DNA from: Pseudomonas syringae
Lineage (GTDB): Bacteria; Pseudomonadota; Gammaproteobacteria; Pseudomonadales; Pseudomonadaceae
Reading direction: 5' to 3'
Length of the DNA stretch: 64,000 nucleotides
Assembly: GCF_001698815.1 (NCBI RefSeq)
Contig: NZ_LGSI01000066.1
Coordinates: 1-64,000, forward strand
In this document: one piece after another, positions 1-64,000 of the stretch
Layout of the letters: each line of letters begins with the position of its first letter
How positions within the stretch are numbered: position 1 is the first letter of the stretch
Made by a program: the position numbers and the translations under genes
Notes under the pieces: generated by a model
Databases searched by the model: none
What the model saw: only the letters and a program-made list of their open reading frames with translations
What the model was told of the DNA's origin: nothing

Positions 1-190
1 CCGAAGAGGCCGGGCCAGCCAGACTCAATCTCTCTGCCAGACTTCATTGCCTGAGCCGACGCCTTCCCGGACAAGTCCGGTCCTACCGAATCCGTGAAAC
101 CCGGTAGGAGGAACTTGTCCCCGAAGAGGCCGGGCTAGCCGAACTCAATCTCTCTGCCAGACTCTATTGCCTGAGCCGACGCCTTCGCGG
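1..190. repeat. 120-bp tandem direct repeat with REP-like core
   Basis: Bases 1-70 recur almost unchanged at 121-190, giving a period of 120 bp. The spacer between them (about 60-130) holds a REP-type palindrome with inverted GTCCGGTCCTACCG and CGGTAGGAGGAACTTG arms. The same kind of palindrome is found at many other intergenic sites in this window. The block lies upstream of gtsA and probably separates it from a gene outside the window. No coding sequence is evident in 1-344. Confidence 0.7.
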
Positions 191-322
191 GCAAGCCTCG
201 CGCCAACGGTTGGGGATTCTTGAATGTCACCACCCTGTGACAATCGCGCATCCCTTCGTTACCGTTCTTTGAAAACCCTTGGTTAGACTCCATGCAGCGC
301 AAGCACAGACTTGCTCATGCAT

Positions 323-336
323 AACAACAAGAAAGG
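323..336 (+). promoter_or_regulatory. Crc/Hfq catabolite-repression motif over the gtsA ribosome site
   Basis: AACAACAA at 323-330 fits the AANAANAA motif bound by Hfq/Crc in Pseudomonas. It runs directly into the ribosome site GAAAGG at 331-336, which serves the gtsA ATG at 345. Binding here would block translation of the glucose importer while preferred organic acids are present. The motif is seen in the sequence; its function is inferred from the known Crc system. Confidence 0.6.
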
Positions 337-344
337 TTAAATCG

Positions 345-1631
345 ATGAATTCAATTTCCCGTCTCGCTACTCTCATTTCTCTCGCCTCGTTGTTCCCGCT
401 GAGCGCGCTTGCTGCCGATTCGAAAGGCTCCGTTGAAGTGGTCCACTGGTGGACGTCCGGCGGCGAAAAAGCGGCTGTCGATGTGCTCAAGGCCCAAGTG
501 GAAAAAGACGGCTTCACCTGGAAAGACGGCGCTGTGGCCGGTGGTGGCGGTTCCACTGCCATGACTGTGCTGAAAAGCCGCGCGGTCGCTGGCAACCCGC
601 CTGGCGTTGCCCAGATCAAAGGTCCGGACATTCAGGAATGGGCCTCGACCGGCCTTCTTGACACTGACGCGCTCAAAGACGTCGCCAAGGAAGAGAAGTG
701 GGACAGTCTGCTGGACAAGAAAGTCTCCGACACCGTGAAGTATGACGGCGACTATGTGGCCGTCCCGGTGAACATTCACCGCGTCAATTGGCTGTGGATC
801 AACCCGGCAGTGTTCAAGAAAGCCGGGATCGACAAGAATCCAACTACCCTCCAGGAATTCTACGCAGCCGGTGACAAGCTCAAGGCCGCAGGCTTCATCC
901 CTCTGGCCCATGGCGGTCAGCCTTGGCAGGACAGCACCGTTTTCGAAGCCGTCGTGCTGTCGGTGATGGGTGCGGACGGTTACAAGAAAGCCCTGGTCGA
1001 TCTGGATAACGCTGCATTGACCGGTCCGGAAATGGTCAAGTCGCTGACCGAACTGAAGAAAGTCGCCACCTACATGGATGCCGACGGCAAAGGTCAGGAC
1101 TGGAACCTGGAAGCCGCCAAGGTCATCAACGGCAAGGCCGGCATGCAGATCATGGGTGACTGGGCCAAGAGCGAATGGACCGCTGCCAAGAAAGTCGCGG
1201 GCAAGGACTACGAGTGCGTAGCTTTCCCGGGCACCGACAAGGCGTTCACTTACAACATCGACTCCCTGGCGGTGTTCAAGCAGAAAGACAAAGGCACGCT
1301 GGCGGGTCAGCAGGACATCGCCAAAGTCGCGTTGGGTGAAAACTTCCAGAAAGTCTTCAGCATCAACAAAGGCTCGATCCCGGTTCGCAACGACATGCTG
1401 AACAACATGGATAAGTTGGGCTTCGACTCTTGCGCGCAAACCGCTGCCAAAGACTTCCTGGCGGACGCCAAGACCGGTGGGCTGCTGCCGAGCATGGCGC
1501 ACAACATGGCAACCACATTGGCAGTACAAGGTGCGTTCTTTGACGTAGTCACCAACTACATCAACGACCCGAAAGCCGATCCTGCCGACGCGGCGAAGAA
1601 ACTCGGTGGGGCTGTCAAATCTGCGAAGTAA
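345..1631 (+). CDS. gtsA: Glucose/mannose ABC transporter, periplasmic sugar-binding protein
   Basis: This 428-residue protein is a family 1 sugar-binding protein that captures glucose in the periplasm for GtsBCD. The ATG at 345 is chosen because it has GAAAGG just upstream and begins a clean signal peptide ([10 protein letters not shown]..., cleavage near ALA-ADS, residue 22-23). An in-frame upstream start at 279 would put a poor leader before it. The mature protein starts with the [11 protein letters not shown] motif typical of this family. It is the first gene of gtsABCD-oprB. It is followed by a strongly structured intercistronic segment that probably lets the binding protein be made in excess over the membrane subunits. 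Confidence 0.93.
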
Positions 1632-1637
1632 TCGTTT

Positions 1638-1739
1638 CGCGCTCTTGTAGATCGTGCCCTTTCAGATCAAAGAGCGCGCGTTAACCCCAGCCGCAGTTCG
1701 TGCTGATGAAACCGTCTCATCCGGTTTCACGCACGGCTG
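1638..1739 (+). other. Two intercistronic hairpins between gtsA and gtsB
   Basis: The first stem pairs CGCGCTCTT (1638-1646) with AAGAGCGCG (1670-1678), a perfect 9 bp. The second pairs TGAAACCG (1707-1714) with CGGTTTCA (1722-1729) and extends outward through GTGC/GCAC to CAGCCG/CGGCTG (1688-1739). Neither is followed by a T-run, so they look like mRNA-stabilising or partial attenuation structures rather than full terminators. This arrangement is common after binding-protein genes such as malE. Confidence 0.6.
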
Positions 1740-1788
1740 TGGTCTGGATAGCCCTGTTTCAAAATCATGTTCCAGGTGGATGCTTCCA

Positions 1789-2697
1789 ATGAGTTCTATT
1801 GCTGTGTTCAGCAAAGCCTCGCCGTTTGATGCCCTGCAGCGCTGGCTACCCAAACTGGTGCTGGCGCCAAGCATGTTCATCGTCCTGGTGGGCTTCTACG
1901 GCTATATCCTGTGGACGTTTGTACTGTCGTTCACCACCTCGACCTTTCTGCCTTCCTACAACTGGGCCGGACTGGCGCAATACCAGCGCCTGTTCGATAA
2001 CGACCGCTGGTGGGTAGCGAGCAAGAATCTCGCGGTGTTCGGTGGCATGTTCATCGGCATCAGCTTGGTCGTCGGCGTGATCCTCGCGGTATTCCTCGAC
2101 CAGCGCATTCGCCGCGAAGGGTTTATCCGCACCATTTATCTGTACCCGATGGCGCTCTCGATGATCGTCACCGGTACCGCCTGGAAATGGCTGCTCAACC
2201 CGGGCATGGGCCTGGACAAATTGTTGCGCGACTGGGGTTGGGAAGGCTTTCGGCTGGACTGGCTGATTGACCCGGATCGCGTCGTCTATTGCTTGGTGAT
2301 CGCTGCAGTCTGGCAGGCGTCGGGTTTCATCATGGCGATGTTCCTGGCCGGCCTTCGCGGTGTCGATCAATCGATCATCCGTGCTGCGCAAATCGACGGG
2401 GCAAGCCTGCCGACCATCTACCTCAAAGTGGTTTTGCCAAGCCTGCGTCCGGTGTTTTTCAGCGCCGTGATGATCCTTGCGCATATCGCCATCAAGAGCT
2501 TCGACCTGGTGGCAGCGATGACTGCGGGCGGCCCCGGCTACTCCTCGGACCTGCCGGCGATGTTCATGTATTCGTTCACCTTCAGTCGCGGCCAGATGGG
2601 CATGGGTTCGGCCAGTGCAATCCTGATGCTCGGGGCGATTCTCGCCATCGTCGTGCCTTATCTGTATTCCGAGCTGAGGAACAAGCGTCATGAGTAA
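1789..2697 (+). CDS. gtsB: Glucose ABC transporter permease (MalF-type)
   Basis: A 302-residue inner-membrane permease of the binding-protein-dependent sugar family. The start at 1789 has AGGTGGA eight bases upstream. The reading frame stays open further upstream to 1654, but that stretch overlaps the hairpins and has no membrane-protein character. About six transmembrane helices are visible, beginning with LVLAPSMFIVLVGFYGYI. The EAA loop that docks on the ATPase is seen near residues 200-225 (RAAQIDGASLPTIYLKVVLP). It ends in ATGAGTAA, overlapping gtsC by 8 bases, so the two permeases are translationally coupled. Confidence 0.92.
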   Translation: MSSIAVFSKASPFDALQRWLPKLVLAPSMFIVLVGFYGYILWTFVLSFTTSTFLPSYNWAGLAQYQRLFDNDRWWVASKNLAVFGGMFIGISLVVGVILAVFLDQRIRREGFIRTIYLYPMALSMIVTGTAWKWLLNPGMGLDKLLRDWGWEGFRLDWLIDPDRVVYCLVIAAVWQASGFIMAMFLAGLRGVDQSIIRAAQIDGASLPTIYLKVVLPSLRPVFFSAVMILAHIAIKSFDLVAAMTAGGPGYSSDLPAMFMYSFTFSRGQMGMGSASAILMLGAILAIVVPYLYSELRNKRHE

Positions 2698-3535
2698 TCA
2701 GATCGGAACACCTTCTGTCAGCATCAGCCGGATCGCGATTCACACGGTCCTGATCATCGCGTGCCTGCTGTACCTGGTGCCGCTGGTGGTCATGTTGCTG
2801 ACCAGCTTCAAGACTCCGGAAGACATCAGCACCGGCAACCTGCTCAGTTGGCCAGCCGTGGTGAGCACCATCGGTTGGGTCAAGGCCTGGGCGACCGTCG
2901 ACGGGTATTTCTGGAACTCGATCAAGATCACCGTGCCCGCAGTGCTGATCTCCACCGCCATCGGCGCGCTCAACGGTTACGTGCTGTCGTTCTGGCGTTT
3001 TCGTGGTTCGCAGTTGTTCTTCGGCCTGTTGCTGTTCGGCTGCTTCCTGCCGTTCCAGACCGTCCTGCTGCCAGCGTCCTTCACGCTGGGCAAGATGGGG
3101 CTGGCGAGCACCACCACCGGGCTGGTGTTTGTCCACGTGGTCTACGGTCTGGCGTTCACCACGCTGTTCTTCCGTAACTACTACGTGAGCATTCCGGATG
3201 CGCTGGTCAAGGCCGCGCGCCTGGATGGCGCCGGGTTCTTCACCATCTTCATGAAGATCATTCTGCCGATGTCGACGCCGATCATCATGGTCTGCCTGAT
3301 CTGGCAGTCCACGCAGATCTGGAACGACTTCCTGTTCGGGGTGGTGTTCTCCAGCGGTGACTCGCAACCGATCACCGTGGCCCTGAACAACCTGGTCAAC
3401 ACCAGCACCGGAGCCAAGGAATATAACGTTGATATGGCGGCGGCGATGATTGCCGGTCTGCCGACACTGCTGGTCTACATCGTGGCAGGCAAGTATTTCG
3501 TGCGCGGTCTCACGGCCGGCGCGGTCAAGGGGTAA
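2690..3535 (+). CDS. gtsC: Glucose ABC transporter permease (MalG-type)
   Basis: A 281-residue permease that pairs with GtsB to form the membrane channel. Six hydrophobic segments are visible, the first being HTVLIIACLLYLVPLVVMLL. The EAA loop is near residue 180-200 (VKAARLDGAGFFTIFMKIIL). The start codon lies inside the end of gtsB. The stop TAA at 3533-3535 is followed two bases later by the gtsD start, so gtsBCD form one tightly packed unit. Confidence 0.93.
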   Translation: MSNQIGTPSVSISRIAIHTVLIIACLLYLVPLVVMLLTSFKTPEDISTGNLLSWPAVVSTIGWVKAWATVDGYFWNSIKITVPAVLISTAIGALNGYVLSFWRFRGSQLFFGLLLFGCFLPFQTVLLPASFTLGKMGLASTTTGLVFVHVVYGLAFTTLFFRNYYVSIPDALVKAARLDGAGFFTIFMKIILPMSTPIIMVCLIWQSTQIWNDFLFGVVFSSGDSQPITVALNNLVNTSTGAKEYNVDMAAAMIAGLPTLLVYIVAGKYFVRGLTAGAVKG

Positions 3536-3537
3536 AC

Positions 3538-4698
3538 ATGGCAACGCTCGAATTACGCAATGTAAACAAGACCTACGGCGTTGGCCTTCCGGACACGCTG
3601 AAGAACATCGAACTGCAGATCAAGGACGGTGAATTCCTGATTCTGGTCGGGCCTTCCGGCTGCGGTAAATCCACCCTGATGAACTGCATCGCGGGTCTGG
3701 AAACCATCAGCAACGGCTCGATCCTGATCGACGACGCCGACGTCAGCGGCATGAGTCCCAAGGACCGTGACATCGCCATGGTCTTCCAGTCCTATGCGCT
3801 GTACCCGACCATGACCGTGCGCCAGAACATCGAGTTTGGTCTGAAAATCCGCAAGATGAGCGCCGCCGCCATCGACGAGGAAGTGACCCGGGTCGCCAAG
3901 CTGTTGCAGATCGAACACCTGCTCAATCGCAAGCCCGGCCAATTGTCCGGCGGCCAGCAGCAGCGTGTAGCCATGGGTCGTGCACTGGCGCGGCGGCCGA
4001 AGATTTACCTGTTCGATGAGCCGCTGTCCAACCTCGACGCCAAGCTGCGGGTCGAGATGCGTACCGAAATGAAGCTGATGCATCAGCGGCTGAAAACCAC
4101 CACGGTATACGTCACCCACGACCAGATCGAAGCAATGACTCTGGGCGATAAAGTGGCGGTGATGAAAGACGGGATCATCCAGCAGTTCGGCACCCCGAAA
4201 GAGATCTACAACAATCCGGCCAACCTGTTTGTGGCCAGCTTCATCGGTTCGCCGCCGATGAACTTCATTCCCCTGCGCCTGCAACGCAAGGATGGCCGGC
4301 TGTTCGCCTTGCTCGACAGCGGTCAGGCCCGTTGCGAACTGCCCATGGGCATGTCGGATGCCGGGCTTGAGGATCGCGAAGTCATCCTTGGCATGCGTCC
4401 CGAGCAAATCGTTCTGGCGCCCGGCGAACCCAACGGCCTGCCGACCATTCGCGCTGAAGTCCAGGTCACCGAGCCTACCGGGCCGGACACGCTGGTGTTC
4501 GTCAACCTGAACCAGAGCAAGGTCTGCTGCCGTCTGGCGCCGGACGTCGCGCCTCAGGTCGGGGAAAGCCTGACCCTGCAATTCGATCCGGCCAAAGTCA
4601 TGCTCTTCGACGCCGCCACCGGCGAGCGTCTTGGTGTACTGGGCCAGCTACAACCTGCGGGCCGCGCGGGCAATGTCACTCAGATCAACCGCAATTGA
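3538..4698 (+). CDS. gtsD: Glucose ABC transporter ATP-binding protein (MalK/UgpC type)
   Basis: A 386-residue ATPase that powers GtsABC. Walker A is GPSGCGKST (about residues 38-46), the ABC signature is LSGGQQQR (about 135-142) and Walker B is [12 protein letters not shown], followed by the switch histidine in YVTHDQ. The C-terminal third (from about 240) is the TOBE-type regulatory domain of the MalK group. The length is normal for the family. A 116-base gap without a T-tract terminator separates it from oprB, so read-through is likely. Confidence 0.93.
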
Positions 4699-4787
4699 AC
4701 CGAGCACAGCCGGTCGGGTCACCGCTGCCGTAACAGGTCGCCCAGCCGGCAAACACGAAGCAACCGATGTCGATGCCGTTAGAAGCT

Positions 4788-4798
4788 AATAACAATAA
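4788..4798 (+). promoter_or_regulatory. Crc/Hfq-type motif upstream of oprB
   Basis: AATAACAATAA contains a full AANAANAA match (4788-4795). It lies about 17 bases before the oprB start codon at 4815, just upstream of the ribosome site AGGA/AAGGG. It parallels the motif in front of gtsA and suggests that porin and binding protein share post-transcriptional catabolite repression. This is inferred from the motif and position only. Confidence 0.5.
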
Positions 4799-4814
4799 AA
4801 CGAGGATTTAAGGG

Positions 4815-6170
4815 ATGAAGAAGCTACGCAATAAATCGCTTAACCAGTTCCAGCTTATCGGTAGTTTGTCTGTTTTGAGTGCGTTGGCGTTTACGGGAAC
4901 TGCCAGTGCTGTCGAGCCGTTCCACGCCAACGAACACATGACCGGCGATTGGGGTGGATTGCGTCAGGAACTGTATGACAAGGGCTACGACTTCTCGCTG
5001 GAATACGTCGGCGAGATGGGTGCCAACGTGCATGGCGGCTACAACGACGACAAGACGGCGCGTTACAGCGATCAGTTCGCCCTCGGCGTGCAGATGGATC
5101 TGGAGAAGGTCCTTGGCTGGAAGAATGCGGAGTTCAAACTGGCCATCACCGAGCGAAGCGGCAACAACATTTCCAATGACCGACTCGGCGATCCTCGTGT
5201 CGGCACGCTCAGCTCCTCACAGGAAGTCTGGGGTCGCGGCCAGACCTGGCGCCTGACGCAAATGTGGGTCAAGCAGACTTATTTCGACGGCAAGCTCGAC
5301 ATCAAGGCCGGACGGATGGGCGAGGGCGAGGATTTCGGCAGCTTCCCTTGCGACTTCCAGAACTTGACCTTCTGCGGCACTCAGGCCGCCAACTATGTGA
5401 ACACCTGGTACAACTGGCCAGTCAGCCAGTGGGCGTTGCGCGTGAAGTACAACATTACGCCTGAAGTCTTCGCCCAGATCGGCGTCTACGAACAGAACCC
5501 TTCGTACCTGGAAACCGGCAACGGCTTCAAACTGAGTGGCAGTGGCGCCAAAGGCACCCTGGTGCCGGTGGAAGTGGTGTGGTCGCCGACCATCAACTCG
5601 CTGCCGGGCGAATACCGTCTGGGTTACTACTTCAGCAGCCCGAGCGCCGACGATGTCTACGAGGACAGCAACGGCCAGCCACAAGGCCTCACCGGCGGCC
5701 AGTTCAAGTCCCGCAGCGAGAAGACTGGCTGGTGGGTCGTGGCGCAGCAAAAGATCATGAACTTCGGCGGCGATCAGTCCCGGGGCCTGAGCCTGTTTGC
5801 CAACGCTACCGTGCATGACAAGGACACCAACTTCGTCGACAACTTCCTGCAGGTCGGCATGGTCTTCAAAGGCCCGTTCGCCGCGCGTCCGAAGGATGAC
5901 ATCGGCATCGGCGTTTCGCGCATTCACGTCAACGAAGACGTCCGTGATCGCGCGAAGCAGATCAACGCCGTCAATGGTATCGACGACTACGACAACCCAG
6001 GTTATCTGCCGATCCAGAAGAGCGAATACAACTCTGAGATCTACTACGGCGTGCACGTGACCGACTGGCTGACCATTCGTCCCAACCTGCAATACATCAA
6101 GTCTCCGGGTGGTGTCGATCAGGTTGATAACGCGCTGGTGGCCGGTATCAAACTGCAGACCAAGTTTTAA
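4815..6170 (+). CDS. oprB: Carbohydrate-selective outer-membrane porin OprB
   Basis: A 451-residue porin that admits glucose through the outer membrane for GtsA. It has a signal peptide (hydrophobic SVLSALAFTGTASA, cleavage before VEPFHAN) and then the WGGLR motif typical of OprB mature N-termini. The rest is a 16-strand beta-barrel pattern ending in a terminal phenylalanine (LQTKF), the outer-membrane assembly signal. A strong terminator follows, marking the end of the uptake operon. Confidence 0.93.
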   Translation: MKKLRNKSLNQFQLIGSLSVLSALAFTGTASAVEPFHANEHMTGDWGGLRQELYDKGYDFSLEYVGEMGANVHGGYNDDKTARYSDQFALGVQMDLEKVLGWKNAEFKLAITERSGNNISNDRLGDPRVGTLSSSQEVWGRGQTWRLTQMWVKQTYFDGKLDIKAGRMGEGEDFGSFPCDFQNLTFCGTQAANYVNTWYNWPVSQWALRVKYNITPEVFAQIGVYEQNPSYLETGNGFKLSGSGAKGTLVPVEVVWSPTINSLPGEYRLGYYFSSPSADDVYEDSNGQPQGLTGGQFKSRSEKTGWWVVAQQKIMNFGGDQSRGLSLFANATVHDKDTNFVDNFLQVGMVFKGPFAARPKDDIGIGVSRIHVNEDVRDRAKQINAVNGIDDYDNPGYLPIQKSEYNSEIYYGVHVTDWLTIRPNLQYIKSPGGVDQVDNALVAGIKLQTKF

Positions 6171-6198
6171 CAAACGATCAAGGGTCGTGTGGTGCTTT

Positions 6199-6228
6199 AC
6201 GGGCGGCCTGGCCGCCCGTTTTTTTTGG
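6199..6228 (+). terminator. Rho-independent terminator after oprB
   Basis: GGGCGGC pairs with GCCGCCC around a CTG loop (6201-6217), followed by a run of eight T. It closes the gtsABCD-oprB transcript. Confidence 0.9.
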
Positions 6229-6256
6229 GGTGGCTTTTCTGGATTCAATTCATTCC

Positions 6257-6309
6257 GTAGCACCGGCTTTAGCCGGGAGGGCGCGCTCCCGGCTAAAGCC
6301 GGTCCTACG
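6257..6309. repeat. REP-type palindrome
   Basis: A 17-bp inverted repeat, CCGGCTTTAGCCGGGAG at 6263 and its complement ending at 6302, flanked by GTAG and CTAC. Closely related units occur at 7233, 11291 and 13742, all in gene gaps. Confidence 0.85.
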
Positions 6310-6362
6310 GTCGCAGCAAAAGCATTTTTTTCGGGACAGCAATGACCATCAAGGAAGCGGGG

Positions 6363-7217
6363 ATGCTGGAGCATCCGTTGCAGCGATTCTTCACGTCCAG
6401 GCGCACCAGGCCGACGTTCGAGTGGGAGCGTTATCAGCTGCGTGACGTGCTGATCATCGACCACCCGCAATGTGAGGCGGTGTTCAGTCGTCAGGGCGGC
6501 CAGTTGCTGCATTTTCAACCTCGGGGCCAGAAGCCCTGGTTGTGGTGTGCGTCGCATTGGCCACAGGTCGGTGCGATTCGCGGCGGCGTTCCGGTCTGCT
6601 GGCCCTGGTACGGCCGTCATCCGAGTGAAGGCGTGTGGCCGGCGCACGGTTGGGCGCGGCTGCTGGACTGGAAATTGATCGACAGCCGCGAAAGCGAGGC
6701 GGGCGTGAGCCTGCATTGGCGGCTGCAACTGTGGGACTGGCAAGCCGACCTGCACGCCGAGCTGGGGCAGGGCATGGAATTGCGTTTGACCACGCGGCAT
6801 CAGGACAGCGAGCCGTGTCAGTTCAGTCATGCGCTGCACGCCTATTGGCGGATCAGTGATGTGCAGGAGGTGGCGCTGGAAGGCCTGGATGGCGCGCAAG
6901 GCTACGATCAGCTCAGCCGACAGGCTTGTCAGCAGGAAGGCGATTTGCGCGTGGCGGGCGGCTGTCAGCGGGTGTTCGACCATACCGGCCCGTTGCAGTT
7001 ACAGGATCAAGCCTGGCAACGGCGCCTGGCTATCGACACTGGCGACAGCGCCAACACCGTGGTCTGGCACCCCGGCAAGCGCCCGCTGATGGGCGTGGCG
7101 GGCAGCGAAGCAGGCGGATTCGTTTGCGTCGAGGCCGCGTCAGGCGGCAGCGAAAGCCTGAGCCTGGCGCCAGGCGAGCACGCCGAATTGAGTTTGCAGG
7201 CTTATCTGGTGCATTGA
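6363..7217 (+). CDS. D-hexose-6-phosphate mutarotase (aldose 1-epimerase family)
   Basis: A YeaD-type galactose mutarotase-fold protein that interconverts the anomers of hexose 6-phosphates, supplying the beta-anomer used by Zwf. The GGVPVCWPWYG motif near residue 75 and the histidine-rich SHALHAYW segment near residue 155 are typical of the family. I chose the ATG at 6363 (284 residues) because AAGGAA lies six bases before it. An in-frame ATG at 6342 with a weak ribosome site is the alternative. The location between oprB and hexR fits a role in glucose metabolism. Confidence 0.85.
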   Translation: MLEHPLQRFFTSRRTRPTFEWERYQLRDVLIIDHPQCEAVFSRQGGQLLHFQPRGQKPWLWCASHWPQVGAIRGGVPVCWPWYGRHPSEGVWPAHGWARLLDWKLIDSRESEAGVSLHWRLQLWDWQADLHAELGQGMELRLTTRHQDSEPCQFSHALHAYWRISDVQEVALEGLDGAQGYDQLSRQACQQEGDLRVAGGCQRVFDHTGPLQLQDQAWQRRLAIDTGDSANTVVWHPGKRPLMGVAGSEAGGFVCVEAASGGSESLSLAPGEHAELSLQAYLVH

Positions 7218-7232
7218 CTGTGCGCAAAACCT

Positions 7233-7322
7233 GTAGGACCGGCTTCAGCCGGGAGAGGGCCGAGATATCCGCTGTATTTTGGCCATCTGGAGTAATGCCT
7301 CCCGGCTAAAGCCGGTCCTACG
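7233..7322. repeat. Inverted pair of REP units
   Basis: GTAGGACCGGCTTCAGCC at 7233 and GGCTAAAGCCGGTCCTAC ending at 7320 face each other across about 55 bp. The unit sits between the convergent mutarotase and hexR genes and may act as their shared transcript end. Confidence 0.8.
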
Positions 7323-7326
7323 GCAC

Positions 7327-8193
7327 CTAACCCTGATCCTCAACCGGATACCGGCTGTCATTCAGGCTTTCCTTGATCTTGCGCAGGTGCGGCTGGAAGT
7401 CGACGCCACGGCGCAGGGTCATGCCGGTGGCGAGCACGTCGAGCACGGTCAGCTGGATGATCCGCGAGGTCATCGGCATATAGATGTCGGTGTCTTCCGG
7501 CAATGGAATATTCAAGCTAACGGTGCTGGCCTTGGCCAAGGGTGAGCCCGCCGCCGTCAGGCCCAGGACCGAAGCGCCGTTGGCTCGGGCGATGCGCGCC
7601 ACTTCGACCAGTTCGCGGGTGCGGCCGGTGTAGGAAATGATCACGAACAATTCCCCGGTGTGCGCCACCGAAGCAATCATGCGTTGCATCAACACGTCGG
7701 CGTGGGCGGTAACGGCCAGGTTGAAACGGAAGAACTTGTGCTGGGCGTCCAGCGCGACCGGCGCCGAAGCACCGAGACCGAAGAAGTGGATCTGCCGGGC
7801 CTGGATCAGCATGTCCACGGCCTTGCTGATCAGCGCCGGGTCCAGTTGCTGGCAGGCGCTGTCCAGCGAGGCGATGGCGCTGCCGAAGATCTTCTGGGTG
7901 TAGGCCTCGGTATCGTCATCGGCCTCGACCGCGCGGCTCACATACGCGGCACCGCTGGCCAGGCTCTGTGCCAGCTGCAACTTGAGTTCCGGGTAGCCGC
8001 TGACGCTGAATGAGCGGCAGAAGCGGTTGACCGTCGGCTCGCTGACTTTGGCGGCCTGGGCCAGCGCTGCGATGCTGAAACGGGTCGCTTGCTGCGGATT
8101 GAGCAGAATCGCCTCAGCGACCTTGCGCTCAGCCTTGTTCAGCTCTTCGAGTCGGCTCTGGATCATCTCCAGAAGGTTTCGTGTGCGGTCCAT
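7327..8193 (-). CDS. hexR: Transcriptional repressor HexR (RpiR family)
   Basis: A 288-residue regulator with an RpiR-type winged helix-turn-helix (residues 1-77, including [12 protein letters not shown]) and a sugar-phosphate isomerase (SIS) domain (about 120-250, with [10 protein letters not shown] and [11 protein letters not shown]). In Pseudomonas HexR represses zwf, edd and gap operons and releases DNA on binding 2-keto-3-deoxy-6-phosphogluconate, the product of this pathway. It is divergent from zwf across a 218-bp gap containing a HexR-type palindrome, as in other pseudomonads. Confidence 0.95.
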
Positions 8194-8330
8194 TCAAAGT
8201 CCTTGTCGCGGCTGTTTTGCTCAGGTTTTTGCGAGAGCTATCACGAGGCCCTTTAGCCTGTAGCAAAGGTGGCCTATCGTACTGAGGGCCTGTGTTGATC
8301 ACCACTGGAATATGGTTTTAGACAGAATGT

Positions 8331-8346
8331 TGTGGTTATTACTACA
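8331..8346 (+). promoter_or_regulatory. Candidate HexR operator
   Basis: TGTGGTTATTACTACA is an imperfect palindrome (TGTGG against CTACA) with the AT-rich centre expected of HexR sites. It lies 66 bases before the zwf start and 138 bases before hexR, in the only gap where HexR control of zwf-pgl-eda is expected. The match is by eye. Confidence 0.6.
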
Positions 8347-8411
8347 TTTGGCCTTGAGTAACGCCTTTAAAAAAGGTATTTGTAGCCTAACTTGATAAAA
8401 GAACCAACATT

Positions 8412-9881
8412 ATGCTCTCGATTACGGTTGAACCGTGCACTTTTGCCTTGTTTGGCGCCTTGGGCGACCTGGCAGTGCGCAAGCTGTTCCCGGCCCTTTA
8501 TCAACTCGACCGCGCTGGATTGCTGCATGCTGACACGCGAATCCTCGCGTTGGCGCGCGAACCGGGCGACGAACAGCAGCATTTGGCATACATCGATAAA
8601 TCCCTGCGCCGCTTTGTTCCGGAGGCTGAACTTGAGCCAGAGAACGTGGAGCGTTTTCAGGCACGCCTGAGTTACCTGCACGTGGATTTCCTCAAGGCCG
8701 AGGATTACGTGGCGTTGGCCGAACGGGTTGGCGATGCGGAAACCCTGATCGCCTACTTCGCCACACCCGCGTCGGTGTACGGCGCGATCTGCGAAAACCT
8801 GGCTTCGGTCAACCTCACCGAGCGCACCCGCGCGGTGCTGGAAAAACCTATCGGTCATGATCTGGCGTCTTCGCGTCGGGTCAACGATGCCGTGGCGCAG
8901 TTCCTGCCGGAAAGCCGCGTCTACCGCATCGACCATTACCTGGGCAAGGATACCGTTCAGAACCTGATCGCCCTGCGTTTCGCCAACAGTCTGTTCGAAA
9001 CCCAGTGGAACCAGAATCACATTTCCCACGTGGAAATCACCGTCGCGGAGAAAGTCGGCATCGAAGGCCGTTGGGGCTATTTCGATCAGGCCGGGCAACT
9101 GCGCGACATGATCCAGAATCACCTGTTGCAGCTGCTGTGCCTGATCGCCATGGACCCGCCCAGCGACCTGTCGGCTGACAGTATCCGTGACGAGAAGGTC
9201 AAGGTGCTCAAGGCGCTGGCACCGTTCACTCCAGAGCGTCTGGCCACGCAAGTGGTGCGCGGCCAGTACATCGCCGGTTACAGCGAAGGCAAGCCCGTGC
9301 CCGGTTATCTGGAGGAAGAAAATTCCAATACCCAGAGCGACACGGAAACCTTCGTTGCCCTGCGTGCCGATATTCGCAACTGGCGCTGGTCCGGCGTGCC
9401 GTTCTACCTGCGTACCGGCAAGCGCATGCCGGCCAAGCTGTCGCAGATCGTCATCCACTTCAAAGAACCGCCGCACTACATTTTCGCCCCCGAGCAGCGC
9501 ATGCAGATCAGCAACCGCCTGATCATTCGCCTGCAACCGGACGAAGGCATTTCCTTGCAAGTGATGACCAAGGATCAAGGCCTGGATAAAGGCATGCAGT
9601 TGCGCAGCGGCCCACTGCAACTGAATTTTTCCGACACCTACCGCAGCGCGCGCGTCCCTGATGCGTATGAGCGGTTGTTGCTGGAAGTGATGCGCGGCAA
9701 TCAGAACCTGTTTGTTCGCAAAGATGAAATTGAGTACGCATGGCAATGGTGCGATCAGCTGATCGCCGGTTGGAAAAAGGCAGGCGATGCGCCCAAGCCT
9801 TACGCCGCCGGATCGTGGGGGCCGATGAGCTCCATTGCATTGATTACTCGTGACGGGAGATCGTGGTATGGCGATATGTGA
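8412..9881 (+). CDS. zwf: Glucose-6-phosphate 1-dehydrogenase
   Basis: A 489-residue enzyme that oxidises glucose 6-phosphate to 6-phosphogluconolactone with NAD(P)+. The N-terminal Rossmann motif [19 protein letters not shown] (about residues 14-32) and the active-site RIDHYLGKD (about residue 175) are intact. It is the first gene of zwf-pgl-eda. Its stop lies inside the start of pgl (14-base overlap), so the two are coupled. Length is normal. Confidence 0.96.
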
Positions 9882-10581
9882 CCTTGAACTGCCAGCGGGC
9901 CTTGTCGCCCGCGAGTTCGATAATCCTGCGCTGCTGGCCAGTGAGCTGGCAGCTAACGTGGCCGCGCAACTGAAGACGGCCATCAGCACTAACGGCGTGG
10001 CGACCCTGGTGGTTTCCGGTGGTCGCAGCCCGGTGGCTTTTTTCCAGAGCCTGGCCGAGCAGCCGCTGGACTGGTCCAAAGTGGTGGTCAGCCTGGCTGA
10101 CGAACGCTGGGTGCCGGTTGAGCATGCCGACAGCAACGCTGGCCTGTTGCAGCGCTATCTGCTGCAAGGCCCGGCGGCCAAGGCGAAGTTCCTCGGTTTG
10201 TACAGCGTTGCCCAGAGCCTTGAAGAAGCGGCTGACGCTGCCGATCAGGCGTTGGCCGAGCTGCCGCCCATCGACGTATTGATTCTGGGTATGGGTGATG
10301 ACGGGCACACCGCGTCGTTGTTTCCCAAGAGCCCGAACCTGAGTGAAACCTTGCGCCTGGATGGCGAGCGTCGCTGCTTGCCGATGCTGGCGCCGACCGT
10401 GCCGCATCAGCGCCTGACCATGACCCGTCGGCTGCTGGCTTCGGCGCGTTTGCCGATCCTGTCCGTTTCCGGCCAGGCCAAACTCGACACCCTGCGCGCG
10501 GCCCTGGCCGGTGATGACCTCGCCGAAATGCCGGTTCGCGCCTTCCTTAACTCTTCCCTTGAGATTTACTGGTGCCCATAA
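9868..10581 (+). CDS. pgl: 6-phosphogluconolactonase
   Basis: A 237-residue enzyme hydrolysing the lactone made by Zwf to 6-phosphogluconate. Family motifs are VSGGRSP (about 51-57), LADERWVP (about 80) and [13 protein letters not shown] (about 145). The start at 9868 is preceded by GGGAG and overlaps the zwf end; a longer in-frame start at 9850 is less likely. Its stop is 17 bases before eda. Confidence 0.95.
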
Positions 10582-10598
10582 GCAAAGGATCCGCCGCC

Positions 10599-11273
10599 AT
10601 GAAAACAGTCGAAAACAATCAGCCGCTCAACAGCATGGCGAACAAGATTTCCCAGATCGATGAGCTCTGCGCCAAGGCAAAGATTTTGCCGGTGATCACC
10701 ATCCTGCGTGATCAGGATGTCCTGCCATTGGCGGACGCGCTGGCAGCTGGCGGCATGACGGCGCTGGAAGTTACCCTGCGCTCGGCCTTTGGCCTGAGCG
10801 CCATTCGTATCCTGCGCGAACAACGTCCCGAGCTGTGTGTTGGCGCCGGAACGATCCTGGATCGCAACATGCTGGCGGACGCCGAAGCGGCCGGTTCGCA
10901 ATTCATCGTGACGCCGGGCAGCACGCAAGACCTGCTGCAAGCCGCCCTCGACAGCCCGCTGCCACTGTTGCCCGGTATCAGCAGCGCGTCGGAAATCATG
11001 ATCGGCTACGCCATGGGTTATCGCCGTTTCAAATTGTTCCCGGCGGAAATCAGCGGCGGCGTCGCAGCCATCAAAGCCCTGGGCGGTCCGTTCACGGAAG
11101 TGCGTTTCTGCCCAACCGGCGGCGTCAACGCGGACAACCTCAAGAGCTACATGGCGCAACCCAATGTCATGTGCGTTGGCGGGACGTGGATGATTGACAA
11201 CGCGTGGGTCAAGAATGGCGACTGGAACCGCATCCAGGAAGCGACTGCTCAGGCGATGGCGTTGTTTGATTAA
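10599..11273 (+). CDS. eda: 2-dehydro-3-deoxy-phosphogluconate aldolase (KDPG aldolase)
   Basis: A 224-residue class I aldolase that cleaves KDPG to pyruvate and glyceraldehyde 3-phosphate, the last step of the Entner-Doudoroff route. The catalytic glutamate lies in ALEVTLRS, the Schiff-base lysine in FKLFPAE, and phosphate binding in CPTGGV. The start at 10599 has AAAGGA upstream; an internal ATG at 10635 is possible. It ends the zwf-pgl-eda operon. The partner gene edd is not in this window. Confidence 0.95.
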   Translation: MKTVENNQPLNSMANKISQIDELCAKAKILPVITILRDQDVLPLADALAAGGMTALEVTLRSAFGLSAIRILREQRPELCVGAGTILDRNMLADAEAAGSQFIVTPGSTQDLLQAALDSPLPLLPGISSASEIMIGYAMGYRRFKLFPAEISGGVAAIKALGGPFTEVRFCPTGGVNADNLKSYMAQPNVMCVGGTWMIDNAWVKNGDWNRIQEATAQAMALFD

Positions 11274-11290
11274 GTCGTGAACGTCCGACT

Positions 11291-11381
11291 GTAGGACCGG
11301 CTTTAGCCGGGAGCGGGGTGCTCTGATGGAGCAAATGTGTTTGAAGCACCGACCTCCTCCCGGCTGAAGCCGGTCCTACGG
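11291..11381. repeat. Inverted pair of REP units after eda
   Basis: GTAGGACCGGCTTTAGCC at 11291 and GGCTGAAGCCGGTCCTAC ending at 11379 form a facing pair 91 bp long, of the same family as 6257 and 7233. Confidence 0.8.
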
Positions 11382-11422
11382 ATGCTTGCGTCAAATCGGT
11401 TAATCGTTTGTTGTTGGCTTTA

Positions 11423-11454
11423 CGGTGCGCCCTGGTCCGGCGCACCGTTTTTTT
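11423..11454 (+). terminator. Rho-independent terminator of zwf-pgl-eda
   Basis: CGGTGCGCC (11423-11431) pairs with GGCGCACCG (11439-11447) and seven T follow. It abuts the stop codon of the convergent aminotransferase gene. Confidence 0.9.
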
Positions 11455-12653
11455 CAAGCCAGTTTGCGCAACGCTTCAGTCAGCAGCTGTATATGTGCAG
11501 CAGGGGTGCTGAACCCCGGCGTGATGCGGATGCACGGCCCGCAGGCTGATCCTTCCCGTGCCACGGTGAACAGGTTGTGCTCGTCGAGCAAACGCTGCGC
11601 CATGCGTTGCTGATCTTCATGTCGGGTAAAGCGCAAAGCCGTGATCCCGCAATACAGCCGTGGATCGTCCGGCGTCAGTACTTCCACGCCTTCCAGTTCC
11701 CGAGCCGGCTTGACCCAAAGGTCGCGCAGGTAGCTCAGACGTGCGCCTTTGGCGACCGAACCACCCATCGCCCGGTGCTCCTCGAAAACCTTGGGCAGCG
11801 TCATCCACGCCGGAATATTCGGTGTGCCATAAGGCACCAGCGCCAGGATGTCGTCCTTGCCGTATCGGGTATCGCCCATGTCCGCATCAATCGACCCCAG
11901 CCGCTCCTTCGCGACATAGATAAAACCCAGGCTCAGTGGCGCGCCCATCCATTTCTGCAAGTTGTAACCGGCAAACGCGACGCCTAGCTCATCCAGCCTG
12001 AAGTCCAGCTGGCCCAGGGCATGGGCGCCGTCGAGAATCACATCGATGTTGCGAGCCTTGGCCAGCGCGGCAATCGCCTGCACTGGCATTACCAGACCGG
12101 TGCGATGGGTCACGTGGGTCAGCGCCATCAGTTTGAGGCGCGGGTAGCGCTCGAAGGCGGTCTGATAGCTGTTCAGCAGGGTTTCGTAGGTGGCCGGATG
12201 GACATGATTGATTTCAATCACTTCCACGCCACGGCTCTTGGCCAGCCAGCGCATGGCCGTTTGCACGCTGAGATAGTCGAGATCGCTGATCAGCACCTGA
12301 TCGCCCGGCTGCAACTGGTTGTAGTTGCGAATCAGCGATTGCAGGGATTCGGAGGCGCAGCGGGTGATAGCGATTTCCTCAGGCCTTACCTGCACCAGAT
12401 CCGCCAACTGGCCGTGAATGACCTTGCTGTCGATCTCGTCGAACTGGCGACGCACGAACACCGAGTTGCTGCGGTTCACGTAATCGATGTTGCGCCGATA
12501 TTCTTCCAGCACCTCGCGGGTCATGCGCCCGAAATAGCCGTATTCCAGATTGATCGGGCCTGGCTCGACGTCATAGCGCCCAGCGATGTCGGCCCAGAAA
12601 GCCTCATCGCGCGCCTGTTGCAGTACCGCAGGGTTTACCGGTGCATAGTCCAT
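11454..12653 (-). CDS. Class V aminotransferase (isopenicillin-N epimerase-like), PLP enzyme
   Basis: A 399-residue fold-type I PLP enzyme of the NifS/isopenicillin N epimerase group. The PLP aspartate is in DVILDGAHALGQ (about residue 200) and the Schiff-base lysine in GYNLQKWMGAPLS (about residue 232). The substrate is not evident from sequence; amino acid epimerisation, transamination or lyase chemistry are all possible in this family. A DUF3820 gene lies 17 bases upstream on the same strand and probably shares its transcript. Confidence 0.85.
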   Translation of the reverse strand: MDYAPVNPAVLQQARDEAFWADIAGRYDVEPGPINLEYGYFGRMTREVLEEYRRNIDYVNRSNSVFVRRQFDEIDSKVIHGQLADLVQVRPEEIAITRCASESLQSLIRNYNQLQPGDQVLISDLDYLSVQTAMRWLAKSRGVEVIEINHVHPATYETLLNSYQTAFERYPRLKLMALTHVTHRTGLVMPVQAIAALAKARNIDVILDGAHALGQLDFRLDELGVAFAGYNLQKWMGAPLSLGFIYVAKERLGSIDADMGDTRYGKDDILALVPYGTPNIPAWMTLPKVFEEHRAMGGSVAKGARLSYLRDLWVKPARELEGVEVLTPDDPRLYCGITALRFTRHEDQQRMAQRLLDEHNLFTVAREGSACGPCIRITPGFSTPAAHIQLLTEALRKLA

Positions 12654-12670
12654 TGCCGTCTCGCTTGTGG

Positions 12671-12904
12671 TCAGCCTTCTTTGAATTGGCGCGGTCGCGT
12701 GCGCAGGGGGGCGAGCAGCTCGGACAAGCCGTTATGGTCGATCTCCTGCATCAACGCCAGCAGACCGCCCAGCTCGCTTTTCGGGAAGCCTTCGCGGGCA
12801 AACCAATTCAGGTATTGCCCAGGCAGATCAGCAATCAGCCGACCTTTGTATTTGCCGAATGGCATCTCGCGCGTCACGAGCAGCTTGAGTTTTTCCGGGT
12901 TCAT
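12671..12904 (-). CDS. DUF3820 family protein
   Basis: A 77-residue soluble protein with the DUF3820 signature MPFGKYKGR and LPGQYLNWFAREGFPKSELG. Members are annotated as putative quorum-sensing-regulated virulence factors, but the molecular role is unknown. The start has AAGGGGGC upstream. It is the likely first gene of a two-gene unit with the class V aminotransferase. Confidence 0.85.
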   Translation of the reverse strand: MNPEKLKLLVTREMPFGKYKGRLIADLPGQYLNWFAREGFPKSELGGLLALMQEIDHNGLSELLAPLRTRPRQFKEG

Positions 12905-13055
12905 GGTTGAGCCCCCTTGTCGTTACGTCCAAGGCTTCACGATACGTGCATTCTGCATGCAGGCCAAAGGACAGTTCATGCAGAAATCACGATGCGTCTG
13001 TATGGTTGTTTTTTTAAATCATTGAAAAACATAAGGATTATTGGAAATTGAAAGC

Positions 13056-13071
13056 TGGCACGACGGCTGCA
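13056..13071 (+). promoter_or_regulatory. Sigma54 (RpoN) promoter candidate
   Basis: TGGCACGACGGCTGCA has the -24 element TGGCACG intact and GC at -12, with exactly ten bases between GG and GC. Only the first base of the -12 box differs from TTGCA. Transcription would start near 13083 and read the DUF2383 gene at 13126, which has TAAGGA as ribosome site. Confidence 0.65.
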
Positions 13072-13125
13072 ATTACCTAGACAGCAGACACTTTCGTATC
13101 AACCTGCCATTAAGGAAATTAACCA

Positions 13126-13596
13126 ATGACTGATATCAATAAAGAATCGATCTCTATCCTGAATGACCTGATCGAAACCAGCAAAGACGGCGAGAAAGGT
13201 TTTCAGACCAGCGCAGAAGACATCAAGAACCCTGCCGTCAAAGCGTTTTTCCTCAGCCGTTCCACTGAAATCGCTACTGCCGTACGTGAACTGCAAACCG
13301 AAGTGCGTGCGTTGGGCGGCGATCCAGAAACTTCTTCCAGCGTCAGTGGCACTCTGCACCGCGCATGGGTTGACCTGAAGTCGACTCTGACGGGTAAAAG
13401 TGACGAAGCAGTGCTTAACGAAGTAGAGCGTGGCGAAGACGTGGCGCTGAAGGCTTACAAAGACGCGCTGCAAAAAGCGACTGAGAAGAACCTGCCCGCG
13501 AATGTTACTGCTTTAATCAGCAAGCAGCTGAGTGGCGTGCAAGCCAACCACGACAAAGTTAAAGCTCTGCGTGACCAAGCTCGCGCTGCCAGCTGA
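13126..13596 (+). CDS. PA2169-type four-helix-bundle protein (DUF2383)
   Basis: A 156-residue, charged, all-helical protein without signal peptide, starting MTDINKESISILNDLIETS. It matches the ferritin-like DUF2383/PA2169 group of pseudomonads, which are often stress-induced and of unknown function. Helices run from about 5-25, 40-65, 85-115 and 120-150. It is a single-gene unit: a sigma54-like promoter lies 55 bases upstream and a terminator follows. Confidence 0.85.
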   Translation: MTDINKESISILNDLIETSKDGEKGFQTSAEDIKNPAVKAFFLSRSTEIATAVRELQTEVRALGGDPETSSSVSGTLHRAWVDLKSTLTGKSDEAVLNEVERGEDVALKAYKDALQKATEKNLPANVTALISKQLSGVQANHDKVKALRDQARAAS

Positions 13597-13645
13597 GATT
13601 GAATCAGCGCCTGCCAAGTGACGAGTTGGCCGGGCGGTTCAAGAC

Positions 13646-13674
13646 AAAAACGCCAGCCAGTCTGGCGTTTTTTA
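13646..13674 (+). terminator. Terminator after the DUF2383 gene
   Basis: CGCCAG pairs with CTGGCG around CCAGT (13651-13667), preceded by AAAAA and followed by TTTTTT-A. Confidence 0.85.
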
Positions 13675-13720
13675 TTGCCCGGGTTTTCTTGGGTTGAACG
13701 GGTGATTGGCACGTGAATCG

Positions 13721-13809
13721 TTGGAGCGAGGCTTGCCCGCGAAGGTCTGTAGGAGCGACTTTAGTCGCGAAGGCGTCAATTGCCCTCCCGGCTAAAGCCG
13801 GTCCTACAA
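13721..13809. repeat. Mixed REP cluster overlapping the end of the cyclase gene
   Basis: Three different REP half-units stand side by side: TTGGAGCGAGGCTTGCCC, GTAGGAGCGACTTTAGTC and GGCTAAAGCCGGTCCTAC. The last one includes the stop codon (complement of CTA at 13804) of the diguanylate cyclase. Confidence 0.75.
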
Positions 13810-15306
13810 CTCGCAAGCCTCCACCCGATTGCGCCCCAAATGTTTGGCTTCATACAGCGCCTTGTCCGCGGCATTGAGCAAATCCCGCAACAAGACCTCG
13901 CTGGTCACTACCGTGCAGGCAATGCCGATGCTTATGGTGACTGGGTGCGTGTCGCCACCATAGGCGGGCAGGGCCTGGACGCCCTGGCGGATTTTCTCGG
14001 CGAGGAGTCTGGCCCCGGCGGTATCGGTTTCGGGCAGCGCCACGACAAACTCCTCGCCGCCGTAACGTGCCACTAAATCACTGGCCCTGCGGACTTTGCG
14101 CTCAATCGCCAGGGCGACGTTGCGCAATGCCTCGTCGCCGCCGTGGTGACCATGACGTTCGTTGAAGGCTTTGAACTGATCGACATCGATCATCAGCAAC
14201 GCCAGCGGTTTGCCTGAGCGCATGGCCCGTAGCCATTCGACTCTGAGAACTTCGTCCAGCTTGCGCCGGTTGGCCAGCCCCGTGAGCGCATCGGTTTCGG
14301 CGCGCACCTTGAGTTCGGTCTCTGCATGCCGGCGCAGGCCTAATTCCCGGCGCAGCAGCATCGCCAGGCCAAAAATCCCCAGGCACAACACGCCGGTCGC
14401 CAGCCCGACCAGCAGCGCGTTGCGGCGCCAGATGGCATAAACCTCATTGACTGACTGGCCGACGACGACGATAAGCGGCAGGTCCCCGACCCGGGAGAAC
14501 GTGTACAGGCGCTGCTTTTTGTCCAGGGTTGAGGTGCTGGTAAAGCTGCCGCTGCCTTCTCTGAGAATGCGCTGGAAGTTGGGCGTCTGGCTCAAATCCT
14601 CGCCGATCAGATCCCTGCCATCCAGCTCTGGATGGCGCGCCAGCAGCAAACCATTGGTGTTGAACAGGTTGACGTTGCTGTCCGGCCCGATGTCCAGCGT
14701 GCGAAACAGCTGCTTGAAATAAACCAGGCGCATGGCCCCGCTGGCGATGCCCATGAACGAGCCATCGGGTGCCGACATGCGTCGGCTGAAGCTGATGCAC
14801 CAGTCCTTGAAGCCCCAGCGGGTTTTGAAAGGGCCGTCTACTTTCATGTCAAGCGAAGGGTCCCTGGCATGGTTCTGAAAGTGCGGTCGGTCAGACAGGT
14901 TTTCAGTTCGCGGTTTAATGGACGTGGAGTCGGCGAGGATATAACCATCCTGATCCAGCAACAGCAGATCACCCTTGAAGCGCGCAGACGTAAACCGGTC
15001 GAACAACACCAGATGGCGCAATTCCGGGGAAATGTTCATCAGGCCGGGATGCTGCCAGGCGCTGATCATGCCCTGCAGCGAGGTGTCGTAGAGTTCGGCA
15101 TTGCGCAATACATCGGCATCAATCAACTGCACGATATTGGAAGCAGCGCGGGCGGCATTCTCATTGGCCTCACGGTGTTCCCGACTCAACAGCGAAATGA
15201 TGATGAGTAACAGCGTCACCACGGCGATAACGCTTCCGCAGATCAGAATAATTTCTGGCCGACGCCATTTTTTTCGTAATTCTTGCTTGGGATGAGGAGC
15301 AGTCAT
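13804..15306 (-). CDS. Membrane-bound diguanylate cyclase (dCache-GGDEF)
   Basis: A 500-residue protein that makes cyclic di-GMP. One transmembrane helix (about 20-40) is followed by a large periplasmic Cache-type sensor region (about 45-310), a second helix (about 320-342), and a GGDEF domain (about 370-500). The active motif is GGEEF and the product-inhibition site RASD precedes it by five residues, so an active, feedback-controlled enzyme is likely. The start at 15306 (MTAPHPKQ) is chosen by fit to the first helix. The frame is open to 15420 with a poor leader. The sensed ligand is unknown. Confidence 0.87.
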   Translation of the reverse strand: MTAPHPKQELRKKWRRPEIILICGSVIAVVTLLLIIISLLSREHREANENAARAASNIVQLIDADVLRNAELYDTSLQGMISAWQHPGLMNISPELRHLVLFDRFTSARFKGDLLLLDQDGYILADSTSIKPRTENLSDRPHFQNHARDPSLDMKVDGPFKTRWGFKDWCISFSRRMSAPDGSFMGIASGAMRLVYFKQLFRTLDIGPDSNVNLFNTNGLLLARHPELDGRDLIGEDLSQTPNFQRILREGSGSFTSTSTLDKKQRLYTFSRVGDLPLIVVVGQSVNEVYAIWRRNALLVGLATGVLCLGIFGLAMLLRRELGLRRHAETELKVRAETDALTGLANRRKLDEVLRVEWLRAMRSGKPLALLMIDVDQFKAFNERHGHHGGDEALRNVALAIERKVRRASDLVARYGGEEFVVALPETDTAGARLLAEKIRQGVQALPAYGGDTHPVTISIGIACTVVTSEVLLRDLLNAADKALYEAKHLGRNRVEACEL

Positions 15307-15460
15307 TGCACGGGGAGCGCTCGATGAAAAGCGGATCAGACTTAAGATATTGTATTTAATGGAGTTTCTTAAGCTGTCTGCATGAAAAGGTGATAAACAA
15401 GTCAGGTATTTATAACCCATCTCAGAGCGCGCAACACAAACTGTGGGATGGACCGGCGTT

Positions 15461-16837
15461 TCAGGCGCCCAGGCTCAAGGGCAAATTGATCCCGAAAGTA
15501 TTCAGTCCGGCCTGACTGCGCACGAACACCGTGCCGCCATGCATCAATGCAATCGCCTTGACGATGGCCAGGCCCAGGCCATGATTGGCGCCGCTGTTAC
15601 TGCGCGAAGCGTCCACGCGATAGAAGCGCTCGAACAGTTTGGGGAGATGTTCCGGGGGGATCTCGCTGCCGGGGTTAGCCACTTCGATGCTCACGTGATC
15701 CAGGTGTTCGACGATATCGACCTGGATAACCTGTCCGGGCCCGGTGTGCTGCACGGCATTGTGCAGCAGGTTGATCAAGGCCCGGCGCAGATGGGCTTTT
15801 TCGATGGGCACGCTGGCGTCGCCATTGACCTGGACCTGGACCTGAGCGTCTTCGAGGATGAAGTCCAGATAGTCCAGGGTGGTCGCCACTTCCTGCGCCA
15901 GGGACGCGCAGGTCAGCTCGGTGACCTTGCTGCCCTGGTCAGCACTGGCCAGGAACAGCATGTCGTTGATGATCGAGCGCAGCCGTTCCAGTTCTTCGAG
16001 ATTGGATTGCAGGACTTCGAAATAATGTTCAGCCGAGCGGCCGCGCGTCAGCGCGACCTGGGTCTGGCCGATCAGGTTGGTCAGCGGCGAGCGCAGTTCA
16101 TGGGCCACGTCGGCATTGAACGACTCCAGGCGCGAATAGGCTTGCTCGACGCGTTCCAGGGTCGAGTTGAACGAGGTGACGAACTGGTTCAATTCTGGTG
16201 GCAGCGGTGACAGTTGCAGGCGGCCGGACAGGCGCGGCGGGGCGAGTTTCTGCGCCTCCAGCGACAGGCTGGTCAAGGGCCGCAGGCCAATGCGCGCCAC
16301 CCAATAACCCAGCAGCGAAGCGAGCGCTATGCCAACCGCCGCGAGGCTGATCAGCGCGATCAACAGCGAGTGCTGGGTTTGCCAGAAGGTTTCGGTGTCG
16401 ATGGCGATGAGAAAACGCAACGGCGGGCGTTGATCCTTGGCGGCGAACTGACTGACCAGCACCTTGAACGGAAACTCATGGCCGCTGAGCCGTAAATCAC
16501 GCATGCCCAACGGGCCGTTGGCGAACGCACGAATCTCGGCATCAGGATTGCCGAATTCATAAGCCGGGTTGTCGCTGACGACCCAGAAGTGCAGGCGCTT
16601 GTCTTCCTCACTGAGCAATTTGAGCTTGGCGTTGATCTTGACCCAATGCTCCGGCGTGCCGAAGCGATTGACTGCAGATTCCAGCACGCTGTAGCGCGCA
16701 TCGACTTCCGCCTCGGGCAACAGGCCCAGGCCTTTGTCGACCTGCAAATACAACGCCCAGCCGATCAGGGTGAAGACCAGCAAGGCGACCACGGCAAACA
16801 TGGCGCTCAAACGCAGCGCGATGGAGTCAGCTTTCAC
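15461..16837 (-). CDS. Two-component sensor histidine kinase
   Basis: A 458-residue membrane kinase. Two transmembrane helices (about 12-30 and 185-205) flank a periplasmic sensor. HAMP, then the phosphorylation box VAHELRSPLTNLIGQ, the N-box RALINLLHNAVQHT and the G-box HGLGLAIVKA follow. The start is a GTG at 16837, inside the end of the response regulator gene (GTGAAAGCTGA) with TGGAGAA upstream. The architecture is that of the CusS/heavy-metal kinase group, but the ligand is not shown by the sequence. Its neighbours suggest control of the RND pump upstream. Confidence 0.88.
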   Translation of the reverse strand: MKADSIALRLSAMFAVVALLVFTLIGWALYLQVDKGLGLLPEAEVDARYSVLESAVNRFGTPEHWVKINAKLKLLSEEDKRLHFWVVSDNPAYEFGNPDAEIRAFANGPLGMRDLRLSGHEFPFKVLVSQFAAKDQRPPLRFLIAIDTETFWQTQHSLLIALISLAAVGIALASLLGYWVARIGLRPLTSLSLEAQKLAPPRLSGRLQLSPLPPELNQFVTSFNSTLERVEQAYSRLESFNADVAHELRSPLTNLIGQTQVALTRGRSAEHYFEVLQSNLEELERLRSIINDMLFLASADQGSKVTELTCASLAQEVATTLDYLDFILEDAQVQVQVNGDASVPIEKAHLRRALINLLHNAVQHTGPGQVIQVDIVEHLDHVSIEVANPGSEIPPEHLPKLFERFYRVDASRSNSGANHGLGLAIVKAIALMHGGTVFVRSQAGLNTFGINLPLSLGA

Positions 16838-17504
16838 TGCGGTTCTCCAGTACGTAGCCCATGCCGCGAATGGTGTGCAGCAGTTTTTGATCGAATGGCC
16901 CGTCCAGCTTCGCCCGCAGACGCTTGATCGCGACTTCGACGACATTGGCGTCACTGTCGAAATTGATGTCCCAGACCATCTCGGCAATCGACGTCTTGGA
17001 GAGGATTTCCCCATGCCGCCGCGCCAGTACGCTGAGCAGCGAAAACTCCTTGGCGGTCAGGTCCAGACGGGCGCCGGCGCGGGTGGCCTTGCGGCTGATC
17101 AGGTCGATCCACAGATCGGCAATGCTGATTTGCACGGGCTCGTGGGCACTGGTGCGCCGGGTCAGGGCTTGCAGGCGGGCGACCAGTTCGAGAAAGGAAA
17201 AGGGCTTGCCCAGATAGTCATCGGCACCTTCGCGCAGGCCGCGAATCCGATCGTCCACCTGTTCGCGCGCGGTGAGCATGATCACCGGGGTTTGTTTGCG
17301 GGCGCGCAGGGCTCGCAGCACACCGAAACCGTCCAGACCGGGCAGCATCACGTCGAGAATGATTACGTCGTAATCGCTCTCCAGGCTCATGTGCAAACCT
17401 TCGATGCCTTCCCGTGCCAGATCCACGGTGTAACCCTGTTCGGTCAGGCCGCGATGCAGGTAGTCCGCGGTTTTTTCTTCGTCTTCGATAATCAGGACGC
17501 GCAT
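16827..17504 (-). CDS. OmpR-family response regulator
   Basis: A 225-residue regulator with a receiver domain (1-115; acidic pair EDEE near the N-terminus, phospho-aspartate in VIILDVMLPG near residue 51, lysine in GKPFSFLE) and an OmpR winged helix (about 128-222; TIRGMGYVLE). It resembles the CopR/CzcR heavy-metal group. It overlaps the kinase gene by 11 bases. The RND permease gene ends 181 bases upstream on the same strand, so the four genes may form one locus. Confidence 0.9.
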   Translation of the reverse strand: MRVLIIEDEEKTADYLHRGLTEQGYTVDLAREGIEGLHMSLESDYDVIILDVMLPGLDGFGVLRALRARKQTPVIMLTAREQVDDRIRGLREGADDYLGKPFSFLELVARLQALTRRTSAHEPVQISIADLWIDLISRKATRAGARLDLTAKEFSLLSVLARRHGEILSKTSIAEMVWDINFDSDANVVEVAIKRLRAKLDGPFDQKLLHTIRGMGYVLENRSES

Positions 17505-17526
17505 GGGGCAACTCTCAGCGAAACTG

Positions 17527-17634
17527 TTGGAGCGACCGGGGTGGCGTTCCACCTTGCCCGCGAAGAGGCCAGCACATCCGGCAGATCTTCTGTGCCGAGA
17601 ACACCGCCATCGCGAGCAAGCTCGGCTCCCACAG
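17527..17634. repeat. REP cluster between the RND and regulator genes
   Basis: TTGGAGCGACCGGGG near 17527 and GCGAGCAAGCTCGGCTCCCAC ending near 17634 are facing REP half-units. They lie in the gap between the pump gene and the response regulator and may reduce read-through. Confidence 0.6.
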
Positions 17635-17685
17635 GTCCTGCGTTTGCAATGCTATTCCACAGTGTCCAGGAAATCTGAAAAGTGT

Positions 17686-20600
17686 TCATTCGGACATCGC
17701 CAGTGAGCGCTTGGGTTGCGTGACGGGCTCCGGCTTGCGGCGGTGGAATACACGTTCAAGCTGCAAGTAGATCACGGGGGTGGTGAACAGCGTCAGCGCC
17801 TGGCTGACCAGCAAGCCGCCGACCACTGCGATACCCAGCGGTTGACGCAGTTCTGCGCCGACGCCGTAGCCGAGCATCAGCGGCAACGCGCCAAGCAAGG
17901 CGGCGAGGGTGGTCATGATGATCGGGCGGAAACGTGTCAGGCAGGCTTCGTAGATCGCCGCCTCGGGGGTCAGCCCGCGTTCGCGTTGCGCTTCCAGGGC
18001 GAAGTCCACCAGCAGAATGCCGTTCTTCTTGACGATGCCAATCAGCAGCACCACGCCAATCAAGGCCATGATCGAGAAGTCCTGGCCCATCAACCACAGC
18101 ATCAACAGCGCTCCGATGCCCGCCGAGGGCAAGGTGGAAATAATCGTCAGCGGATGCACGAAGCTTTCGTACAGCACGCCGAGAATGATGTACACCGCCA
18201 CCAGCGCCGCGAGGATCAACCAGGGTTGGTTGGCCAGCGAACTCTGGAATGCCTGCGCCGCGCCCTGGAAGTTGCCGATGATCGAAGCCGGCATGCCGAT
18301 TTCAGTCTTGGCCTGATCCAGCATGCGCACCGCATCACCCAGCGCGACACCTTTGGACAAGTTGAAGGACAGATTGGCCGCCGGGAACATCCCGTCGTGG
18401 CTGATGGACAGCGGCCCCATGGTCGGAGCTGCGACTTTCGCCAGCGCCGAGAGCGGCACCATCTCACCCGTCAGCGGCGAGCGCAAATAGAAGTACGCCA
18501 GACTTTCGGCCTTGCCGCGCTGCTTGGCGTCCAGTTCGAGAATCACCTTGTACTGGTTGATCTCGGTCTGGAATTCGCTGATCTGTCGCTGCCCGAACGC
18601 ATCGTACAGCGCCTGATCCACATCGGCGGTGGTCAGACCGAAACGTGCGGCGGCGCTGCGGTCGATGTCGATATGGGTGACGCTGCCGCCCAGTTGCAGG
18701 TCGTTGGACAGGTCGCGAAATGCCGGGTTGGCGCGCAGCTTTTCAGTGAGGCGTTCGGTCCAGGTATTGAGCAGCGGCCCGTCGTTGCTCTTCAGCACAT
18801 ATTGATACTGGCTGCGGCTCGGGCCGGAACTGAGGTTGATGTCCTGGCCTGCGCGAAGGTACAGAACGATACCGGGGATCTTGGCCAGTTTCGGTCGCAA
18901 CCGGTCGATGAAATCGCTGACCGACACATCACGATCACTGCGCGGTTTCAGGGAAATCCAGAAGCGTCCGTTGGCAATGGTCTGGTTACTGCCGGTCACG
19001 CCGACTGAGTGGGAAAAGGCCAATACGGCGGGGTCTTCGCCAACGATTTTCGCCAGCGCCTTATGTTTTTCAACCATGTCCGGGTAAGAAATATCGGCAG
19101 CGGCCTCGGTAGTGCCGAGGACGAATGCGGTGTCCTGGACCGGGAAGAATCCCTTGGGAATGATCACGTAGCCGACGACCGCCAGAACCAGCGTCAGGCC
19201 GAAAATCCCCAGCATCACCCGTTGATGGGCCAGCGCCTTGCGCAACCCGCGCTCGTAGAAATCCAGCAAGCGTTCGCCGAAACCGGGCCGGGCGTGGGGA
19301 TCGTGTTTGGGCGCGCGCATGAACAATGCCGCGAGTGTCGGCGCCAGCGTCAGCGACACCACCACGGAAATCAGAATGGTCGCGGTGGCGGTCAAAGCGA
19401 ACTCCTTGAACAGCCGCCCGACTACGCCGCCCATGAACAGCAACGGGATGAACGCAGCCACCAGCGAGAAGCTGATCGACACCACGGTGAAGCCGATTTC
19501 CCCGGCACCTTTGATCGCGGCCTCGCGCATGCCGTCGCCAGCTTCCAGGTGGCGGTGGATGTTTTCCACCACGACGATGGCGTCGTCCACCACGAAGCCG
19601 ACGGCCACCACGATGGCGACCAGCGTCAGGTTGTTCAGGCTGAATCCGAACAGATACATCATGGCGAAACTGGCAATCAGCGAGACGCCCAGCACCGCGC
19701 TGACAATCAACGTGGCTGACAGCTGGCGCAGGAACAACGCCATGACCGCCACCACCAGCAGGACCGCGATCAGCAAGGTGATTTCCACTTCATGCAACGA
19801 GGCACGAATGGTCCGGGTCCGGTCATTGAGCACGGTGACTTCCACCGAGGCCGGGAGCATTTCCTGCAAGCGTGGCAGTTCGCGCTGAATACGATCCACC
19901 GTGTCGACGATGTTGGCGCCGGGCTGGCGGAAGATCGCCACGTTGACGCCTTGCTGCTCACCGGACCAGGCCCGGACGTAGGCGTTTTCCGAGCCATTCA
20001 CCACTCGCGCCACATCACGCAGATGCACTGGCGCGCCGTCTTTGTAGGAAACGATCAACTGGGCATAATCCTGCGGCCGAAACAGTTGGTCGTTGGAAGC
20101 AATCGTCGACACGCTGTCTTTGCCGTACAACGCGCCTTTGGCCAGGTTCAGGCTGGTCTGCTGCACCGCCTGACGGATGTCGGCGAGGGTCAGGCCCAGC
20201 GCGGCGAGTTTTTCCGGCGCGGCCTGCACACGAATCGCAGGGCGCTGCTGGCCGGTGATGTACACCTGACCCACGCCATCAATCTGGCTCAACTGACGCG
20301 AGAGCAGGGATTCGGTGACGTCACTCAGCTCTGTGCCAGGCATCAGCGTGGAGCTGACGCTGAGGATCAACACCGGGCTGTCGGCCGGGTTGACCTTGCG
20401 CCAGGTCGGCAGGTTAGGCATGTCGGCGGGCAGGCGGCCAGCGGCGGTATTGATCGCGGCCTGAACTTCCTGGGCGGCGGTGTCGATGCTTTTATTGAGA
20501 GTGAATTGCAGGGTCAGGTTGGTCGAGCCCAAGGCGCTGCTCGACGTCATCTGCGTCATGCCGGGGATCGCGCTGAATTGCACTTCCAGCGGCGTCGCCA

Positions 20601-20799
20601 CCGAAGACGCCATGGTTTCCGGGCTGGCGCCGGGCAATTGCGCCGACACCTGAATGGTCGGGAATTCCGCTTCCGGCAGCGGCGCGATAGGCAGGCGCGG
20701 GAACGCGATGGCACCGAGCAGCACCAGCGCGAAGGTCAACAGCAGGGTGGCGACCGGATGGTCCACGCACCACGCGGAAATGGATCCGCGGCCTTTCAT
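17686..20799 (-). CDS. RND efflux permease (MdtC/MuxC-like, HAE1 family)
   Basis: A 1037-residue proton-driven inner-membrane pump of the AcrB superfamily. The proton-relay aspartates are in VVAVGFVVDDAIVVVEN (about residue 400), and the two large periplasmic loops and twelve helices expected of the family are present. Overall it is closest in character to MdtB/MdtC. Its start overlaps the adaptor stop by 4 bases (ATGA). No outer-membrane factor gene is adjacent, so it probably uses an OprM/TolC-type channel encoded elsewhere. The substrate is unknown. Confidence 0.92.
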   Translation of the reverse strand: MKGRGSISAWCVDHPVATLLLTFALVLLGAIAFPRLPIAPLPEAEFPTIQVSAQLPGASPETMASSVATPLEVQFSAIPGMTQMTSSSALGSTNLTLQFTLNKSIDTAAQEVQAAINTAAGRLPADMPNLPTWRKVNPADSPVLILSVSSTLMPGTELSDVTESLLSRQLSQIDGVGQVYITGQQRPAIRVQAAPEKLAALGLTLADIRQAVQQTSLNLAKGALYGKDSVSTIASNDQLFRPQDYAQLIVSYKDGAPVHLRDVARVVNGSENAYVRAWSGEQQGVNVAIFRQPGANIVDTVDRIQRELPRLQEMLPASVEVTVLNDRTRTIRASLHEVEITLLIAVLLVVAVMALFLRQLSATLIVSAVLGVSLIASFAMMYLFGFSLNNLTLVAIVVAVGFVVDDAIVVVENIHRHLEAGDGMREAAIKGAGEIGFTVVSISFSLVAAFIPLLFMGGVVGRLFKEFALTATATILISVVVSLTLAPTLAALFMRAPKHDPHARPGFGERLLDFYERGLRKALAHQRVMLGIFGLTLVLAVVGYVIIPKGFFPVQDTAFVLGTTEAAADISYPDMVEKHKALAKIVGEDPAVLAFSHSVGVTGSNQTIANGRFWISLKPRSDRDVSVSDFIDRLRPKLAKIPGIVLYLRAGQDINLSSGPSRSQYQYVLKSNDGPLLNTWTERLTEKLRANPAFRDLSNDLQLGGSVTHIDIDRSAAARFGLTTADVDQALYDAFGQRQISEFQTEINQYKVILELDAKQRGKAESLAYFYLRSPLTGEMVPLSALAKVAAPTMGPLSISHDGMFPAANLSFNLSKGVALGDAVRMLDQAKTEIGMPASIIGNFQGAAQAFQSSLANQPWLILAALVAVYIILGVLYESFVHPLTIISTLPSAGIGALLMLWLMGQDFSIMALIGVVLLIGIVKKNGILLVDFALEAQRERGLTPEAAIYEACLTRFRPIIMTTLAALLGALPLMLGYGVGAELRQPLGIAVVGGLLVSQALTLFTTPVIYLQLERVFHRRKPEPVTQPKRSLAMSE

Positions 20800-21956
20800 C
20801 GTGCGGTCTCCAGATTGCCTGCCGTGGTTTGCGGCGCGGCATCACTCATCACTTCAATACGCGAACCGGCCTTGAGCCGGGACTGGCCGTCACTGACCAG
20901 CACATCCCCGGCACGCGGACCGGTGATCAACGTCAAGTCGCTGTCCTGATACAGCACTTGTACCGGCACCACTTCGACTTTGTCGCCATTGACCCGGTAA
21001 GCGAAGTGCTGCTCCATGCCGCGCTGAACCACTTGCGGCGGGACTTTCAAGGCATCGCGTTCGATGCCGGTCTGGATCTTCACCGTGACCAGTTGACCCG
21101 GCCAGAGCAGTTGCTTGGGATTGCTGAACTCGGCCTTGGCGCGAATGGTGCCGGTGGTGGCCGAAACCTGGTTGTCGATCAGTGTCAGCTTGCCTTCACC
21201 CAGCAAGCTGCCGTTGTCGCCATCACCCAGAAAAGCCTTTACCGCAGCTGGGGTGCTGGAAATGATCAGGCTGTGCAAGGTCGGCAGCATCTGCTGAGGC
21301 AGGGAAAATTCCACGGAAACCGGATCAATCTGGGTGACCGAGAACAGTCCTTGAGCATCGCTGACCCGCAGGAAATTGCCCTCGTCGACATTGCGAATGC
21401 CAACCCGGCCCGTCACTGGCGAGCGAATCTGCGTGTAGGAAAGCTGCACCTGTGAAGCGCTGATAGCGGCCTGATTGCCCATTGCCGTGGCTTTGAGCTG
21501 GTGGACCAATGCCTGCTGCTGATCGAAGGTCTGTTTGGAAATACCGTTGTCATCGCTGAGCAGCTTGTAGCGCTTGAGATCCAGTTGCGCCACGTCCAGC
21601 TGCGCCTGGCTTTGCGCAAGCTGGGCTTTGGCCTGGTCCAGCGTGGCGCGGATCGCCCGGTCGTCGATAGTCGCCAAAAGATCACCGGCCTTTACCGCCT
21701 GGCCTTCCTTGACCAGCACTTTGGTGAGGATGCCGTCCACCTGCGGCCGAATAATCACACTGTGCAGCGACAGTACCGAACCGATCCCTGTCACGTAACG
21801 CGGCACATCCTCCTTGACCACACTCACCACTTTGACCGGAACCGCAACGGGGGCGCTGACTTTGGCCGTAGCGGGGCGCGTCAGGGTCCAACTGGCGACC
21901 CCGATCAAGCCTGCGATGACAATAACGGCAATGACGGTTTTGGTCTGTCTACGCAT
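20796..21956 (-). CDS. RND periplasmic adaptor subunit (membrane fusion protein, MdtA-like)
   Basis: A 386-residue HlyD/AcrA-type adaptor that links the pump to an outer-membrane channel. An N-terminal anchor (TVIAVIVIAGLIGVASW) is followed by a lipoyl half-motif near residue 70, the coiled-coil hairpin (about 105-170), a second lipoyl half and the beta-barrel. The start at 21956 (MRRQTK) is chosen for its fit to the anchor. The frame is open to 22031, where GGAGG occurs inside the extended leader, so the start is uncertain. Confidence 0.9.
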   Translation of the reverse strand: MRRQTKTVIAVIVIAGLIGVASWTLTRPATAKVSAPVAVPVKVVSVVKEDVPRYVTGIGSVLSLHSVIIRPQVDGILTKVLVKEGQAVKAGDLLATIDDRAIRATLDQAKAQLAQSQAQLDVAQLDLKRYKLLSDDNGISKQTFDQQQALVHQLKATAMGNQAAISASQVQLSYTQIRSPVTGRVGIRNVDEGNFLRVSDAQGLFSVTQIDPVSVEFSLPQQMLPTLHSLIISSTPAAVKAFLGDGDNGSLLGEGKLTLIDNQVSATTGTIRAKAEFSNPKQLLWPGQLVTVKIQTGIERDALKVPPQVVQRGMEQHFAYRVNGDKVEVVPVQVLYQDSDLTLITGPRAGDVLVSDGQSRLKAGSRIEVMSDAAPQTTAGNLETAR

Positions 21957-22259
21957 GCGAGTGGCGCCGGAGGGTGGGAAAAATGAGGAAATCGGAAATA
22001 GGCCTCCTTTATAGCCTGCCAATCCGGTCATGAGAATGACTGCAACCTGTCAGAATTGTCAGCAAAGCGGCAAAAGGCCACTGAGCCATCATCAAGAAAT
22101 CTTCCGCACGGACGATATCCCGGAATGAGAGGTGCGTGATTGCATAAAGCGCAACTTGTCTTTCGGAACTATCCTACAACTTTCTGTGGGGTTTTCTTAC
22201 GGACGTATCTTGCACCGATCTCATTATTTTTTTGCTGATGGAATAGCGGAGTCATTGCA

Positions 22260-22652
22260 ATGAAAAATGAAACGCCTCGCGTGGAACGGTTTTTCAAAGT
22301 TGCTTTGTGTGTGCGAAAGATATCTGTGCTGCTTATTACCGCTCCGCTGTTATTATCCCCGGTCATGGCATTTGCGAATAACGGAGCAATTGCTTTTCGC
22401 GGACAGGTGACCAACCCCGGTTGTGCGGTACAGTTTTCGACGGATTCCATAGTCACGCAAGATGTGCGCTATGTGGAAGTTTCAGATCGGATCACGCTCA
22501 AGGTCAATACATTGCGCAATGTCTGCGATGGGGAAGTCGTGCCGTTTTCTGTCCGATATGAGGCGTTGTCGGGCACTCCTGGACAGGCCGTTGGCTCTGA
22601 AACCACCGTTGTAGAAGGGCGCGCGGGCATTATCACGCTGACCTATCAATAA
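22260..22652 (+). CDS. Type 1 fimbria-like minor pilin
   Basis: A 130-residue secreted subunit of the chaperone-usher class. The signal peptide is long (hydrophobic SVLLITAPLLLSPVMAFA, cleavage near residue 39). The mature part has the pilin cysteine pair (NPGCAVQF and LRNVCDG) and a penultimate tyrosine (LTYQ), the motif recognised by the chaperone. GCGGAG precedes the start. It is the first gene of the fimbrial cluster, but a 330-bp gap separates it from the next pilin, so it may be transcribed separately. Confidence 0.75.
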   Translation: MKNETPRVERFFKVALCVRKISVLLITAPLLLSPVMAFANNGAIAFRGQVTNPGCAVQFSTDSIVTQDVRYVEVSDRITLKVNTLRNVCDGEVVPFSVRYEALSGTPGQAVGSETTVVEGRAGIITLTYQ

Positions 22653-22982
22653 TTACCACAAGCGCTTCGGGCTTTACGCGACGCTATCGCTCGATAGACA
22701 GAGTGATTCGTTGCGCGGGTTGGAAACAGTGCGGCGGCAAATATTCAGATGAAGAGGTGCGAAGTTTTGCCTGACCTTTTTGCTAAAGTATTGGCTCGAT
22801 ACCTTGTATTTGCTGGGCGATCCGTGGAAGCCGTTTTATCCTACGGAAAGTTCACGCGCGTCCTGTTGGAAAATCACTCGTATTAAAGTAACGATGCTGA
22901 CAGCGATCAAAAACATCGAACCCTATAGTGCGTGGCGTCCGATTCAGGGCATACACGGAATAACACAAGGAACGTTGTTAGC
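22653..22982. other. 330-bp gap before the major pilin gene
   Basis: This gap is lower in GC than its surroundings and holds no convincing gene. A 68-codon open frame at 22780 has no ribosome site or family features. It most likely carries the promoter of the major pilin operon. No clear terminator or operator was recognised. Confidence 0.5.
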
Positions 22983-23567
22983 ATGAAAAAACTTACTTTT
23001 GGTTTTATGGCAGCAGGCGCATTGACGCTGGGTTTGGCGGGAACGGCGAATGCGGCGAACAACGGAAAACTAATCTTCAACGGTACTCTGACCAATATTT
23101 CCTGTGACGTCTCTCCGGGTACCGGTACCGCGCCGGGTGTCAATCCGGGTGAAATCGCTGTCGATCTGGGTAACGTATCCTTCTCGGACATTGGCACTTC
23201 GTCGCAAAGTGAGCTGGCCACGGCGACGCCCATTCAGTTGCTGGTCAACTGCAGTGCCGGGGTTGACCAATACAACCTGGTGAAAATGCGCTTCTCCGCT
23301 CGCTCCGGCAGCGGCCTGGACAACAACGACGCCAAATTGCTGCGCACCACCGGCGCTGCGGATGGTGTCGGCATCGGTTTGCTCAATGCGGCGAACGAGA
23401 TCATGGACCTTGGCGGCACCGAAACCATCGACAAACCCTTGATTAAAGATGGCGTGGGCGGCGCAACCGCCGAGCTCAACTTCGGCGCGGTGTATGTGCT
23501 CAATGGCACCGCAACCAACCCTGGCAATGCCGACGGCTTCATGCCTTTCGTTCTGGATTACGAGTAA
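22983..23567 (+). CDS. Major fimbrial subunit (type 1 pilin)
   Basis: A 194-residue pilin. Its signal peptide (MKKLTFGFMAAGALTLGLAG, cleavage after ANA near residue 25) is followed by the start typical of FimA-like subunits, with GKLIFNGTLTN, a cysteine pair (ISCDV and VNCSA), and a penultimate Tyr region (LDYE). The start at 22983 is the one with the signal peptide; an upstream in-frame start at 22932 is unlikely. A 12-bp hairpin follows it, as expected for the most abundant product of the operon. Confidence 0.88.
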   Translation: MKKLTFGFMAAGALTLGLAGTANAANNGKLIFNGTLTNISCDVSPGTGTAPGVNPGEIAVDLGNVSFSDIGTSSQSELATATPIQLLVNCSAGVDQYNLVKMRFSARSGSGLDNNDAKLLRTTGAADGVGIGLLNAANEIMDLGGTETIDKPLIKDGVGGATAELNFGAVYVLNGTATNPGNADGFMPFVLDYE

Positions 23568-23574
23568 TCCAACA

Positions 23575-23601
23575 GGCGGGGCGAGTCTGACTCGTTCCGC
23601 C
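23575..23601 (+). other. Intercistronic hairpin after the major pilin gene
   Basis: GGCGG-GG-CGAGT pairs with ACTCG-TT-CCGCC around CTG, a continuous 12-bp stem if two G-T pairs are allowed. There is no T-run. It probably stabilises the upstream pilin mRNA or limits read-through into chaperone and usher. Confidence 0.6.
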
Positions 23602-23628
23602 TCAATCTGAACTCAAGGCGGCACCTTC

Positions 23629-24366
23629 ATGATCTTTCCCCTCTATCGTTGCGTGGCATTGCTCGCTGGTGCCTTGCTGGCGAACTACAGCCAGGCGGGC
23701 ATCGTGCTCAACACCACGCGCGTGATTTATCCGGCCAAAGACAAGGAAGTCAGCTTCGGCGTACACAACACCGGCAACGCGGAAATTCTGTTGCAGAGCT
23801 GGCTAGAGCCCAACGTGGAAAACCCCGATCCGGGCGCTCTGCCTTTTGTCGTGACCCCGGCGCTGGCCCGCGTGCAGGGCGATGGCAAACAGCTGCTACG
23901 GATTATTTACGCGGGCGCCGACATGCCTCGGGATCGCGAATCTGTGCTGTGGCTCAACGTGCAGGAAATTCCCCAGGCGGTTGCCGAGAACTCGTTGCAG
24001 GTGGCGATTCGGCAGCGGATCAAAGTGTTTTTCCGGCCCGAAGGTCTTCCGGGCGAGGTCGCTCAAGCGCCGCAGGGTTTGCGCTGGCGAATCGAGCCAG
24101 CTGGTTTGCAGGTGGAAAATCCCGGGGCTTATCACGTGTCCATGGTCAGGCTTGAGTTGCGCCAGGACGGTGCCATTCTGCTGAGCCAGGACGGCCAGAT
24201 GATCGCGCCGGGACAGCGCATTCAGCTGCCTTTGAAGCATCCGCCAAAGCCTGCGCCGATCAACCTGGGTTTCATCAGCATCAATGACTTCGGTGGCCAG
24301 GAGCCGTATCGCGCCGCTTTGAAGCCTGGGCAAACCGTCCAGGCCGAAGCGGCCGAACCGCGTTAG
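23629..24366 (+). CDS. Periplasmic fimbrial chaperone (PapD-like), first
   Basis: A 245-residue two-domain Ig-fold chaperone that caps pilins by donor-strand complementation. After the signal peptide (cleavage near SQA-GIV) come the conserved arginine in LNTTRVIY, the signature DRESVLWLNVQEIP (about residue 100), and the conserved lysine in RIKVFFRP (about 130). All key residues for pilin binding are present. It lies between the pilin and the usher gene. Confidence 0.9.
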   Translation: MIFPLYRCVALLAGALLANYSQAGIVLNTTRVIYPAKDKEVSFGVHNTGNAEILLQSWLEPNVENPDPGALPFVVTPALARVQGDGKQLLRIIYAGADMPRDRESVLWLNVQEIPQAVAENSLQVAIRQRIKVFFRPEGLPGEVAQAPQGLRWRIEPAGLQVENPGAYHVSMVRLELRQDGAILLSQDGQMIAPGQRIQLPLKHPPKPAPINLGFISINDFGGQEPYRAALKPGQTVQAEAAEPR

Positions 24367-24484
24367 CCGCAAAAAAACTGATTTACCCGTTTAGGGGCCG
24401 CGTCGTGCGCTGGCTCTGTCGTCATGCGTCTGCGTGAAGGGATTGCGCTGCGCGCTGAATGCCTGAATCGAGTGAAAACTGCTA

Positions 24485-26983
24485 ATGGAATGGCTTTATC
24501 TGAATACCAGGGAGTTCACCCCGCGACCCTTCATGGCAGGCGGGCTGGCGGGCTTGATGTTGTTCGCGCCGCTGTCTTCGGCCGCCGACAGTGGCGATGT
24601 GCCGACCGTGAAGTTCAATACCGCGTTCATCCAGGGTAGCGACCAGCCCCCGGAACTCACCGAGTTTCTGCGGGCCAACAGCGTACTGCCCGGAACGTAT
24701 CGGGTGGACATCTACGTCAATCGGGCATTGAGCGGACGTCGCGACATCAGTTTCAACAAGAACACGGTTTCCGGCCGTGTCGAGCCGTGCCTGACGCTGC
24801 CGATGTTGCAGGCGTTCGGACTCGATGTAGAGCGACTGCCGGAGTCGCGGCAAAGCTGTTTCGATCTGGCGCAGGTCGAGTTTGGCCGGGTCGATTACCA
24901 ACCCAATGCGTTGCGCCTCGATATCAGCGTGCCGCAAGCCTTGATGACGCGCAGCTCCAGAGGCTTCGTGTCGCCTGATCTGTGGGACGCGGGCGAATCC
25001 GTGGGCTTCGTCAATTACAGCTTCAGCACCAGCCGCCGCCGCAATCGCCAGAGGGATGTCGATAGTTATTATCTGGGCCTGCGCAACGGCATGAATCTCG
25101 GCGCATGGCGTCTGCGTAACGAATCTTCCCTGGCGTACGGCAGCGACCAACCCTATCGCTTTCGCAGCAATCGCACCTTTGTGCAGCGCGATATCAGCAC
25201 GCTCAAGAGCCAGCTGACCCTGGGCGAGACGTTCACCGATTCCCAGGTCTTCGACAGCGTGCGCTTCAAGGGCGCCGCGCTCAGTTCCGACGATGGCATG
25301 CTGCCCGACAGCGAGCGCATCTTTGCCCCGGTGATACGTGGCGTCGCCGAAACCAATGCCGCAGTGGAAGTCCGGCAGAACGACTTCCTGCTGTACAGCG
25401 GCAATGTTTCACCGGGCCCCTTTGAAATCACCGACATCTATCCCAGCGGCTCCAATGGCGATCTGCAAGTCACGATCACCGAGGCCGATGGGCGTCGGCG
25501 CTCGTTCACCCAGGCATACGCCGCGCTGCCCATCATGGTGCCGCAAGGGGCGTTGCGTTTCAGCCTGGCGGCCGGACAACTGGACGACAACGGAAATAAT
25601 CCCGAATCGCCAACCTTTGCCAGCGCGGCGTTGATCTATGGGTTGTCGGAGCGGATCACCAGCTTTGGTGGCTTGCAAGTGGCCGAGGATTATCAGGCCA
25701 GTAACCTCGGCGCGGGGGTCAATACCGGCTTGGGCGCGCTGTCTGCCGATGTCACGCAATCGATCAGTGAAGTGCGCAACGAAAGTCGCGTCGGGCAAAG
25801 CCTGCGCCTGCGTTACGCCAATACGCTGGACGTCACCAATACAACTCTGGCGATCGCCGGTTATCGTTATTCGACCGAAAAATACCGGACGCTGAATGAG
25901 CATGTCGATGAGCTTGGCAACATTGCCCGGCGGCTTTCGGCAGGCCGCGCCAAGGACCGTTTCGAGCTGACGGTCACCCAGGCGTTCGCCGATCCGTCCG
26001 GCAGCCTGAGCCTGACCGCCTCGGAACAGCGTTACTGGAATCTGCCCGGCAAGACCCGCCAGTTTTATCTGGCGTGGAACGCCACGTGGCGCAGCCTCAG
26101 TTACAACCTTTCGCTGGAAAGCAACCGCGAGGTGGGCGGTGCGCTGGAGGGTGACAGCGATCAGCGGATTGCCCTGAGCGTGACGATGCCGCTGGGTTCC
26201 AGCCCCGGTTCGTCGCGGCTTTCGTTCAATGGTGTGCGTGACAGTTCGGGGGATTACAACGCGCAAGCAGGACTCAATGGTCAGGTGCTGGATCAGCGCA
26301 GTACGTTTTATTCGGTTCAGGTCGGTCAGGACAACCGCTCCGGCAGCTTCGGCTCCGGCAAAGTCAGCACCACCGCACCTTTCGGTCGCTTCGAGGCCGG
26401 TTACAGCCAAGGCCGGGATTACGACGCGTTGAGCCTGAGCGCGGCCGGCTCTCTGGTGGCCCATGCAGGCGGCGTCAATTTTGGCCAGTCGCTGGGCGAG
26501 ACTTTTGCCCTTATCGAAGTCCCCGCCGTCAGTGGCGCGAGACTCACCAGTTTCAATAACGTCGAGACCGCCGCCAACGGTTACGCGGTACTGCCCTACG
26601 CGCAGCCGTATCGCAGCAACTGGGTCAGTCTCGATACCCGGCAGTTGGGCGCCGATGTCGACCTGGGAAACGCCGTCACTCAGATTGTGCCGCGTCGTGG
26701 CGCGATGGCGGTGGTGCGTTTCAAGGCTTCGGTGGGGCGTCGGGTGCAATTCGAACTGGTCCGCGCCGATGGCAGCAAAGTGCCGTTGGGCGCCAGTGTC
26801 GAAAATGCCGAGGGCAAGTCGTTGGCGGTAGTTGATCCGACCGGACGCGCCTTGGTGCTCAGTGATCAGGACAGCGGCGAGCTGCAGGTGAAATGGACCG
26901 GCAACCAGTGTCGGGCGCCGTTTGCCTTACCGGAAAAAGACCCGCAACGCGCCTACGAGCGAGTCAAGGTGATGTGCCAATGA
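24485..26983 (+). CDS. Fimbrial outer-membrane usher
   Basis: An 832-residue usher that assembles and secretes the fimbria. A secretion signal (about 18-35, ending SSAADS) leads into the N-terminal chaperone-binding domain (FNTAFIQGS; PGTYRVDIYVN). The 24-strand barrel with plug follows (PFEITDIYPSGSNGDLQV near 320). The C-terminal domains end with a cysteine (VKVMCQ). Length is normal. It overlaps the second chaperone by 4 bases (ATGA), so the two are coupled. Confidence 0.92.
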   Translation: MEWLYLNTREFTPRPFMAGGLAGLMLFAPLSSAADSGDVPTVKFNTAFIQGSDQPPELTEFLRANSVLPGTYRVDIYVNRALSGRRDISFNKNTVSGRVEPCLTLPMLQAFGLDVERLPESRQSCFDLAQVEFGRVDYQPNALRLDISVPQALMTRSSRGFVSPDLWDAGESVGFVNYSFSTSRRRNRQRDVDSYYLGLRNGMNLGAWRLRNESSLAYGSDQPYRFRSNRTFVQRDISTLKSQLTLGETFTDSQVFDSVRFKGAALSSDDGMLPDSERIFAPVIRGVAETNAAVEVRQNDFLLYSGNVSPGPFEITDIYPSGSNGDLQVTITEADGRRRSFTQAYAALPIMVPQGALRFSLAAGQLDDNGNNPESPTFASAALIYGLSERITSFGGLQVAEDYQASNLGAGVNTGLGALSADVTQSISEVRNESRVGQSLRLRYANTLDVTNTTLAIAGYRYSTEKYRTLNEHVDELGNIARRLSAGRAKDRFELTVTQAFADPSGSLSLTASEQRYWNLPGKTRQFYLAWNATWRSLSYNLSLESNREVGGALEGDSDQRIALSVTMPLGSSPGSSRLSFNGVRDSSGDYNAQAGLNGQVLDQRSTFYSVQVGQDNRSGSFGSGKVSTTAPFGRFEAGYSQGRDYDALSLSAAGSLVAHAGGVNFGQSLGETFALIEVPAVSGARLTSFNNVETAANGYAVLPYAQPYRSNWVSLDTRQLGADVDLGNAVTQIVPRRGAMAVVRFKASVGRRVQFELVRADGSKVPLGASVENAEGKSLAVVDPTGRALVLSDQDSGELQVKWTGNQCRAPFALPEKDPQRAYERVKVMCQ

Positions 26984-27759
26984 ACCGTCCGGTGTTGTGG
27001 ATCGTGGTGGTTTATCTGTTCTTGACGCTGTTGATCTCGGTGCCGGGTCTGAAAGCCTTTGGCGCAGTTTCCCTGACCGGCACACGCTTGATTTTCGATG
27101 GGCGCTTTCCTGAAGCCAGCCTTGCTGTGACCAACCGCAGCGACCATCAGGTGTTGATTCAAGCCTGGCTGACCGATGCCCGCGACGACGATGGCGATCC
27201 CGGCAAGGCTGGTGGCGAGTTGCCTTTTGTGCTGACGCCGCACCTGTCGCAACTGGACGGGCAGGGCAAACAGCTTTTGCGCCTGCTGTATCAAGGCAGT
27301 GGTATTGCCCAGGACAGGGAATCGCTGCTGCACCTGTATGTGCTGGAAATCCCTCGGCGCGTCGAAGGCCGGAATCAGCTGAGCATCGCCATTCGCCAGC
27401 GCATCAATGTGTTTTATCGACCTCGCGGTTTGCCCGGCGATCCGGCTGAAAGCGCGAGCCTGTTGCGCTGGACGTGGCCTGCAAACGGCCCGCTGCGCGT
27501 CAGCAATCCCACGGCTTTTCACGTCGCGCTGCAAAACGTGAAGGTGGGCGTCGTCGAACTCAGCGATTACCTGTTGCTGGCCCCGGGCGCGAACCATGAG
27601 TTTGCCCTGCCGGAGTCAAGTCCGCGCCCGCAGCGCCTGTCGTTCAGCGCGCTTACCGATTACGGCGCAGCGCGCGCCTGGTGCGCCCATATCAACGAGC
27701 GAGAGCCGGTAAACCCTCGCTTGCTCTACCCTGTTTTTCAACAGCCAAAGGAATGCTGA
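26980..27759 (+). CDS. Periplasmic fimbrial chaperone, second, with atypical active site
   Basis: A 259-residue PapD-family chaperone. A signal peptide (VVYLFLTLLISVPGLKAFG) precedes the conserved arginine (LTGTRLIFDG) and the signature DRESLLHLYVLEIP. At the position of the conserved lysine of this family the sequence reads RINVFYRP, so asparagine replaces lysine (the first chaperone has RIKVFFRP). It may serve a single subunit, probably the tip protein encoded next. The gene order usher, chaperone, tip protein supports this. Confidence 0.87.
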   Translation: MNRPVLWIVVVYLFLTLLISVPGLKAFGAVSLTGTRLIFDGRFPEASLAVTNRSDHQVLIQAWLTDARDDDGDPGKAGGELPFVLTPHLSQLDGQGKQLLRLLYQGSGIAQDRESLLHLYVLEIPRRVEGRNQLSIAIRQRINVFYRPRGLPGDPAESASLLRWTWPANGPLRVSNPTAFHVALQNVKVGVVELSDYLLLAPGANHEFALPESSPRPQRLSFSALTDYGAARAWCAHINEREPVNPRLLYPVFQQPKEC

Positions 27760-27761
27760 TC

Positions 27762-28760
27762 ATGAATCGTCCCCATCACCCGCGCTGGTGTCAGCTGCTG
27801 TTCGTGGCACTGTTGTTGAGTCCGGCCAGCTGTTTTGCCCTGGTCTGCAAAACCCAGGGCTCGGGTCAGACGCTGATTCGCGACGATCTGGACAGCAGCG
27901 TAGCGATCCCGGCCACGCTGCCGGATGGCGAGATTGTCTGGCGCTCGCCGCGACACGACATTCAGGTCGAGTGCGCCAAGGACGCCATGCCGCAAGTGCG
28001 GGAAGAAATCTTCGTGTACCTGAATCCGGATAATCAGCAGATCGGCCAGGGCATCCGCTCGGGACTGGCATTGGCGGGAATCGACCACCTGCAAAACGGC
28101 GGGCGGATCGCGACCGGTCAGTTCCTGCCGGTGTGTCATGAGAGCCCATCCAATATCGCGGCCTGTCCCAAAGTGACGTTCAATCTTGGCTTCTCGATGT
28201 TCATCCAGAAATTCGGACCCACTCCGCCGTCTGGCGTCGCCAGTGACCTGCTGGACTATCGGCTGTTCCAGCTCGACGGTGTCACCGGCCCCAATCCGTT
28301 GCCCGGCCAGAACCTCAGCTACATGATCAATAACCTGAGTGGGTTACGTTTTGTGGCCTGCGATGCCGAGCTGCAGATCGTGCCCGAGACCGTCGAGTTT
28401 GGCGCCATCGGTATTCAGCAGGTGGCCGTGGGGAAAGTCATCGACCGCCGACCGTTTTCCCTGACGACGCGGCGATCCTGCGATTCACCGTTCAGCCTGG
28501 GTGCGCGTTTCAAGCCCGTCACGGGCGCGTTGGCGGGGGATTTCCTGATTCCAGCGGCCAATAACGCGGTGGGCATCCGTATCGTCAATGGCCGGGACAA
28601 CACGGTCCTGCGCTACAACGAGCCATTCCATCTGACCGATATGCTCGACGATGTTTCGTCCGCGAGTGCGGACTTCAATGCAGAGTTGGTCTGGCAGACG
28701 TCACGACCCAAAGCCGGGCCGTTCGAGGCGGAAGTGATGGTGGATCTGTTCTACAAATAG
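27762..28760 (+). CDS. Fimbrial tip protein / adhesin (two-domain)
   Basis: A 332-residue secreted protein. The signal peptide (QLLFVALLLSPASCFA) is followed by a receptor-binding-like domain with several cysteines (about 28-200) and a C-terminal pilin domain (about 205-332) with the CDAEL and RRSCDS cysteine pair and penultimate Tyr (DLFYK). This two-domain form is typical of tip adhesins. The start at 27762 has AAAGGA nine bases upstream; ATG at 27753 is too close to it. The ligand cannot be predicted. Confidence 0.8.
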   Translation: MNRPHHPRWCQLLFVALLLSPASCFALVCKTQGSGQTLIRDDLDSSVAIPATLPDGEIVWRSPRHDIQVECAKDAMPQVREEIFVYLNPDNQQIGQGIRSGLALAGIDHLQNGGRIATGQFLPVCHESPSNIAACPKVTFNLGFSMFIQKFGPTPPSGVASDLLDYRLFQLDGVTGPNPLPGQNLSYMINNLSGLRFVACDAELQIVPETVEFGAIGIQQVAVGKVIDRRPFSLTTRRSCDSPFSLGARFKPVTGALAGDFLIPAANNAVGIRIVNGRDNTVLRYNEPFHLTDMLDDVSSASADFNAELVWQTSRPKAGPFEAEVMVDLFYK

Positions 28761-28862
28761 CGTTAGCCGATGGGAGGTGAGGGGCGGTACAGGCGGGTCG
28801 CGAGGGATTCAGGTATGCTGCGCGGCCGTTCGACGACCCAATCCCATTTTCTGGAGCCTTCC

Positions 28863-29084
28863 ATGACTTCTGCTGACCAAACACCTGCTCCTGAAACCGT
28901 CGTCGATGATGCGGCCACAGACAAGAAAACCGCGATTCCAGCGTTCAGCTTCCCGTTCAAGCCTGCCGATTTCGCGCAGAACAAGAACGATCAGCCCTGG
29001 TATCAGCAATCGAACAAATCCGGCCACCACAAAACCCCGGGCGTCGCGCCACATGGCACGCGCAAGACAATGGGTAAGCGCTGA
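28863..29084 (+). CDS. Conserved small hypothetical protein
   Basis: A 73-residue, hydrophilic, low-complexity protein without signal or membrane segment. Its central part (AFSFPFKPADFAQ) and basic C-terminus (THGTRKTMGKR-like) resemble small conserved proteins of pseudomonads of unknown role. TGGAG precedes the ATG. It stands alone between the fimbrial cluster and a REP cluster. Confidence 0.6.
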   Translation: MTSADQTPAPETVVDDAATDKKTAIPAFSFPFKPADFAQNKNDQPWYQQSNKSGHHKTPGVAPHGTRKTMGKR

Positions 29085-29099
29085 TCCAGTCGCGATTTT

Positions 29100-29256
29100 G
29101 TGGGAGCGAGCTTGCTCGCGAAGCGTCTATGGCGTTACGCGGTGCCTCTCTTCAAGCACGTAATTCGTTGGAGCGAGGCTTGCCCGCGAAGAACGATAAC
29201 GCGGTGGGTCTGACTCACCGAGGCGCCTGATTCGCGGGCAAGCCACGCTCCAACGG
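29100..29256. repeat. REP cluster
   Basis: GTGGGAGCGAGCTTGCTCGC at 29100 stands alone. A facing pair TTGGAGCGAGGCTTGCCCGC at 29168 and GCGGGCAAGCCACGCTCCAA ending at 29254 follows. The cluster lies between convergent genes. Confidence 0.8.
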
Positions 29257-29262
29257 ACTGTG

Positions 29263-30012
29263 TCAGGCCTGCAGCGCAATGAACATATACCCCTGCGGCT
29301 CGCTGCACAGCACATTGGCGCCCGCCACTTGTAGCGTGTCGACAACCGCTTCCCCTGCAACGTGAAAGCTCCAGCCCTCGTGCTCGGACGGACAATCAGC
29401 ACCTTCAAGTACGTGCACCACCGCTCCGGCAAAGGCGCTCATGTCGGGCAGATAAGCGACAAAGCCGTTGCCTTTGAGCGCCGTGGTGCGGATCCCCAGG
29501 TGCTGACAAATGGCTTGCTTGGCAACGATGTCATCCCGGTCGGCCTGGCGCGATTGTTCGATCAGTGCCATCAGTTGCGTATCGACCAGTTGGCCACCGA
29601 CGATCAGGTCCGGGCCTTGTTCCCAAGATTGCGGCGGACAGCCCTTTGATTCTGGTCGAAGAGGGATATGCGGATTGATTTCCATCGGATAGATACGGCA
29701 CACCAGTGGCCGACGTTCATAGATGCGGCAGAGATTTTCCGCGTCAAGATTCCGACAAGGGCCGACGTTGTAGGCGGCGAAAGTGATGGCCACATGGACC
29801 TCGGCTGCACCGCTGGCAACCACTGTCGAGCGGCGCAGCGCATGGTTCAGCTGGGCGGGGTCAACGCCATAACCATCCGCCAGAAACGCCTCGGTCAGAA
29901 CGATCACTGTGCCGCCATCGGCCGCCCAGTGCATGGCTTCGGTGAGTGTCAGGGGAACGTGGTGGTCGGTGCAGCAACTGCCACAACCAACGCAGGAAAA
30001 CTGGGTGTTCAT
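29263..30012 (-). CDS. YkgJ-family cysteine-cluster protein
   Basis: A 249-residue protein with the CxxCxxCC zinc/iron-chelating cluster (SCVGCGSCCTDHH) at its N-terminus, and further cysteines in VGPCRNLDAENLCRIYERRPLVCRIYP-type sequence around residues 75-95, which define the YkgJ family (UPF0153). The function is unknown. The start at 30012 places the cluster at residues 6-15; frames remain open to 30069. Confidence 0.8.
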   Translation of the reverse strand: MNTQFSCVGCGSCCTDHHVPLTLTEAMHWAADGGTVIVLTEAFLADGYGVDPAQLNHALRRSTVVASGAAEVHVAITFAAYNVGPCRNLDAENLCRIYERRPLVCRIYPMEINPHIPLRPESKGCPPQSWEQGPDLIVGGQLVDTQLMALIEQSRQADRDDIVAKQAICQHLGIRTTALKGNGFVAYLPDMSAFAGAVVHVLEGADCPSEHEGWSFHVAGEAVVDTLQVAGANVLCSEPQGYMFIALQA

Positions 30013-30142
30013 TGGCAAACGATCCGTCATGACAGGCGCGGAACAGAGCGGCAAGAACTTGCTGCTCACACGGCAAAGACAGAAGTCGAAGCAAGTTATG
30101 CGCCAGCGACCTTGACCGTCGCCGGCAGATCATTTCGGGAAG

Positions 30143-30463
30143 TTACTTCTTCGGCGTCGGCTTGAGCGTATTCCACTCGGTCACCGTCGCCTTTTTGCTA
30201 TGGCGGTTGTACAGGCACAGCTCGGCGCCGGGCTGATTCTTCATGTGTGGCTGCGGATAACGTCCTTCGAGCATCAGCGCTTCGTAGCCGACGCTGTCGT
30301 CAAATCCCGCTTTACCGGAAGGTTTGACACTCTTGAGCTGGCTGGCCTTGATGCAGCTGTCGACCACTGCCTTGTCCAGCGCTTTCCAGGCATCGGTGCT
30401 TGAAGCATGGGCCTGGCCGGCGATGGCGATCAGGGCGAGCAATAACGCGGTGGCTGATTTCAT
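30143..30463 (-). CDS. Small secreted protein of unknown function
   Basis: A 106-residue protein with a clear signal peptide (MKSATALLLALIAIAGQAHA). The mature part has two cysteines (DSCIKAS and AELCLYN) that could form a disulfide. I do not recognise the family. Three in-frame ATGs (30475, 30469, 30463) are clustered; the last gives the best signal peptide. It lies 32 bases downstream of the GNAT gene on the same strand and may be co-transcribed. Confidence 0.65.
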   Translation of the reverse strand: MKSATALLLALIAIAGQAHASSTDAWKALDKAVVDSCIKASQLKSVKPSGKAGFDDSVGYEALMLEGRYPQPHMKNQPGAELCLYNRHSKKATVTEWNTLKPTPKK

Positions 30464-30495
30464 GTCCATTTCCATTGGGCTTGTTGGATCGGCGA

Positions 30496-31038
30496 TTATG
30501 CCAGATCGAACTCGGTCATTGCCGAGCGCTGCACGTAGCGCATCCCGGCTTTTTCATAAAGCCGTCGGGCATCGAAGTTGTTTTCCATGACTTTCAGGTC
30601 CACCCAGCCTTCGCCGCGCAAGCCGAACGTGTGGAAGCCATGATTGAGCAGAGCCAGTGCAATGCCCTGACGCCGGGCGCGAGGATGAACGACCAGATCC
30701 TTGATAAATGCGCTGGTCCAGCATTGCATGACACCCACCAGACCTGATTCGTCCCAGGCTGAAAAACACAGGCTCGGATCGAACTCAGGATCGGTGTGGA
30801 GGGTACGCAGCCAGGTTGGATAATCCGTCACGCTGCCGCCGCCGTTTTGATAGCCAAGGATCAGCAGCTGATGAATCTGCATCGCGTCTTCGGGCGCAAA
30901 GCCCTGCCGAACCTGTTGACTGGCAGAGGTGTTGATCGGGTGGATGCCTTGCAGATCCCGACGCATCAGCCAGCAATGCCGGTCCGAACTGCCGAGGGGA
31001 TCGGCAGCCAGTCGGGTTTGCTGGTTTTGCCAGGTCAA
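30496..31038 (-). CDS. GNAT-family N-acetyltransferase
   Basis: A 180-residue acetyl-CoA-dependent transferase. The core motif A is VVHPRARRQGIALALLNHG (about 115-135), followed by VMENNFDARRLYEKAGM, typical of GNAT motif B. The start is uncertain. A TTG at 31038 overlaps the cheV stop as TTGA and keeps the frame coupled; an ATG at 30966 would give 156 residues. The substrate is unknown. Confidence 0.75.
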   Translation of the reverse strand: MTWQNQQTRLAADPLGSSDRHCWLMRRDLQGIHPINTSASQQVRQGFAPEDAMQIHQLLILGYQNGGGSVTDYPTWLRTLHTDPEFDPSLCFSAWDESGLVGVMQCWTSAFIKDLVVHPRARRQGIALALLNHGFHTFGLRGEGWVDLKVMENNFDARRLYEKAGMRYVQRSAMTEFDLA

Positions 31039-31934
31039 TGATGGCTGGCTTGCACCGCACGTGCCGCCGTGATCAAACATTTGGTCAACTCGGGGGACGA
31101 GAACTTGGTCAGCACGGCATTGGCACCTGCCGCCTGGGCTTTTTCGCTGTTCATCGCGCTGTCCAGCGAGGTATGCAGCAGGACATAAAGATCGTTGAAG
31201 TCCGGGGTCTCGCGCAAGGTGCGCGTGAATGCATAACCATCCATCTCGGACATTTCGATATCCGAAACCACCACATTGATCTGTGCCGGTGAGCCTTGCA
31301 GCTCCAGCAACACATCGATGGCTTCCTTGGCGCTGCGGGCCGTGTGGCAATCGAGGCCGAGGTTGCGCAGGGTAATCAGTGATTGCTGCAAGGCCACCTG
31401 ACTGTCATCGACCACCAGAATTCTCGCGGCGGCCAGCAGTTCGGTTTCTTCCGCCGTCAGCGCGTTAGGTTCGACGACGATTTGCGCAGGCGCAATGGCA
31501 TGAATGACTTTCTCGATATCCAGCACCTGCACCAGCACGCCATCGACCTGGGTTACCCCGGTAATGAACGACTTGTTGCCCGCGCCGTACGGCGGCGGGC
31601 GAATGTCGGTGGTCAGGCAATGGACGATCTTGCTCACGGCCTGGACATGCAGACCCTGCTTGGAGCGGCTGACGTCGGTGACGATCAGGCAACCGCCGTC
31701 CGGGTCCACCAGTGGTCGCTCGCCGATGGCGCGGCTGAGGTCGATCACCGACAGCGCAGCACCGCGCAAGGTGGCGACACCTTTGACGTGTGGATGGGAT
31801 TCGGGCAGCCGGGTCAGGGCGGGGCAGGGAATGATCTCGCTGACCTTGAGTAGATTGATCGCCATCAGCTTGCCGCTGCGCAATGTGAACAGCAGCAGCG
31901 AGAGGGAATCTGCGCGGACGTTCTTGGAGGACAT
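31035..31934 (-). CDS. cheV: Chemotaxis protein CheV (CheW-receiver)
   Basis: A 299-residue coupling protein. An N-terminal CheW domain (about 1-155) joins receptors to CheA, and a C-terminal receiver domain (about 170-297) has DD in ILVVDDSQ and the phospho-aspartate in VVVSDIEMSEMDG. AGAAGG precedes the start. It is an orphan in this window, away from any che operon. Several CheV paralogues are usual in Pseudomonas. Confidence 0.92.
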   Translation of the reverse strand: MSSKNVRADSLSLLLFTLRSGKLMAINLLKVSEIIPCPALTRLPESHPHVKGVATLRGAALSVIDLSRAIGERPLVDPDGGCLIVTDVSRSKQGLHVQAVSKIVHCLTTDIRPPPYGAGNKSFITGVTQVDGVLVQVLDIEKVIHAIAPAQIVVEPNALTAEETELLAAARILVVDDSQVALQQSLITLRNLGLDCHTARSAKEAIDVLLELQGSPAQINVVVSDIEMSEMDGYAFTRTLRETPDFNDLYVLLHTSLDSAMNSEKAQAAGANAVLTKFSSPELTKCLITAARAVQASHH

Positions 31935-32102
31935 ATAAACCTTCTGGCCTTAGGTGTCTCGCTGCAACGAGCAGCAGACAGCTTTCTCTGGAGGGTTATC
32001 GACCTGCGAGACGCTCGCTTGAGGTTTTTTCTGTAACCGGTGTGCAAAATTATTCCATCGGGAGGCGTATTTCAGCTTTCTCATGATGCCCGATGATGTC
32101 GA

Positions 32103-32158
32103 GTCAAAAAGACCGCGCGCTGTCAAAGTGACTTGATCATGTGTGTTGTCATTTTGAC
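32103..32158 (+). promoter_or_regulatory. Three NorR/FhpR-type enhancer sites upstream of hmp
   Basis: GTCAAAGTGAC (32122-32132) and GTCATTTTGAC (32148-32158) both match the NorR consensus GTCA-N3-TGAC exactly. GTCAAAAAGAC (32103-32113) matches with one change. Three tandem sites are the known arrangement for NorR hexamer binding at sigma54 promoters. They lie about 70-125 bases before the inferred start of transcription of hmp. The regulator gene itself is not adjacent. Confidence 0.75.
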
Positions 32159-32198
32159 TTTGTGTAATTATCTATTTGATTTTATTGAATAAAATTCC

Positions 32199-32214
32199 TG
32201 GCACGATTGCTGAT
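32199..32214 (+). promoter_or_regulatory. Degenerate sigma54 promoter of hmp
   Basis: TGGCACG gives a perfect -24 element. At the canonical spacing the -12 box reads CTGAT instead of TTGCA/T. The shorter-spaced TTGCT at 32207-32211 is out of register. Together with the three NorR-type sites upstream this is the best candidate for the NO-induced promoter, but the -12 box is weak. Confidence 0.45.
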
Positions 32215-32259
32215 ACAACAAGGTAGATCTTATAAAGTCCCGCGTGCCAGGAGTACCTC

Positions 32260-33441
32260 ATGTTGAAAGCCTCAGATCGTGCCATCGTCAAATCCACTGT
32301 GCCACTGCTCGAAAGTGGTGGCGAAGCATTGACCACTCATTTCTACAAAAAAATGCTTTCGGAATACCCGCAAGTGCAGCCCTTGTTCAATCCGGCCCAC
32401 CAGGCAAGCGGTGCTCAGCCAAGAGCGCTGGCCAACGGTTTGCTGATGTACGCCCGGCATATCGATGAGCTGGAGCAATTGGGTGATCTGCTCGCCAAGA
32501 TCATCAACAAACACGTCGCGCTGCAAATTCTTCCCGAGCACTACCCGATTGTTGGCAGCTGCCTGTTGGCCGCCATTGCTGAAGTGTTGGGCGAGGAAAT
32601 CGCCACCGATGAGGTCATCAATGCGTGGGGCAACGCCTATCAGCAACTGGCGGATATCCTGATCGGCGCCGAAGCCGTGATCTACGACGAAAAAGCCGAG
32701 GCTCAAGGCGGCTGGCGCGGGACGCGTGAATTCAAACTGATGGACAAGGTGGTGGAAAGTGACGAGATCACGTCGTTCTACCTCAAGCCTGCGGACGCAG
32801 GTCCGGTGCTGGATTTTGCCGCTGGCCAATACCTGGGCTTGCAACTGCACATCAACGGCATCGAGATGCGTCGCAACTATTCGCTGTCGGCGGTTCCTGG
32901 CGGCGGCCAGTACCGGATCAGCGTCAAGCGTGAACCGCACGGCAAGGTGTCCAACTATTTACACGATCAGGTGCAGGTCGGTGACAGTCTTCAGGTCTTC
33001 ACGCCGTCCGGGGAATTCATCCTGGCGGCAAGCGACAAACCGCTGGTGCTGATCAGTGGCGGGGTAGGGATCACGCCAACCCTGGCCATGCTTGAAGCAG
33101 CGCTGGAGACCTCGCGTCCGATCCACTTCATCCACTGCGCGCGCAATGGCGGCGTCCATGCCTTCCGCGAGTGGGTTGATAATCTCGCGGCCCGTCACCC
33201 GCAGCTCAAACGCTTTTACTGCTACGACGAAGACGACGGCGTAAGTCCCGCTGCCGATGCCGTGGGTTTGCTGAATCAGGCGCGACTTGAGCAGTGGTTG
33301 CCAGAGGATCGCGATCTGGATGCCTACTTCCTCGGTCCCAAGGGTTTCATGGCTGCCATGAAGCGCCAACTCAAGCTTGCCGGTGTTCCGGAAAAGCAGA
33401 GCCGTTATGAATTCTTCGGCCCGGCTTCTGTCCTTGAGTAA
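32260..33441 (+). CDS. hmp: Nitric oxide dioxygenase (flavohaemoglobin)
   Basis: A 393-residue enzyme oxidising NO to nitrate with O2 and NAD(P)H. The globin domain (1-140) has the proximal histidine in INKHVALQI (about residue 85). The FAD domain has RRNYSLS (about 206) and the NAD domain VLISGGVGITPTLAML (about 268). The start has AGGAG upstream. It is a single-gene unit with NorR-type sites in front and a terminator behind. In P. aeruginosa the homologue (fhp) is next to its regulator fhpR; here the upstream neighbour is cheV. Confidence 0.95.
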   Translation: MLKASDRAIVKSTVPLLESGGEALTTHFYKKMLSEYPQVQPLFNPAHQASGAQPRALANGLLMYARHIDELEQLGDLLAKIINKHVALQILPEHYPIVGSCLLAAIAEVLGEEIATDEVINAWGNAYQQLADILIGAEAVIYDEKAEAQGGWRGTREFKLMDKVVESDEITSFYLKPADAGPVLDFAAGQYLGLQLHINGIEMRRNYSLSAVPGGGQYRISVKREPHGKVSNYLHDQVQVGDSLQVFTPSGEFILAASDKPLVLISGGVGITPTLAMLEAALETSRPIHFIHCARNGGVHAFREWVDNLAARHPQLKRFYCYDEDDGVSPAADAVGLLNQARLEQWLPEDRDLDAYFLGPKGFMAAMKRQLKLAGVPEKQSRYEFFGPASVLE

Positions 33442-33442
33442 G

Positions 33443-33535
33443 CTGCGACAAAGCGCCGCACTCTTCTATATATAGAAGGGCGCACTGCGACAAAAAGCCG
33501 CATCCTTCTATATATAAGAAGGATTCGGCTTTTTT
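33443..33535 (+). terminator. Duplicated terminator after hmp
   Basis: The second copy is a strong terminator: AAAAAGCCG (33492-33500) pairs with CGGCTTTTT (33526-33534), with an inner ATCCTTCT/AGAAGGAT stem. About 41 bases upstream is a diverged copy (CTGCGACAAAGCGCCGCA, then CTTCTATATATAGAAG) that still forms a palindrome but lost the T-run. The remaining sequence to dsbB (33536-33814) shows no gene. Confidence 0.85.
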
Positions 33536-33814
33536 GCGTTTCTGGCAGTGCCTTGTGCCGGATGCTGGCGGTGATCGTGCATGGCGTATTTTTGAAGGTG
33601 CATGACGCAGGTCAAGGCGAGGGTATGCCATCCGGTGGCCAAATGTATCCGTACAGCGGGTCAGGTCTTGAGTTGTCCGGCCCGGCCCGTGATTATCCCG
33701 AGCGATCGGGCCGTTGTGCATTTACACTCTCGTGGTTGAGAACCCACGGCTGGCTTCAATGGGCCCAGGCATGGATCGACGATCCATATGGACACCCTGA
33801 CAAAAGGTATGTGA

Positions 33815-34339
33815 ATGAGCGACAACATGTTGTACCTGAAACGCGAGAAACGCTTTCTGGTCTTGCTGGGCGTGATTTGCCTGGCCTTGATCGGTGGCGC
33901 GTTGTACATGCAAGTGGTGTTGGGCGAGGCGCCATGCCCGCTGTGCATCCTGCAACGTTATGCGCTGTTGTTCATCGCCATCTTCGCCTTCATCGGCGCC
34001 GCGATGCCGGGCAGCCGCAGTATCACCGTGTGCGAGGTGCTGGTTACCTTGAGCGCAATAGGCGGAATCTTCGCCGCAGGCCGCCACGTGTACATCCTTT
34101 CCCACCCCACCGAGAGCTGCGGCATCGATGTGCTGCAACCGATCGTCGACGGTTTGCCCCTGGCATTGATCTTTCCCCTGGGTTTTCAGGTCGGCGGCTT
34201 TTGCACGACCCCTTATCCGCCAGTCCTCGGTCTTTCCCTGGCGCAATGGGCGTTGGTGGCCTTCGTTCTGACTGTCGTGCTGGTTCCAGTCGGAATCCTG
34301 CGTAACCGACGCAAGCGTCACGGTTTACAAGGCCTCTAA
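33815..34339 (+). CDS. dsbB: Disulfide bond formation protein B
   Basis: A 174-residue inner-membrane protein that reoxidises DsbA and passes electrons to quinone. Four transmembrane helices are visible. The first redox pair is CPLC (residues 41-44) in the first periplasmic loop. The second pair is the cysteine in TESCGID and that in GGFCTTP, in the second loop. Length is normal. AAAAGG precedes the start. A terminator follows, so it is transcribed alone. Confidence 0.93.
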   Translation: MSDNMLYLKREKRFLVLLGVICLALIGGALYMQVVLGEAPCPLCILQRYALLFIAIFAFIGAAMPGSRSITVCEVLVTLSAIGGIFAAGRHVYILSHPTESCGIDVLQPIVDGLPLALIFPLGFQVGGFCTTPYPPVLGLSLAQWALVAFVLTVVLVPVGILRNRRKRHGLQGL

Positions 34340-34346
34340 GGCTAAG

Positions 34347-34372
34347 CGCTCCGTAAAAACGGAGCGTTTTTC
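34347..34372 (+). terminator. Terminator after dsbB
   Basis: CGCTCCG (34347-34353) pairs with CGGAGCG (34360-34366) around TAAAAA, followed by TTTTTC. Confidence 0.85.
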
Positions 34373-34533
34373 TTGTGAAAATTCCGTCGTTGTTTCGTCA
34401 TCGTTACGTATTCGGAAACAAACTGTTGCTAAATAAACCATAGTCATAAAAATCTTACATATCTACAATCCCCGCACTTACCGCTCCGGTCCACCGAGTG
34501 ATAAGCAGTTTTCAGGGTCCCAAAGCGTCTTTT

Positions 34534-34546
34534 TACACACTGTGTA
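34534..34546. promoter_or_regulatory. Palindrome in the 420-bp cyo leader region
   Basis: TACACA-C-TGTGTA is a perfect inverted repeat 247 bases before cyoA. A second hairpin GGCCTG/CAGGCC lies near 34602-34617. The gap 34373-34792 holds no gene and probably contains the regulated cyo promoter. I could not recognise an ANR/FNR box in it. Confidence 0.35.
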
Positions 34547-34792
34547 GAGTGTTTTTGCGGCCTTTGTTAGCACTCGGAATGTCCGCGCCAAAGGGAATTG
34601 GCCTGCAAAACAGGCCCAATGCCACCAATCAAATAAGAAACTAAAGATAACGTCGGATTTGTCGTTACGCTTGCATGCGTCCTGACAGGGCCCTGTTCAA
34701 TCCAAAAATATGCCAGCACCGGCAGGCTTTAGTGTTGGCGGTCGAAAACCAATTGCACTGCGCAAGCTGCTTTTGCTTTTAGAGGTCGTGAG

Positions 34793-35752
34793 ATGAGTAA
34801 AAAAAGGTACCCCAGGTTTTTTGGCTTCTTGGCCCTTTTCAGCATGCTTTTGCTCAGTGGTTGCGAGGGCGTGCCTCTGCTCGATCCGAAAGGACAAGTA
34901 GGGATTGACGAGCGAAACCTGATTATTACCGCCACGCTGCTGATGTTGATTGTCGTGATTCCGGTCATCTTCATGACCATTATCTTCGCCTGGAAATATC
35001 GCGCATCGAACAAGAACGCGACGTACACGCCTGACTGGTCGCACTCCACGAAGATCGAAATCGCTGTATGGGGCATTCCACTCGCCCTGTTGATCGTCCT
35101 GGGCTACATCACCTACGTGTCTACTCACGCTCTCGATCCGTACCGCCCTATCGACTCCGACGTCAAGCCGGTTACGATCGAAGTGATCTCGATGGACTGG
35201 AAATGGGTATTCATCTACCCGGAACAGGGCATCGCCACGGTCAACAAGATCGTGTTCCCGGCCAACACGCCGGTCAATTTCAAAATCACCTCTGACTCGG
35301 TAATGAACTCGTTCTTCATTCCAGGTCTGGGCGGCCAGGTGTACGCCATGGCGGGCATGCTGACCAAGCTGCACTTGATCGCCAACGAGAACCACGAATT
35401 CAACGGTATCTCCGCCAACTACAGCGGCGCGGGCTTCACCGGCATGAAATTCAAGGCGATCTCGACGTCTCAGGCTGATTTCGACGCCTGGGTCACTGAA
35501 GTCAAGAATTCACCGAAAAAGCTTGAAACGTCCGAATACGCAGCCTTGCTCAAGCCAAGCGAGCGTAATCCCGTCGAGCTCTACTCCAAGGTCACTCCAA
35601 ACCTGTTCCAGGCCGTCATCGACAAGTATGAAGGCATGAAACCGGGCAAGGCGAATCCTCACGAGCAGGAAGGCAACGCTCACGAGGCGGGACATGCCGG
35701 TATGGAAGGGATGGACATGGGTAAGCATTCAGCTGCTGGGGCAGAGGAGTAA
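34793..35752 (+). CDS. cyoA: Cytochrome o ubiquinol oxidase subunit II
   Basis: A 319-residue lipoprotein subunit of the bo3 oxidase. The lipobox LLLSGC gives a lipidated cysteine at residue 24. Two transmembrane helices follow, then a cupredoxin-like domain without the CuA cysteines, as expected for a quinol rather than cytochrome c oxidase (VNSFF-type region MNSFFIPGLGGQVYAM). The histidine-rich tail (HEQEGNAHEAGHAGM) is common in Pseudomonas. First gene of cyoABCDE. Confidence 0.95.
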   Translation: MSKKRYPRFFGFLALFSMLLLSGCEGVPLLDPKGQVGIDERNLIITATLLMLIVVIPVIFMTIIFAWKYRASNKNATYTPDWSHSTKIEIAVWGIPLALLIVLGYITYVSTHALDPYRPIDSDVKPVTIEVISMDWKWVFIYPEQGIATVNKIVFPANTPVNFKITSDSVMNSFFIPGLGGQVYAMAGMLTKLHLIANENHEFNGISANYSGAGFTGMKFKAISTSQADFDAWVTEVKNSPKKLETSEYAALLKPSERNPVELYSKVTPNLFQAVIDKYEGMKPGKANPHEQEGNAHEAGHAGMEGMDMGKHSAAGAEE

Positions 35753-35755
35753 ACG

Positions 35756-37768
35756 ATGTTTGGTAAATTAAGTCTGGACGCGATACCGTTCCACGAGCCG
35801 ATAGTGATGATCACCCTGGCGATGATCGCGCTGGGTGGCATCGCGTTGTTCGCGGCTATCACGTACTTCAAGAAGTGGACCTACCTGTGGACCGAATGGC
35901 TGACCTCTGTCGACCATAAGAAAATCGGTGTGATGTACATCGTGGTTGCCATGGTCATGCTGTTGCGTGGCTTTGCCGACGCCGTGATGATGCGTACCCA
36001 GTTGGCTGTCGCCACCAATGGCTCGGAAGGCTATCTGCCGCCTGAGCACTATGACCAGATCTTCACCGCTCACGGTGTGATCATGATCATCTTCATGGCG
36101 ATGCCATTCTTCACCGGCCTGATGAACATCGTCGTGCCGCTGCAGATCGGCGCCCGTGACGTTGCCTTCCCGTTCCTGAACTCCCTGAGCTTCTGGCTGC
36201 TGGTATCCGGCGTGATCCTGGTCAACCTGTCCCTGGGCGTCGGCGAATTCGCACGTACCGGTTGGGTTGCCTATCCGCCTCTTTCCGAACTGGGCTACAG
36301 CCCGGGCGTGGGGGTCGATTACTACATCTGGGCGCTACAGCTATCGGGACTCGGGACGACACTCACGGGTGTCAACTTCCTGGTTACCGCGCTGAAAATG
36401 CGTACGCCTGGCATGAAGTTGATGGAAATGCCGATCTTCACCTGGACCTGCACCTTCGCCAACGTTCTGATCGTGGCTTCGTTCCCGATCCTGACGGCGA
36501 CGCTGGGCCTGTTGACGCTTGACCGCTACATGGACTTCCATATTTTCACGAACGAATTGGGTGGTAACCCGATGATGTACGTGAACCTGTTCTGGGCATG
36601 GGGTCACCCTGAGGTTTACATCCTGGTGCTTCCGGCATTCGGGGTCTTCTCCGAGGTCATCTCCACGTTCTCCGGCAAGCGCCTGTTTGGTCACAAGTCG
36701 ATGATCTTCGCCAGCGGCGGGATCACCGTGCTGGGCTTCATGGTCTGGCTGCACCACTTCTTCACCATGGGTTCGGGTGCCAACGTCAACGCCTTCTTCG
36801 GGCTGGCGACGATGCTCATTGCGATCCCGACAGGTGTGAAGCTGTTCAACTGGCTGTTCACGATTTACCAGGGCCGTCTGCGCTTCACCGCGCCGGTTCT
36901 CTGGACCCTGGGCTTCATGATCACCTTCTCGATCGGCGGCATGACCGGCGTTCTGTTGGCGATCCCTGGTGCCGACTTCGTGCTGCACAACAGCCTGTTC
37001 GTAATCGCTCACTTCCACAACGTCATCATCGGCGGTGCGGTCTTCGGTTACATCGCTGGCTTCGCGTTCTGGTTCCCTAAAGCGTTCGGCTTCAAGCTCA
37101 ACGAAAACTGGGGCAAGGCTGCATTCGGCTTCTGGTTCACCGGTTTCTTCGTTGCGTTCATGCCGTTGTACTTCCTGGGCTTCCTGGGTATGACCCGTCG
37201 TCTGAACAGCACCGATAACCCTGAGTGGAACCTGTATCTGCACATCGCCTTCTGGGGCGCCATGCTGATCGCTTGCGGTATCGCCTGCCAGTTGATCCAG
37301 ATCTACGTCAGTATCCGCGATCGCAAAGACAACATGGACGTCACCGGCGACCCATGGAATGGCCACACTCTGGAGTGGTCGACTTCTTCGCCGCCGCCGT
37401 TCTACAACTTTGCAGAGCTGCCGAAAGCCGACGAAATCGATGCGTTCACCGCGAACAAGCGTGCGGGCACGGCTTACAACGTTCCGGCTCACTACTCCGA
37501 CATTCACATGCCTAACAACACCGCCACTGGCATGGTGATGGGCCTGCTGTTGACGGTGTTCGGGTTTGCCATGATCTGGCACATCTGGTGGTTGGCGATC
37601 GCCAGTCTGGTAGGAACAGTCGTTGCCTTCGTGATCCACGCAGCACGTGACGATCAGGGCTACATGGTTCCGGCCGCAGACGTAGCGCGTATCGAAGGTG
37701 AGCAGCACAAGGTCCTCGTGGCTAACGGCGCATACACTCCTGTCAATTCCACACTGGAGCAGGTTTAA
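35756..37768 (+). CDS. cyoB: Cytochrome o ubiquinol oxidase subunit I
   Basis: A 670-residue haem-copper oxidase core that reduces O2 and pumps protons. About 15 transmembrane helices are present. The CuB/tyrosine motif WGHPEVYIL (about residue 281) and the haem ligand region [13 protein letters not shown] (about 416) are intact. It starts 3 bases after cyoA and ends 2 bases before cyoC. Confidence 0.97.
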
Positions 37769-37770
37769 AC

Positions 37771-38391
37771 ATGTCGAACTTAGTATTGAATCCAGGCGAT
37801 GCCCACGGTCACGACCACGGGCATGATCATCACGACGCAGGAGCCATGACCGTCTACGGTTTCTGGCTCTACCTGATGACTGACTGTGTGTTGTTCGCGT
37901 CTGTATTCGCGGCCTACGCAGTGTTGTCCGGCAACGTGGCTGGCGGGCCTTCGGGCCACGACATCTTCGAACTGCCGTTCGTGCTGGTCGAAACCGCTTG
38001 CCTGCTGTTCAGTTCCATCACCTACGGCTTCGCCATGCTGGCGGTGCACAAGGGAAACAAGTCGCAGGTTCTGGGCTGGTTGGCCCTGACCTTCCTGTTC
38101 GGTGCCGCCTTCATCGGCATGGAGATCTTCGAGTTTCACAAGCTGATCTCCGAGGGCTTCGGTCCTAGCCGCAGCGGCTTCCTGTCGGGCTTCTTCGCCC
38201 TGGTAGGCATGCACGGCCTGCACGTGACCAGCGGCCTGATCTGGATGGGCATCATGATGTATCAGGTCCAGACTCGTGGCCTGACAGCGACCAACACCAC
38301 GCGCCTGAGCTGCCTGAGTCTGTTCTGGCACTTCCTGGACGTGGTCTGGATCTGCGTCTTCACCGTTGTTTATCTGATGGGAGTCCTGTAA
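37771..38391 (+). CDS. cyoC: Cytochrome o ubiquinol oxidase subunit III
   Basis: A 206-residue membrane subunit with five helices and a His-rich N-terminus ([15 protein letters not shown]). The glutamate-containing helix [10 protein letters not shown] and the [13 protein letters not shown] helix are typical of subunit III. Its stop TAATG overlaps the cyoD start. Confidence 0.95.
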
Positions 38392-38723
38392 TGGCTAACG
38401 CACATATCCACGCTGAAGAAACAAGTCACGGCAGCGTCAGGTCGTATGTCATCGGCTTCGTGTTGTCGGTAATCCTGACCGCGATCCCGTTCTGGCTGGT
38501 CATGGACCCAATCATGTCCAAGACGGCAACGCTTTGGACGATTTTGATCTTTGCAATCGTTCAGGTAATGGTTCACCTGGTGTACTTCCTGCACTTCGAC
38601 CGTTCGCCTGGACAACGCAATAACGTGATTTCCTTCGCGTTTGCGGCGCTGGTCATTGTCCTGTTGGTTGGTCTCTCGTTGTGGATCATGTTCAGCATCC
38701 ACACCGTCATGATGGCGCACTGA
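38391..38723 (+). CDS. cyoD: Cytochrome o ubiquinol oxidase subunit IV
   Basis: A 110-residue subunit with three transmembrane helices (FVLSVILTAIPFWLVM; ILIFAIVQVMVHLVYFLHF; FAALVIVLLVGLSLWIM), needed for assembly of the oxidase. It overlaps cyoC by one base and is 10 bases before cyoE. Confidence 0.94.
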   Translation: MANAHIHAEETSHGSVRSYVIGFVLSVILTAIPFWLVMDPIMSKTATLWTILIFAIVQVMVHLVYFLHFDRSPGQRNNVISFAFAALVIVLLVGLSLWIMFSIHTVMMAH

Positions 38724-38733
38724 GGAAACCTGA

Positions 38734-39621
38734 ATGTCCCTTAAGCACTTTATCCAAATCACCAAGCCGGGGATCATTTTCGGTAACGTGCTTTCGGTGG
38801 CAGGTGGCTTTTTTCTGGCTTCCAAAGGGCAGATCGACTTCGGCCTTTTTCTGGCCGCAGTCATCGGCACCTCGCTGGTTGTTGCATCCGGTTGCGTGTT
38901 CAACAACTGCATCGACCGTGACATTGACGTGAAGATGGAACGTACCAAGAACCGCGTGCTGGTACAGGGCCTGGTTTCATTGAAACTGGCGCTGCTCTAC
39001 GCAACGATTCTGGGTGTGGTCGGTGTTGGCCTGCTGTACACCAAGGCCAACCCGCTGGCGGCGGTGTTCGCGGTCATCGGTTTTGTGATTTATGTCGGCT
39101 TCTACAGCCTGTACCTGAAGCGCAAATCGGTGCACGGAACCTTGGTGGGCAGTCTGTCGGGGGCCATGCCTCCGGTGATTGGCTACGTTGCGGTGAGCAA
39201 CAGCTTCGACTTTGCTGCGCTGACGCTACTGGTGATGTTCAGCCTGTGGCAGATGCCGCATTCGTATGCCATTGCGATCTTCCGTTTCAACGACTACCTG
39301 GCCGCGAAGATTCCGGTTCTGCCGGTCGAGCGCGGTATCCTGGTCGCCAAGCGTCATATCCTGATGTACATCCTGGCGTTCCTGGTGGCTACCCTGATGT
39401 TGACCGTTGGCGGTTACGCCGGCCTCAACTACATGGCAGTCGCTGCAGCCATGGGCATGTACTGGCTGTACATGGCCTGGAAAGGCTACAAGGCGGTGGA
39501 TGACATCGTCTGGGCACGCAAGCTGTTCGTCTTCTCCATCTTCACCATCAGCGCCTTGAGCGTGATGATGTCGCTGGACTTTCAGGTAACCAAAGAGTTG
39601 TTGGTGACTTACGCCTTCTGA
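38734..39621 (+). CDS. cyoE: Protohaem IX farnesyltransferase (haem o synthase)
   Basis: A 295-residue UbiA-family prenyltransferase that makes haem o for CyoB. The aspartate-rich motif [18 protein letters not shown] (about residue 55-72) binds the prenyl diphosphate, and a second conserved segment is seen near [21 protein letters not shown]. Nine or so helices are visible. It is the last gene of the operon, followed by a terminator. Confidence 0.95.
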
Positions 39622-39643
39622 TTCCGCGCTAGCCTGAAACATG

Positions 39644-39679
39644 AAACCCCGTTGCTCGATTGAGGAACGGGGTTTTTTT
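39644..39679 (+). terminator. Terminator of cyoABCDE
   Basis: AAACCCCGTT (39644-39653) pairs with AACGGGGTTT (39666-39675), followed by more T. Confidence 0.9.
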
Positions 39680-39958
39680 ATGGGCCGCAAATGATAGCAG
39701 CGTTGTCGCAATCGCCTTACAAGATCCTGGCCAGCAGGTTCTCCGCAAAACAGGTTATATGTCTGCCCACGTTGATTTGGCCTCGGGGCGAAGCGGGTAA
39801 GCTCCCCCGCAGGAGCTTGATTCGAGACAGTTTCAGCCGGACAGAGGGATTCAAACCATGACAAGCGGGGGCTGTTTGCAGCATGATGCATCCACTTTGT
39901 AGGTAATAGGTAACTGGTTTGTAGGACCGCGCCCTTGAAAGACTTCGAAACTGACTTT
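39680..39958. other. Gap upstream of the glycosyltransferase
   Basis: No supported gene. It holds a 7-bp hairpin AAGCTCC/GGAGCTT near 39800-39819 and probably the promoter of the next gene. A 14-codon frame after GAGGG near 39858 is too short to claim. Confidence 0.4.
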
Positions 39959-40861
39959 ATGACTGACGAAAACATCTCTGGACCCCATCAGGCAACGGAT
40001 ACGCCGCCGCTCGTATCAATCGTTGCCCCTTGCTACAACGCCGAGAAGTTTCTGGAAGAGGCGATTGTCAGCATCTTCGCGCAGGATTACGCGAACTTAG
40101 AAGTCATCATCGTCGACGATGGTTCGACCGATAACAGCTACGCGATGCTTGAAGCACTCCAGTCGCGGTATCCGTTCCAGCTTTATCAGCAAGCGAACCA
40201 AGGCGTCAGCGCCACGCTCAATCACGGGTTGCAATACGCCAAAGGCGTCTACGTTTCCACGCCAGACCTGGACGACATCATGTTGCCGGGCTCGGTACGT
40301 ATTCGTGCCGAGTATCTGGACAAACATCCCCATGTTGGTTGTGTCGGCGCGCTGATCATTTACATGGACAGCGAAGGCAACAACACCAAGTTCCAGAAGT
40401 TGAACGAAGTTAAACACCTCAACTTCGATGAAATACTCAGTGACGCCATCGTAGTCGGCGCGCCAGTTTCGTTGTATCGGATGGACGCCCTAAAGGCTGC
40501 GGGATTCTACGATCCGGACATCAAGGTGCAGGATTTCCAGATGACCCTGAAAATCGCGCATCAGGGTTATGGCATCGATGTCCTGCCGGTCAGCGTGACC
40601 CGTTATCGGCGTCATCCCAATAACCTGTCACGCAAGTACAAAGTGCTGCTGGATGCTGATCTGCAGACCATTGCGCCCTACACCGCGCACCCCGCGTACC
40701 AGAGCGGTCGCACCGCGATCCTCAACAAGGCGCTCAAGTACGCCGTGGTCACCGATAAAAAGCACGCCTGGAGCCTGTTGCGCTCGATCCCTTTTCGACA
40801 TCTGAACATGACGACCTTCCGCCGCTTCAAGCGCTTGCTGCTGCATCGCCACAGCGGCTAA
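39959..40861 (+). CDS. Family 2 glycosyltransferase
   Basis: A 300-residue GT-A fold transferase. The nucleotide-sugar motifs are VSIVAPCYNAEKFLEEAI (about 18-35), VIIVDDGSTD (about 50-59), and the DxD-like metal site STPDLDDIM (about 105). The C-terminal third is basic, perhaps for membrane contact. The ATG at 39959 is preferred; an in-frame TTG at 39935 is possible. The acceptor is unknown; surface polysaccharide synthesis is likely. A disrupted acetyltransferase gene follows 44 bases later. Confidence 0.85.
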   Translation: MTDENISGPHQATDTPPLVSIVAPCYNAEKFLEEAIVSIFAQDYANLEVIIVDDGSTDNSYAMLEALQSRYPFQLYQQANQGVSATLNHGLQYAKGVYVSTPDLDDIMLPGSVRIRAEYLDKHPHVGCVGALIIYMDSEGNNTKFQKLNEVKHLNFDEILSDAIVVGAPVSLYRMDALKAAGFYDPDIKVQDFQMTLKIAHQGYGIDVLPVSVTRYRRHPNNLSRKYKVLLDADLQTIAPYTAHPAYQSGRTAILNKALKYAVVTDKKHAWSLLRSIPFRHLNMTTFRRFKRLLLHRHSG

Positions 40862-40905
40862 GCGGTACTTGCCAGACACCTCGTCATTCTTGTCTGCGGA
40901 TTGCC

Positions 40906-41314
40906 ATGAATCTCCTCGACCTGTTGAAAAAGCGCAACACCCGAAAACGCCTGCGCCGCATGGACAAACTGGAGCGCGCACCGGAAAAGATCAGGCTCGA
41001 ATATCCGCGTTACACCGTCGGGGTCGGCACTTACGGCACTTACGGCATTCCTGAATTCATTGAGTTTGGCGATGACACCATCCATCGTCGCTGCCGGAGC
41101 CATCGTGACCCGCGATGTCGCGCCGTTCTCGGTCGTGGGCGGCAACCCGTGCAAGTTTATCCGCTGGCGCTTCGATGCAGACGTGCGCGACTTGCTGCTG
41201 CAAGCCGCGTGGTGGGACTGGCCGATGGAAGAGGTCAAGTCCGTGGCGCGGATGCTGAGCAGCTCGGACATGGATGCGTTCCTGGGTTATATCCGCGGGC
41301 GAGCAACCCTGTAG
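40906..41314 (+). pseudogene. CatB-type hexapeptide acetyltransferase, internally deleted and frameshifted
   Basis: The first 57 codons or so read as the N-terminus of a CatB-related O-acetyltransferase (YTVGVGTYG, then IPEFIEFGDDT). From about 41075 the family continues only in another frame (IVAAGAIVTRDVAPFSVVGG, then NPCKFIRWRF) up to a TAG at 41312-41314. The left-handed helix repeats and catalytic histidine region that normally lie between, roughly 60-80 residues, are missing. One out-of-frame deletion near 41072-41085 explains both facts. The gene is most likely inactive. Its position after a glycosyltransferase suggests a former role in modifying a surface glycan. Confidence 0.8.
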
Positions 41315-41412
41315 ACGCGACGTTGTTCGCGAGGCGATTGTCCTGACGACAGGTTCAAAGCCTCGCTGACACCTTGGTCACTACAGAAACAACTGATTAC
41401 CGGTGTCATCCA

Positions 41413-41838
41413 TCACTTCGCAAACAATTGCCCGATATCCTTGAATGCCTTGAATTCCAGAGCATTGCCGCACGGATCGAACAGAAACATCGTCGCCTGC
41501 TCACCTACCTGGCCCTGGAAGCGCACATAAGGTTCGATCACGAACTGGATGCCCTGTGAACGCAGGCGTTCTGCCAGAACTTCCCAGTCTTCCCAGCTTA
41601 ATACCACCCCAAAATGCGGTACGGGCACGTCATGTCCATCTACGGCATTGGTGTGGGCGGACTCTTGGGATGCGGTCTTCGGGTGTTCGTGGATCACCAG
41701 TTGATGCCCGTAGAAATCGTAATCCACCCAGTGGTCACTGGAGCGTCCTTCGGCGAAGCCGAAAATGGTGCTGTAGAAATGCCGCGCGGCTGCAAGGTCA
41801 TAAACCGGAATTGCCAGGTGAAAGGGAGTAAGGCTCAC
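41413..41838 (-). CDS. VOC-family (glyoxalase/dioxygenase-like) protein
   Basis: A 141-residue protein of paired beta-alpha-beta-beta-beta modules. Metal-ligand candidates are the histidine in [12 protein letters not shown] (about 7), the histidine in [14 protein letters not shown] (about 45) and the glutamate in [12 protein letters not shown] (about 129). It starts with GTG at 41838 with AGGA upstream. It is divergent from a LysR gene, whose product probably controls it. The substrate is unknown. Confidence 0.82.
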
Positions 41839-41947
41839 GGGAAAATCCTGTTTTTATGGGAACGGTTCATTTTAGATAGAAAGAAATTTATACAAAGCGG
41901 ATATATTTGCTGCTCAGCTCAAATAATTTCGATCAATCGAGACGCTC

Positions 41948-42844
41948 ATGTTGCGTGAACTGAAGACTTTCATGGCCGTGGCACGGCATGGCACATTCGC
42001 CGCCGCTGGCATGCACATCGGCTTGACTCAGTCAGCCGTCAGCTCGCAGATCAAGAATCTGGAGCAGGCTTTGGGAGTGCGACTCTTCGACCGCACCGGA
42101 CGTCAGGCAATTCTCAATGCTGCCGGCATACGCGCATTGCCTCTGGCTCGGGAAATGTTCGAGTTGTTCAATCAGATGTCGATTGCGCAAAACCCTGACG
42201 AGTACCACGGCGAAATGAAGATCGGCGCGATTGCCAGCGCTCAGACCGGTTTCCTGCCCCAGGCCCTGCTGCGGTTGCGCCGTGTCGCGCCGGCAGTGGA
42301 GGCCAAGCTGGTGCCGGGCGTTTCGCTGGATCTGCTCAGTCAGATAGATGCCGGCGAACTGGACGTCGCGATCCTGATCAAGCCACCGTTCGAGCTGCCC
42401 AAGGAACTCCACGTTCAGGCGCTGGAGACCGAACCCTTCGTGCTGATCGTGCCAATGGACGTGAAGGGTGACGACCCGCTGACCGTCCTGCTTGAGCAGC
42501 CCCATGTGCGTTACGACCGCTCTTCCTTCGGCGGCCGGCAGGTCACCCGGTTTCTGCGCGAGCAGCGGATCGAGGTACGAGTGGCGCTGGAACTGGACGA
42601 GCTGGACGCCATCGTCAAGTTTGTCGAAAACGGCCTGGGCGTTTCGCTTATTCCCCAGGCCGGGCTCTGGCTGGAGCGCGACGTCAACCTGCGGGTCATC
42701 CCACTGGGCAGTCTGACCTTCCATCGCGAAGTGGTCCTGCTGATGCGGCGCAGCCAGCGCGATCTTCCCCTGCACCGGCTGTTCGCTCGCTGCCTGTCGA
42801 AAACCGATCCGGCCGAAGAAGTCCTCTGCCTTCCGCACAGTTGA
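41948..42844 (+). CDS. LysR-family transcriptional regulator
   Basis: A 298-residue regulator with the N-terminal helix-turn-helix (TFAAAGMHIGLTQSAVSSQI, about 17-36) and a periplasmic-binding-like effector domain (about 90-290). It is divergent from the VOC gene across a 109-bp AT-rich gap that should hold its T-N11-A operator. The effector is unknown. Confidence 0.88.
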   Translation: MLRELKTFMAVARHGTFAAAGMHIGLTQSAVSSQIKNLEQALGVRLFDRTGRQAILNAAGIRALPLAREMFELFNQMSIAQNPDEYHGEMKIGAIASAQTGFLPQALLRLRRVAPAVEAKLVPGVSLDLLSQIDAGELDVAILIKPPFELPKELHVQALETEPFVLIVPMDVKGDDPLTVLLEQPHVRYDRSSFGGRQVTRFLREQRIEVRVALELDELDAIVKFVENGLGVSLIPQAGLWLERDVNLRVIPLGSLTFHREVVLLMRRSQRDLPLHRLFARCLSKTDPAEEVLCLPHS

Positions 42845-42953
42845 ACGTCATGTGGAGGTTTATGTGGATTTGAAGCCTCAGGGTGCGGATGATTCTGGCA
42901 GAATACGAGCTTGGCCTGATTCGTCCAGGCAGCTGCTAATGACAGAGGGCGTT

Positions 42954-43973
42954 ATGAGTCACGAAAGTATCAACTGGGACAAACTGGGTTTCGACTACAT
43001 CAAAACTGATATGCGCTACCTCTCTCACTGGCGTGATGGTGCCTGGGACGAGGGCGCGCTGACCGAAGACAACGTTCTGCACATCAGTGAAGGTTCCACG
43101 GCGCTGCATTACGGTCAGCAATGCTTTGAAGGCCTCAAGGCCTATCGTTGCAAGGATGGCTCGATCAATCTGTTCCGTCCTGACCAGAACGCCCAGCGCA
43201 TGCAGCGCAGCTGTTCGCGTCTGCTGATGCCTCATGTGCCGACCGATGTGTTCATCGAAGCCTGCAAACAAGTGGTCAAGGCCAACGAACGCTTCATCCC
43301 GCCGTACGGTTCAGGCGGCGCGCTTTATCTGCGTCCGTTCGTGATCGGCGTGGGCGACAACATCGGCGTACGTACCGCTCCCGAATTCATTTTCTCGATC
43401 TTCTGCATTCCGGTCGGCGCCTATTTCAAGGGCGGCCTGAAGCCGAACAACTTCGTGATTTCCGGTTACGACCGCGCGGCACCGAACGGCACTGGCGCAG
43501 CCAAAGTCGGCGGCAACTACGCCGCCAGCCTGATGCCAGGTTCCGAAGCCAAGAAGAACCACTTCGCCGACTGCATCTACCTGGACCCGCAAACTCATTC
43601 GAAGATCGAAGAAGTCGGTTCGGCCAACTTCTTCGCCATCACCCACGATGACGTATTCATCACGCCCAAGTCGCCGTCAGTGCTGCCGGGTATTACCCGC
43701 CTGTCGCTGATCGAACTGGCGCAAAGCCGTCTGGGCCTGAAAGTGGTTGAAGGTGACGTGTTCATCGACCAGATCGCCGACTTCAAGGAAGCTGGCGCGT
43801 GCGGTACCGCTGCGGTCATCACGCCAATCGGCGGGATTTCCTACAAGGACAAGCTACATGTGTTCTACAGCGAAACCGAGGTCGGTCCGGTAACCCGCAA
43901 GCTGTACGCGGAATTGACCGGCGTACAGTCCGGCGACGTTGAAGCGCCACAGGGCTGGATCGTCAAGGTTTGA
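42954..43973 (+). CDS. ilvE: Branched-chain amino acid aminotransferase
   Basis: A 339-residue class IV PLP aminotransferase (long BCAT form) that makes or degrades leucine, isoleucine and valine. The Schiff-base lysine is in GTGAAKVGGNYAAS (about 181) and family motifs GQQCFEGLKAYR and ITRLSLIELAQ are present. The start at 42954 has GAGGG upstream; the open frame back to 42852 is not family-like. Confidence 0.93.
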   Translation: MSHESINWDKLGFDYIKTDMRYLSHWRDGAWDEGALTEDNVLHISEGSTALHYGQQCFEGLKAYRCKDGSINLFRPDQNAQRMQRSCSRLLMPHVPTDVFIEACKQVVKANERFIPPYGSGGALYLRPFVIGVGDNIGVRTAPEFIFSIFCIPVGAYFKGGLKPNNFVISGYDRAAPNGTGAAKVGGNYAASLMPGSEAKKNHFADCIYLDPQTHSKIEEVGSANFFAITHDDVFITPKSPSVLPGITRLSLIELAQSRLGLKVVEGDVFIDQIADFKEAGACGTAAVITPIGGISYKDKLHVFYSETEVGPVTRKLYAELTGVQSGDVEAPQGWIVKV

Positions 43974-43986
43974 TCGGCACAAACGT

Positions 43987-44066
43987 GTAGGAGCGAATTT
44001 GTGTGGGAGCGAGCTTGCTCGCGAAGCTTCTGAAACGAGGCCTCGCCAACAAGCTGGCTCCTGCAA
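43987..44066. repeat. REP cluster after ilvE
   Basis: GTAGGAGCGAATTTGTGTGG and GTGGGAGCGAGCTTGCTCGC run into each other, followed by an inverse AAGCTGGCTCCTGC unit. It fills the gap between convergent genes. Confidence 0.7.
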
Positions 44067-44067
44067 C

Positions 44068-44859
44068 TTACTGCCCCGGCACCGCCAACCAGTGTCCGAC
44101 CACGGTCTGATATGCGCCGGTGGCCTTGCTCAAATGCAGCCATTGATCAACAAAGCCCTTCCACGTCACGTCATCGCGCGGCAACAGATACGCCTTCTCG
44201 CCATATTGCATGTACTGCGCAGGGTTGATCGCGCACAGTCCAGGCATGCGTTTTTGCTGGTACAGCGCTTCCGAAGCATCGGTGATCATCACGTCAGCCT
44301 TCTTGTCCAGCAACTGCTGAAAGATGGTCTTGTTGTCGTGAAACGCCAACTGCGCCTTGGGCAGGTATGCGTGTACAAAAGCTTCGTTGGTGCCACCGGC
44401 AGGCTCGATCAGGCGCACTGATGGCTGATTGATCTGCTCGATGGTCTGATACAAAGCGTGGTCTTCACAGCGGGTAAGCGGAATCTTGCCGTCGATGTCC
44501 AGCATGTTGCTGAAGAAGGCTTTCTTCTGGCGCTCAAGGGTTACCGAAATCCCGCCCATGGCGATGTCGCACTTGCCCGCAATCATGTCCGGCATCAGGG
44601 TTTTCCAGGTGGTCGGCACCCACTGGATCTTCGCCCCCAGGCTTTGCGCCAGCGAGCGCGCCATTTCAATATCGATACCTTCGTACTCGCCGTCTTCGCG
44701 CAGGAACGTGTACGGTTTGTAATCGCCGGTGGTGCATACCGCCAGTTGCCCGCCTTGCAGGACCTTGTCCAGATGGGACGCGGCCGGCTCTTCGGCGAAA
44801 GCCATGTTGGATAGTCCACACAGCAAGGTGGCGATTGCGCTGTACTTGAGTCTCTTCAT
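44068..44859 (-). CDS. Periplasmic cyclohexadienyl dehydratase-like protein (PheC family) or amino-acid binding protein
   Basis: A 263-residue secreted protein (signal peptide ending SNMAFA). Its fold is that of amino-acid binding proteins, but it shares the specific pattern of P. aeruginosa PheC: TTGDYKPY (about residue 43), the GISVTLERQ region, EPAGGTNEAF, and EKAYLLPRDD with VDQWLH near the C-terminus. PheC-type enzymes convert prephenate or arogenate in the periplasm to phenylpyruvate or phenylalanine. A solute-binding role cannot be excluded. No permease genes are adjacent, which favours the enzyme. Confidence 0.7.
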   Translation of the reverse strand: MKRLKYSAIATLLCGLSNMAFAEEPAASHLDKVLQGGQLAVCTTGDYKPYTFLREDGEYEGIDIEMARSLAQSLGAKIQWVPTTWKTLMPDMIAGKCDIAMGGISVTLERQKKAFFSNMLDIDGKIPLTRCEDHALYQTIEQINQPSVRLIEPAGGTNEAFVHAYLPKAQLAFHDNKTIFQQLLDKKADVMITDASEALYQQKRMPGLCAINPAQYMQYGEKAYLLPRDDVTWKGFVDQWLHLSKATGAYQTVVGHWLAVPGQ

Positions 44860-44912
44860 GCAGTGATGCTCACTTCTAGTGATTGTTCTAGTGAGGGGTG
44901 TTCGGTTGGTTC

Positions 44913-45254
44913 TCAACTTTCCCGTCTCCAGGTCCTGGGGCTGATGTCGATGCTGCCGTCCTGGCGTTGCCGATAAGCCGTGTAGGGCAGGGCGACGGTA
45001 TCCAGCACCGCGCAGACAGCGGCGTCGATCAACAATCCCGGCATGGCGTACCCGCTACGACCGGCATGTTCAGGAGGTGCGTTGAGCAGGCAGAAATCGT
45101 AATACACCCCGCTGTAGACCCGTGGCACGGTGGCGCAATAGGACTTCTGGTCGATCAACTCGCGGCTGGTGACTTCATCGCCGCGCAAAACCGTATTGAT
45201 GCTTCCGCATCCGCTCAATACCAAGCCGAGGGCCAACAAGGCAATTATTTTCAT
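44913..45254 (-). CDS. YceK/YidQ-family lipoprotein
   Basis: A 113-residue lipoprotein. The lipobox LVLSGC puts the lipidated cysteine near residue 16, and the body (YSGVYYDFCLL, then DTVALPYTAYRQ) is typical of the YceK/YidQ group of unknown function. The ATG at 45254 has AAGG nine bases upstream; another ATG at 45263 is too close to it. Confidence 0.82.
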   Translation of the reverse strand: MKIIALLALGLVLSGCGSINTVLRGDEVTSRELIDQKSYCATVPRVYSGVYYDFCLLNAPPEHAGRSGYAMPGLLIDAAVCAVLDTVALPYTAYRQRQDGSIDISPRTWRRES

Positions 45255-45360
45255 GGCATGCATCCTTGCTCAAAAGGCCTGAGGATAGCGGCGCCAACGC
45301 GGTTTTGGTGATTTTTTTTCCAGCTTTCGAATCTGTGAGCGGGGATTTACGCTTGAACAT

Positions 45361-45379
45361 TTCGTTAAAAGGCGTAATG
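45361..45379 (+). promoter_or_regulatory. Candidate ArsR-family operator at the regulator gene
   Basis: TTCGTTAAAAGGCGTAATG lies 8 bases before the regulator start codon. It matches 15 of 19 positions of a second copy at 45700. Its position over the start region implies autorepression. Confidence 0.55.
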
Positions 45380-45387
45380 TTCGCCCC

Positions 45388-45684
45388 ATGATTCTCGAAC
45401 AGCTCAAAGCGGTCGGTAATGACACTCGCATGACGATCATGGAGTGGCTCAAGGACCCGCAAACTCACTTTCCTCCCCAGGACCATGGCGATCCGGCGAT
45501 TGGTGTGTGCATGTCGCACATTCAGCGCAAGGCCAGCCTGTCACCGTCCTCGGCGTCTGCGCACCTGGCGATTTTGCAGAGGGCAGGGCTGCTCCAGGCA
45601 ACGAGAATCGGCAAATGGACTTACTTCCGACGCGACGAACAGACCATCGACCAGTTCGCCGCCCGACTGAAAAACGAACTCTGA
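45388..45684 (+). CDS. ArsR-family transcriptional regulator
   Basis: A 98-residue winged-helix repressor. The recognition region SLSPSSASAHLAILQRAGLL (about 50-69) and wing WTYFRRDE are clear. There is one cysteine (VCMSHI, about 42) but no CxC metal site, so it may not be a metal sensor. The leader before the ATG is very short and lacks a good ribosome site. It precedes the dehydrogenase gene and shares an operator-like motif with it. Confidence 0.87.
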   Translation: MILEQLKAVGNDTRMTIMEWLKDPQTHFPPQDHGDPAIGVCMSHIQRKASLSPSSASAHLAILQRAGLLQATRIGKWTYFRRDEQTIDQFAARLKNEL

Positions 45685-45699
45685 TTTTTGATCATACGT

Positions 45700-45718
45700 T
45701 TCGTCATTATGCGTAATG
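45700..45718 (+). promoter_or_regulatory. Second copy of the ArsR-type operator
   Basis: TTCGTCATTATGCGTAATG is centred on the dyad CATTATGCGTAATG and repeats the motif found at 45361. It lies between the regulator and the dehydrogenase, 158 bases before the latter, suggesting control of that gene by the same repressor. Confidence 0.55.
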
Positions 45719-45747
45719 ATGAAATATAGGATTACTTATGCCCCGCT

Positions 45748-45837
45748 GTGGGAGCGAGCTTGCTCGCGAAGCCGTCATGCCCTCCAGCGCATCTTTATAG
45801 CTGGGGATATTGCCTTCGCGAGCAAGCTCGCTCCCAC
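45748..45837. repeat. Facing pair of REP units
   Basis: GTGGGAGCGAGCTTGCTCGC at 45748 and its complement GCGAGCAAGCTCGCTCCCAC ending at 45837 enclose about 50 bp. The pair lies within the leader of the dehydrogenase gene. Confidence 0.85.
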
Positions 45838-45875
45838 GCGACTACTTTAAATTTCATTAATTGAGGAATACCCCC

Positions 45876-46886
45876 ATGAGCAACAAAACCATTTACGTAC
45901 AAGCCGGCGGCGGTTACGACAACGTCACAATCGGCGATAGCGAAGTTCGTGCGCCACACGTCGGCGAGATCAGCGTGCGGTTACGTGCCAACTCCCTGAA
46001 CTACCACGACTTCGCAGTCGTCAGCGGCATGTGGGGCCCGAGTGAGGCGCGCATTCCCATGGCCGATGGTGCGGGTGAAGTCATCGCGGTAGGCGAGGGC
46101 GTCAGCGAATTCAAGGTTGGCGACTCGGTCGTCAGCACCTTCTTCCCGGACTGGATCGATGGCACGCCCCTGGTCGAAGGTTTCGTCAGCGTGCCCGGCG
46201 ACGGCATCGACGGTTACGCCCGTGAGCAGGTAACGGCACGCGCCACTTCATTCACCCTGGCGCCGACCGGATATAGCCACGCCGAAGCCGCCACGCTGAC
46301 CACCGCCGGTTTGACTGCCTGGCGTGCGCTGATGGCCGACGACTCCCTCAAGCCTGGTGACACCGTGCTGATTCAGGGTACCGGCGGCGTGTCCATCTTC
46401 GCCTTGCAGTTCGCGAAAATGGCTGGCGCGACGGTCATTGCAACGTCCTCCAGCGACGAAAAGCTCAGCCGTCTGAAAGCCATGGGCGCTGATCATTTGA
46501 TCAACTACCGCAAGGACACCAATTGGGGTGAGACCGCCCGCGCATTGACCGGCGGCCGGGGTGTGGATCACGTGATAGAAGTAGGCGGGCCATCGACGCT
46601 GGAGCAATCGATGATTGCTGCGCGGGTTGGCGGGCATATCTCGGTGATTGGTATTTTGACGGGCGTTGCCGGGCAGCTTTCATTCGTGCCGGCACTGGTC
46701 AAACAGTTGCGTCTGCAAGGCGTTCTGGTGGGTAGCCGCACACAACAGCAGGATATGATTCGCGCGATCAATGCCAGTGGCATGCGCCCGGTTATTGATC
46801 GGCACTTTCCGTTGAGTGAAATAGTTGAAGCGTTCCGTTACCAGGAAACCAATCAACACTTCGGCAAGATCTGTCTGGATATCTAA
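45876..46886 (+). CDS. Zinc-type alcohol dehydrogenase/quinone reductase-like oxidoreductase
   Basis: A 336-residue medium-chain dehydrogenase/reductase. The N-terminal GroES-like domain (about 1-125) contains LNYHDFAVVSGMWG. The Rossmann motif GTGGVSIFALQFAKMAG (about 170) binds NAD(P)H. The zinc-ligand cysteine normally near residue 40 is absent (SLNYHDF), so it is more like the zinc-independent quinone reductases. TGAGGA precedes the ATG. Probably repressed by the ArsR-type protein upstream; substrate unknown. Confidence 0.87.
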   Translation: MSNKTIYVQAGGGYDNVTIGDSEVRAPHVGEISVRLRANSLNYHDFAVVSGMWGPSEARIPMADGAGEVIAVGEGVSEFKVGDSVVSTFFPDWIDGTPLVEGFVSVPGDGIDGYAREQVTARATSFTLAPTGYSHAEAATLTTAGLTAWRALMADDSLKPGDTVLIQGTGGVSIFALQFAKMAGATVIATSSSDEKLSRLKAMGADHLINYRKDTNWGETARALTGGRGVDHVIEVGGPSTLEQSMIAARVGGHISVIGILTGVAGQLSFVPALVKQLRLQGVLVGSRTQQQDMIRAINASGMRPVIDRHFPLSEIVEAFRYQETNQHFGKICLDI

Positions 46887-46899
46887 CTTCAGGCACAGC

Positions 46900-46931
46900 G
46901 AGCAAGCCTGCGTGCAGGCTTGCTCTATCTT
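46900..46931. terminator. Bidirectional terminator between convergent genes
   Basis: GAGCAAGCCTGC (46900-46911) and GCAGGCTTGCTC (46914-46925) form a perfect 12-bp stem with a 2-base loop, followed by TATCTTTT. Confidence 0.75.
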
Positions 46932-46951
46932 TTGCTATGCACATTTAATTG

Positions 46952-47206
46952 TCACGGTTGTTTCGACTTGCCTGACGTGTAAGTCACCGAAGCGTACTTG
47001 CGTTTCGAATCCGGCGAAGCCGAATGATCGGAACTGCCCGGCACTCTCAATGAGTTGATAGCCTGGTTTACCTGAAAGCCACGTTTGATATCCCGCGCCT
47101 GAACTTCAAAGCTTTTAACGGTTGAATCAAACGTTGCAGGAGTCGCCAGCAACGCATTAAGTTCTTCGTCGTTTACAAGGCGAGTCTCATCCTCAGACAA
47201 ATGCAT
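46952..47206 (-). CDS. Small hypothetical protein downstream of the manganese catalase
   Basis: An 84-residue, soluble, charged protein with no recognised family. The N-terminal part (DEETLVNDEELNALL-like) is acidic and the C-terminus (SPDSKRKYASVTY) basic. GGAGG stands eight bases before its ATG, so it is clearly translated. It lies 56 bases after the catalase gene on the same strand and is probably its operon partner. Confidence 0.65.
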   Translation of the reverse strand: MHLSEDETRLVNDEELNALLATPATFDSTVKSFEVQARDIKRGFQVNQAINSLRVPGSSDHSASPDSKRKYASVTYTSGKSKQP

Positions 47207-47262
47207 TGTCCACCTCCTCTTTTAAGTTTTGGTCAGTCAGTCAGTTTCACATGTTAAAGGTC

Positions 47263-48147
47263 TTACAGATCTTTACCTTGCACGTAACCTGAACCCAGAT
47301 CCGCACCGGTAATCGGGTTGGCATCCGGATCGGACATGGTGCGTTCCTTCATGGTCAACAACACGGCTTCGTCATCTGTGGACAACTCGACCGATGCAGT
47401 ACCGTCACCGCCATCTACTGCAGGTTGTGGTGATTCCACATATTCCCACTCGTCGCCTTCATTCCACGGGCCACGCAGGTTCGGCTCGCCGGCAGACATG
47501 TTGAAGTACACGTTGGCGAACTCAGGCATGCCAGGCAGTTTTCCTTGCGGGAAGTTTGGCTGGATCGAGTGCAGCGCTTTTTCGAACGACTTCTGGTGCG
47601 CGATTTCCCGGGTCATCAAAAAGCCCAGGGCTTCTTTGATACCTGGATCATCCGTCACATTCATCAGGCGCTCATAAACGATCTTCGCCCGTGCTTCTGC
47701 CGCGATATTGGAACGGAAGTCCGCAGTCGGTTCGCCGATAGTATCGACATACGCAGCTGTCCATGGCACACCGGCCGAGTTGGTCAGTGGCGCACCGCAG
47801 CCGTAGAGCAAAGAAGTAATATGCGAATCATTGCCCGCGCCATTGATTGCACGATACAACTCACCTTCCTGCTGTACGCCTTCAGCCAACTGACCTTTGC
47901 CGCCACGGTTCAGCATGCAAATAATCGAACCGATGATTTCCAGGTGGCTAAGTTCTTCGGTGGCAATATCCATCAGCAAGTCTTTACGACCTGCATCCTC
48001 TTCTGCCAACGCTTGAGTGAAGTAGCGCGCCGCTGCTGCCAGTTCACCTTGAGCACCACCGAACTGCTCCAGAAGAAGATTGGCCAGACCTGGATCAGGT
48101 CGTGCGACACGCACGGTATACTGCAAACGCTTGTTATGAATGAACAT
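47263..48147 (-). CDS. Manganese (non-haem) catalase
   Basis: A 294-residue di-manganese catalase that removes hydrogen peroxide. Ferritin-like helices carry the metal ligands: the glutamate in GAQGELAAAARYF (about 36), EELSHLEIIGSI (about 68), and the E and H of TREIAHQKSF (about 180). The start at 48147 (MFIHNKRLQY) fits the family, with AGGA upstream. The C-terminal tail (about 225-294) is hydrophilic. Manganese catalases in Pseudomonas are often stationary-phase genes. Confidence 0.92.
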   Translation of the reverse strand: MFIHNKRLQYTVRVARPDPGLANLLLEQFGGAQGELAAAARYFTQALAEEDAGRKDLLMDIATEELSHLEIIGSIICMLNRGGKGQLAEGVQQEGELYRAINGAGNDSHITSLLYGCGAPLTNSAGVPWTAAYVDTIGEPTADFRSNIAAEARAKIVYERLMNVTDDPGIKEALGFLMTREIAHQKSFEKALHSIQPNFPQGKLPGMPEFANVYFNMSAGEPNLRGPWNEGDEWEYVESPQPAVDGGDGTASVELSTDDEAVLLTMKERTMSDPDANPITGADLGSGYVQGKDL

Positions 48148-48361
48148 GGTTCTATTCCTCATCTTATTAAGCCAAAACGGCTGTCGGTGGACATATGATT
48201 GGCCACAGTAAAGGGAGCACCGAGCCGTGAAAGCTGTTCAGCCAAGTTGACGAATGGTAGTAAAAAAATGAAATTGTGTAATAAGCGAACCCATTTGAGT
48301 GTTAGAAAAGTTGCTTATTTGTCGTTTTGAGTGATGGCTTCAGCGTGGCCGCGATGCCCGC

Positions 48362-48868
48362 TCAGGTATAAGCCAGAAGCCGACCGCACAGCACCACGCA
48401 CAGCCATAATCCGATTGATAACACAGCCTGGATCTTGGCGATTGCGGGTGCTGCGACACCTGTGTTCCAGCGATTGACCGAGCGGTATACGCCTATGTGG
48501 AACAGTGCGGCATTGATGCCTGCGAGGGCGATCAGGCTCAGTTTCAAGAGGAAAATGTTGTTGCCGGCGAAGTCATGGGGATGTGCCGAGAACATCATCA
48601 AACCGGCGGGAACAATCAGTAGCAGGGCGGCGAGGGCAAATCGCAACAAGTGCCGAGCCAGCGCCGTGACTGCAATTTCCCGCGATAGCCCGAGCACCCG
48701 CAGATCGAACATGACCACCGAGCCGACTAGTACTGCAAAGCCGATGATGTGCACTACTTCGACCAGCGGATAAAGCCACAGATCGCTGCGCATGGCCGAA
48801 CCCACCGGCGATGCGTCCAGCCAGTCCAGCCAGGTGTTTGCGCCTGAGCCTGTCGGGGCTGCATTCAT
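48362..48868 (-). CDS. DUF6644-type four-helix membrane protein
   Basis: A 168-residue inner-membrane protein with four helices (about 35-56, 70-92, 102-122, 140-165). Histidines lie in or near helices: VEVVHIIGF, ALARHLLRF, FSAHPHDF and ALFHIGVY. They could bind haem or copper. It overlaps the preceding DUF6152 gene by one base (TGATG), so the two are translationally coupled. The function is unknown; see the finding on this pair. Confidence 0.75.
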   Translation of the reverse strand: MNAAPTGSGANTWLDWLDASPVGSAMRSDLWLYPLVEVVHIIGFAVLVGSVVMFDLRVLGLSREIAVTALARHLLRFALAALLLIVPAGLMMFSAHPHDFAGNNIFLLKLSLIALAGINAALFHIGVYRSVNRWNTGVAAPAIAKIQAVLSIGLWLCVVLCGRLLAYT

Positions 48869-49218
48869 CAGCGCAACTCGGTGGTCTTGTCGCCAATGGT
48901 GATGCGTTCGGCGCGTAACTCTTCGGGTTTGCTGCGATTCTGATAGCCGACCACGCTGGCTTGATTCCCGACCTTGAGCATTTCCTTGGTCAGACCCCGA
49001 TTTTCCATACGGGATGGCGGTGCCAGTACGACATTCCAGGTTTTATCAGCGGTTTTGAGGCGCACGAATCCGTGAGGATGGGAGTAACCGGACTCTTCGA
49101 TCGTGCCTTGCAGCTGCAATGCCTTGCTGGAGTCGTACTCGCTCCAGCCGTGATGGGCGAACGCAGTCGTAGCAACCAGTACTGCGGACAATCCAACGCA
49201 CTTGAGCATGCCTTTCAT
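48868..49218 (-). CDS. DUF6152-type periplasmic protein
   Basis: A 116-residue secreted protein. A signal peptide (CVGLSAVLVATTAFA) is predicted to be cut just before HHGWSEYD, so the mature protein would begin with two histidines. The rest is a small beta-rich domain (LQLQGTIEESGYSHPHGFVRL) of OB/NOMO type with a further HPH motif. It is coupled to a histidine-containing membrane protein downstream. No function is established. Confidence 0.78.
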   Translation of the reverse strand: MKGMLKCVGLSAVLVATTAFAHHGWSEYDSSKALQLQGTIEESGYSHPHGFVRLKTADKTWNVVLAPPSRMENRGLTKEMLKVGNQASVVGYQNRSKPEELRAERITIGDKTTELR

Positions 49219-49377
49219 GACGCGGTCCTCTTGTTGTCTTTTCTTCTGTGCAGGGCAGAAGCGTAGACGGGACTGGCGCCGTGTTAAGTGCAGGTCAGCG
49301 AAGACATGCCTGGACAGCGTTGCGGTGCCGTGCCTGAAGCCAGCAAGGACAAGGCTTGGGCACGTGAATGCCGCTTG

Positions 49378-49617
49378 TCAGGCAGCGCTGGTTTTGCTGA
49401 TCAGGCCATCCCGAACTTCGGAGGCGTAGTTCAGCAGGCTGGATTCGGATTCTTGATAGTTGGCCGAAAGCTCAATCAGTGCCTGGGCTTCAGCATGCTT
49501 GCCGCTGTCCGCGAGGCTGTTGGCTTCCTTGAGCATGTTGGCCAAAGACCATCTCAGCAGGTGGGCGGCCGAGACCAGAGCATTCTGAAGTTGTTGGTTT
49601 TCTTTGGTGAGACCCAT
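49378..49617 (-). CDS. Small conserved helical protein of unknown function
   Basis: A 79-residue protein, fully helical in appearance (LQNALVSAAHLLRWSLANML, then a second amphipathic stretch around EAQALIELSANYQ), without signal or membrane segment. AAGGGAA precedes the ATG. It resembles short proteins common in pseudomonads, but I cannot name a family. Confidence 0.6.
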   Translation of the reverse strand: MGLTKENQQLQNALVSAAHLLRWSLANMLKEANSLADSGKHAEAQALIELSANYQESESSLLNYASEVRDGLISKTSAA

Positions 49618-49743
49618 GTTGATTCCCTTCCAGGTCAGTGCTGTGCCAAACGATATGGCGATTTGATGCGGCGAAATATAGCAAACCTAAGCTGCTGAAT
49701 TATGGATATTTAGTTGGCCGATTCATCGCGCGAATGCCAGGCA

Positions 49744-49775
49744 CAAAAAAAACCGGCTCAGTGGCCGGTTTTGTG
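49744..49775 (-). terminator. Terminator of the PLDc_N gene
   Basis: On the minus strand AACCGGC pairs with GCCGGTT, followed by a run of eight T (AAAAAAAA at 49745-49752 on the plus strand). Confidence 0.8.
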
Positions 49776-49803
49776 AATCCTAAGCTTAGGGTCGCATCAA
49801 GCT

Positions 49804-50061
49804 TCAATTTCGTTGCTGAAGCGGATCGGAACCTGCTGTTTTGGCTTTCGGACCCGCAACCGCCCAGGCCAGCAGCCCGAGAACCGGAACAAACACCAGC
49901 ACGATGATCCACAGCGCCTTGCTTTCACGTTGGCCATCGCTCCTCATGACTCGGGTCACCGCCCACAGCACGGCAACAATAAGCAGCGTCACAATGGATA
50001 TCCAGGCCAGCGGAACATCCATGATGTTCGCCAGCACGTCCCAGATTTGTTTGAGTTCCAT
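49804..50061 (-). CDS. PLDc N-terminal (PLDc_N) domain membrane protein
   Basis: An 85-residue protein with two transmembrane helices (SIVTLLIVAVLWAVTRVM and KALWIIVLVFVPVLGLLAWAV). The second has the WxxxVxxxPxxG pattern of the phospholipase D/cardiolipin synthase N-terminal domain, here without the catalytic part. GGGGAG lies five bases before the ATG at 50061. Function unknown. Confidence 0.8.
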   Translation of the reverse strand: MELKQIWDVLANIMDVPLAWISIVTLLIVAVLWAVTRVMRSDGQRESKALWIIVLVFVPVLGLLAWAVAGPKAKTAGSDPLQQRN

Positions 50062-50228
50062 ACATCTCCCCCTTGGTTGTAACTGTTTAGGCAGGGTGAT
50101 GCGCAAAGGGTTCAGTGTTGTGTACGGGGACAAATCCTTCTTGCCCCAGCGCCTTCGACAATGTTGTCTACACTCACCTGCGCCGACAGGTCAGGAATGT
50201 TCCCGGCCCGCAGTCACGGAGGCTTGGC

Positions 50229-50489
50229 ATGATCTCTAGCCAGGAGTTAACCCACATTGTCGAAATGGCGTTCTTGCCCAAGAGATGCACCTGCATCATC
50301 GACCCGGCCGGCTCGATGACCGTCCAGATTTTCAATCAGAACACTGACAAGGAAGAGCTGACATTCGCTGGCATCGACGCCTCCAACCTGACTGCCGGCC
50401 GAGCCATTGCAAATCTGGTTCTCGGGCTGAGAGAGGAAATGCGGCTTTGGCATTTGCAGCCGGAGCAACGGCAGTGTCGGCGGGCGTGA
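50229..50489 (+). CDS. DUF1652 family protein
   Basis: An 86-residue soluble protein. Its features fit DUF1652, a Pseudomonas family of unknown function: a start MISSQELTHIVEMAFLP, a cysteine pair RCTCII, and the closing segment LTAGRAIANLVLGLREE. The ATG at 50229 gives the family N-terminus; the open frame runs back to 50115. A terminator follows. Confidence 0.78.
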   Translation: MISSQELTHIVEMAFLPKRCTCIIDPAGSMTVQIFNQNTDKEELTFAGIDASNLTAGRAIANLVLGLREEMRLWHLQPEQRQCRRA

Positions 50490-50518
50490 CACCACATCAG
50501 ATGCGCGGACGACAGACA

Positions 50519-50548
50519 CAAAAAAACCGGCCCAAATGGCCGGTTTCT
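50519..50548. terminator. Terminator after the DUF1652 gene
   Basis: AAACCGGCC pairs with GGCCGGTTT around CAAAT (about 50524-50546), with A-rich and T-rich flanks on both sides. Confidence 0.8.
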
Positions 50549-50590
50549 TCGTGTCCGTGAGTCGGTAGAAACTCACGGTTGTTGCTATAT

Positions 50591-50612
50591 GGTGCCCGAG
50601 GGAGACTCGAAT
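50591..50612 (-). other. tRNA 3'-end-like fragment (possible attachment-site remnant)
   Basis: On the minus strand the sequence ends TTCGAGTCTCCCTCGGGCACCA with allowance of one base, that is a T-loop TTCGAGT, half a stem and a CCA end. No matching 5' tRNA part is present on either side. It stands at the left edge of the AT-richer accessory region and could be the relic of a recombination at a tRNA gene. Confidence 0.35.
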
Positions 50613-50873
50613 AATAGCATAACTCTATAATTAACATGGTTTTTTGCATGTGTACACTTCCACGTTGTACCGTAAAGTGTACATCCGGCCTGCCTCCAAT
50701 AAGAGTTGGTGCGGATGGAAGCTTGATCGGATTTCTCCAACCAATTTCCGACGAGCTGTAGATAAAACCTACAAAAAATGTTTACGGATAGACTTCCTAG
50801 CCTGCCCAAAAGGGCCGAAACCGATACATGGCAAACTTTTGCTTTCACTCGGGAGTTATTAGCACAAAAGCGT

Positions 50874-51048
50874 TCACTTTATGAACTCCTCGCTCTGGTC
50901 GATCGTGTCTAGGACGCCCCGAACATTGTTGGCGACGTCCGCCGATCCGCGCATCTCTACCACTTCGAAAGTTCCATGATTGTGGCCTCCAGGGCGAGCT
51001 GATTTCCGTTGATCTTGAATAGCAGGGAAGGAATTAAGTCAGAGTTTG
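50874..51048 (-). pseudogene. Possible gene fragment with one frameshift
   Basis: On the minus strand, IPSLLFKINGNQLALEATI-type sequence reads well and stops at TAG near 50965. One frame over it continues with VVEMRGSADVANNVRGVLDT and ends in a TGA at 50874-50876. A single inserted base would explain this. The fragment begins right at an IS scar. The family is not recognised. A short plus-strand frame (50778-50912) overlaps its end; only one of them can be real. Confidence 0.3.
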
Positions 51049-51089
51049 TGACCCCAAAAGTCAGGATCGGTGTCCAACTTTTGGGGGCA
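51049..51089. mobile_element. IS3-type terminal-repeat scar
   Basis: TGACCCCAAAAGTC (51049-51062) and TGTCCAACTTTTGGGGGCA (51071-51089) face each other as the two ends of an IS3-family element would, with only 8 bases between them. No transposase sequence remains. This looks like a footprint left by internal deletion of an insertion sequence. Confidence 0.45.
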
Positions 51090-51169
51090 GTTCATTTGGA
51101 ATGCGTATCCCCTGTAGGAACTGTCGAGTGAAACGGGGCTGCGATCTTTTGGTTCTGAACTTAGTGGGA

Positions 51170-53497
51170 TTAGAACCGGTAATTGAGCCCAAGCGTCAAC
51201 GACCGCTCAGGTGCCGGTTGACGGCCCCAGGGGCTGGTGTCGATGCCGCGGAAGTAATACTCGCGGTTGAACAGGTTGCTGACCCCGGCCGAGGCGGTCA
51301 GCAGGCTGTGATCCTGGAGTTTGAACTCACGCTCGATCGCGGTATTCCACACCCAATAGGCCGGGAGCTTGCCCACCGAAGCCGTCGCGTCTTCGTCACC
51401 GGAATTGGCGGCGTCGGTGTAGGCGCTGCTGACGAACAGGCCGTCAAGGCTGTAGGTCCAGTGCTCGGCGAAGCGATAACGGCCGTCGACGTTGAACTGG
51501 TTTCTGGAGGCGAACGGGACTTCGTTGTCCTTGAAGGCGCCGTTGCGCTGTTTGGCATCGAGGTAGGCGTAGCTGGCGTGCAGGTCGAGGTCGGGCAGCG
51601 CGGCCGGGGTCCAGAACACTTCGGTCTCAATGCCCTGGTGACGGGTGCTGCCAAGGTTGTCGAAGCGGTCGGTGGTCGCGTTGAAGACGATCTGGTCGCT
51701 GAAATCGATACGGTACAGACCGGCGTCCACCCGCAGACCTTGCCATGGCGTATAACGCACGCCGGTCTCGTAGTTCCAGGCCAACTCGGCGCCGACGTCA
51801 CCTTCCTTGACGATCTGCGTGACCTGCGGTGGACGCAGGGATTTCTGCGCGTTGGCGTAGATGAACCAGTCATCGCTGGCCTGGAAGCCCACGGTCAGGC
51901 CGGGCAGCCACTCTTCTGATTTGTTTTCATGCTGGAACCCGGTGATGCCGTCGTCGTAGTTCATGCGCGCGTTTTCGTAACGCACGCCCGGCGTAATGGT
52001 CAGCCGGTTGTCGAGCAGGCCGATGGCGTTGCTGAGGTAAAAGGCCTTGGCATCGTCGTCGAACGTCCAGTCGCGGAACGGCGTGGTGGTGCCTGTGGCG
52101 AGGCTTTGGCGATTGACCTTGTAGTCGATGTCTTCCTTGACGTAACGCGCGCCCAGCAACCAAGTCTGGCTGAGGCTGTCACCATCGATGCTCATGCTCA
52201 GGCGCGGTTCAGTGCCCCAGACCTTGAAGTCGCGCGGGCCGTCCTGCTTGGTCACCGCCGCGCCGTCCGGGGTGAAGGGCAGGCCGACCACGAAGTTGCG
52301 GTAGCTGTTGTGAGCGAAGTTGGTCCAGCTGAATTCTACCGAATCGAACGGGCCCATCGCGCCCAATTGCTGGGTGTAGGTGCCCCAGACGCGGTCGGTA
52401 TCGCCTTCGAAGCGGTCCAGTGGGCGGGTCGATTGGCGTGGGTCGTCCTTGTAATCCTTGACGCTGAGGGCGCCGGCCAGGTCCATGTCGGCCTTGTAAT
52501 GCTGCACGCCGAAGCTCAGGTCGCGGTCATCGTCGATGTTCCATTGGCCCCGCAGGCGATAGTTCTGGATATCGGTGTCGGAATGCTCGCGGGCGGTTTC
52601 ACCATTGATGGTGTTGAGGTCCAGTTGCAGGCCGAAGTTGTCGGTCAGGTAGCCGCCGGTGCCGACGTAGGTGTCCCACAATTGGCGGCCGCCGGCGTTG
52701 AACGTGGTGCGTTCCTGCAAGGTGGTTTCCCATTCCTTGGGAATCGGTTTGCTGATGAAGTTGATCACCCCGCCGACGTTGTTCGGGCCGTATTGCACGG
52801 CGGCGCCACCGCGCACGATGTCGATCCGGTCGACGGTCGCGAGAGTCACCGGGAACAGCGACAAACCGGTCTGGCCGTAAGGCGCGAGGGCCAGGGGAAT
52901 GCCGTCGGACAAGGCCTGGACCCGGCCGCTACGGCTTTCATACAGGCCTCTGACGGAAATCTGCGGCAAGGCACCGGTGCCGGTTTCGTCGAAGATTTTC
53001 ACTCCGGGAACCCGTTGCAACGCATCGTCGACGCCGCGCACGCTGGCTTTTTTCAGGTCTTCTTCCTTGACCATCGAACGGCTGCCGGGGTAGGTGAGGA
53101 CTTCCGGGTCCGTTGCGCCACCGAGCACGTCGCCCTTGATCACCATTGGCGCGATGTACTGGACTTCGGGCGGTTTGGCGGCCACCGGTTCCTGTGCCGG
53201 GACGATGATGAACGTGTGCTCATCGCGCACCCGGGATTGCAGGCCGCTGTGGTCGAGCAGTCGCGACAAGGCTTGTTGTGGTGTGTAGCTGCCCTTGACC
53301 GCTTTGGTGGTTTTGCCCGCAGTAATGTCGCTGGCAAAGATGATCTGCACCGACGATTGCCGCGCCAGGGCATTGAGTGCCTTGTCCAGGCTGGTGCTCG
53401 GCAGGTCGAGTTCGACCTTGTCCTGGGCCTGCGCCGACAGGGCGAACAACAGGCTGGTGGCGAGGACGGACAAAGGCAAATGCCGGCGGTGCTTCAT
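51170..53497 (-). CDS. fecA: TonB-dependent receptor with signalling domain, FecA-like (ferric dicitrate)
   Basis: A 775-residue outer-membrane receptor. After the signal peptide (LLFALSAQA, cleavage near 24) comes an STN signalling domain (about 30-100; LDKALNALARQSSVQIIF). The plug follows (about 135-255; KKASVRGVDDALQRVPGVKIF and PYGQTGLSLFPVTL), then a barrel ending LGLNYRF. The plug sequence APYGQTGLS resembles FecA of P. aeruginosa and E. coli. Genes for FecI and FecR lie upstream on the same strand, as expected for surface signalling by ferric citrate. Substrate assignment is by similarity only. Confidence 0.88.
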   Translation of the reverse strand: MKHRRHLPLSVLATSLLFALSAQAQDKVELDLPSTSLDKALNALARQSSVQIIFASDITAGKTTKAVKGSYTPQQALSRLLDHSGLQSRVRDEHTFIIVPAQEPVAAKPPEVQYIAPMVIKGDVLGGATDPEVLTYPGSRSMVKEEDLKKASVRGVDDALQRVPGVKIFDETGTGALPQISVRGLYESRSGRVQALSDGIPLALAPYGQTGLSLFPVTLATVDRIDIVRGGAAVQYGPNNVGGVINFISKPIPKEWETTLQERTTFNAGGRQLWDTYVGTGGYLTDNFGLQLDLNTINGETAREHSDTDIQNYRLRGQWNIDDDRDLSFGVQHYKADMDLAGALSVKDYKDDPRQSTRPLDRFEGDTDRVWGTYTQQLGAMGPFDSVEFSWTNFAHNSYRNFVVGLPFTPDGAAVTKQDGPRDFKVWGTEPRLSMSIDGDSLSQTWLLGARYVKEDIDYKVNRQSLATGTTTPFRDWTFDDDAKAFYLSNAIGLLDNRLTITPGVRYENARMNYDDGITGFQHENKSEEWLPGLTVGFQASDDWFIYANAQKSLRPPQVTQIVKEGDVGAELAWNYETGVRYTPWQGLRVDAGLYRIDFSDQIVFNATTDRFDNLGSTRHQGIETEVFWTPAALPDLDLHASYAYLDAKQRNGAFKDNEVPFASRNQFNVDGRYRFAEHWTYSLDGLFVSSAYTDAANSGDEDATASVGKLPAYWVWNTAIEREFKLQDHSLLTASAGVSNLFNREYYFRGIDTSPWGRQPAPERSLTLGLNYRF

Positions 53498-53573
53498 GGA
53501 CGGTGTTCCTTGGAAAGTGGGGTCTGCCTTACTAGCCGCCACGGGTGCGGAAAAACCCTACCTCTGTCGGAAA

Positions 53574-54413
53574 TTATTTTTTCGCCGCCTTGCGCCGCAC
53601 ATGCGTAGTGCCATCGGCCTCGGTGTTGAGGCTCAAGGGCAGGATGCTCGGCAGCAGGTTCAACAAGTCTTCGACGTTACGGTTATCGAACACGCCGCTG
53701 ATCGGCAGGCTGGCCAAGCTCGGGTCATCGAGCACAATAGACGGTTTGCGGTAGCGCTGGATTTGCCCCAGCGCCTCGGCCAGTGGCGTGCGGTCGAAAA
53801 TCAGCCGATTGTCCTTCCAGGCAATGGCGGCCTCGGTGTCGACGGCGAGCGGTGGTTGTAGCTGGTTTTGCCGCACATCGACTTGCTGCCCCGGCACCAG
53901 TTGCACGGTGCGCCCGGCATCGGCGGTGGTGCCCACGCTGACAGCGCCACGCACCAGCGTCACGCGCACGGCATCCTTGAGGTGGCTGACGCTGAACAGT
54001 GTGCCGAGGACGTTGATTTGGGTGGTGCCCGCGTCCACGCGGAACGGTCGGATTCTGGTCTTCGACACATCGAACAGCGCCTGACCGGACTCCAGTTGCA
54101 CATGCCGGGAACGCAGATGCCAGGCGACCGTGGCCCGGGAGTCGCTGTCCAGGGTCATGCGACTGCCATCGGCGAGATTCAATACCCGGCGCTCGCCGAC
54201 CACCGTATGGAACTGCTCGCTGTGATAGGCCGGATCGACCCAGGCCAGCCCCGCGCCGAGCATCACCAGCAACATCGCGGCACCCAGAGTTTTGCGCGGT
54301 TTGCGCGGCGTAGGTGTCGGCAACGGGAAGCGATTGCGCAAGTCTTCGCGATGGCGTGCGAGTGCTTCATCTTCACGGGACAGTGGCGTTTTTGGGGTGC
54401 GCGTGGGGCTCAC
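53574..54413 (-). CDS. fecR: FecR-type anti-sigma factor/sigma regulator
   Basis: A 279-residue single-pass regulator that carries the FecA signal to FecI. A membrane helix (about 44-60, LGAAMLLVMLGAGLAWV) is followed by the periplasmic FecR domain (about 70-170; GERRVLNLADGSRMTLDSDS) and a STN-interacting C-terminal part. The cytoplasmic N-terminus is only about 42 residues and lacks the usual tryptophan-rich DUF4880 segment. It starts with GTG in GTGA overlap with the fecI stop. Confidence 0.88.
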   Translation of the reverse strand: MSPTRTPKTPLSREDEALARHREDLRNRFPLPTPTPRKPRKTLGAAMLLVMLGAGLAWVDPAYHSEQFHTVVGERRVLNLADGSRMTLDSDSRATVAWHLRSRHVQLESGQALFDVSKTRIRPFRVDAGTTQINVLGTLFSVSHLKDAVRVTLVRGAVSVGTTADAGRTVQLVPGQQVDVRQNQLQPPLAVDTEAAIAWKDNRLIFDRTPLAEALGQIQRYRKPSIVLDDPSLASLPISGVFDNRNVEDLLNLLPSILPLSLNTEADGTTHVRRKAAKK

Positions 54414-54949
54414 TGGGCAAGCTCCGTGGCATGCAAATCAGTGCCATCAAGGTAGGCGCGGCAGGCGGCCAGGCCTAGGCGCAGATGCTTTTCAACGGTC
54501 TTCAAGGAAACGCCCATCTGCGCCGCCACTTCGGCCTGCGACAGTTCATGAATCTTGTGCATGACGAAGACAATCTGACAGCGCGGCGGCAATTGTGCGA
54601 TGGCCTGGGCCAGGCGCTCGAATTCCCGGGCGGCCTCATATTGACGCGGCGGCAGGGGCGCTTCGCACACTGGCTCGCTCAGGTCGGGCAGGGCGACGAC
54701 CCAGGCCTGGCGCCGGCGTTCGCTGCGATAGCGGCTGACCGCCTGGTCGTGGGAAATCTTGCGCAACAAGGCCAATGGCGTGCGCACATCCTCTCGTTCG
54801 CGTTTTTCCAGCAATTGCACGCAGACGTCATGCACCACTTCGCGGGCAAATCCCCGATCACCGAAACGTCGACGAACATGGTCGACCAGTTCGTCGTAGT
54901 GACGCACCAGGGTGCTGATCAGCGATGGCTTGGCTGGGTCGAACGACAT
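54410..54949 (-). CDS. fecI: FecI-type extracytoplasmic-function sigma factor
   Basis: A 179-residue ECF sigma factor. Region 2 (about 10-75; VHDVCVQLLEKRE) and region 4 (about 115-170; SQAEVAAQMGVSLKTVEKHL) are clear. It would direct transcription of fecA. The ATG at 54949 has AGGTCC upstream; the open frame to 55075 is not family-like. A Fur-box candidate lies 38-56 bases before the start. Confidence 0.9.
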   Translation of the reverse strand: MSFDPAKPSLISTLVRHYDELVDHVRRRFGDRGFAREVVHDVCVQLLEKREREDVRTPLALLRKISHDQAVSRYRSERRRQAWVVALPDLSEPVCEAPLPPRQYEAAREFERLAQAIAQLPPRCQIVFVMHKIHELSQAEVAAQMGVSLKTVEKHLRLGLAACRAYLDGTDLHATELAQ

Positions 54950-54986
54950 GATGGACCTGAGGCGATGCAGAGCGGCTGCAAATATA

Positions 54987-55005
54987 AATGAGAAATCTTT
55001 CCATT
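54987..55005 (-). promoter_or_regulatory. Fur-box candidate upstream of fecI
   Basis: AATGAGAAATCTTTCCATT matches 14 of 18 defined positions of the dyad AATGAGAATNATTCTCATT. It lies just upstream of fecI, the usual site for iron repression of fecIR. Confidence 0.55.
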
Positions 55006-55081
55006 CATAGCCTCGACAATGATCGCCTTCGGTCGAACGACTACAGGAGGAGGCGAGTAGCATCCGCCGCCCCAATGACGA

Positions 55082-55328
55082 TTACTTGCCGCCAATGCTT
55101 ACTAGTAGCGGCGCGATCTGGTCATCAGTCAGCGCCGCCTAGACTTCCATGTTCATAAGGTCGTTCCACTCCAGCCCCCATTGCTGAATCGCCACCAGAT
55201 CACTGCCTCTGCAATACCAAGCCCGCTCGAGCCGCCGACGGCGTGTCAGCGTCCCCGGCCTTGAGAAAACGCTTGATCGCGCGGTTACGATTTTCTGGGC
55301 TGATCGACCAACTCACGATGAATAACAT
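55082..55328 (-). pseudogene. Decayed DUF3303-type gene
   Basis: The minus strand begins at a good ribosome site (GAGGTGG) with MLFIVSWSISPENRNRAIKR, the start of DUF3303 proteins, and then runs into a stop after residue 42. The C-terminal half is found in another frame (DLVAIQQWGLEWNDLMNMEV), followed by an in-frame TAG where tyrosine is expected, then AALTDDQIAPLL to the end. About 20-25 residues in the middle are missing. Two independent lesions show the gene is dead. Confidence 0.7.
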
Positions 55329-55395
55329 TTGCCACCTCTTGCGACGGATTGGCACCTGTTTGTGGGGGCGGGACCACGGTGACGCGTGTGTTTTA

Positions 55396-56410
55396 CTACG
55401 GCATAACAGCGGTGCGCAGTTTGCGTACGACCGCTGATCCTCTTGGCTGGTCGTTTTCGAGGTTGGGGAGGGGGCTTGTATCAACGGCGAAACAGGGGCC
55501 GATGATGGTCACCGGTTTCCCATTGTTGCTGATGGCGCTGTCAGGGTTGGCGATCGGTTTCTTGTTTTCGCCCTCGTTGTCATCGTCACCTTTACAGCCG
55601 GTGCGGAAGGTCGGTAGCGCAGCGGAGTTCACATAGGTGACACCGTCCCAGCCAGGCAAGGGCGTAGGCATCAGCTGGAACTGACCGGGATGCTCGATAA
55701 TCCAACGCAGCAGCATGGAGTTGTCCTCGTGCTGGGTGTTATGGCAGCGCTCCATGTAGCTCCCGGCGAATTCACGGAAGTGGATTGCCATTTCTACATG
55801 CCCCCGAGCTTTCGTTACCTTCTCCGATCGATAGACGTCCTTACGCGGACCTTTTTCCCATTCCGGCGGCGCCTTGCCGTCGCTGCTAAGGATGATCCCT
55901 TCTTCAAAGTGCACGTGCACAGGATGGTTCCAGCCGTTCTTGATTTTCCACACTTCCAAGGTGCCGCCGCCGGAGAACCCGGCATCGGTCGGGCCGTTGG
56001 CCAATTGCGGGGCGGCGCTGATCCGTTGTGGATCCATATTGTAGCCAGGCCCGCCATCAGTCTTGATGGCCCACTGTTCTTCGTCGGTGCCGTCGGACCG
56101 GCCGAAATGAACTCGCGATGACGGGCCACCTCGAGCTTGGCTTGTGTGGCTGGATTGTCATGGTCGAGGGGCAGCGGGATCATGATTTTCCCAACCGGTT
56201 TGCCAGGCTTGGCCGGTCGCCGCGCATCGTTAAATCTGGTCCATCCTCCGAACGACACCAGCGTACAAGCGCCTACCATCGATCACTGTGCGCTATGACC
56301 GTGCCGTTATGCCCGCCGACAAACAGATCGCGCAACGCCTTCGGCCCGGAGTAGCTCAGCTGTCGCCTATAGACAAAATTGCGCCCATCTCGTCTACCGA
56401 CCAAGGCCAT
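55396..56410 (-). pseudogene. Multicopper-oxidase-like gene with two single-base frameshifts
   Basis: The gene begins at 56410 with a strong ribosome site (GAGAGGAG) and reads MALVGRRDGRNF, then LRDLFVGGHNGTV, to a stop near 56278. Its continuation is one frame over (GWTRFNDARRPAKPG, IPLPLDHDNPATQAKLEVAR) until about 56103. A third segment then runs to the end (DGTDEEQWAIKTDGG, WNHPVHVHFEEG, and the copper region). Each shift fits loss of one base from a short run (CC and TTTT). The final copper motif reads ERCHNTQHED where HCH is expected. No N-terminal cupredoxin domain is evident, so the gene may also be truncated. Confidence 0.7.
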
Positions 56411-57112
56411 GATCGAACTCCTCTCGAAGCCAAAACTTTTAAAACCTTCCCCACGTCATCCCGCCAAGAATGTTGAGTGTTATCAGGGATCAAGGCCCCT
56501 GCGACCTGTGAGGGTTGTCCACTGACGCGGGACTGGCGGCTCCTTACGACCGGGAGCTCGGGCATCTCATGATCTGGCCTCCTGAACACTTCCGAGGAAG
56601 TGGGCGGGTGGAGGCTGCACTGGCTGACGAGACCGGCGCCGCGAGATCCTGAGTCAGGTGAGGGCAGTGATGCGATGACAGGGGCATGCCTGACTGTCAG
56701 TCAGGTGCAGTCCATTCTCTGGGCTGCGGCACCATCATCTGCATCGCTGTTGCTGGTGATTTCGGTGTTTGTCACGCCGATTGTCACGAGGGGGAATGCC
56801 GCAAAGCCTTGTACGAGTTGGGCTGCAGCAGCGGTAGGAGCGCCCGTCTCTTTCCGGAAGAAAGAGACGGGCGCAGGTTGGCGCAGTGAAATGGCCAAGC
56901 GGATAGGTTGCTGCAGAGCAGCTATGAAAGGGGATGAGTTGCCGCAGTGGGCACACTGTTAAAAGTAGGCATCCATCACATCGCTGTGAGCGTGCGAGCC
57001 GCCGGACGCTAATCGCACTTTGGGAGAACCACCACGGTGTGGCGTAACCTTAAAGGTTCTGGCTACCTGGGTTGCTGTCAAAGACAGCGCTTTGCCCGAT
57101 CTTTTCTACGCC
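56411..57112. other. Gene-poor stretch
   Basis: No convincing gene is seen. An open frame on the plus strand at 56600-56962 lacks family features, and its end runs through the perfect stem-loop at 56840. The stretch is probably debris of the accessory region. Confidence 0.5.
56840..56874. repeat. Perfect 15-bp stem-loop
   Basis: GCGCCCGTCTCTTTC (56840-56854) and GAAAGAGACGGGCGC (56860-56874) form a perfect stem with a 5-base loop CGGAA. No T-run follows, and the sequence differs from the REP families elsewhere in the window. Confidence 0.8.
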
Positions 57113-57202
57113 TGTGGATAATTTGGGTCAAGGCTCGAATTTTCGGGAATTCTGCGGCTGTGGATGAAATTATCCACCGGTGGAAATCTATGGTTTTCCA
57201 CA
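57113..57202. other. Cluster of four DnaA-box-like sequences
   Basis: TGTGGATAA (57113-57121) is a perfect inverse DnaA box. TGTGGATGA (57159-57167), TTATCCACC (57170-57178) and TTTTCCACA (57194-57202) each differ by one base. The sequence around them is AT-rich. Such clusters mark replication origins of plasmids, phages and chromosomes. No replication gene is next to it. Confidence 0.5.
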
Positions 57203-57236
57203 GACAATTTGCGTGGGCTTTAGATTTTTTAAATGA

Positions 57237-57281
57237 GGTCCATCCAAGCAGGGCGGCTTTGCAGCCCCGCTTGGATGGACC
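57237..57281. terminator. Strong hairpin downstream of the integrase gene
   Basis: GGTCCATCCAAGC (57237-57249) pairs perfectly with GCTTGGATGGACC (57269-57281), with an inner GGGC/GCCC extension. It lies 36 bases past the integrase stop on the minus strand. A T-tract is weak, so termination is only one reading; it could also be a recombination or regulatory structure. Confidence 0.5.
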
Positions 57282-57316
57282 CGCGTGGAAGGGCGGACAA
57301 CGGTGATCTCACAGGC

Positions 57317-58645
57317 TTACCCACGTTTGGATGCGCCACGGCTATTTTGTAGGGCCGTGATGTTGTCGCCGACTGGGTGAGCGAATTCGTGGGGTGTCAC
57401 ATGCCCATGGCGGTTGGCGTCGATGTAGTTGCTCCACCACGCCATGATCAGCCTGCGCTGCTCCAGAAATTCAGCTTTGTGGATATACGCGGCGCGCACG
57501 CGGTTGCGTTCCTTGTGGCTCATTTGTCTTTCGATGGCTGCGTCGGTCCATAACCCGGACTCCAGTAGGGCGCTACAGGCCATGGTCCTGAAGCCGTGGC
57601 CGCACACGTCCTTGCTGGTGTCATAGCCGACGTTGCGGAGCATGGTGTTCACCGTGTTCTCGGACATGGGCTTCCAGTACTTGTGGTCGCCCGGTAGCAC
57701 CAACTCTGAAAAGCGACTGAGGCTGCGCAGGCGCTCCAGTATTTCGATGACCTGCGGCGATAGCGGAACCATTTGAATGTCGCCGTTCATCTTGGTCCCA
57801 CGTGTGGAGTTGCGTACCCCTTCAATCGGTGCGCGCGTGTCGGGGATTTCCCACATGGCACGTTGGAAATCGAACTCACTCCATCGTGCGAAGCGCAGTT
57901 CGCTGGAGCGGACGAATACGTGCAGCGTCAACAGGACGGCAAGGCGCGTCAGCTCGCGGCCGTTGTAGTTGTCGATACGGTGTAGCAGTTCGGGTAGGCG
58001 GTTGAGGGAAAGGGCCGGGCGATGGACTGTGCGCGGCGCGTGGATCGAGCCTGCCAGATCCAGCGCGGGATTCATGGTGATCTGCCGAGCCCTTTTGGCC
58101 CCGCGCATGATGGTGGATAAGTAGTTCTGTACCCTTAACGCCACATCCATAGTGCCGCGTTCCTTGATGCGCTGGGTGATCTCTAGCAGGTCGTGGGTAT
58201 CGAGTTCGGCGATGGGCCGTTGGCCGATCAGCGGGAAGACGTGGGTACGCAGTCGGCTCATCACGGTTTTTGCGTGTCCTTCGGTCCAGCGACGGGACAT
58301 GTCGGCGTGCCACTCCAGAGCAACGGTTTCGAAAAGCAGTGCCGCCCGCTGGGCTACGATCTTGGCCTTCTTCTTTTCTTCCATTGGGTCGAGGTTGTCG
58401 AGCAGCAACGCCTTGGCTTCGTCTCGCTTACGTCGTGCGACGGAAAGGGTAACGATGGGGTAATTGCCGATGATGAGCGTGCCTTCCTTGCCGCTGGGCT
58501 TGGTGTACTTCAAGCGCCAGGTCTTCACGCCATTGGGTTTGACGAAAAGGTACATGCCGCCGCCGTCGAACAGTTTGTAGGCGCGTTCGCGGGTTTTGGC
58601 CGTGCGGCATTGCAGGTCGCTGAGGGGGATCGCTAGACGTGGCAT
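57317..58645 (-). CDS. Tyrosine-type site-specific integrase (P4-like)
   Basis: A 442-residue recombinase. The N-terminal DUF4102 arm-binding domain (about 1-95; DGGGMYLFVKPNGVKTWRL) is followed by the core-binding and catalytic domains. Catalytic residues are the arginine in VRSSELRFARWSEF, HGFR (HGFRTMACSAL) and the tyrosine in RAAYIHKAEF. The start at 58645 (MPRLAIPL) gives the usual P4-family N-terminus. It is oriented with its start facing tRNA-Thr 165 bases away, the standard layout for islands integrated at a tRNA 3' end. Confidence 0.92.
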   Translation of the reverse strand: MPRLAIPLSDLQCRTAKTRERAYKLFDGGGMYLFVKPNGVKTWRLKYTKPSGKEGTLIIGNYPIVTLSVARRKRDEAKALLLDNLDPMEEKKKAKIVAQRAALLFETVALEWHADMSRRWTEGHAKTVMSRLRTHVFPLIGQRPIAELDTHDLLEITQRIKERGTMDVALRVQNYLSTIMRGAKRARQITMNPALDLAGSIHAPRTVHRPALSLNRLPELLHRIDNYNGRELTRLAVLLTLHVFVRSSELRFARWSEFDFQRAMWEIPDTRAPIEGVRNSTRGTKMNGDIQMVPLSPQVIEILERLRSLSRFSELVLPGDHKYWKPMSENTVNTMLRNVGYDTSKDVCGHGFRTMACSALLESGLWTDAAIERQMSHKERNRVRAAYIHKAEFLEQRRLIMAWWSNYIDANRHGHVTPHEFAHPVGDNITALQNSRGASKRG

Positions 58646-58740
58646 AGGGGTACGCGCTCCTGACCGGGAAATCGCAGTACCCCTAACATACTCTCGGGGA
58701 AGGGGGATTTTGTTGGATCCCGACAGAGGGTCCTGGAACG

Positions 58741-58766
58741 AAAAAACCCGCCAAAGGGCGGGTTTT
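58741..58766 (-). terminator. Terminator of the tRNA-Thr transcript
   Basis: ACCCGCC pairs with GGCGGGT around a short loop; on the minus strand it is followed by TTTTTT (AAAAAA at 58741-58746 on plus). Confidence 0.8.
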
Positions 58767-58809
58767 CGGGGCTTCCAGAGCATTCGGTGGAATGCAATGG
58801 AGCCTAATG

Positions 58810-58885
<76 letters not shown>

Positions 58886-59060
58886 ATGATGGGCGCAGAG
58901 TATATAGAGGTTTTCGGGCGTGTAAAGTCTAGCTGCCTGATTCGGTTGAAAAATATTTTCCTACGGGGTTTTTGTGCGCTGTGTAGCGCGGTTGCGTTGT
59001 GTGCGGGTTTCGCTGGGGAAAGCTTGTTAAGATGGCCCGTCGCCATGGATTGCAAGCTGA

Positions 59061-59993
59061 ATGCCCAAAACACGTACGTATTACGACGAGCTCAATGTCG
59101 CCCGGGATGCTTCTGCGGAGGAGATCAAGCTCGCCTTCAGGAAGCTCGCGCAGCAGCTGCATCCGGATCGAAATCCGGCGGTCAATGCGTCGGATCTGAT
59201 GGCGTTGCTCAATGCGGCGCATGATGTGTTGGCGGACCCGGCCAAGCGTGCGGAGTACGACGCGACCCTGATTCGTCAGGCGCAGGCGGGCAGGGCGCCG
59301 GTTGCTCCGTCGGCCGCCGCCAGACCTAAACCTTCGCGCCCAGCGGCGCAGGCTAGAACTTCCAGGCCGCTTCGACGTGGCAGCCGTTGGCGTTGGGCGG
59401 CGCTGTTTATCGTGTTTTGTGCAGGCGGTGCGTGGATGGGTTATGACCCGGATGCGGGCAAGTCTTTCGTGCCGCCGCCGGTCATCGAAGCGGTTGCGGC
59501 TGTCGCGCTGGTCGAGTCCAGGCCTGAGGCGGTAGTTGTGCCGATTGGTACTCCGATCAAGTTGGTCGACCCGGCCCAGCCGCAATGCATCGCGCCGCCG
59601 GTTGATCCGCTGGGCGCGCCATGGCCGGTTGCTGCCGGATATATCAGCGGCATGCCGGTGATTCGGGATGGCGGATGGTCGGAAATTACCGTGGATAACA
59701 GCGCGGGCGATGAGCCGGTGTACGCCAAGGTTACCGATGCCGGCGGGCGTCACGCTTATCGACATGCGTTTGTTCCGGCGCACGGCTCTTTCACGTTTGC
59801 GCGCATGGACGTCGGTTATTACCTGTTGAAGTACAGGATGCTCGACACCGGTTGTGCGTATGCGTCCAGTCGAATTCGCCTGGAGGAAACGGCGGTGAGT
59901 AATCGGGTCAAGTCGACGGTGTACAAACTGACGCTGCGCAAATTGGAGAACCGCAATTCGCAGTTTTCCAATGTACGCAGTGATGAGTTTTGA
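59061..59993 (+). CDS. J-domain membrane protein (DnaJ-like)
   Basis: A 310-residue protein. The N-terminal J domain (1-70) has HPD at residues 34-36 and would stimulate an Hsp70 ATPase. A proline/alanine/arginine-rich linker (about 75-108) leads to one transmembrane helix (about 110-127). The C-terminal half (about 130-310) is an unrecognised extracytoplasmic domain. With this topology the J domain is cytoplasmic. Such membrane J proteins are unusual and of unknown client. The stop is followed by a REP cluster. Confidence 0.8.
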   Translation: MPKTRTYYDELNVARDASAEEIKLAFRKLAQQLHPDRNPAVNASDLMALLNAAHDVLADPAKRAEYDATLIRQAQAGRAPVAPSAAARPKPSRPAAQARTSRPLRRGSRWRWAALFIVFCAGGAWMGYDPDAGKSFVPPPVIEAVAAVALVESRPEAVVVPIGTPIKLVDPAQPQCIAPPVDPLGAPWPVAAGYISGMPVIRDGGWSEITVDNSAGDEPVYAKVTDAGGRHAYRHAFVPAHGSFTFARMDVGYYLLKYRMLDTGCAYASSRIRLEETAVSNRVKSTVYKLTLRKLENRNSQFSNVRSDEF

Positions 59994-60018
59994 GGTCTGG
60001 TTGCCGTGGTGCAGGGCT

Positions 60019-60174
60019 TTTCGCGAGCAAGCTCGCTCCCACATGGGCTGCTCAGGTCATGCTTAATCGGTAGGACCGGCCGGGGTGGCGCTCCACCTTG
60101 TCCGGGAAGGCGTCTGCCGAGCAGATCTTCAGCGTTTGCACCGGCCTCTTCGGGGACAAATCCCCTCCTACCGA
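60019..60174. repeat. REP cluster between the J-protein and dps genes
   Basis: GCGAGCAAGCTCGCTCCCAC at 60023 is a single unit. A facing pair follows, GGTAGGACCGGCCGGGG near 60069 and GGGACAAATCCCCTCCTACC ending near 60172. Confidence 0.75.
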
Positions 60175-60224
60175 GTTGTGTTTGGCGCGGTAAGAGTCCT
60201 CCTGCCGTTAGTGTTGCGTGATAC

Positions 60225-60743
60225 TCAAGAAGTACGACCCGACTCAAACAGGAACCAGATGCGGCGTTCGGCTTCGTCGATCCAGTTTTCCAGCAGGCTG
60301 GCGGTGGCGACGTCGTTGTGTTCGTCGCACAGCGCGTGGGTTTCGCGCATGTAGTTGGCCAGTTGCATGTTGTCTTCGCGCAGTTCGGCGAGCATGTCGG
60401 CCGGCGTGACGAAATCGGCGTCGTTGTCGGTGATGCGTTGCAGGCGTTTGATGTGGCCGGTTGAGCGTAGGGTCGTGCCACCCAGCTTGCGCACGCGTTC
60501 GGCGATGGCGTCGGTGGTGGCGAAGATCTGGTCAGCCTGATCGTCGAGCAGCAAGTGGTAGTCGCGGAAATACGGGCCGGACATGTGCCAGTGGAAGTTC
60601 TTGGTCTTCATGTAGATGCCGAACGTGTCGGCCAGCAGGGCGTTGAGTTCGCCGGACAAATCGCGACGGGCATCTTCGCCCAGGCTGTTCGGGGTGTGCA
60701 GGTCGGCCTTGCGGTGGTCTTTGGCGGCTTCGAGATTCTTCAT
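60225..60743 (-). CDS. Dps-family ferritin-like protein (DNA starvation/stress)
   Basis: A 172-residue protein that would form a 12-mer shell, oxidise Fe(II) and protect DNA. The ferroxidase site residues are in FHWHMSGPYFRDYHLLLDDQ (about 50-70). The lysine-rich N-terminus (KNLEAAKDHRKADLH) may contact DNA. Length and start are normal. Confidence 0.92.
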   Translation of the reverse strand: MKNLEAAKDHRKADLHTPNSLGEDARRDLSGELNALLADTFGIYMKTKNFHWHMSGPYFRDYHLLLDDQADQIFATTDAIAERVRKLGGTTLRSTGHIKRLQRITDNDADFVTPADMLAELREDNMQLANYMRETHALCDEHNDVATASLLENWIDEAERRIWFLFESGRTS

Positions 60744-61159
60744 GGACGTTTCCTTCCTGATTGATCAATAGACGGAACGGGATGGCAAAAAAGGTCGCGC
60801 AGACTGCGTGCAGGCACCTGAAGCGGGCCTGGCAAGGCGAACCTTATCCTGGGACGAATACGCCTGTTTGGGCAATGCCAATGTGACGGATGTCAGTGTT
60901 TGGCATTCCAACAGCCCCGGCTGCGGCTTTCTTTACTGCGCGTGCTCAAATCTTATGCACAGGCTCTGAACCACGCGAACCAATTTGGCAGATGTTTCTG
61001 GAACCGTTCTCATTTCTCGGGAAACCGCTGTTTACAGGGGCTTTGAGCAACGTCAAAAAAATCAGCGCACGAATTAAATAGCTAGCGAGCTAAGTTTTTG
61101 GGGCACTCTGCCTATTTTCATCAACAGAGTTATCCACAGGTTTTGGTGCTTTTGGGCGA
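60744..61159. other. 416-bp gap
   Basis: No supported gene. A 63-codon frame at 60890 has no ribosome site or family character. A single consensus DnaA box (TTATCCACA, 61130-61138) occurs near the methyltransferase stop. The dps promoter must lie at its left end. Confidence 0.5.
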
Positions 61160-62377
61160 TCAGCCAAGTTGGGCGATCAATAGCAGATTGCGTGGGGTTA
61201 GATGGCTGTCACAGAAGGTCCCGACGCGAACGTTGTAGTGGCGTTCCTGTAGATACAGCGCCCGGTCCAGCACCAGCCAAAGCTCCAGCGGGCGACGGAA
61301 CAGGTTGCGCACCAGCTCCAGATTGCGCACTTGCGCCAGACGTTCCCAGCCAGCGGCCTCCAGCGCCGACCAGTCCTGCTCGGGAATCGGCGGCAGATCC
61401 TTCAAGGCTCCCAGGTCGCGACAGTAGTCGGCGAAAGGTTTGTCCAGCCAGGCAACCGGCAGCGAAGGCGTGGGTAGGTAGTCGTCGGTAGCGCGCAACT
61501 GGCGCTGCAGCAGGTCGAAGGCCAGGCGGCGCGCCATCGAGGTGTCGCGCTGACGCCGCACACGAGCGCCAGCGGTGACGGTTTCGCTGAGGGGCAAGCC
61601 CAGATCGTCCCTGGACAGTTTCAGTGCGGAGGCCTGGGCTTCGATGGACAGAGGTTGATACTGCTCGGCGTCGATGCGGTTGTAGCAGCAGGGTGCGATA
61701 GCCACTTGCGCGCAGCGGACCCGGGTGGCGATGCGCATCAGTTGCACATGCAAGTCGCCGCAGGCGTGCAGGGCGACCGGAGTGTGATGGGCTTGCAAGC
61801 GACGCCAGGCATCGTCGGCCATGACGTCTTGCTGCACATGTGTGGCGTTGATGTTCAATCGGTCGCTGAGCTGATGCCCGGCCTGCACCAGTTTCGGATC
61901 ACGCTCCAGGCAGGTCAGCGACTGGTCTTGATGGGTCAGGCGGCGCCCGAGATGGCCTTTGCCCGCGCACCAGTCCAGCCAGTGTTCGGGTGTCCTGGTG
62001 AATTCCAGGCAACTGGCGAAGGCTTCGATCTGCTGCCATTTTCGCCCCGGCACATCCACGCTCATGCGCGACGCCACAGGCGTCAGATTGAATGCAGGAA
62101 GCGCCGCAATACTGCTCAATTCAACGGCTTCGGCGGCCAGTTGTGGAAAAGGAAACGGTGCGTCGAGTTGTTCGGGACGGTTATGCGCGACCTCGGCTTC
62201 ACTCAGCGAGCGTTGCCGCAGCCAGCCGGCCAGCTCCGGATAGCGACTTTCCCACGGCAGTTGCAGATGGGTAAACGGCCGGGGGCGCCATAGCGATTGA
62301 TAGGCGAACAGGAAGCTGTCCAGCGCGCGAAAGCGGCTGCGCAGGTGTTCGTCTTGTGCAACGGGGTCGTGGGCCAT
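61160..62377 (-). CDS. SAM-dependent methyltransferase (METTL25-like group)
   Basis: A 405-residue soluble protein. The SAM-binding motif I is WLDWCAGKGHLGRRL (about 138-152), followed by LTCLERDPKLVQ and HACGDLHVQLM, with a cysteine pair in IAPCCYNRI typical of the METTL25/RRNAD group. The substrate is unknown. It stands alone between gaps; ribosome site not obvious. Confidence 0.8.
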   Translation of the reverse strand: MAHDPVAQDEHLRSRFRALDSFLFAYQSLWRPRPFTHLQLPWESRYPELAGWLRQRSLSEAEVAHNRPEQLDAPFPFPQLAAEAVELSSIAALPAFNLTPVASRMSVDVPGRKWQQIEAFASCLEFTRTPEHWLDWCAGKGHLGRRLTHQDQSLTCLERDPKLVQAGHQLSDRLNINATHVQQDVMADDAWRRLQAHHTPVALHACGDLHVQLMRIATRVRCAQVAIAPCCYNRIDAEQYQPLSIEAQASALKLSRDDLGLPLSETVTAGARVRRQRDTSMARRLAFDLLQRQLRATDDYLPTPSLPVAWLDKPFADYCRDLGALKDLPPIPEQDWSALEAAGWERLAQVRNLELVRNLFRRPLELWLVLDRALYLQERHYNVRVGTFCDSHLTPRNLLLIAQLG

Positions 62378-62510
62378 GGTCGGCTGCTGTCTGGGTGCGA
62401 AAAAGGCTGGTCGGGAAACCAGCCCTCTTCATAGCAGCACGTTTGGTGCGCGTCTAGGCAAAATGCAGGGGCGACCGGCGATTAATACCGACGATCGCGA
62501 CACAATCGGC

Positions 62511-63275
62511 TTAAAGAATGCTGAACGGGAAGTACTTGTCGTTAATTTTCTTGTAGCTGCCGTCTTCGATGATTTCTTTGATTGCCAGGTTGAGTCTGGC
62601 GCGCAGCGGGTCGTTCAGGCGCACGGCGATGCCGATCTTGTCGTTGTCGTAGACCGGATTACCCTTGAATTCGAAGCTCATGCCCGCGTCGCTTTTCAGC
62701 CATTCGTAGCTCGGGTATTTGTCGGCCAGGATCGCGTCCAGATGCCCGGCGGCCAGATCGGCGTAGGCGCTTGCCTGCGTGTCGTAGAGCTTGATTGTGA
62801 CTTCTTCGCCCAGATTCTGTTGCAGCCAGGTCGCGGATACAGTGTCGTTCTGCGTGCCGATGGTCTTGCCGCGCAACGAGTCTTTGATCGACGCGGTGTC
62901 GGTTTTGATGTCGCTGGTCTTGGGGGCGATGAATTGCAGTTTGTTGGAATAGTACGGGGTGGTGAAGTCCACCAGCGCGCTGCGTTCCGGCGTGATGGAC
63001 ATGGACGACATGATGAAGTCGTAGTTGCCTACGACCAGCGACGGAATCATCTCATTCCATCCCGTAACCACCACTTCGCACTCGACTTTCATCTTCGCGC
63101 ACAGTGCATTGCCGATCTCGACGTCAAAGCCGACGACCTGGCCGCTGGCGTCTTTGTTATTGAACGGCGGGTAAGCCCCTTCGACGCCCATCTTCAACTT
63201 GTCCACAGCAAAAGCGCTGGTCGTGAAAGCCAGGGCGGCCACTGCGACCAGCAGGCATTTTCTGTACATCTGCAT
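62511..63275 (-). CDS. ABC transporter amino-acid-binding protein
   Basis: A 254-residue periplasmic binding protein of the basic/polar amino acid family. The signal peptide (LLVAVAALAFTTSAFA) precedes LKMGVEGAYPPFNN, and GFDVEIGNALCAKM, SMSITPERSALVDFT and the Q-x-N-D segment GTQNDTVSA mark the family (similar to HisJ/ArgT). The ATG at 63275 has GGAGC eight bases upstream. No permease or ATPase genes are in view; they may lie outside the window or elsewhere. Confidence 0.88.
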   Translation of the reverse strand: MQMYRKCLLVAVAALAFTTSAFAVDKLKMGVEGAYPPFNNKDASGQVVGFDVEIGNALCAKMKVECEVVVTGWNEMIPSLVVGNYDFIMSSMSITPERSALVDFTTPYYSNKLQFIAPKTSDIKTDTASIKDSLRGKTIGTQNDTVSATWLQQNLGEEVTIKLYDTQASAYADLAAGHLDAILADKYPSYEWLKSDAGMSFEFKGNPVYDNDKIGIAVRLNDPLRARLNLAIKEIIEDGSYKKINDKYFPFSIL

Positions 63276-63523
63276 GGGTGTTGCTCCGTTTGCGGTTGCT
63301 GGACATGAATGATTTGCGCCGTGCCGGCAGACCGTTGGAGCGGTCTGGCGCGGCGATTCAGCTCTTCGACCCTGGCGCGCGGTAAAAGCTCAACGTCCGA
63401 GGGCGCCGAATGAAGTTTATTTCATGGACGAGCGGGCGTGTGGGATGGTTTTAGCTGAATGGGTCAGATGGATCGACACGCGTTGTACGAGGTTTCGCAA
63501 TGGACCTGCAAAGACCGGACCTT
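63276..63523. other. Gap upstream of the binding-protein gene
   Basis: This should contain the promoter of the binding-protein gene. No operator or gene was recognised. Confidence 0.4.
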
Positions 63524-63623
63524 GTAGGAGGGGACTTGTCCCCGATTGCAATGCGTCCTGCACCGATAAAATCCGAAAGTAACGCCGCCTGTACCGGCCA
63601 TTCGGGGACAAGTCCCCTCCTAC
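63524..63623. repeat. Facing pair of REP units
   Basis: GTAGGAGGGGACTTGTCCCC at 63524 and GGGGACAAGTCCCCTCCTAC ending at 63622 enclose about 60 bp. Confidence 0.85.
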
Positions 63624-63988
63624 CTGTAATCCAGATCGCACCATGGTGGCAGATTCTCTCCTGCGCATTTACGAGTTACGTGCGCTTGTTTTTCCGCACA
63701 CCCAGACAAGACGCACCGCTGCGGTGCATCGAGATCCTGGGGTGTGTAGTTTCGGTGCGTTCTCGTGTCGCGTCTTGGGGCGGCAGGTAACAAATCCTAC
63801 AAAAATGGCTAAACGCCAGTGCAATCAATAAGTTGTCGTATATCTCCCTAAAGCCTCTATTCCAAGGGCGACGTCGTTTTTGAAACATTTTGGCGTAATT
63901 CTTGCGTCAATAATAAAAAACAGCACCGTTGCTTTCTTTTTACGAAGAGGTCCGGTGCGAATCGTTCCCCCTCTCAAAGGTAGGTTCA
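63624..63988. other. Leader region of the next gene
   Basis: No gene supported. The last 150 bases are AT-rich and include a ribosome site AAAGG, so a promoter for the truncated gene at the right edge is likely here. Confidence 0.4.
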
Positions 63989-64000
63989 ATGAGCAGTACC
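63989..64000 (+). CDS. Start of a gene cut by the window edge
   Basis: An ATG at 63989 with AAAGG nine bases upstream opens a frame beginning M-S-S-T. Only four codons are visible, so no product can be named. Confidence 0.4.

Follow-up and report, generated by a model that had tools for sequence, protein, structure and literature searches.

What does a small exported protein that appears to begin with two histidines do next to a four-helix membrane protein? The question is raised by two adjacent genes of Pseudomonas syringae whose products belong to the Pfam families DUF6152 and DUF6644, located in the 64,000-nucleotide stretch of DNA analysed here (referred to below as the window). In Pfam scans, the two products match PF19649 and PF20349 with 59.7 and 35.2 bits, respectively (cut-off 27 for both), and the genome contains one match to each family. 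NCBIfam holds no family for either protein, and a search of one literature library found no paper that names DUF6152 or DUF6644. The reading we favour, at a probability of about one half both for the relay and for copper as its cargo, is that DUF6152 and DUF6644 constitute a two-component relay by which a metal, most likely Cu(II), would reach the inner membrane from the periplasm. Excerpts of PMC8424229 describe bacterial copper entry as still elusive and CopD-type proteins as its leading candidates; were copper the cargo, the pair would add a new carrier fold and a new transporter branch to copper uptake and supply a function for two Pfam families. The features of the locus are as follows.

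48868–49218, minus strand: DUF6152 gene, 116-aa precursor and 95-aa mature protein (open reading frame and PF19649 match)
49156–49218, minus strand: predicted signal peptide, residues 1–21 of DUF6152 (sequence, and Ala at –1 in relatives)
49150–49155, minus strand: codons of mature His1-His2 of DUF6152 (HH in 86 of 90 Pfam-found relatives)
49072–49077, minus strand: codons of Pro27-His28 in mature numbering, the third conserved His of DUF6152 (PH in 86 of 90)
48362–48868, minus strand: DUF6644 gene, 168 aa, four long helices in the model (open reading frame and PF20349 match)
48749–48751, minus strand: codon of H40, the invariant His in helix 1 of DUF6644 (alignment of relatives)
48866–48870, minus strand: TGATG stop/start overlap of one base, from DUF6152 into DUF6644 (sequence)

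A manganese catalase gene (47263–48162, minus strand; PF05067, 317 bits) lies 200 bases downstream of the DUF6644 gene on the same strand; manganese catalase is absent among the 40 most shared neighbour clusters listed around DUF6152 loci. Open reading frames at 51170–54413 (minus strand) resemble, by sequence judgement only, a TonB-dependent receptor that includes a signalling domain, and a regulator of the FecR type.

Three histidines in the mature DUF6152 protein

The DUF6152 precursor starts with a signal peptide, MKGMLKCVGLSAVLVATTAFA, that ends in TAFA and whose predicted removal leaves HHGWSEYD as the mature start, as the initial annotation had proposed. The cut after residue 21 was placed by a crude script, not by SignalP. 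Among 90 distinct DUF6152 proteins, the residue before the first His position is Ala in 88, Ser in one and Thr in one, and residue –3 is Ala in 76, as expected if the signal cut sits directly before His-His. These 90 proteins come from Pfam-driven searches in which the motif was not selected for, close relatives being included. The family sample yielded DUF6152 matches in 36 of 148 genomes, and the phylum sample in 42 of 398.

On conservation of the leading histidines, the point at which the initial annotation had considered itself refutable, the family is clear: His-His is present in 86 of the 90 proteins and Pro-His at mature positions 27–28 in the same 86, and the exceptions also lack a nearby DUF6644. 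Five further listed DUF6152 places, fetched later, all carry HH and PH. His28 is found in 165/165 proteins outside the group of exceptions (a number that includes the pattern-selected set) and in 0/4 inside it; beside the leading histidines, G3 is retained in 146 and W4 in 144 of the same 165. All three histidines persist even in relatives that share as little as 16% identity with the protein from the window. They are the fully conserved putative ligands; a conserved Trp, W40, is also present and a conserved Met pair is absent.

The pattern-driven set, in which 79/79 distinct DUF6152 proteins carry HH and PH, is left out of the conservation argument, since the search pattern HHGWSEYD favoured HH (L031–L110); HH in alignment A1 is likewise not counted because our own selection forced it. 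As a base rate, we took a pool of 950 non-redundant, crudely called neighbour proteins, 114 of which have a crude signal peptide; His-His follows the cut at +1/+2 in none of these 114, and His at +1 occurs in two.

Co-occurrence of DUF6152 with DUF6644

Across the 398 genomes, Pfam detects DUF6644 in 29 and DUF6152 in 42 with an overlap of 29 (Fisher 2.6e-34, kinship ignored). A more sensitive DUF6644 profile finds the partner in 12 of the 13 remaining DUF6152 genomes, giving 41/42 in total and leaving G157, whose DUF6152 has HH, as the only DUF6152 genome with DUF6644 by neither Pfam nor profile. Seen from the other side, 35 of 40 DUF6644 places lie within 5 kb of a DUF6152 gene, and the remaining five are spread over three loci in which DUF6152 was not found. 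When 75 Pfam-driven DUF6152 loci are viewed with ~5 kb flanks, DUF6644 is present in 56; the remaining 19 comprise four DUF6152 copies without the histidines and 15 with HH, of which 14 are in genomes having DUF6644 elsewhere and one is G157. The link between histidines and partner is not strict.

BLAST clustering of neighbours places DUF6644 in 52 of the 75 Pfam-driven loci and the next neighbour cluster in 10; with 80 pattern-found loci added (155 in total), the values are 131 and 15. Because no other cluster recurs nearly as often, the pair usually travels as a unit across unrelated contexts. Some DUF6152 relatives with a ~35-residue insertion (L332:4298-4855, L333:4424-4966 and L334:4244-4801) are annotated as hypothetical, so that pair counts based on annotation are too low. 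DUF6644 directly follows DUF6152 in most loci, lies upstream in L179, L180, L184 and L185, and is present as two tandem genes in some relatives. In plasmid neighbourhoods, DUF6644 or its tblastn match is the next gene in 7/8; the eighth, a Croceibacterium plasmid, has two DUF6152 genes and no named DUF6644 within 6 kb. Three Hyphomicrobiales plasmids carry an unannotated DUF6152 (HHGWP, NPH) beside DUF6644 (profile E 5.6e-14 or better), and a fourth, unannotated record has the same arrangement by eye.

The four exceptions (L206, L207, L208 and L209) belong to one genus; where the other proteins have HH they carry SQ, SP or NP, and mature residue 28 is Gln. W4, W40, G54, G63 and G70 are retained in 4/4, and G17 is replaced by Ala in 4/4; since the former residues are all retained, the fold is probably kept. 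There is no DUF6644 within ~5 kb in any of the four loci, and the DUF6644 profile finds none in three of the four genomes. The fourth genome (G056) also encodes a normal HH DUF6152, and its single DUF6644 adjoins the HH copy. The joint loss ties the histidines to the partner: DUF6152 and DUF6644 behave as one unit, in which the three histidines are kept or lost together with the membrane protein. The loss of all three histidines is probably one evolutionary event, given that the co-loss is confined to one genus. The histidines might instead have a structural role, or one confined to export or to docking of the partner, without binding metal or cofactor, and the good conservation of the adjacent G3 and W4 fits such a role; their persistence in the most divergent relatives, and their disappearance together while the core stays, make this reading very improbable in our view.

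A natural fusion joins the two families. In L156 (3472–5178, minus strand), a single 569-aa open frame contains DUF6152 (15–102), a middle domain and DUF6644 (446–568), the last scoring 19.0 with Pfam, below the cut-off of 27, and 118 bits with our own profile. In L154 (4178–5320, minus strand; same genus as L156), DUF6152 and the middle domain occupy one gene and DUF6644 is separate. The middle domain of L156 is related to a family of ~270 residues (cluster 9) that is found near HHSF/HHAF-type DUF6152 genes (L138, L139, L141, L145, L147, L149, L150, L151, L155 and L187). Four members of this family were scanned and match no Pfam entry at E 0.01; it is possibly a third component of the system. 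The L156 arrangement resembles that of YcnJ, described in part of PMC12362106 as a CopC-CopD-YtkA fusion.

Predicted folds and the CopD/HemJ superfamily

The AlphaFold2 model of DUF6152 (pLDDT 94.1, pTM 0.86), which is less sure for residues 1–10 (mean pLDDT 79), predicts a small OB fold. Its structural neighbours are OB folds such as PriB (5wqv_B; Z 10.4, 1.7 Å over 73 residues), and LysRS entries lead the Foldseek results. CopC and CusF are absent among the 50 structural matches listed for the model, which by itself excludes neither. Homology of DUF6152 to CopC was considered and rejected: the CopC profile (PF04234) is unmatched, a Pfam scan of the window protein at E up to 1 lists only PF19649, and CopC is a beta-sandwich whereas the DUF6152 model is an OB fold. 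A PDB search with the DUF6152 sequence alone returns nothing, and PDB searches with the DUF6152 and DUF6644 profiles return a single row apiece, at chance level (E 0.47 and 0.42). The N-terminus of a common OB fold can be distant from the loop that connects strands 1 and 2, which would favour two sites rather than one shared by the leading histidines and His28.

DUF6644 is modelled as four long helices (pLDDT 93.9), in agreement with the four-helix membrane partner originally envisaged. The several histidines ascribed to that partner were an overstatement, since H40 alone is invariant: its column contains only His or gap among 159 distinct relatives, whereas H124 is His in about half by weight and H73, H96 and H98 vary. 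H40, G89, K109, W155, G162 and R163 are invariant in A2 (53 DUF6644 sequences). Lys and Arg residues are more abundant at the ends of helices 1–2 and 3–4 (2.87 and 3.47 per protein) than at 2–3 and the C-terminus (1.81 and 1.0), a distribution which suggests that both termini lie outside and that H40, K109 and R163 are on the periplasmic side.

Profile-profile alignment of DUF6644 with a CopD set gives 94.7% over 136 columns, in which the helix-1 histidines fall on each other. Long-type and short CopD subsets give 70% and 65%, and HemJ gives 55% over 87 columns, again with helix-1 His on helix-1 His. The controls, 16 DsbB and 8 cytochrome b561 sequences from which wrong-frame or short ones were left out, give 0.3% and 0.1%, and YebZ alone (0.4%) is not a match. 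Alignment A4 holds 19 of the 22 CopD-hit loci with strands noted, L227, L230 and L236 being omitted for wrong frames. In scans of single sequences, 2 of 53 DUF6644 relatives are listed for CopD PF05425 at E up to 0.1 and one of these exceeds the cut-off (36.1 vs 32.1 bits), none matches HemJ PF03653 (UPF0093) at the same E, and the window protein is unlisted for both models at E up to 1. From the CopD helix-1 His-W-x-GG motif, DUF6644 keeps the His invariantly, lacks the W and the second G, and retains one G. Long CopD proteins have eight helices.

As judged from these profiles, DUF6644 is distantly related to the CopD/HemJ superfamily. We make the assignment to the superfamily only, because the CopD model also matches HemJ: the HemJ of the genome that contains the window (G000:C52:33377-33646) scores 40.8 bits against the Pfam CopD model, whose cut-off is 32.1. 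'CopD' labels on short four-helix proteins may mislead. No solved structure is a convincing relative of DUF6644: Foldseek finds nothing for it at E 0.001, and the VIA rows fall in the range that this second tool calls uninformative for helical bundles.

The relationship to HemJ raises the possibility of a haem or tetrapyrrole relay, in which the DUF6152 histidines would carry haem to membrane-bound DUF6644, with His40 as axial ligand and Lys109 and Arg163 at the propionates; if haem is the cargo, the relay would be a new one. DUF6644 has the size and the four helices of HemJ, an invariant helix-1 His and a conserved Lys, and the 55% profile similarity, although weak, points the same way, as does HemJ being a b-type haem protein according to the title of a paper cited in PMC11662147. 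TonB receptors occur near some loci (partly by eye), and cytochrome bd (7d5i_A; Z 9.7, 3.3 Å over 135) is among the structural rows, in the zone that is uninformative for helical bundles. Against haem, the CopD set aligns better than HemJ (94.7 vs 55), though the CopD subsets alone reach only the 70 and 65 given above, and W23 and P31, invariant in HemJ, are without counterpart in DUF6644. To our knowledge, HemJ has no exported partner and no N-terminal histidine is known as a haem-binding device. On balance we regard haem as a doubtful cargo.

A putative copper relay

The copper relay that we prefer would operate as follows. DUF6152 would be exported, cleaved right before His-His and folded as a small OB barrel, in which the free N-terminus, His1 and His2, perhaps joined by His28, would bind a metal ion, Cu(II) being the likeliest, much as a histidine brace does. 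The ion would then be handed to DUF6644, the four-helix relative of CopD and HemJ in the inner membrane. Its putative acceptor site would surround His40, in the half of helix 1 that is probably periplasmic, with Lys109 and Arg163 near the same side, and DUF6644 would pass the ion inward. That metal is passed at all is presumed, as probable, because the pair is nearly always in the same genomes, the carrier is tipped with histidine and the partner is related to CopD. N-terminal histidines are known to serve in copper binding, as set out in part of PMC10952591, and excerpts of PMC13344008 state that YcnJ needs H24 of its CopC domain and H295 of its CopD domain under copper limitation and that H295 is conserved in YebZ, where it is important for copper uptake. 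From its position, we guess that YcnJ H295 corresponds to DUF6644 H40.

Genomic context, like the HemJ link and the presence of CopC and a CopD-model match in the window's own genome, counts against copper. No copper gene is named in eleven annotated plasmid neighbourhoods, and scans of ten proteins encoded at HHSF-type and fusion loci reveal none. Upstream footprinting of 36 of 37 chosen Pseudomonas loci, with the start codon taken further upstream in three of the 36, reveals a ribosome-binding site and, by eye, no shared palindrome. CopC is present in 20/42 DUF6152 genomes vs 96/356 others (Fisher p 0.007); we do not use this as support because kinship and genome size are uncorrected and a few weak CopC hits are included.

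A different divalent metal, Ni, Co or Zn, might travel through the same relay, bound by the N-terminal amine and the histidines. Sites of this composition are not exclusive to copper, NikM/CbiM-type sites being a case in point, and the lack of a named copper gene in the neighbourhoods examined would suit such a cargo. Those neighbourhoods name no gene for nickel, cobalt or zinc either, and the related family CopD is tied to copper (PMC13344008, in part), so that we consider another metal unlikely. A redox pair seems less likely still: DUF6152 would act as a copper oxidase or reductase with a histidine brace built on an OB scaffold, and DUF6644 would supply or accept its electrons in the membrane. 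The attractions of this reading are that the DUF6644 superfamily includes HemJ, an oxidase, that a PQQ-type dehydrogenase neighbours one HHSF-type locus (L139) and a cytochrome b561-YceI protein another (L138), and that histidine-brace proteins can be oxygenases (PMC10952591, in part), but no enzyme gene is widely recurrent beside the pair.

Returning to the copper relay, its closest analogue is CopC-CopD, the comparison drawn in the initial annotation. In both systems an exported protein with an N-terminal His accompanies a membrane protein with a needed helix His, the genes are adjacent and natural fusions exist. They differ in that DUF6152 is predicted to be an OB fold with His-His and a third His and without a CopC profile match, while DUF6644 has four helices and is without the W-x-GG motif. 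The odds are about even that the pair works like CopC-CopD in its copper version, and it is not CopC or CopD itself; the likeness of DUF6152 to CopC would be one of function, the predicted fold being different. The earlier functional guess was reasonable and is supported in part: its partner is related to CopD at the level of the superfamily and a fusion exists, whereas its carrier is no CopC, and it is to be corrected by a predicted non-CopC fold, the addition of His28 and a single key histidine in the partner.

Other carriers share single elements of the design. DUF1775 (YcnI), formerly a domain of unknown function, binds Cu(II) at an N-terminal His, possesses a conserved Trp, comparable to W40 of DUF6152, and often neighbours CopD, according to parts of PMC8424229 and PMC12362106, which makes it a precedent in favour of copper; it differs in having a cupredoxin-like fold in those texts, whereas DUF6152 starts with two histidines and is paired with DUF6644. 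CusF and SilF carry metal, as DUF6152 would, and share with it small size, export, a conserved Trp and, by prediction, the OB fold; an excerpt of PMC10656224 calls them the only OB-fold proteins with metal binding as their sole function. They differ from DUF6152 in binding Cu(I)/Ag(I) through a His/Met/Met/Trp site at one end of the barrel, without an N-terminal His.

The genome to which the window belongs has two CopC genes with a CopD-model match beside one of them, and the pair is therefore no stand-in for CopC/CopD. Tentatively, and with somewhat less confidence than in the relay itself, we suggest that DUF6152 and DUF6644 form an unrecognised proteobacterial copper system, in which an N-terminal His on an OB barrel would feed a four-helix, half-size CopD relative beside, not instead of, CopC/CopD. 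We know of no other N-terminal histidine device on an OB barrel, and of no DUF6644 partner of CusF or SilF.

Two minor observations concern members that depart from the pairing. At L366:6186-7187(+), a tandem DUF6644 pair occurs with no DUF6152 in the 13 kb fetched and adjoins ORFs resembling, by eye, a TonB receptor and a PepSY membrane protein, a context that is a possible hint of an iron or haem link. Among the DUF6152 paralogues without the histidines, the N-terminus looks more hydrophobic, and, judged by eye, a protein encoded beside the L208 copy is similar to Hsp70-like proteins.
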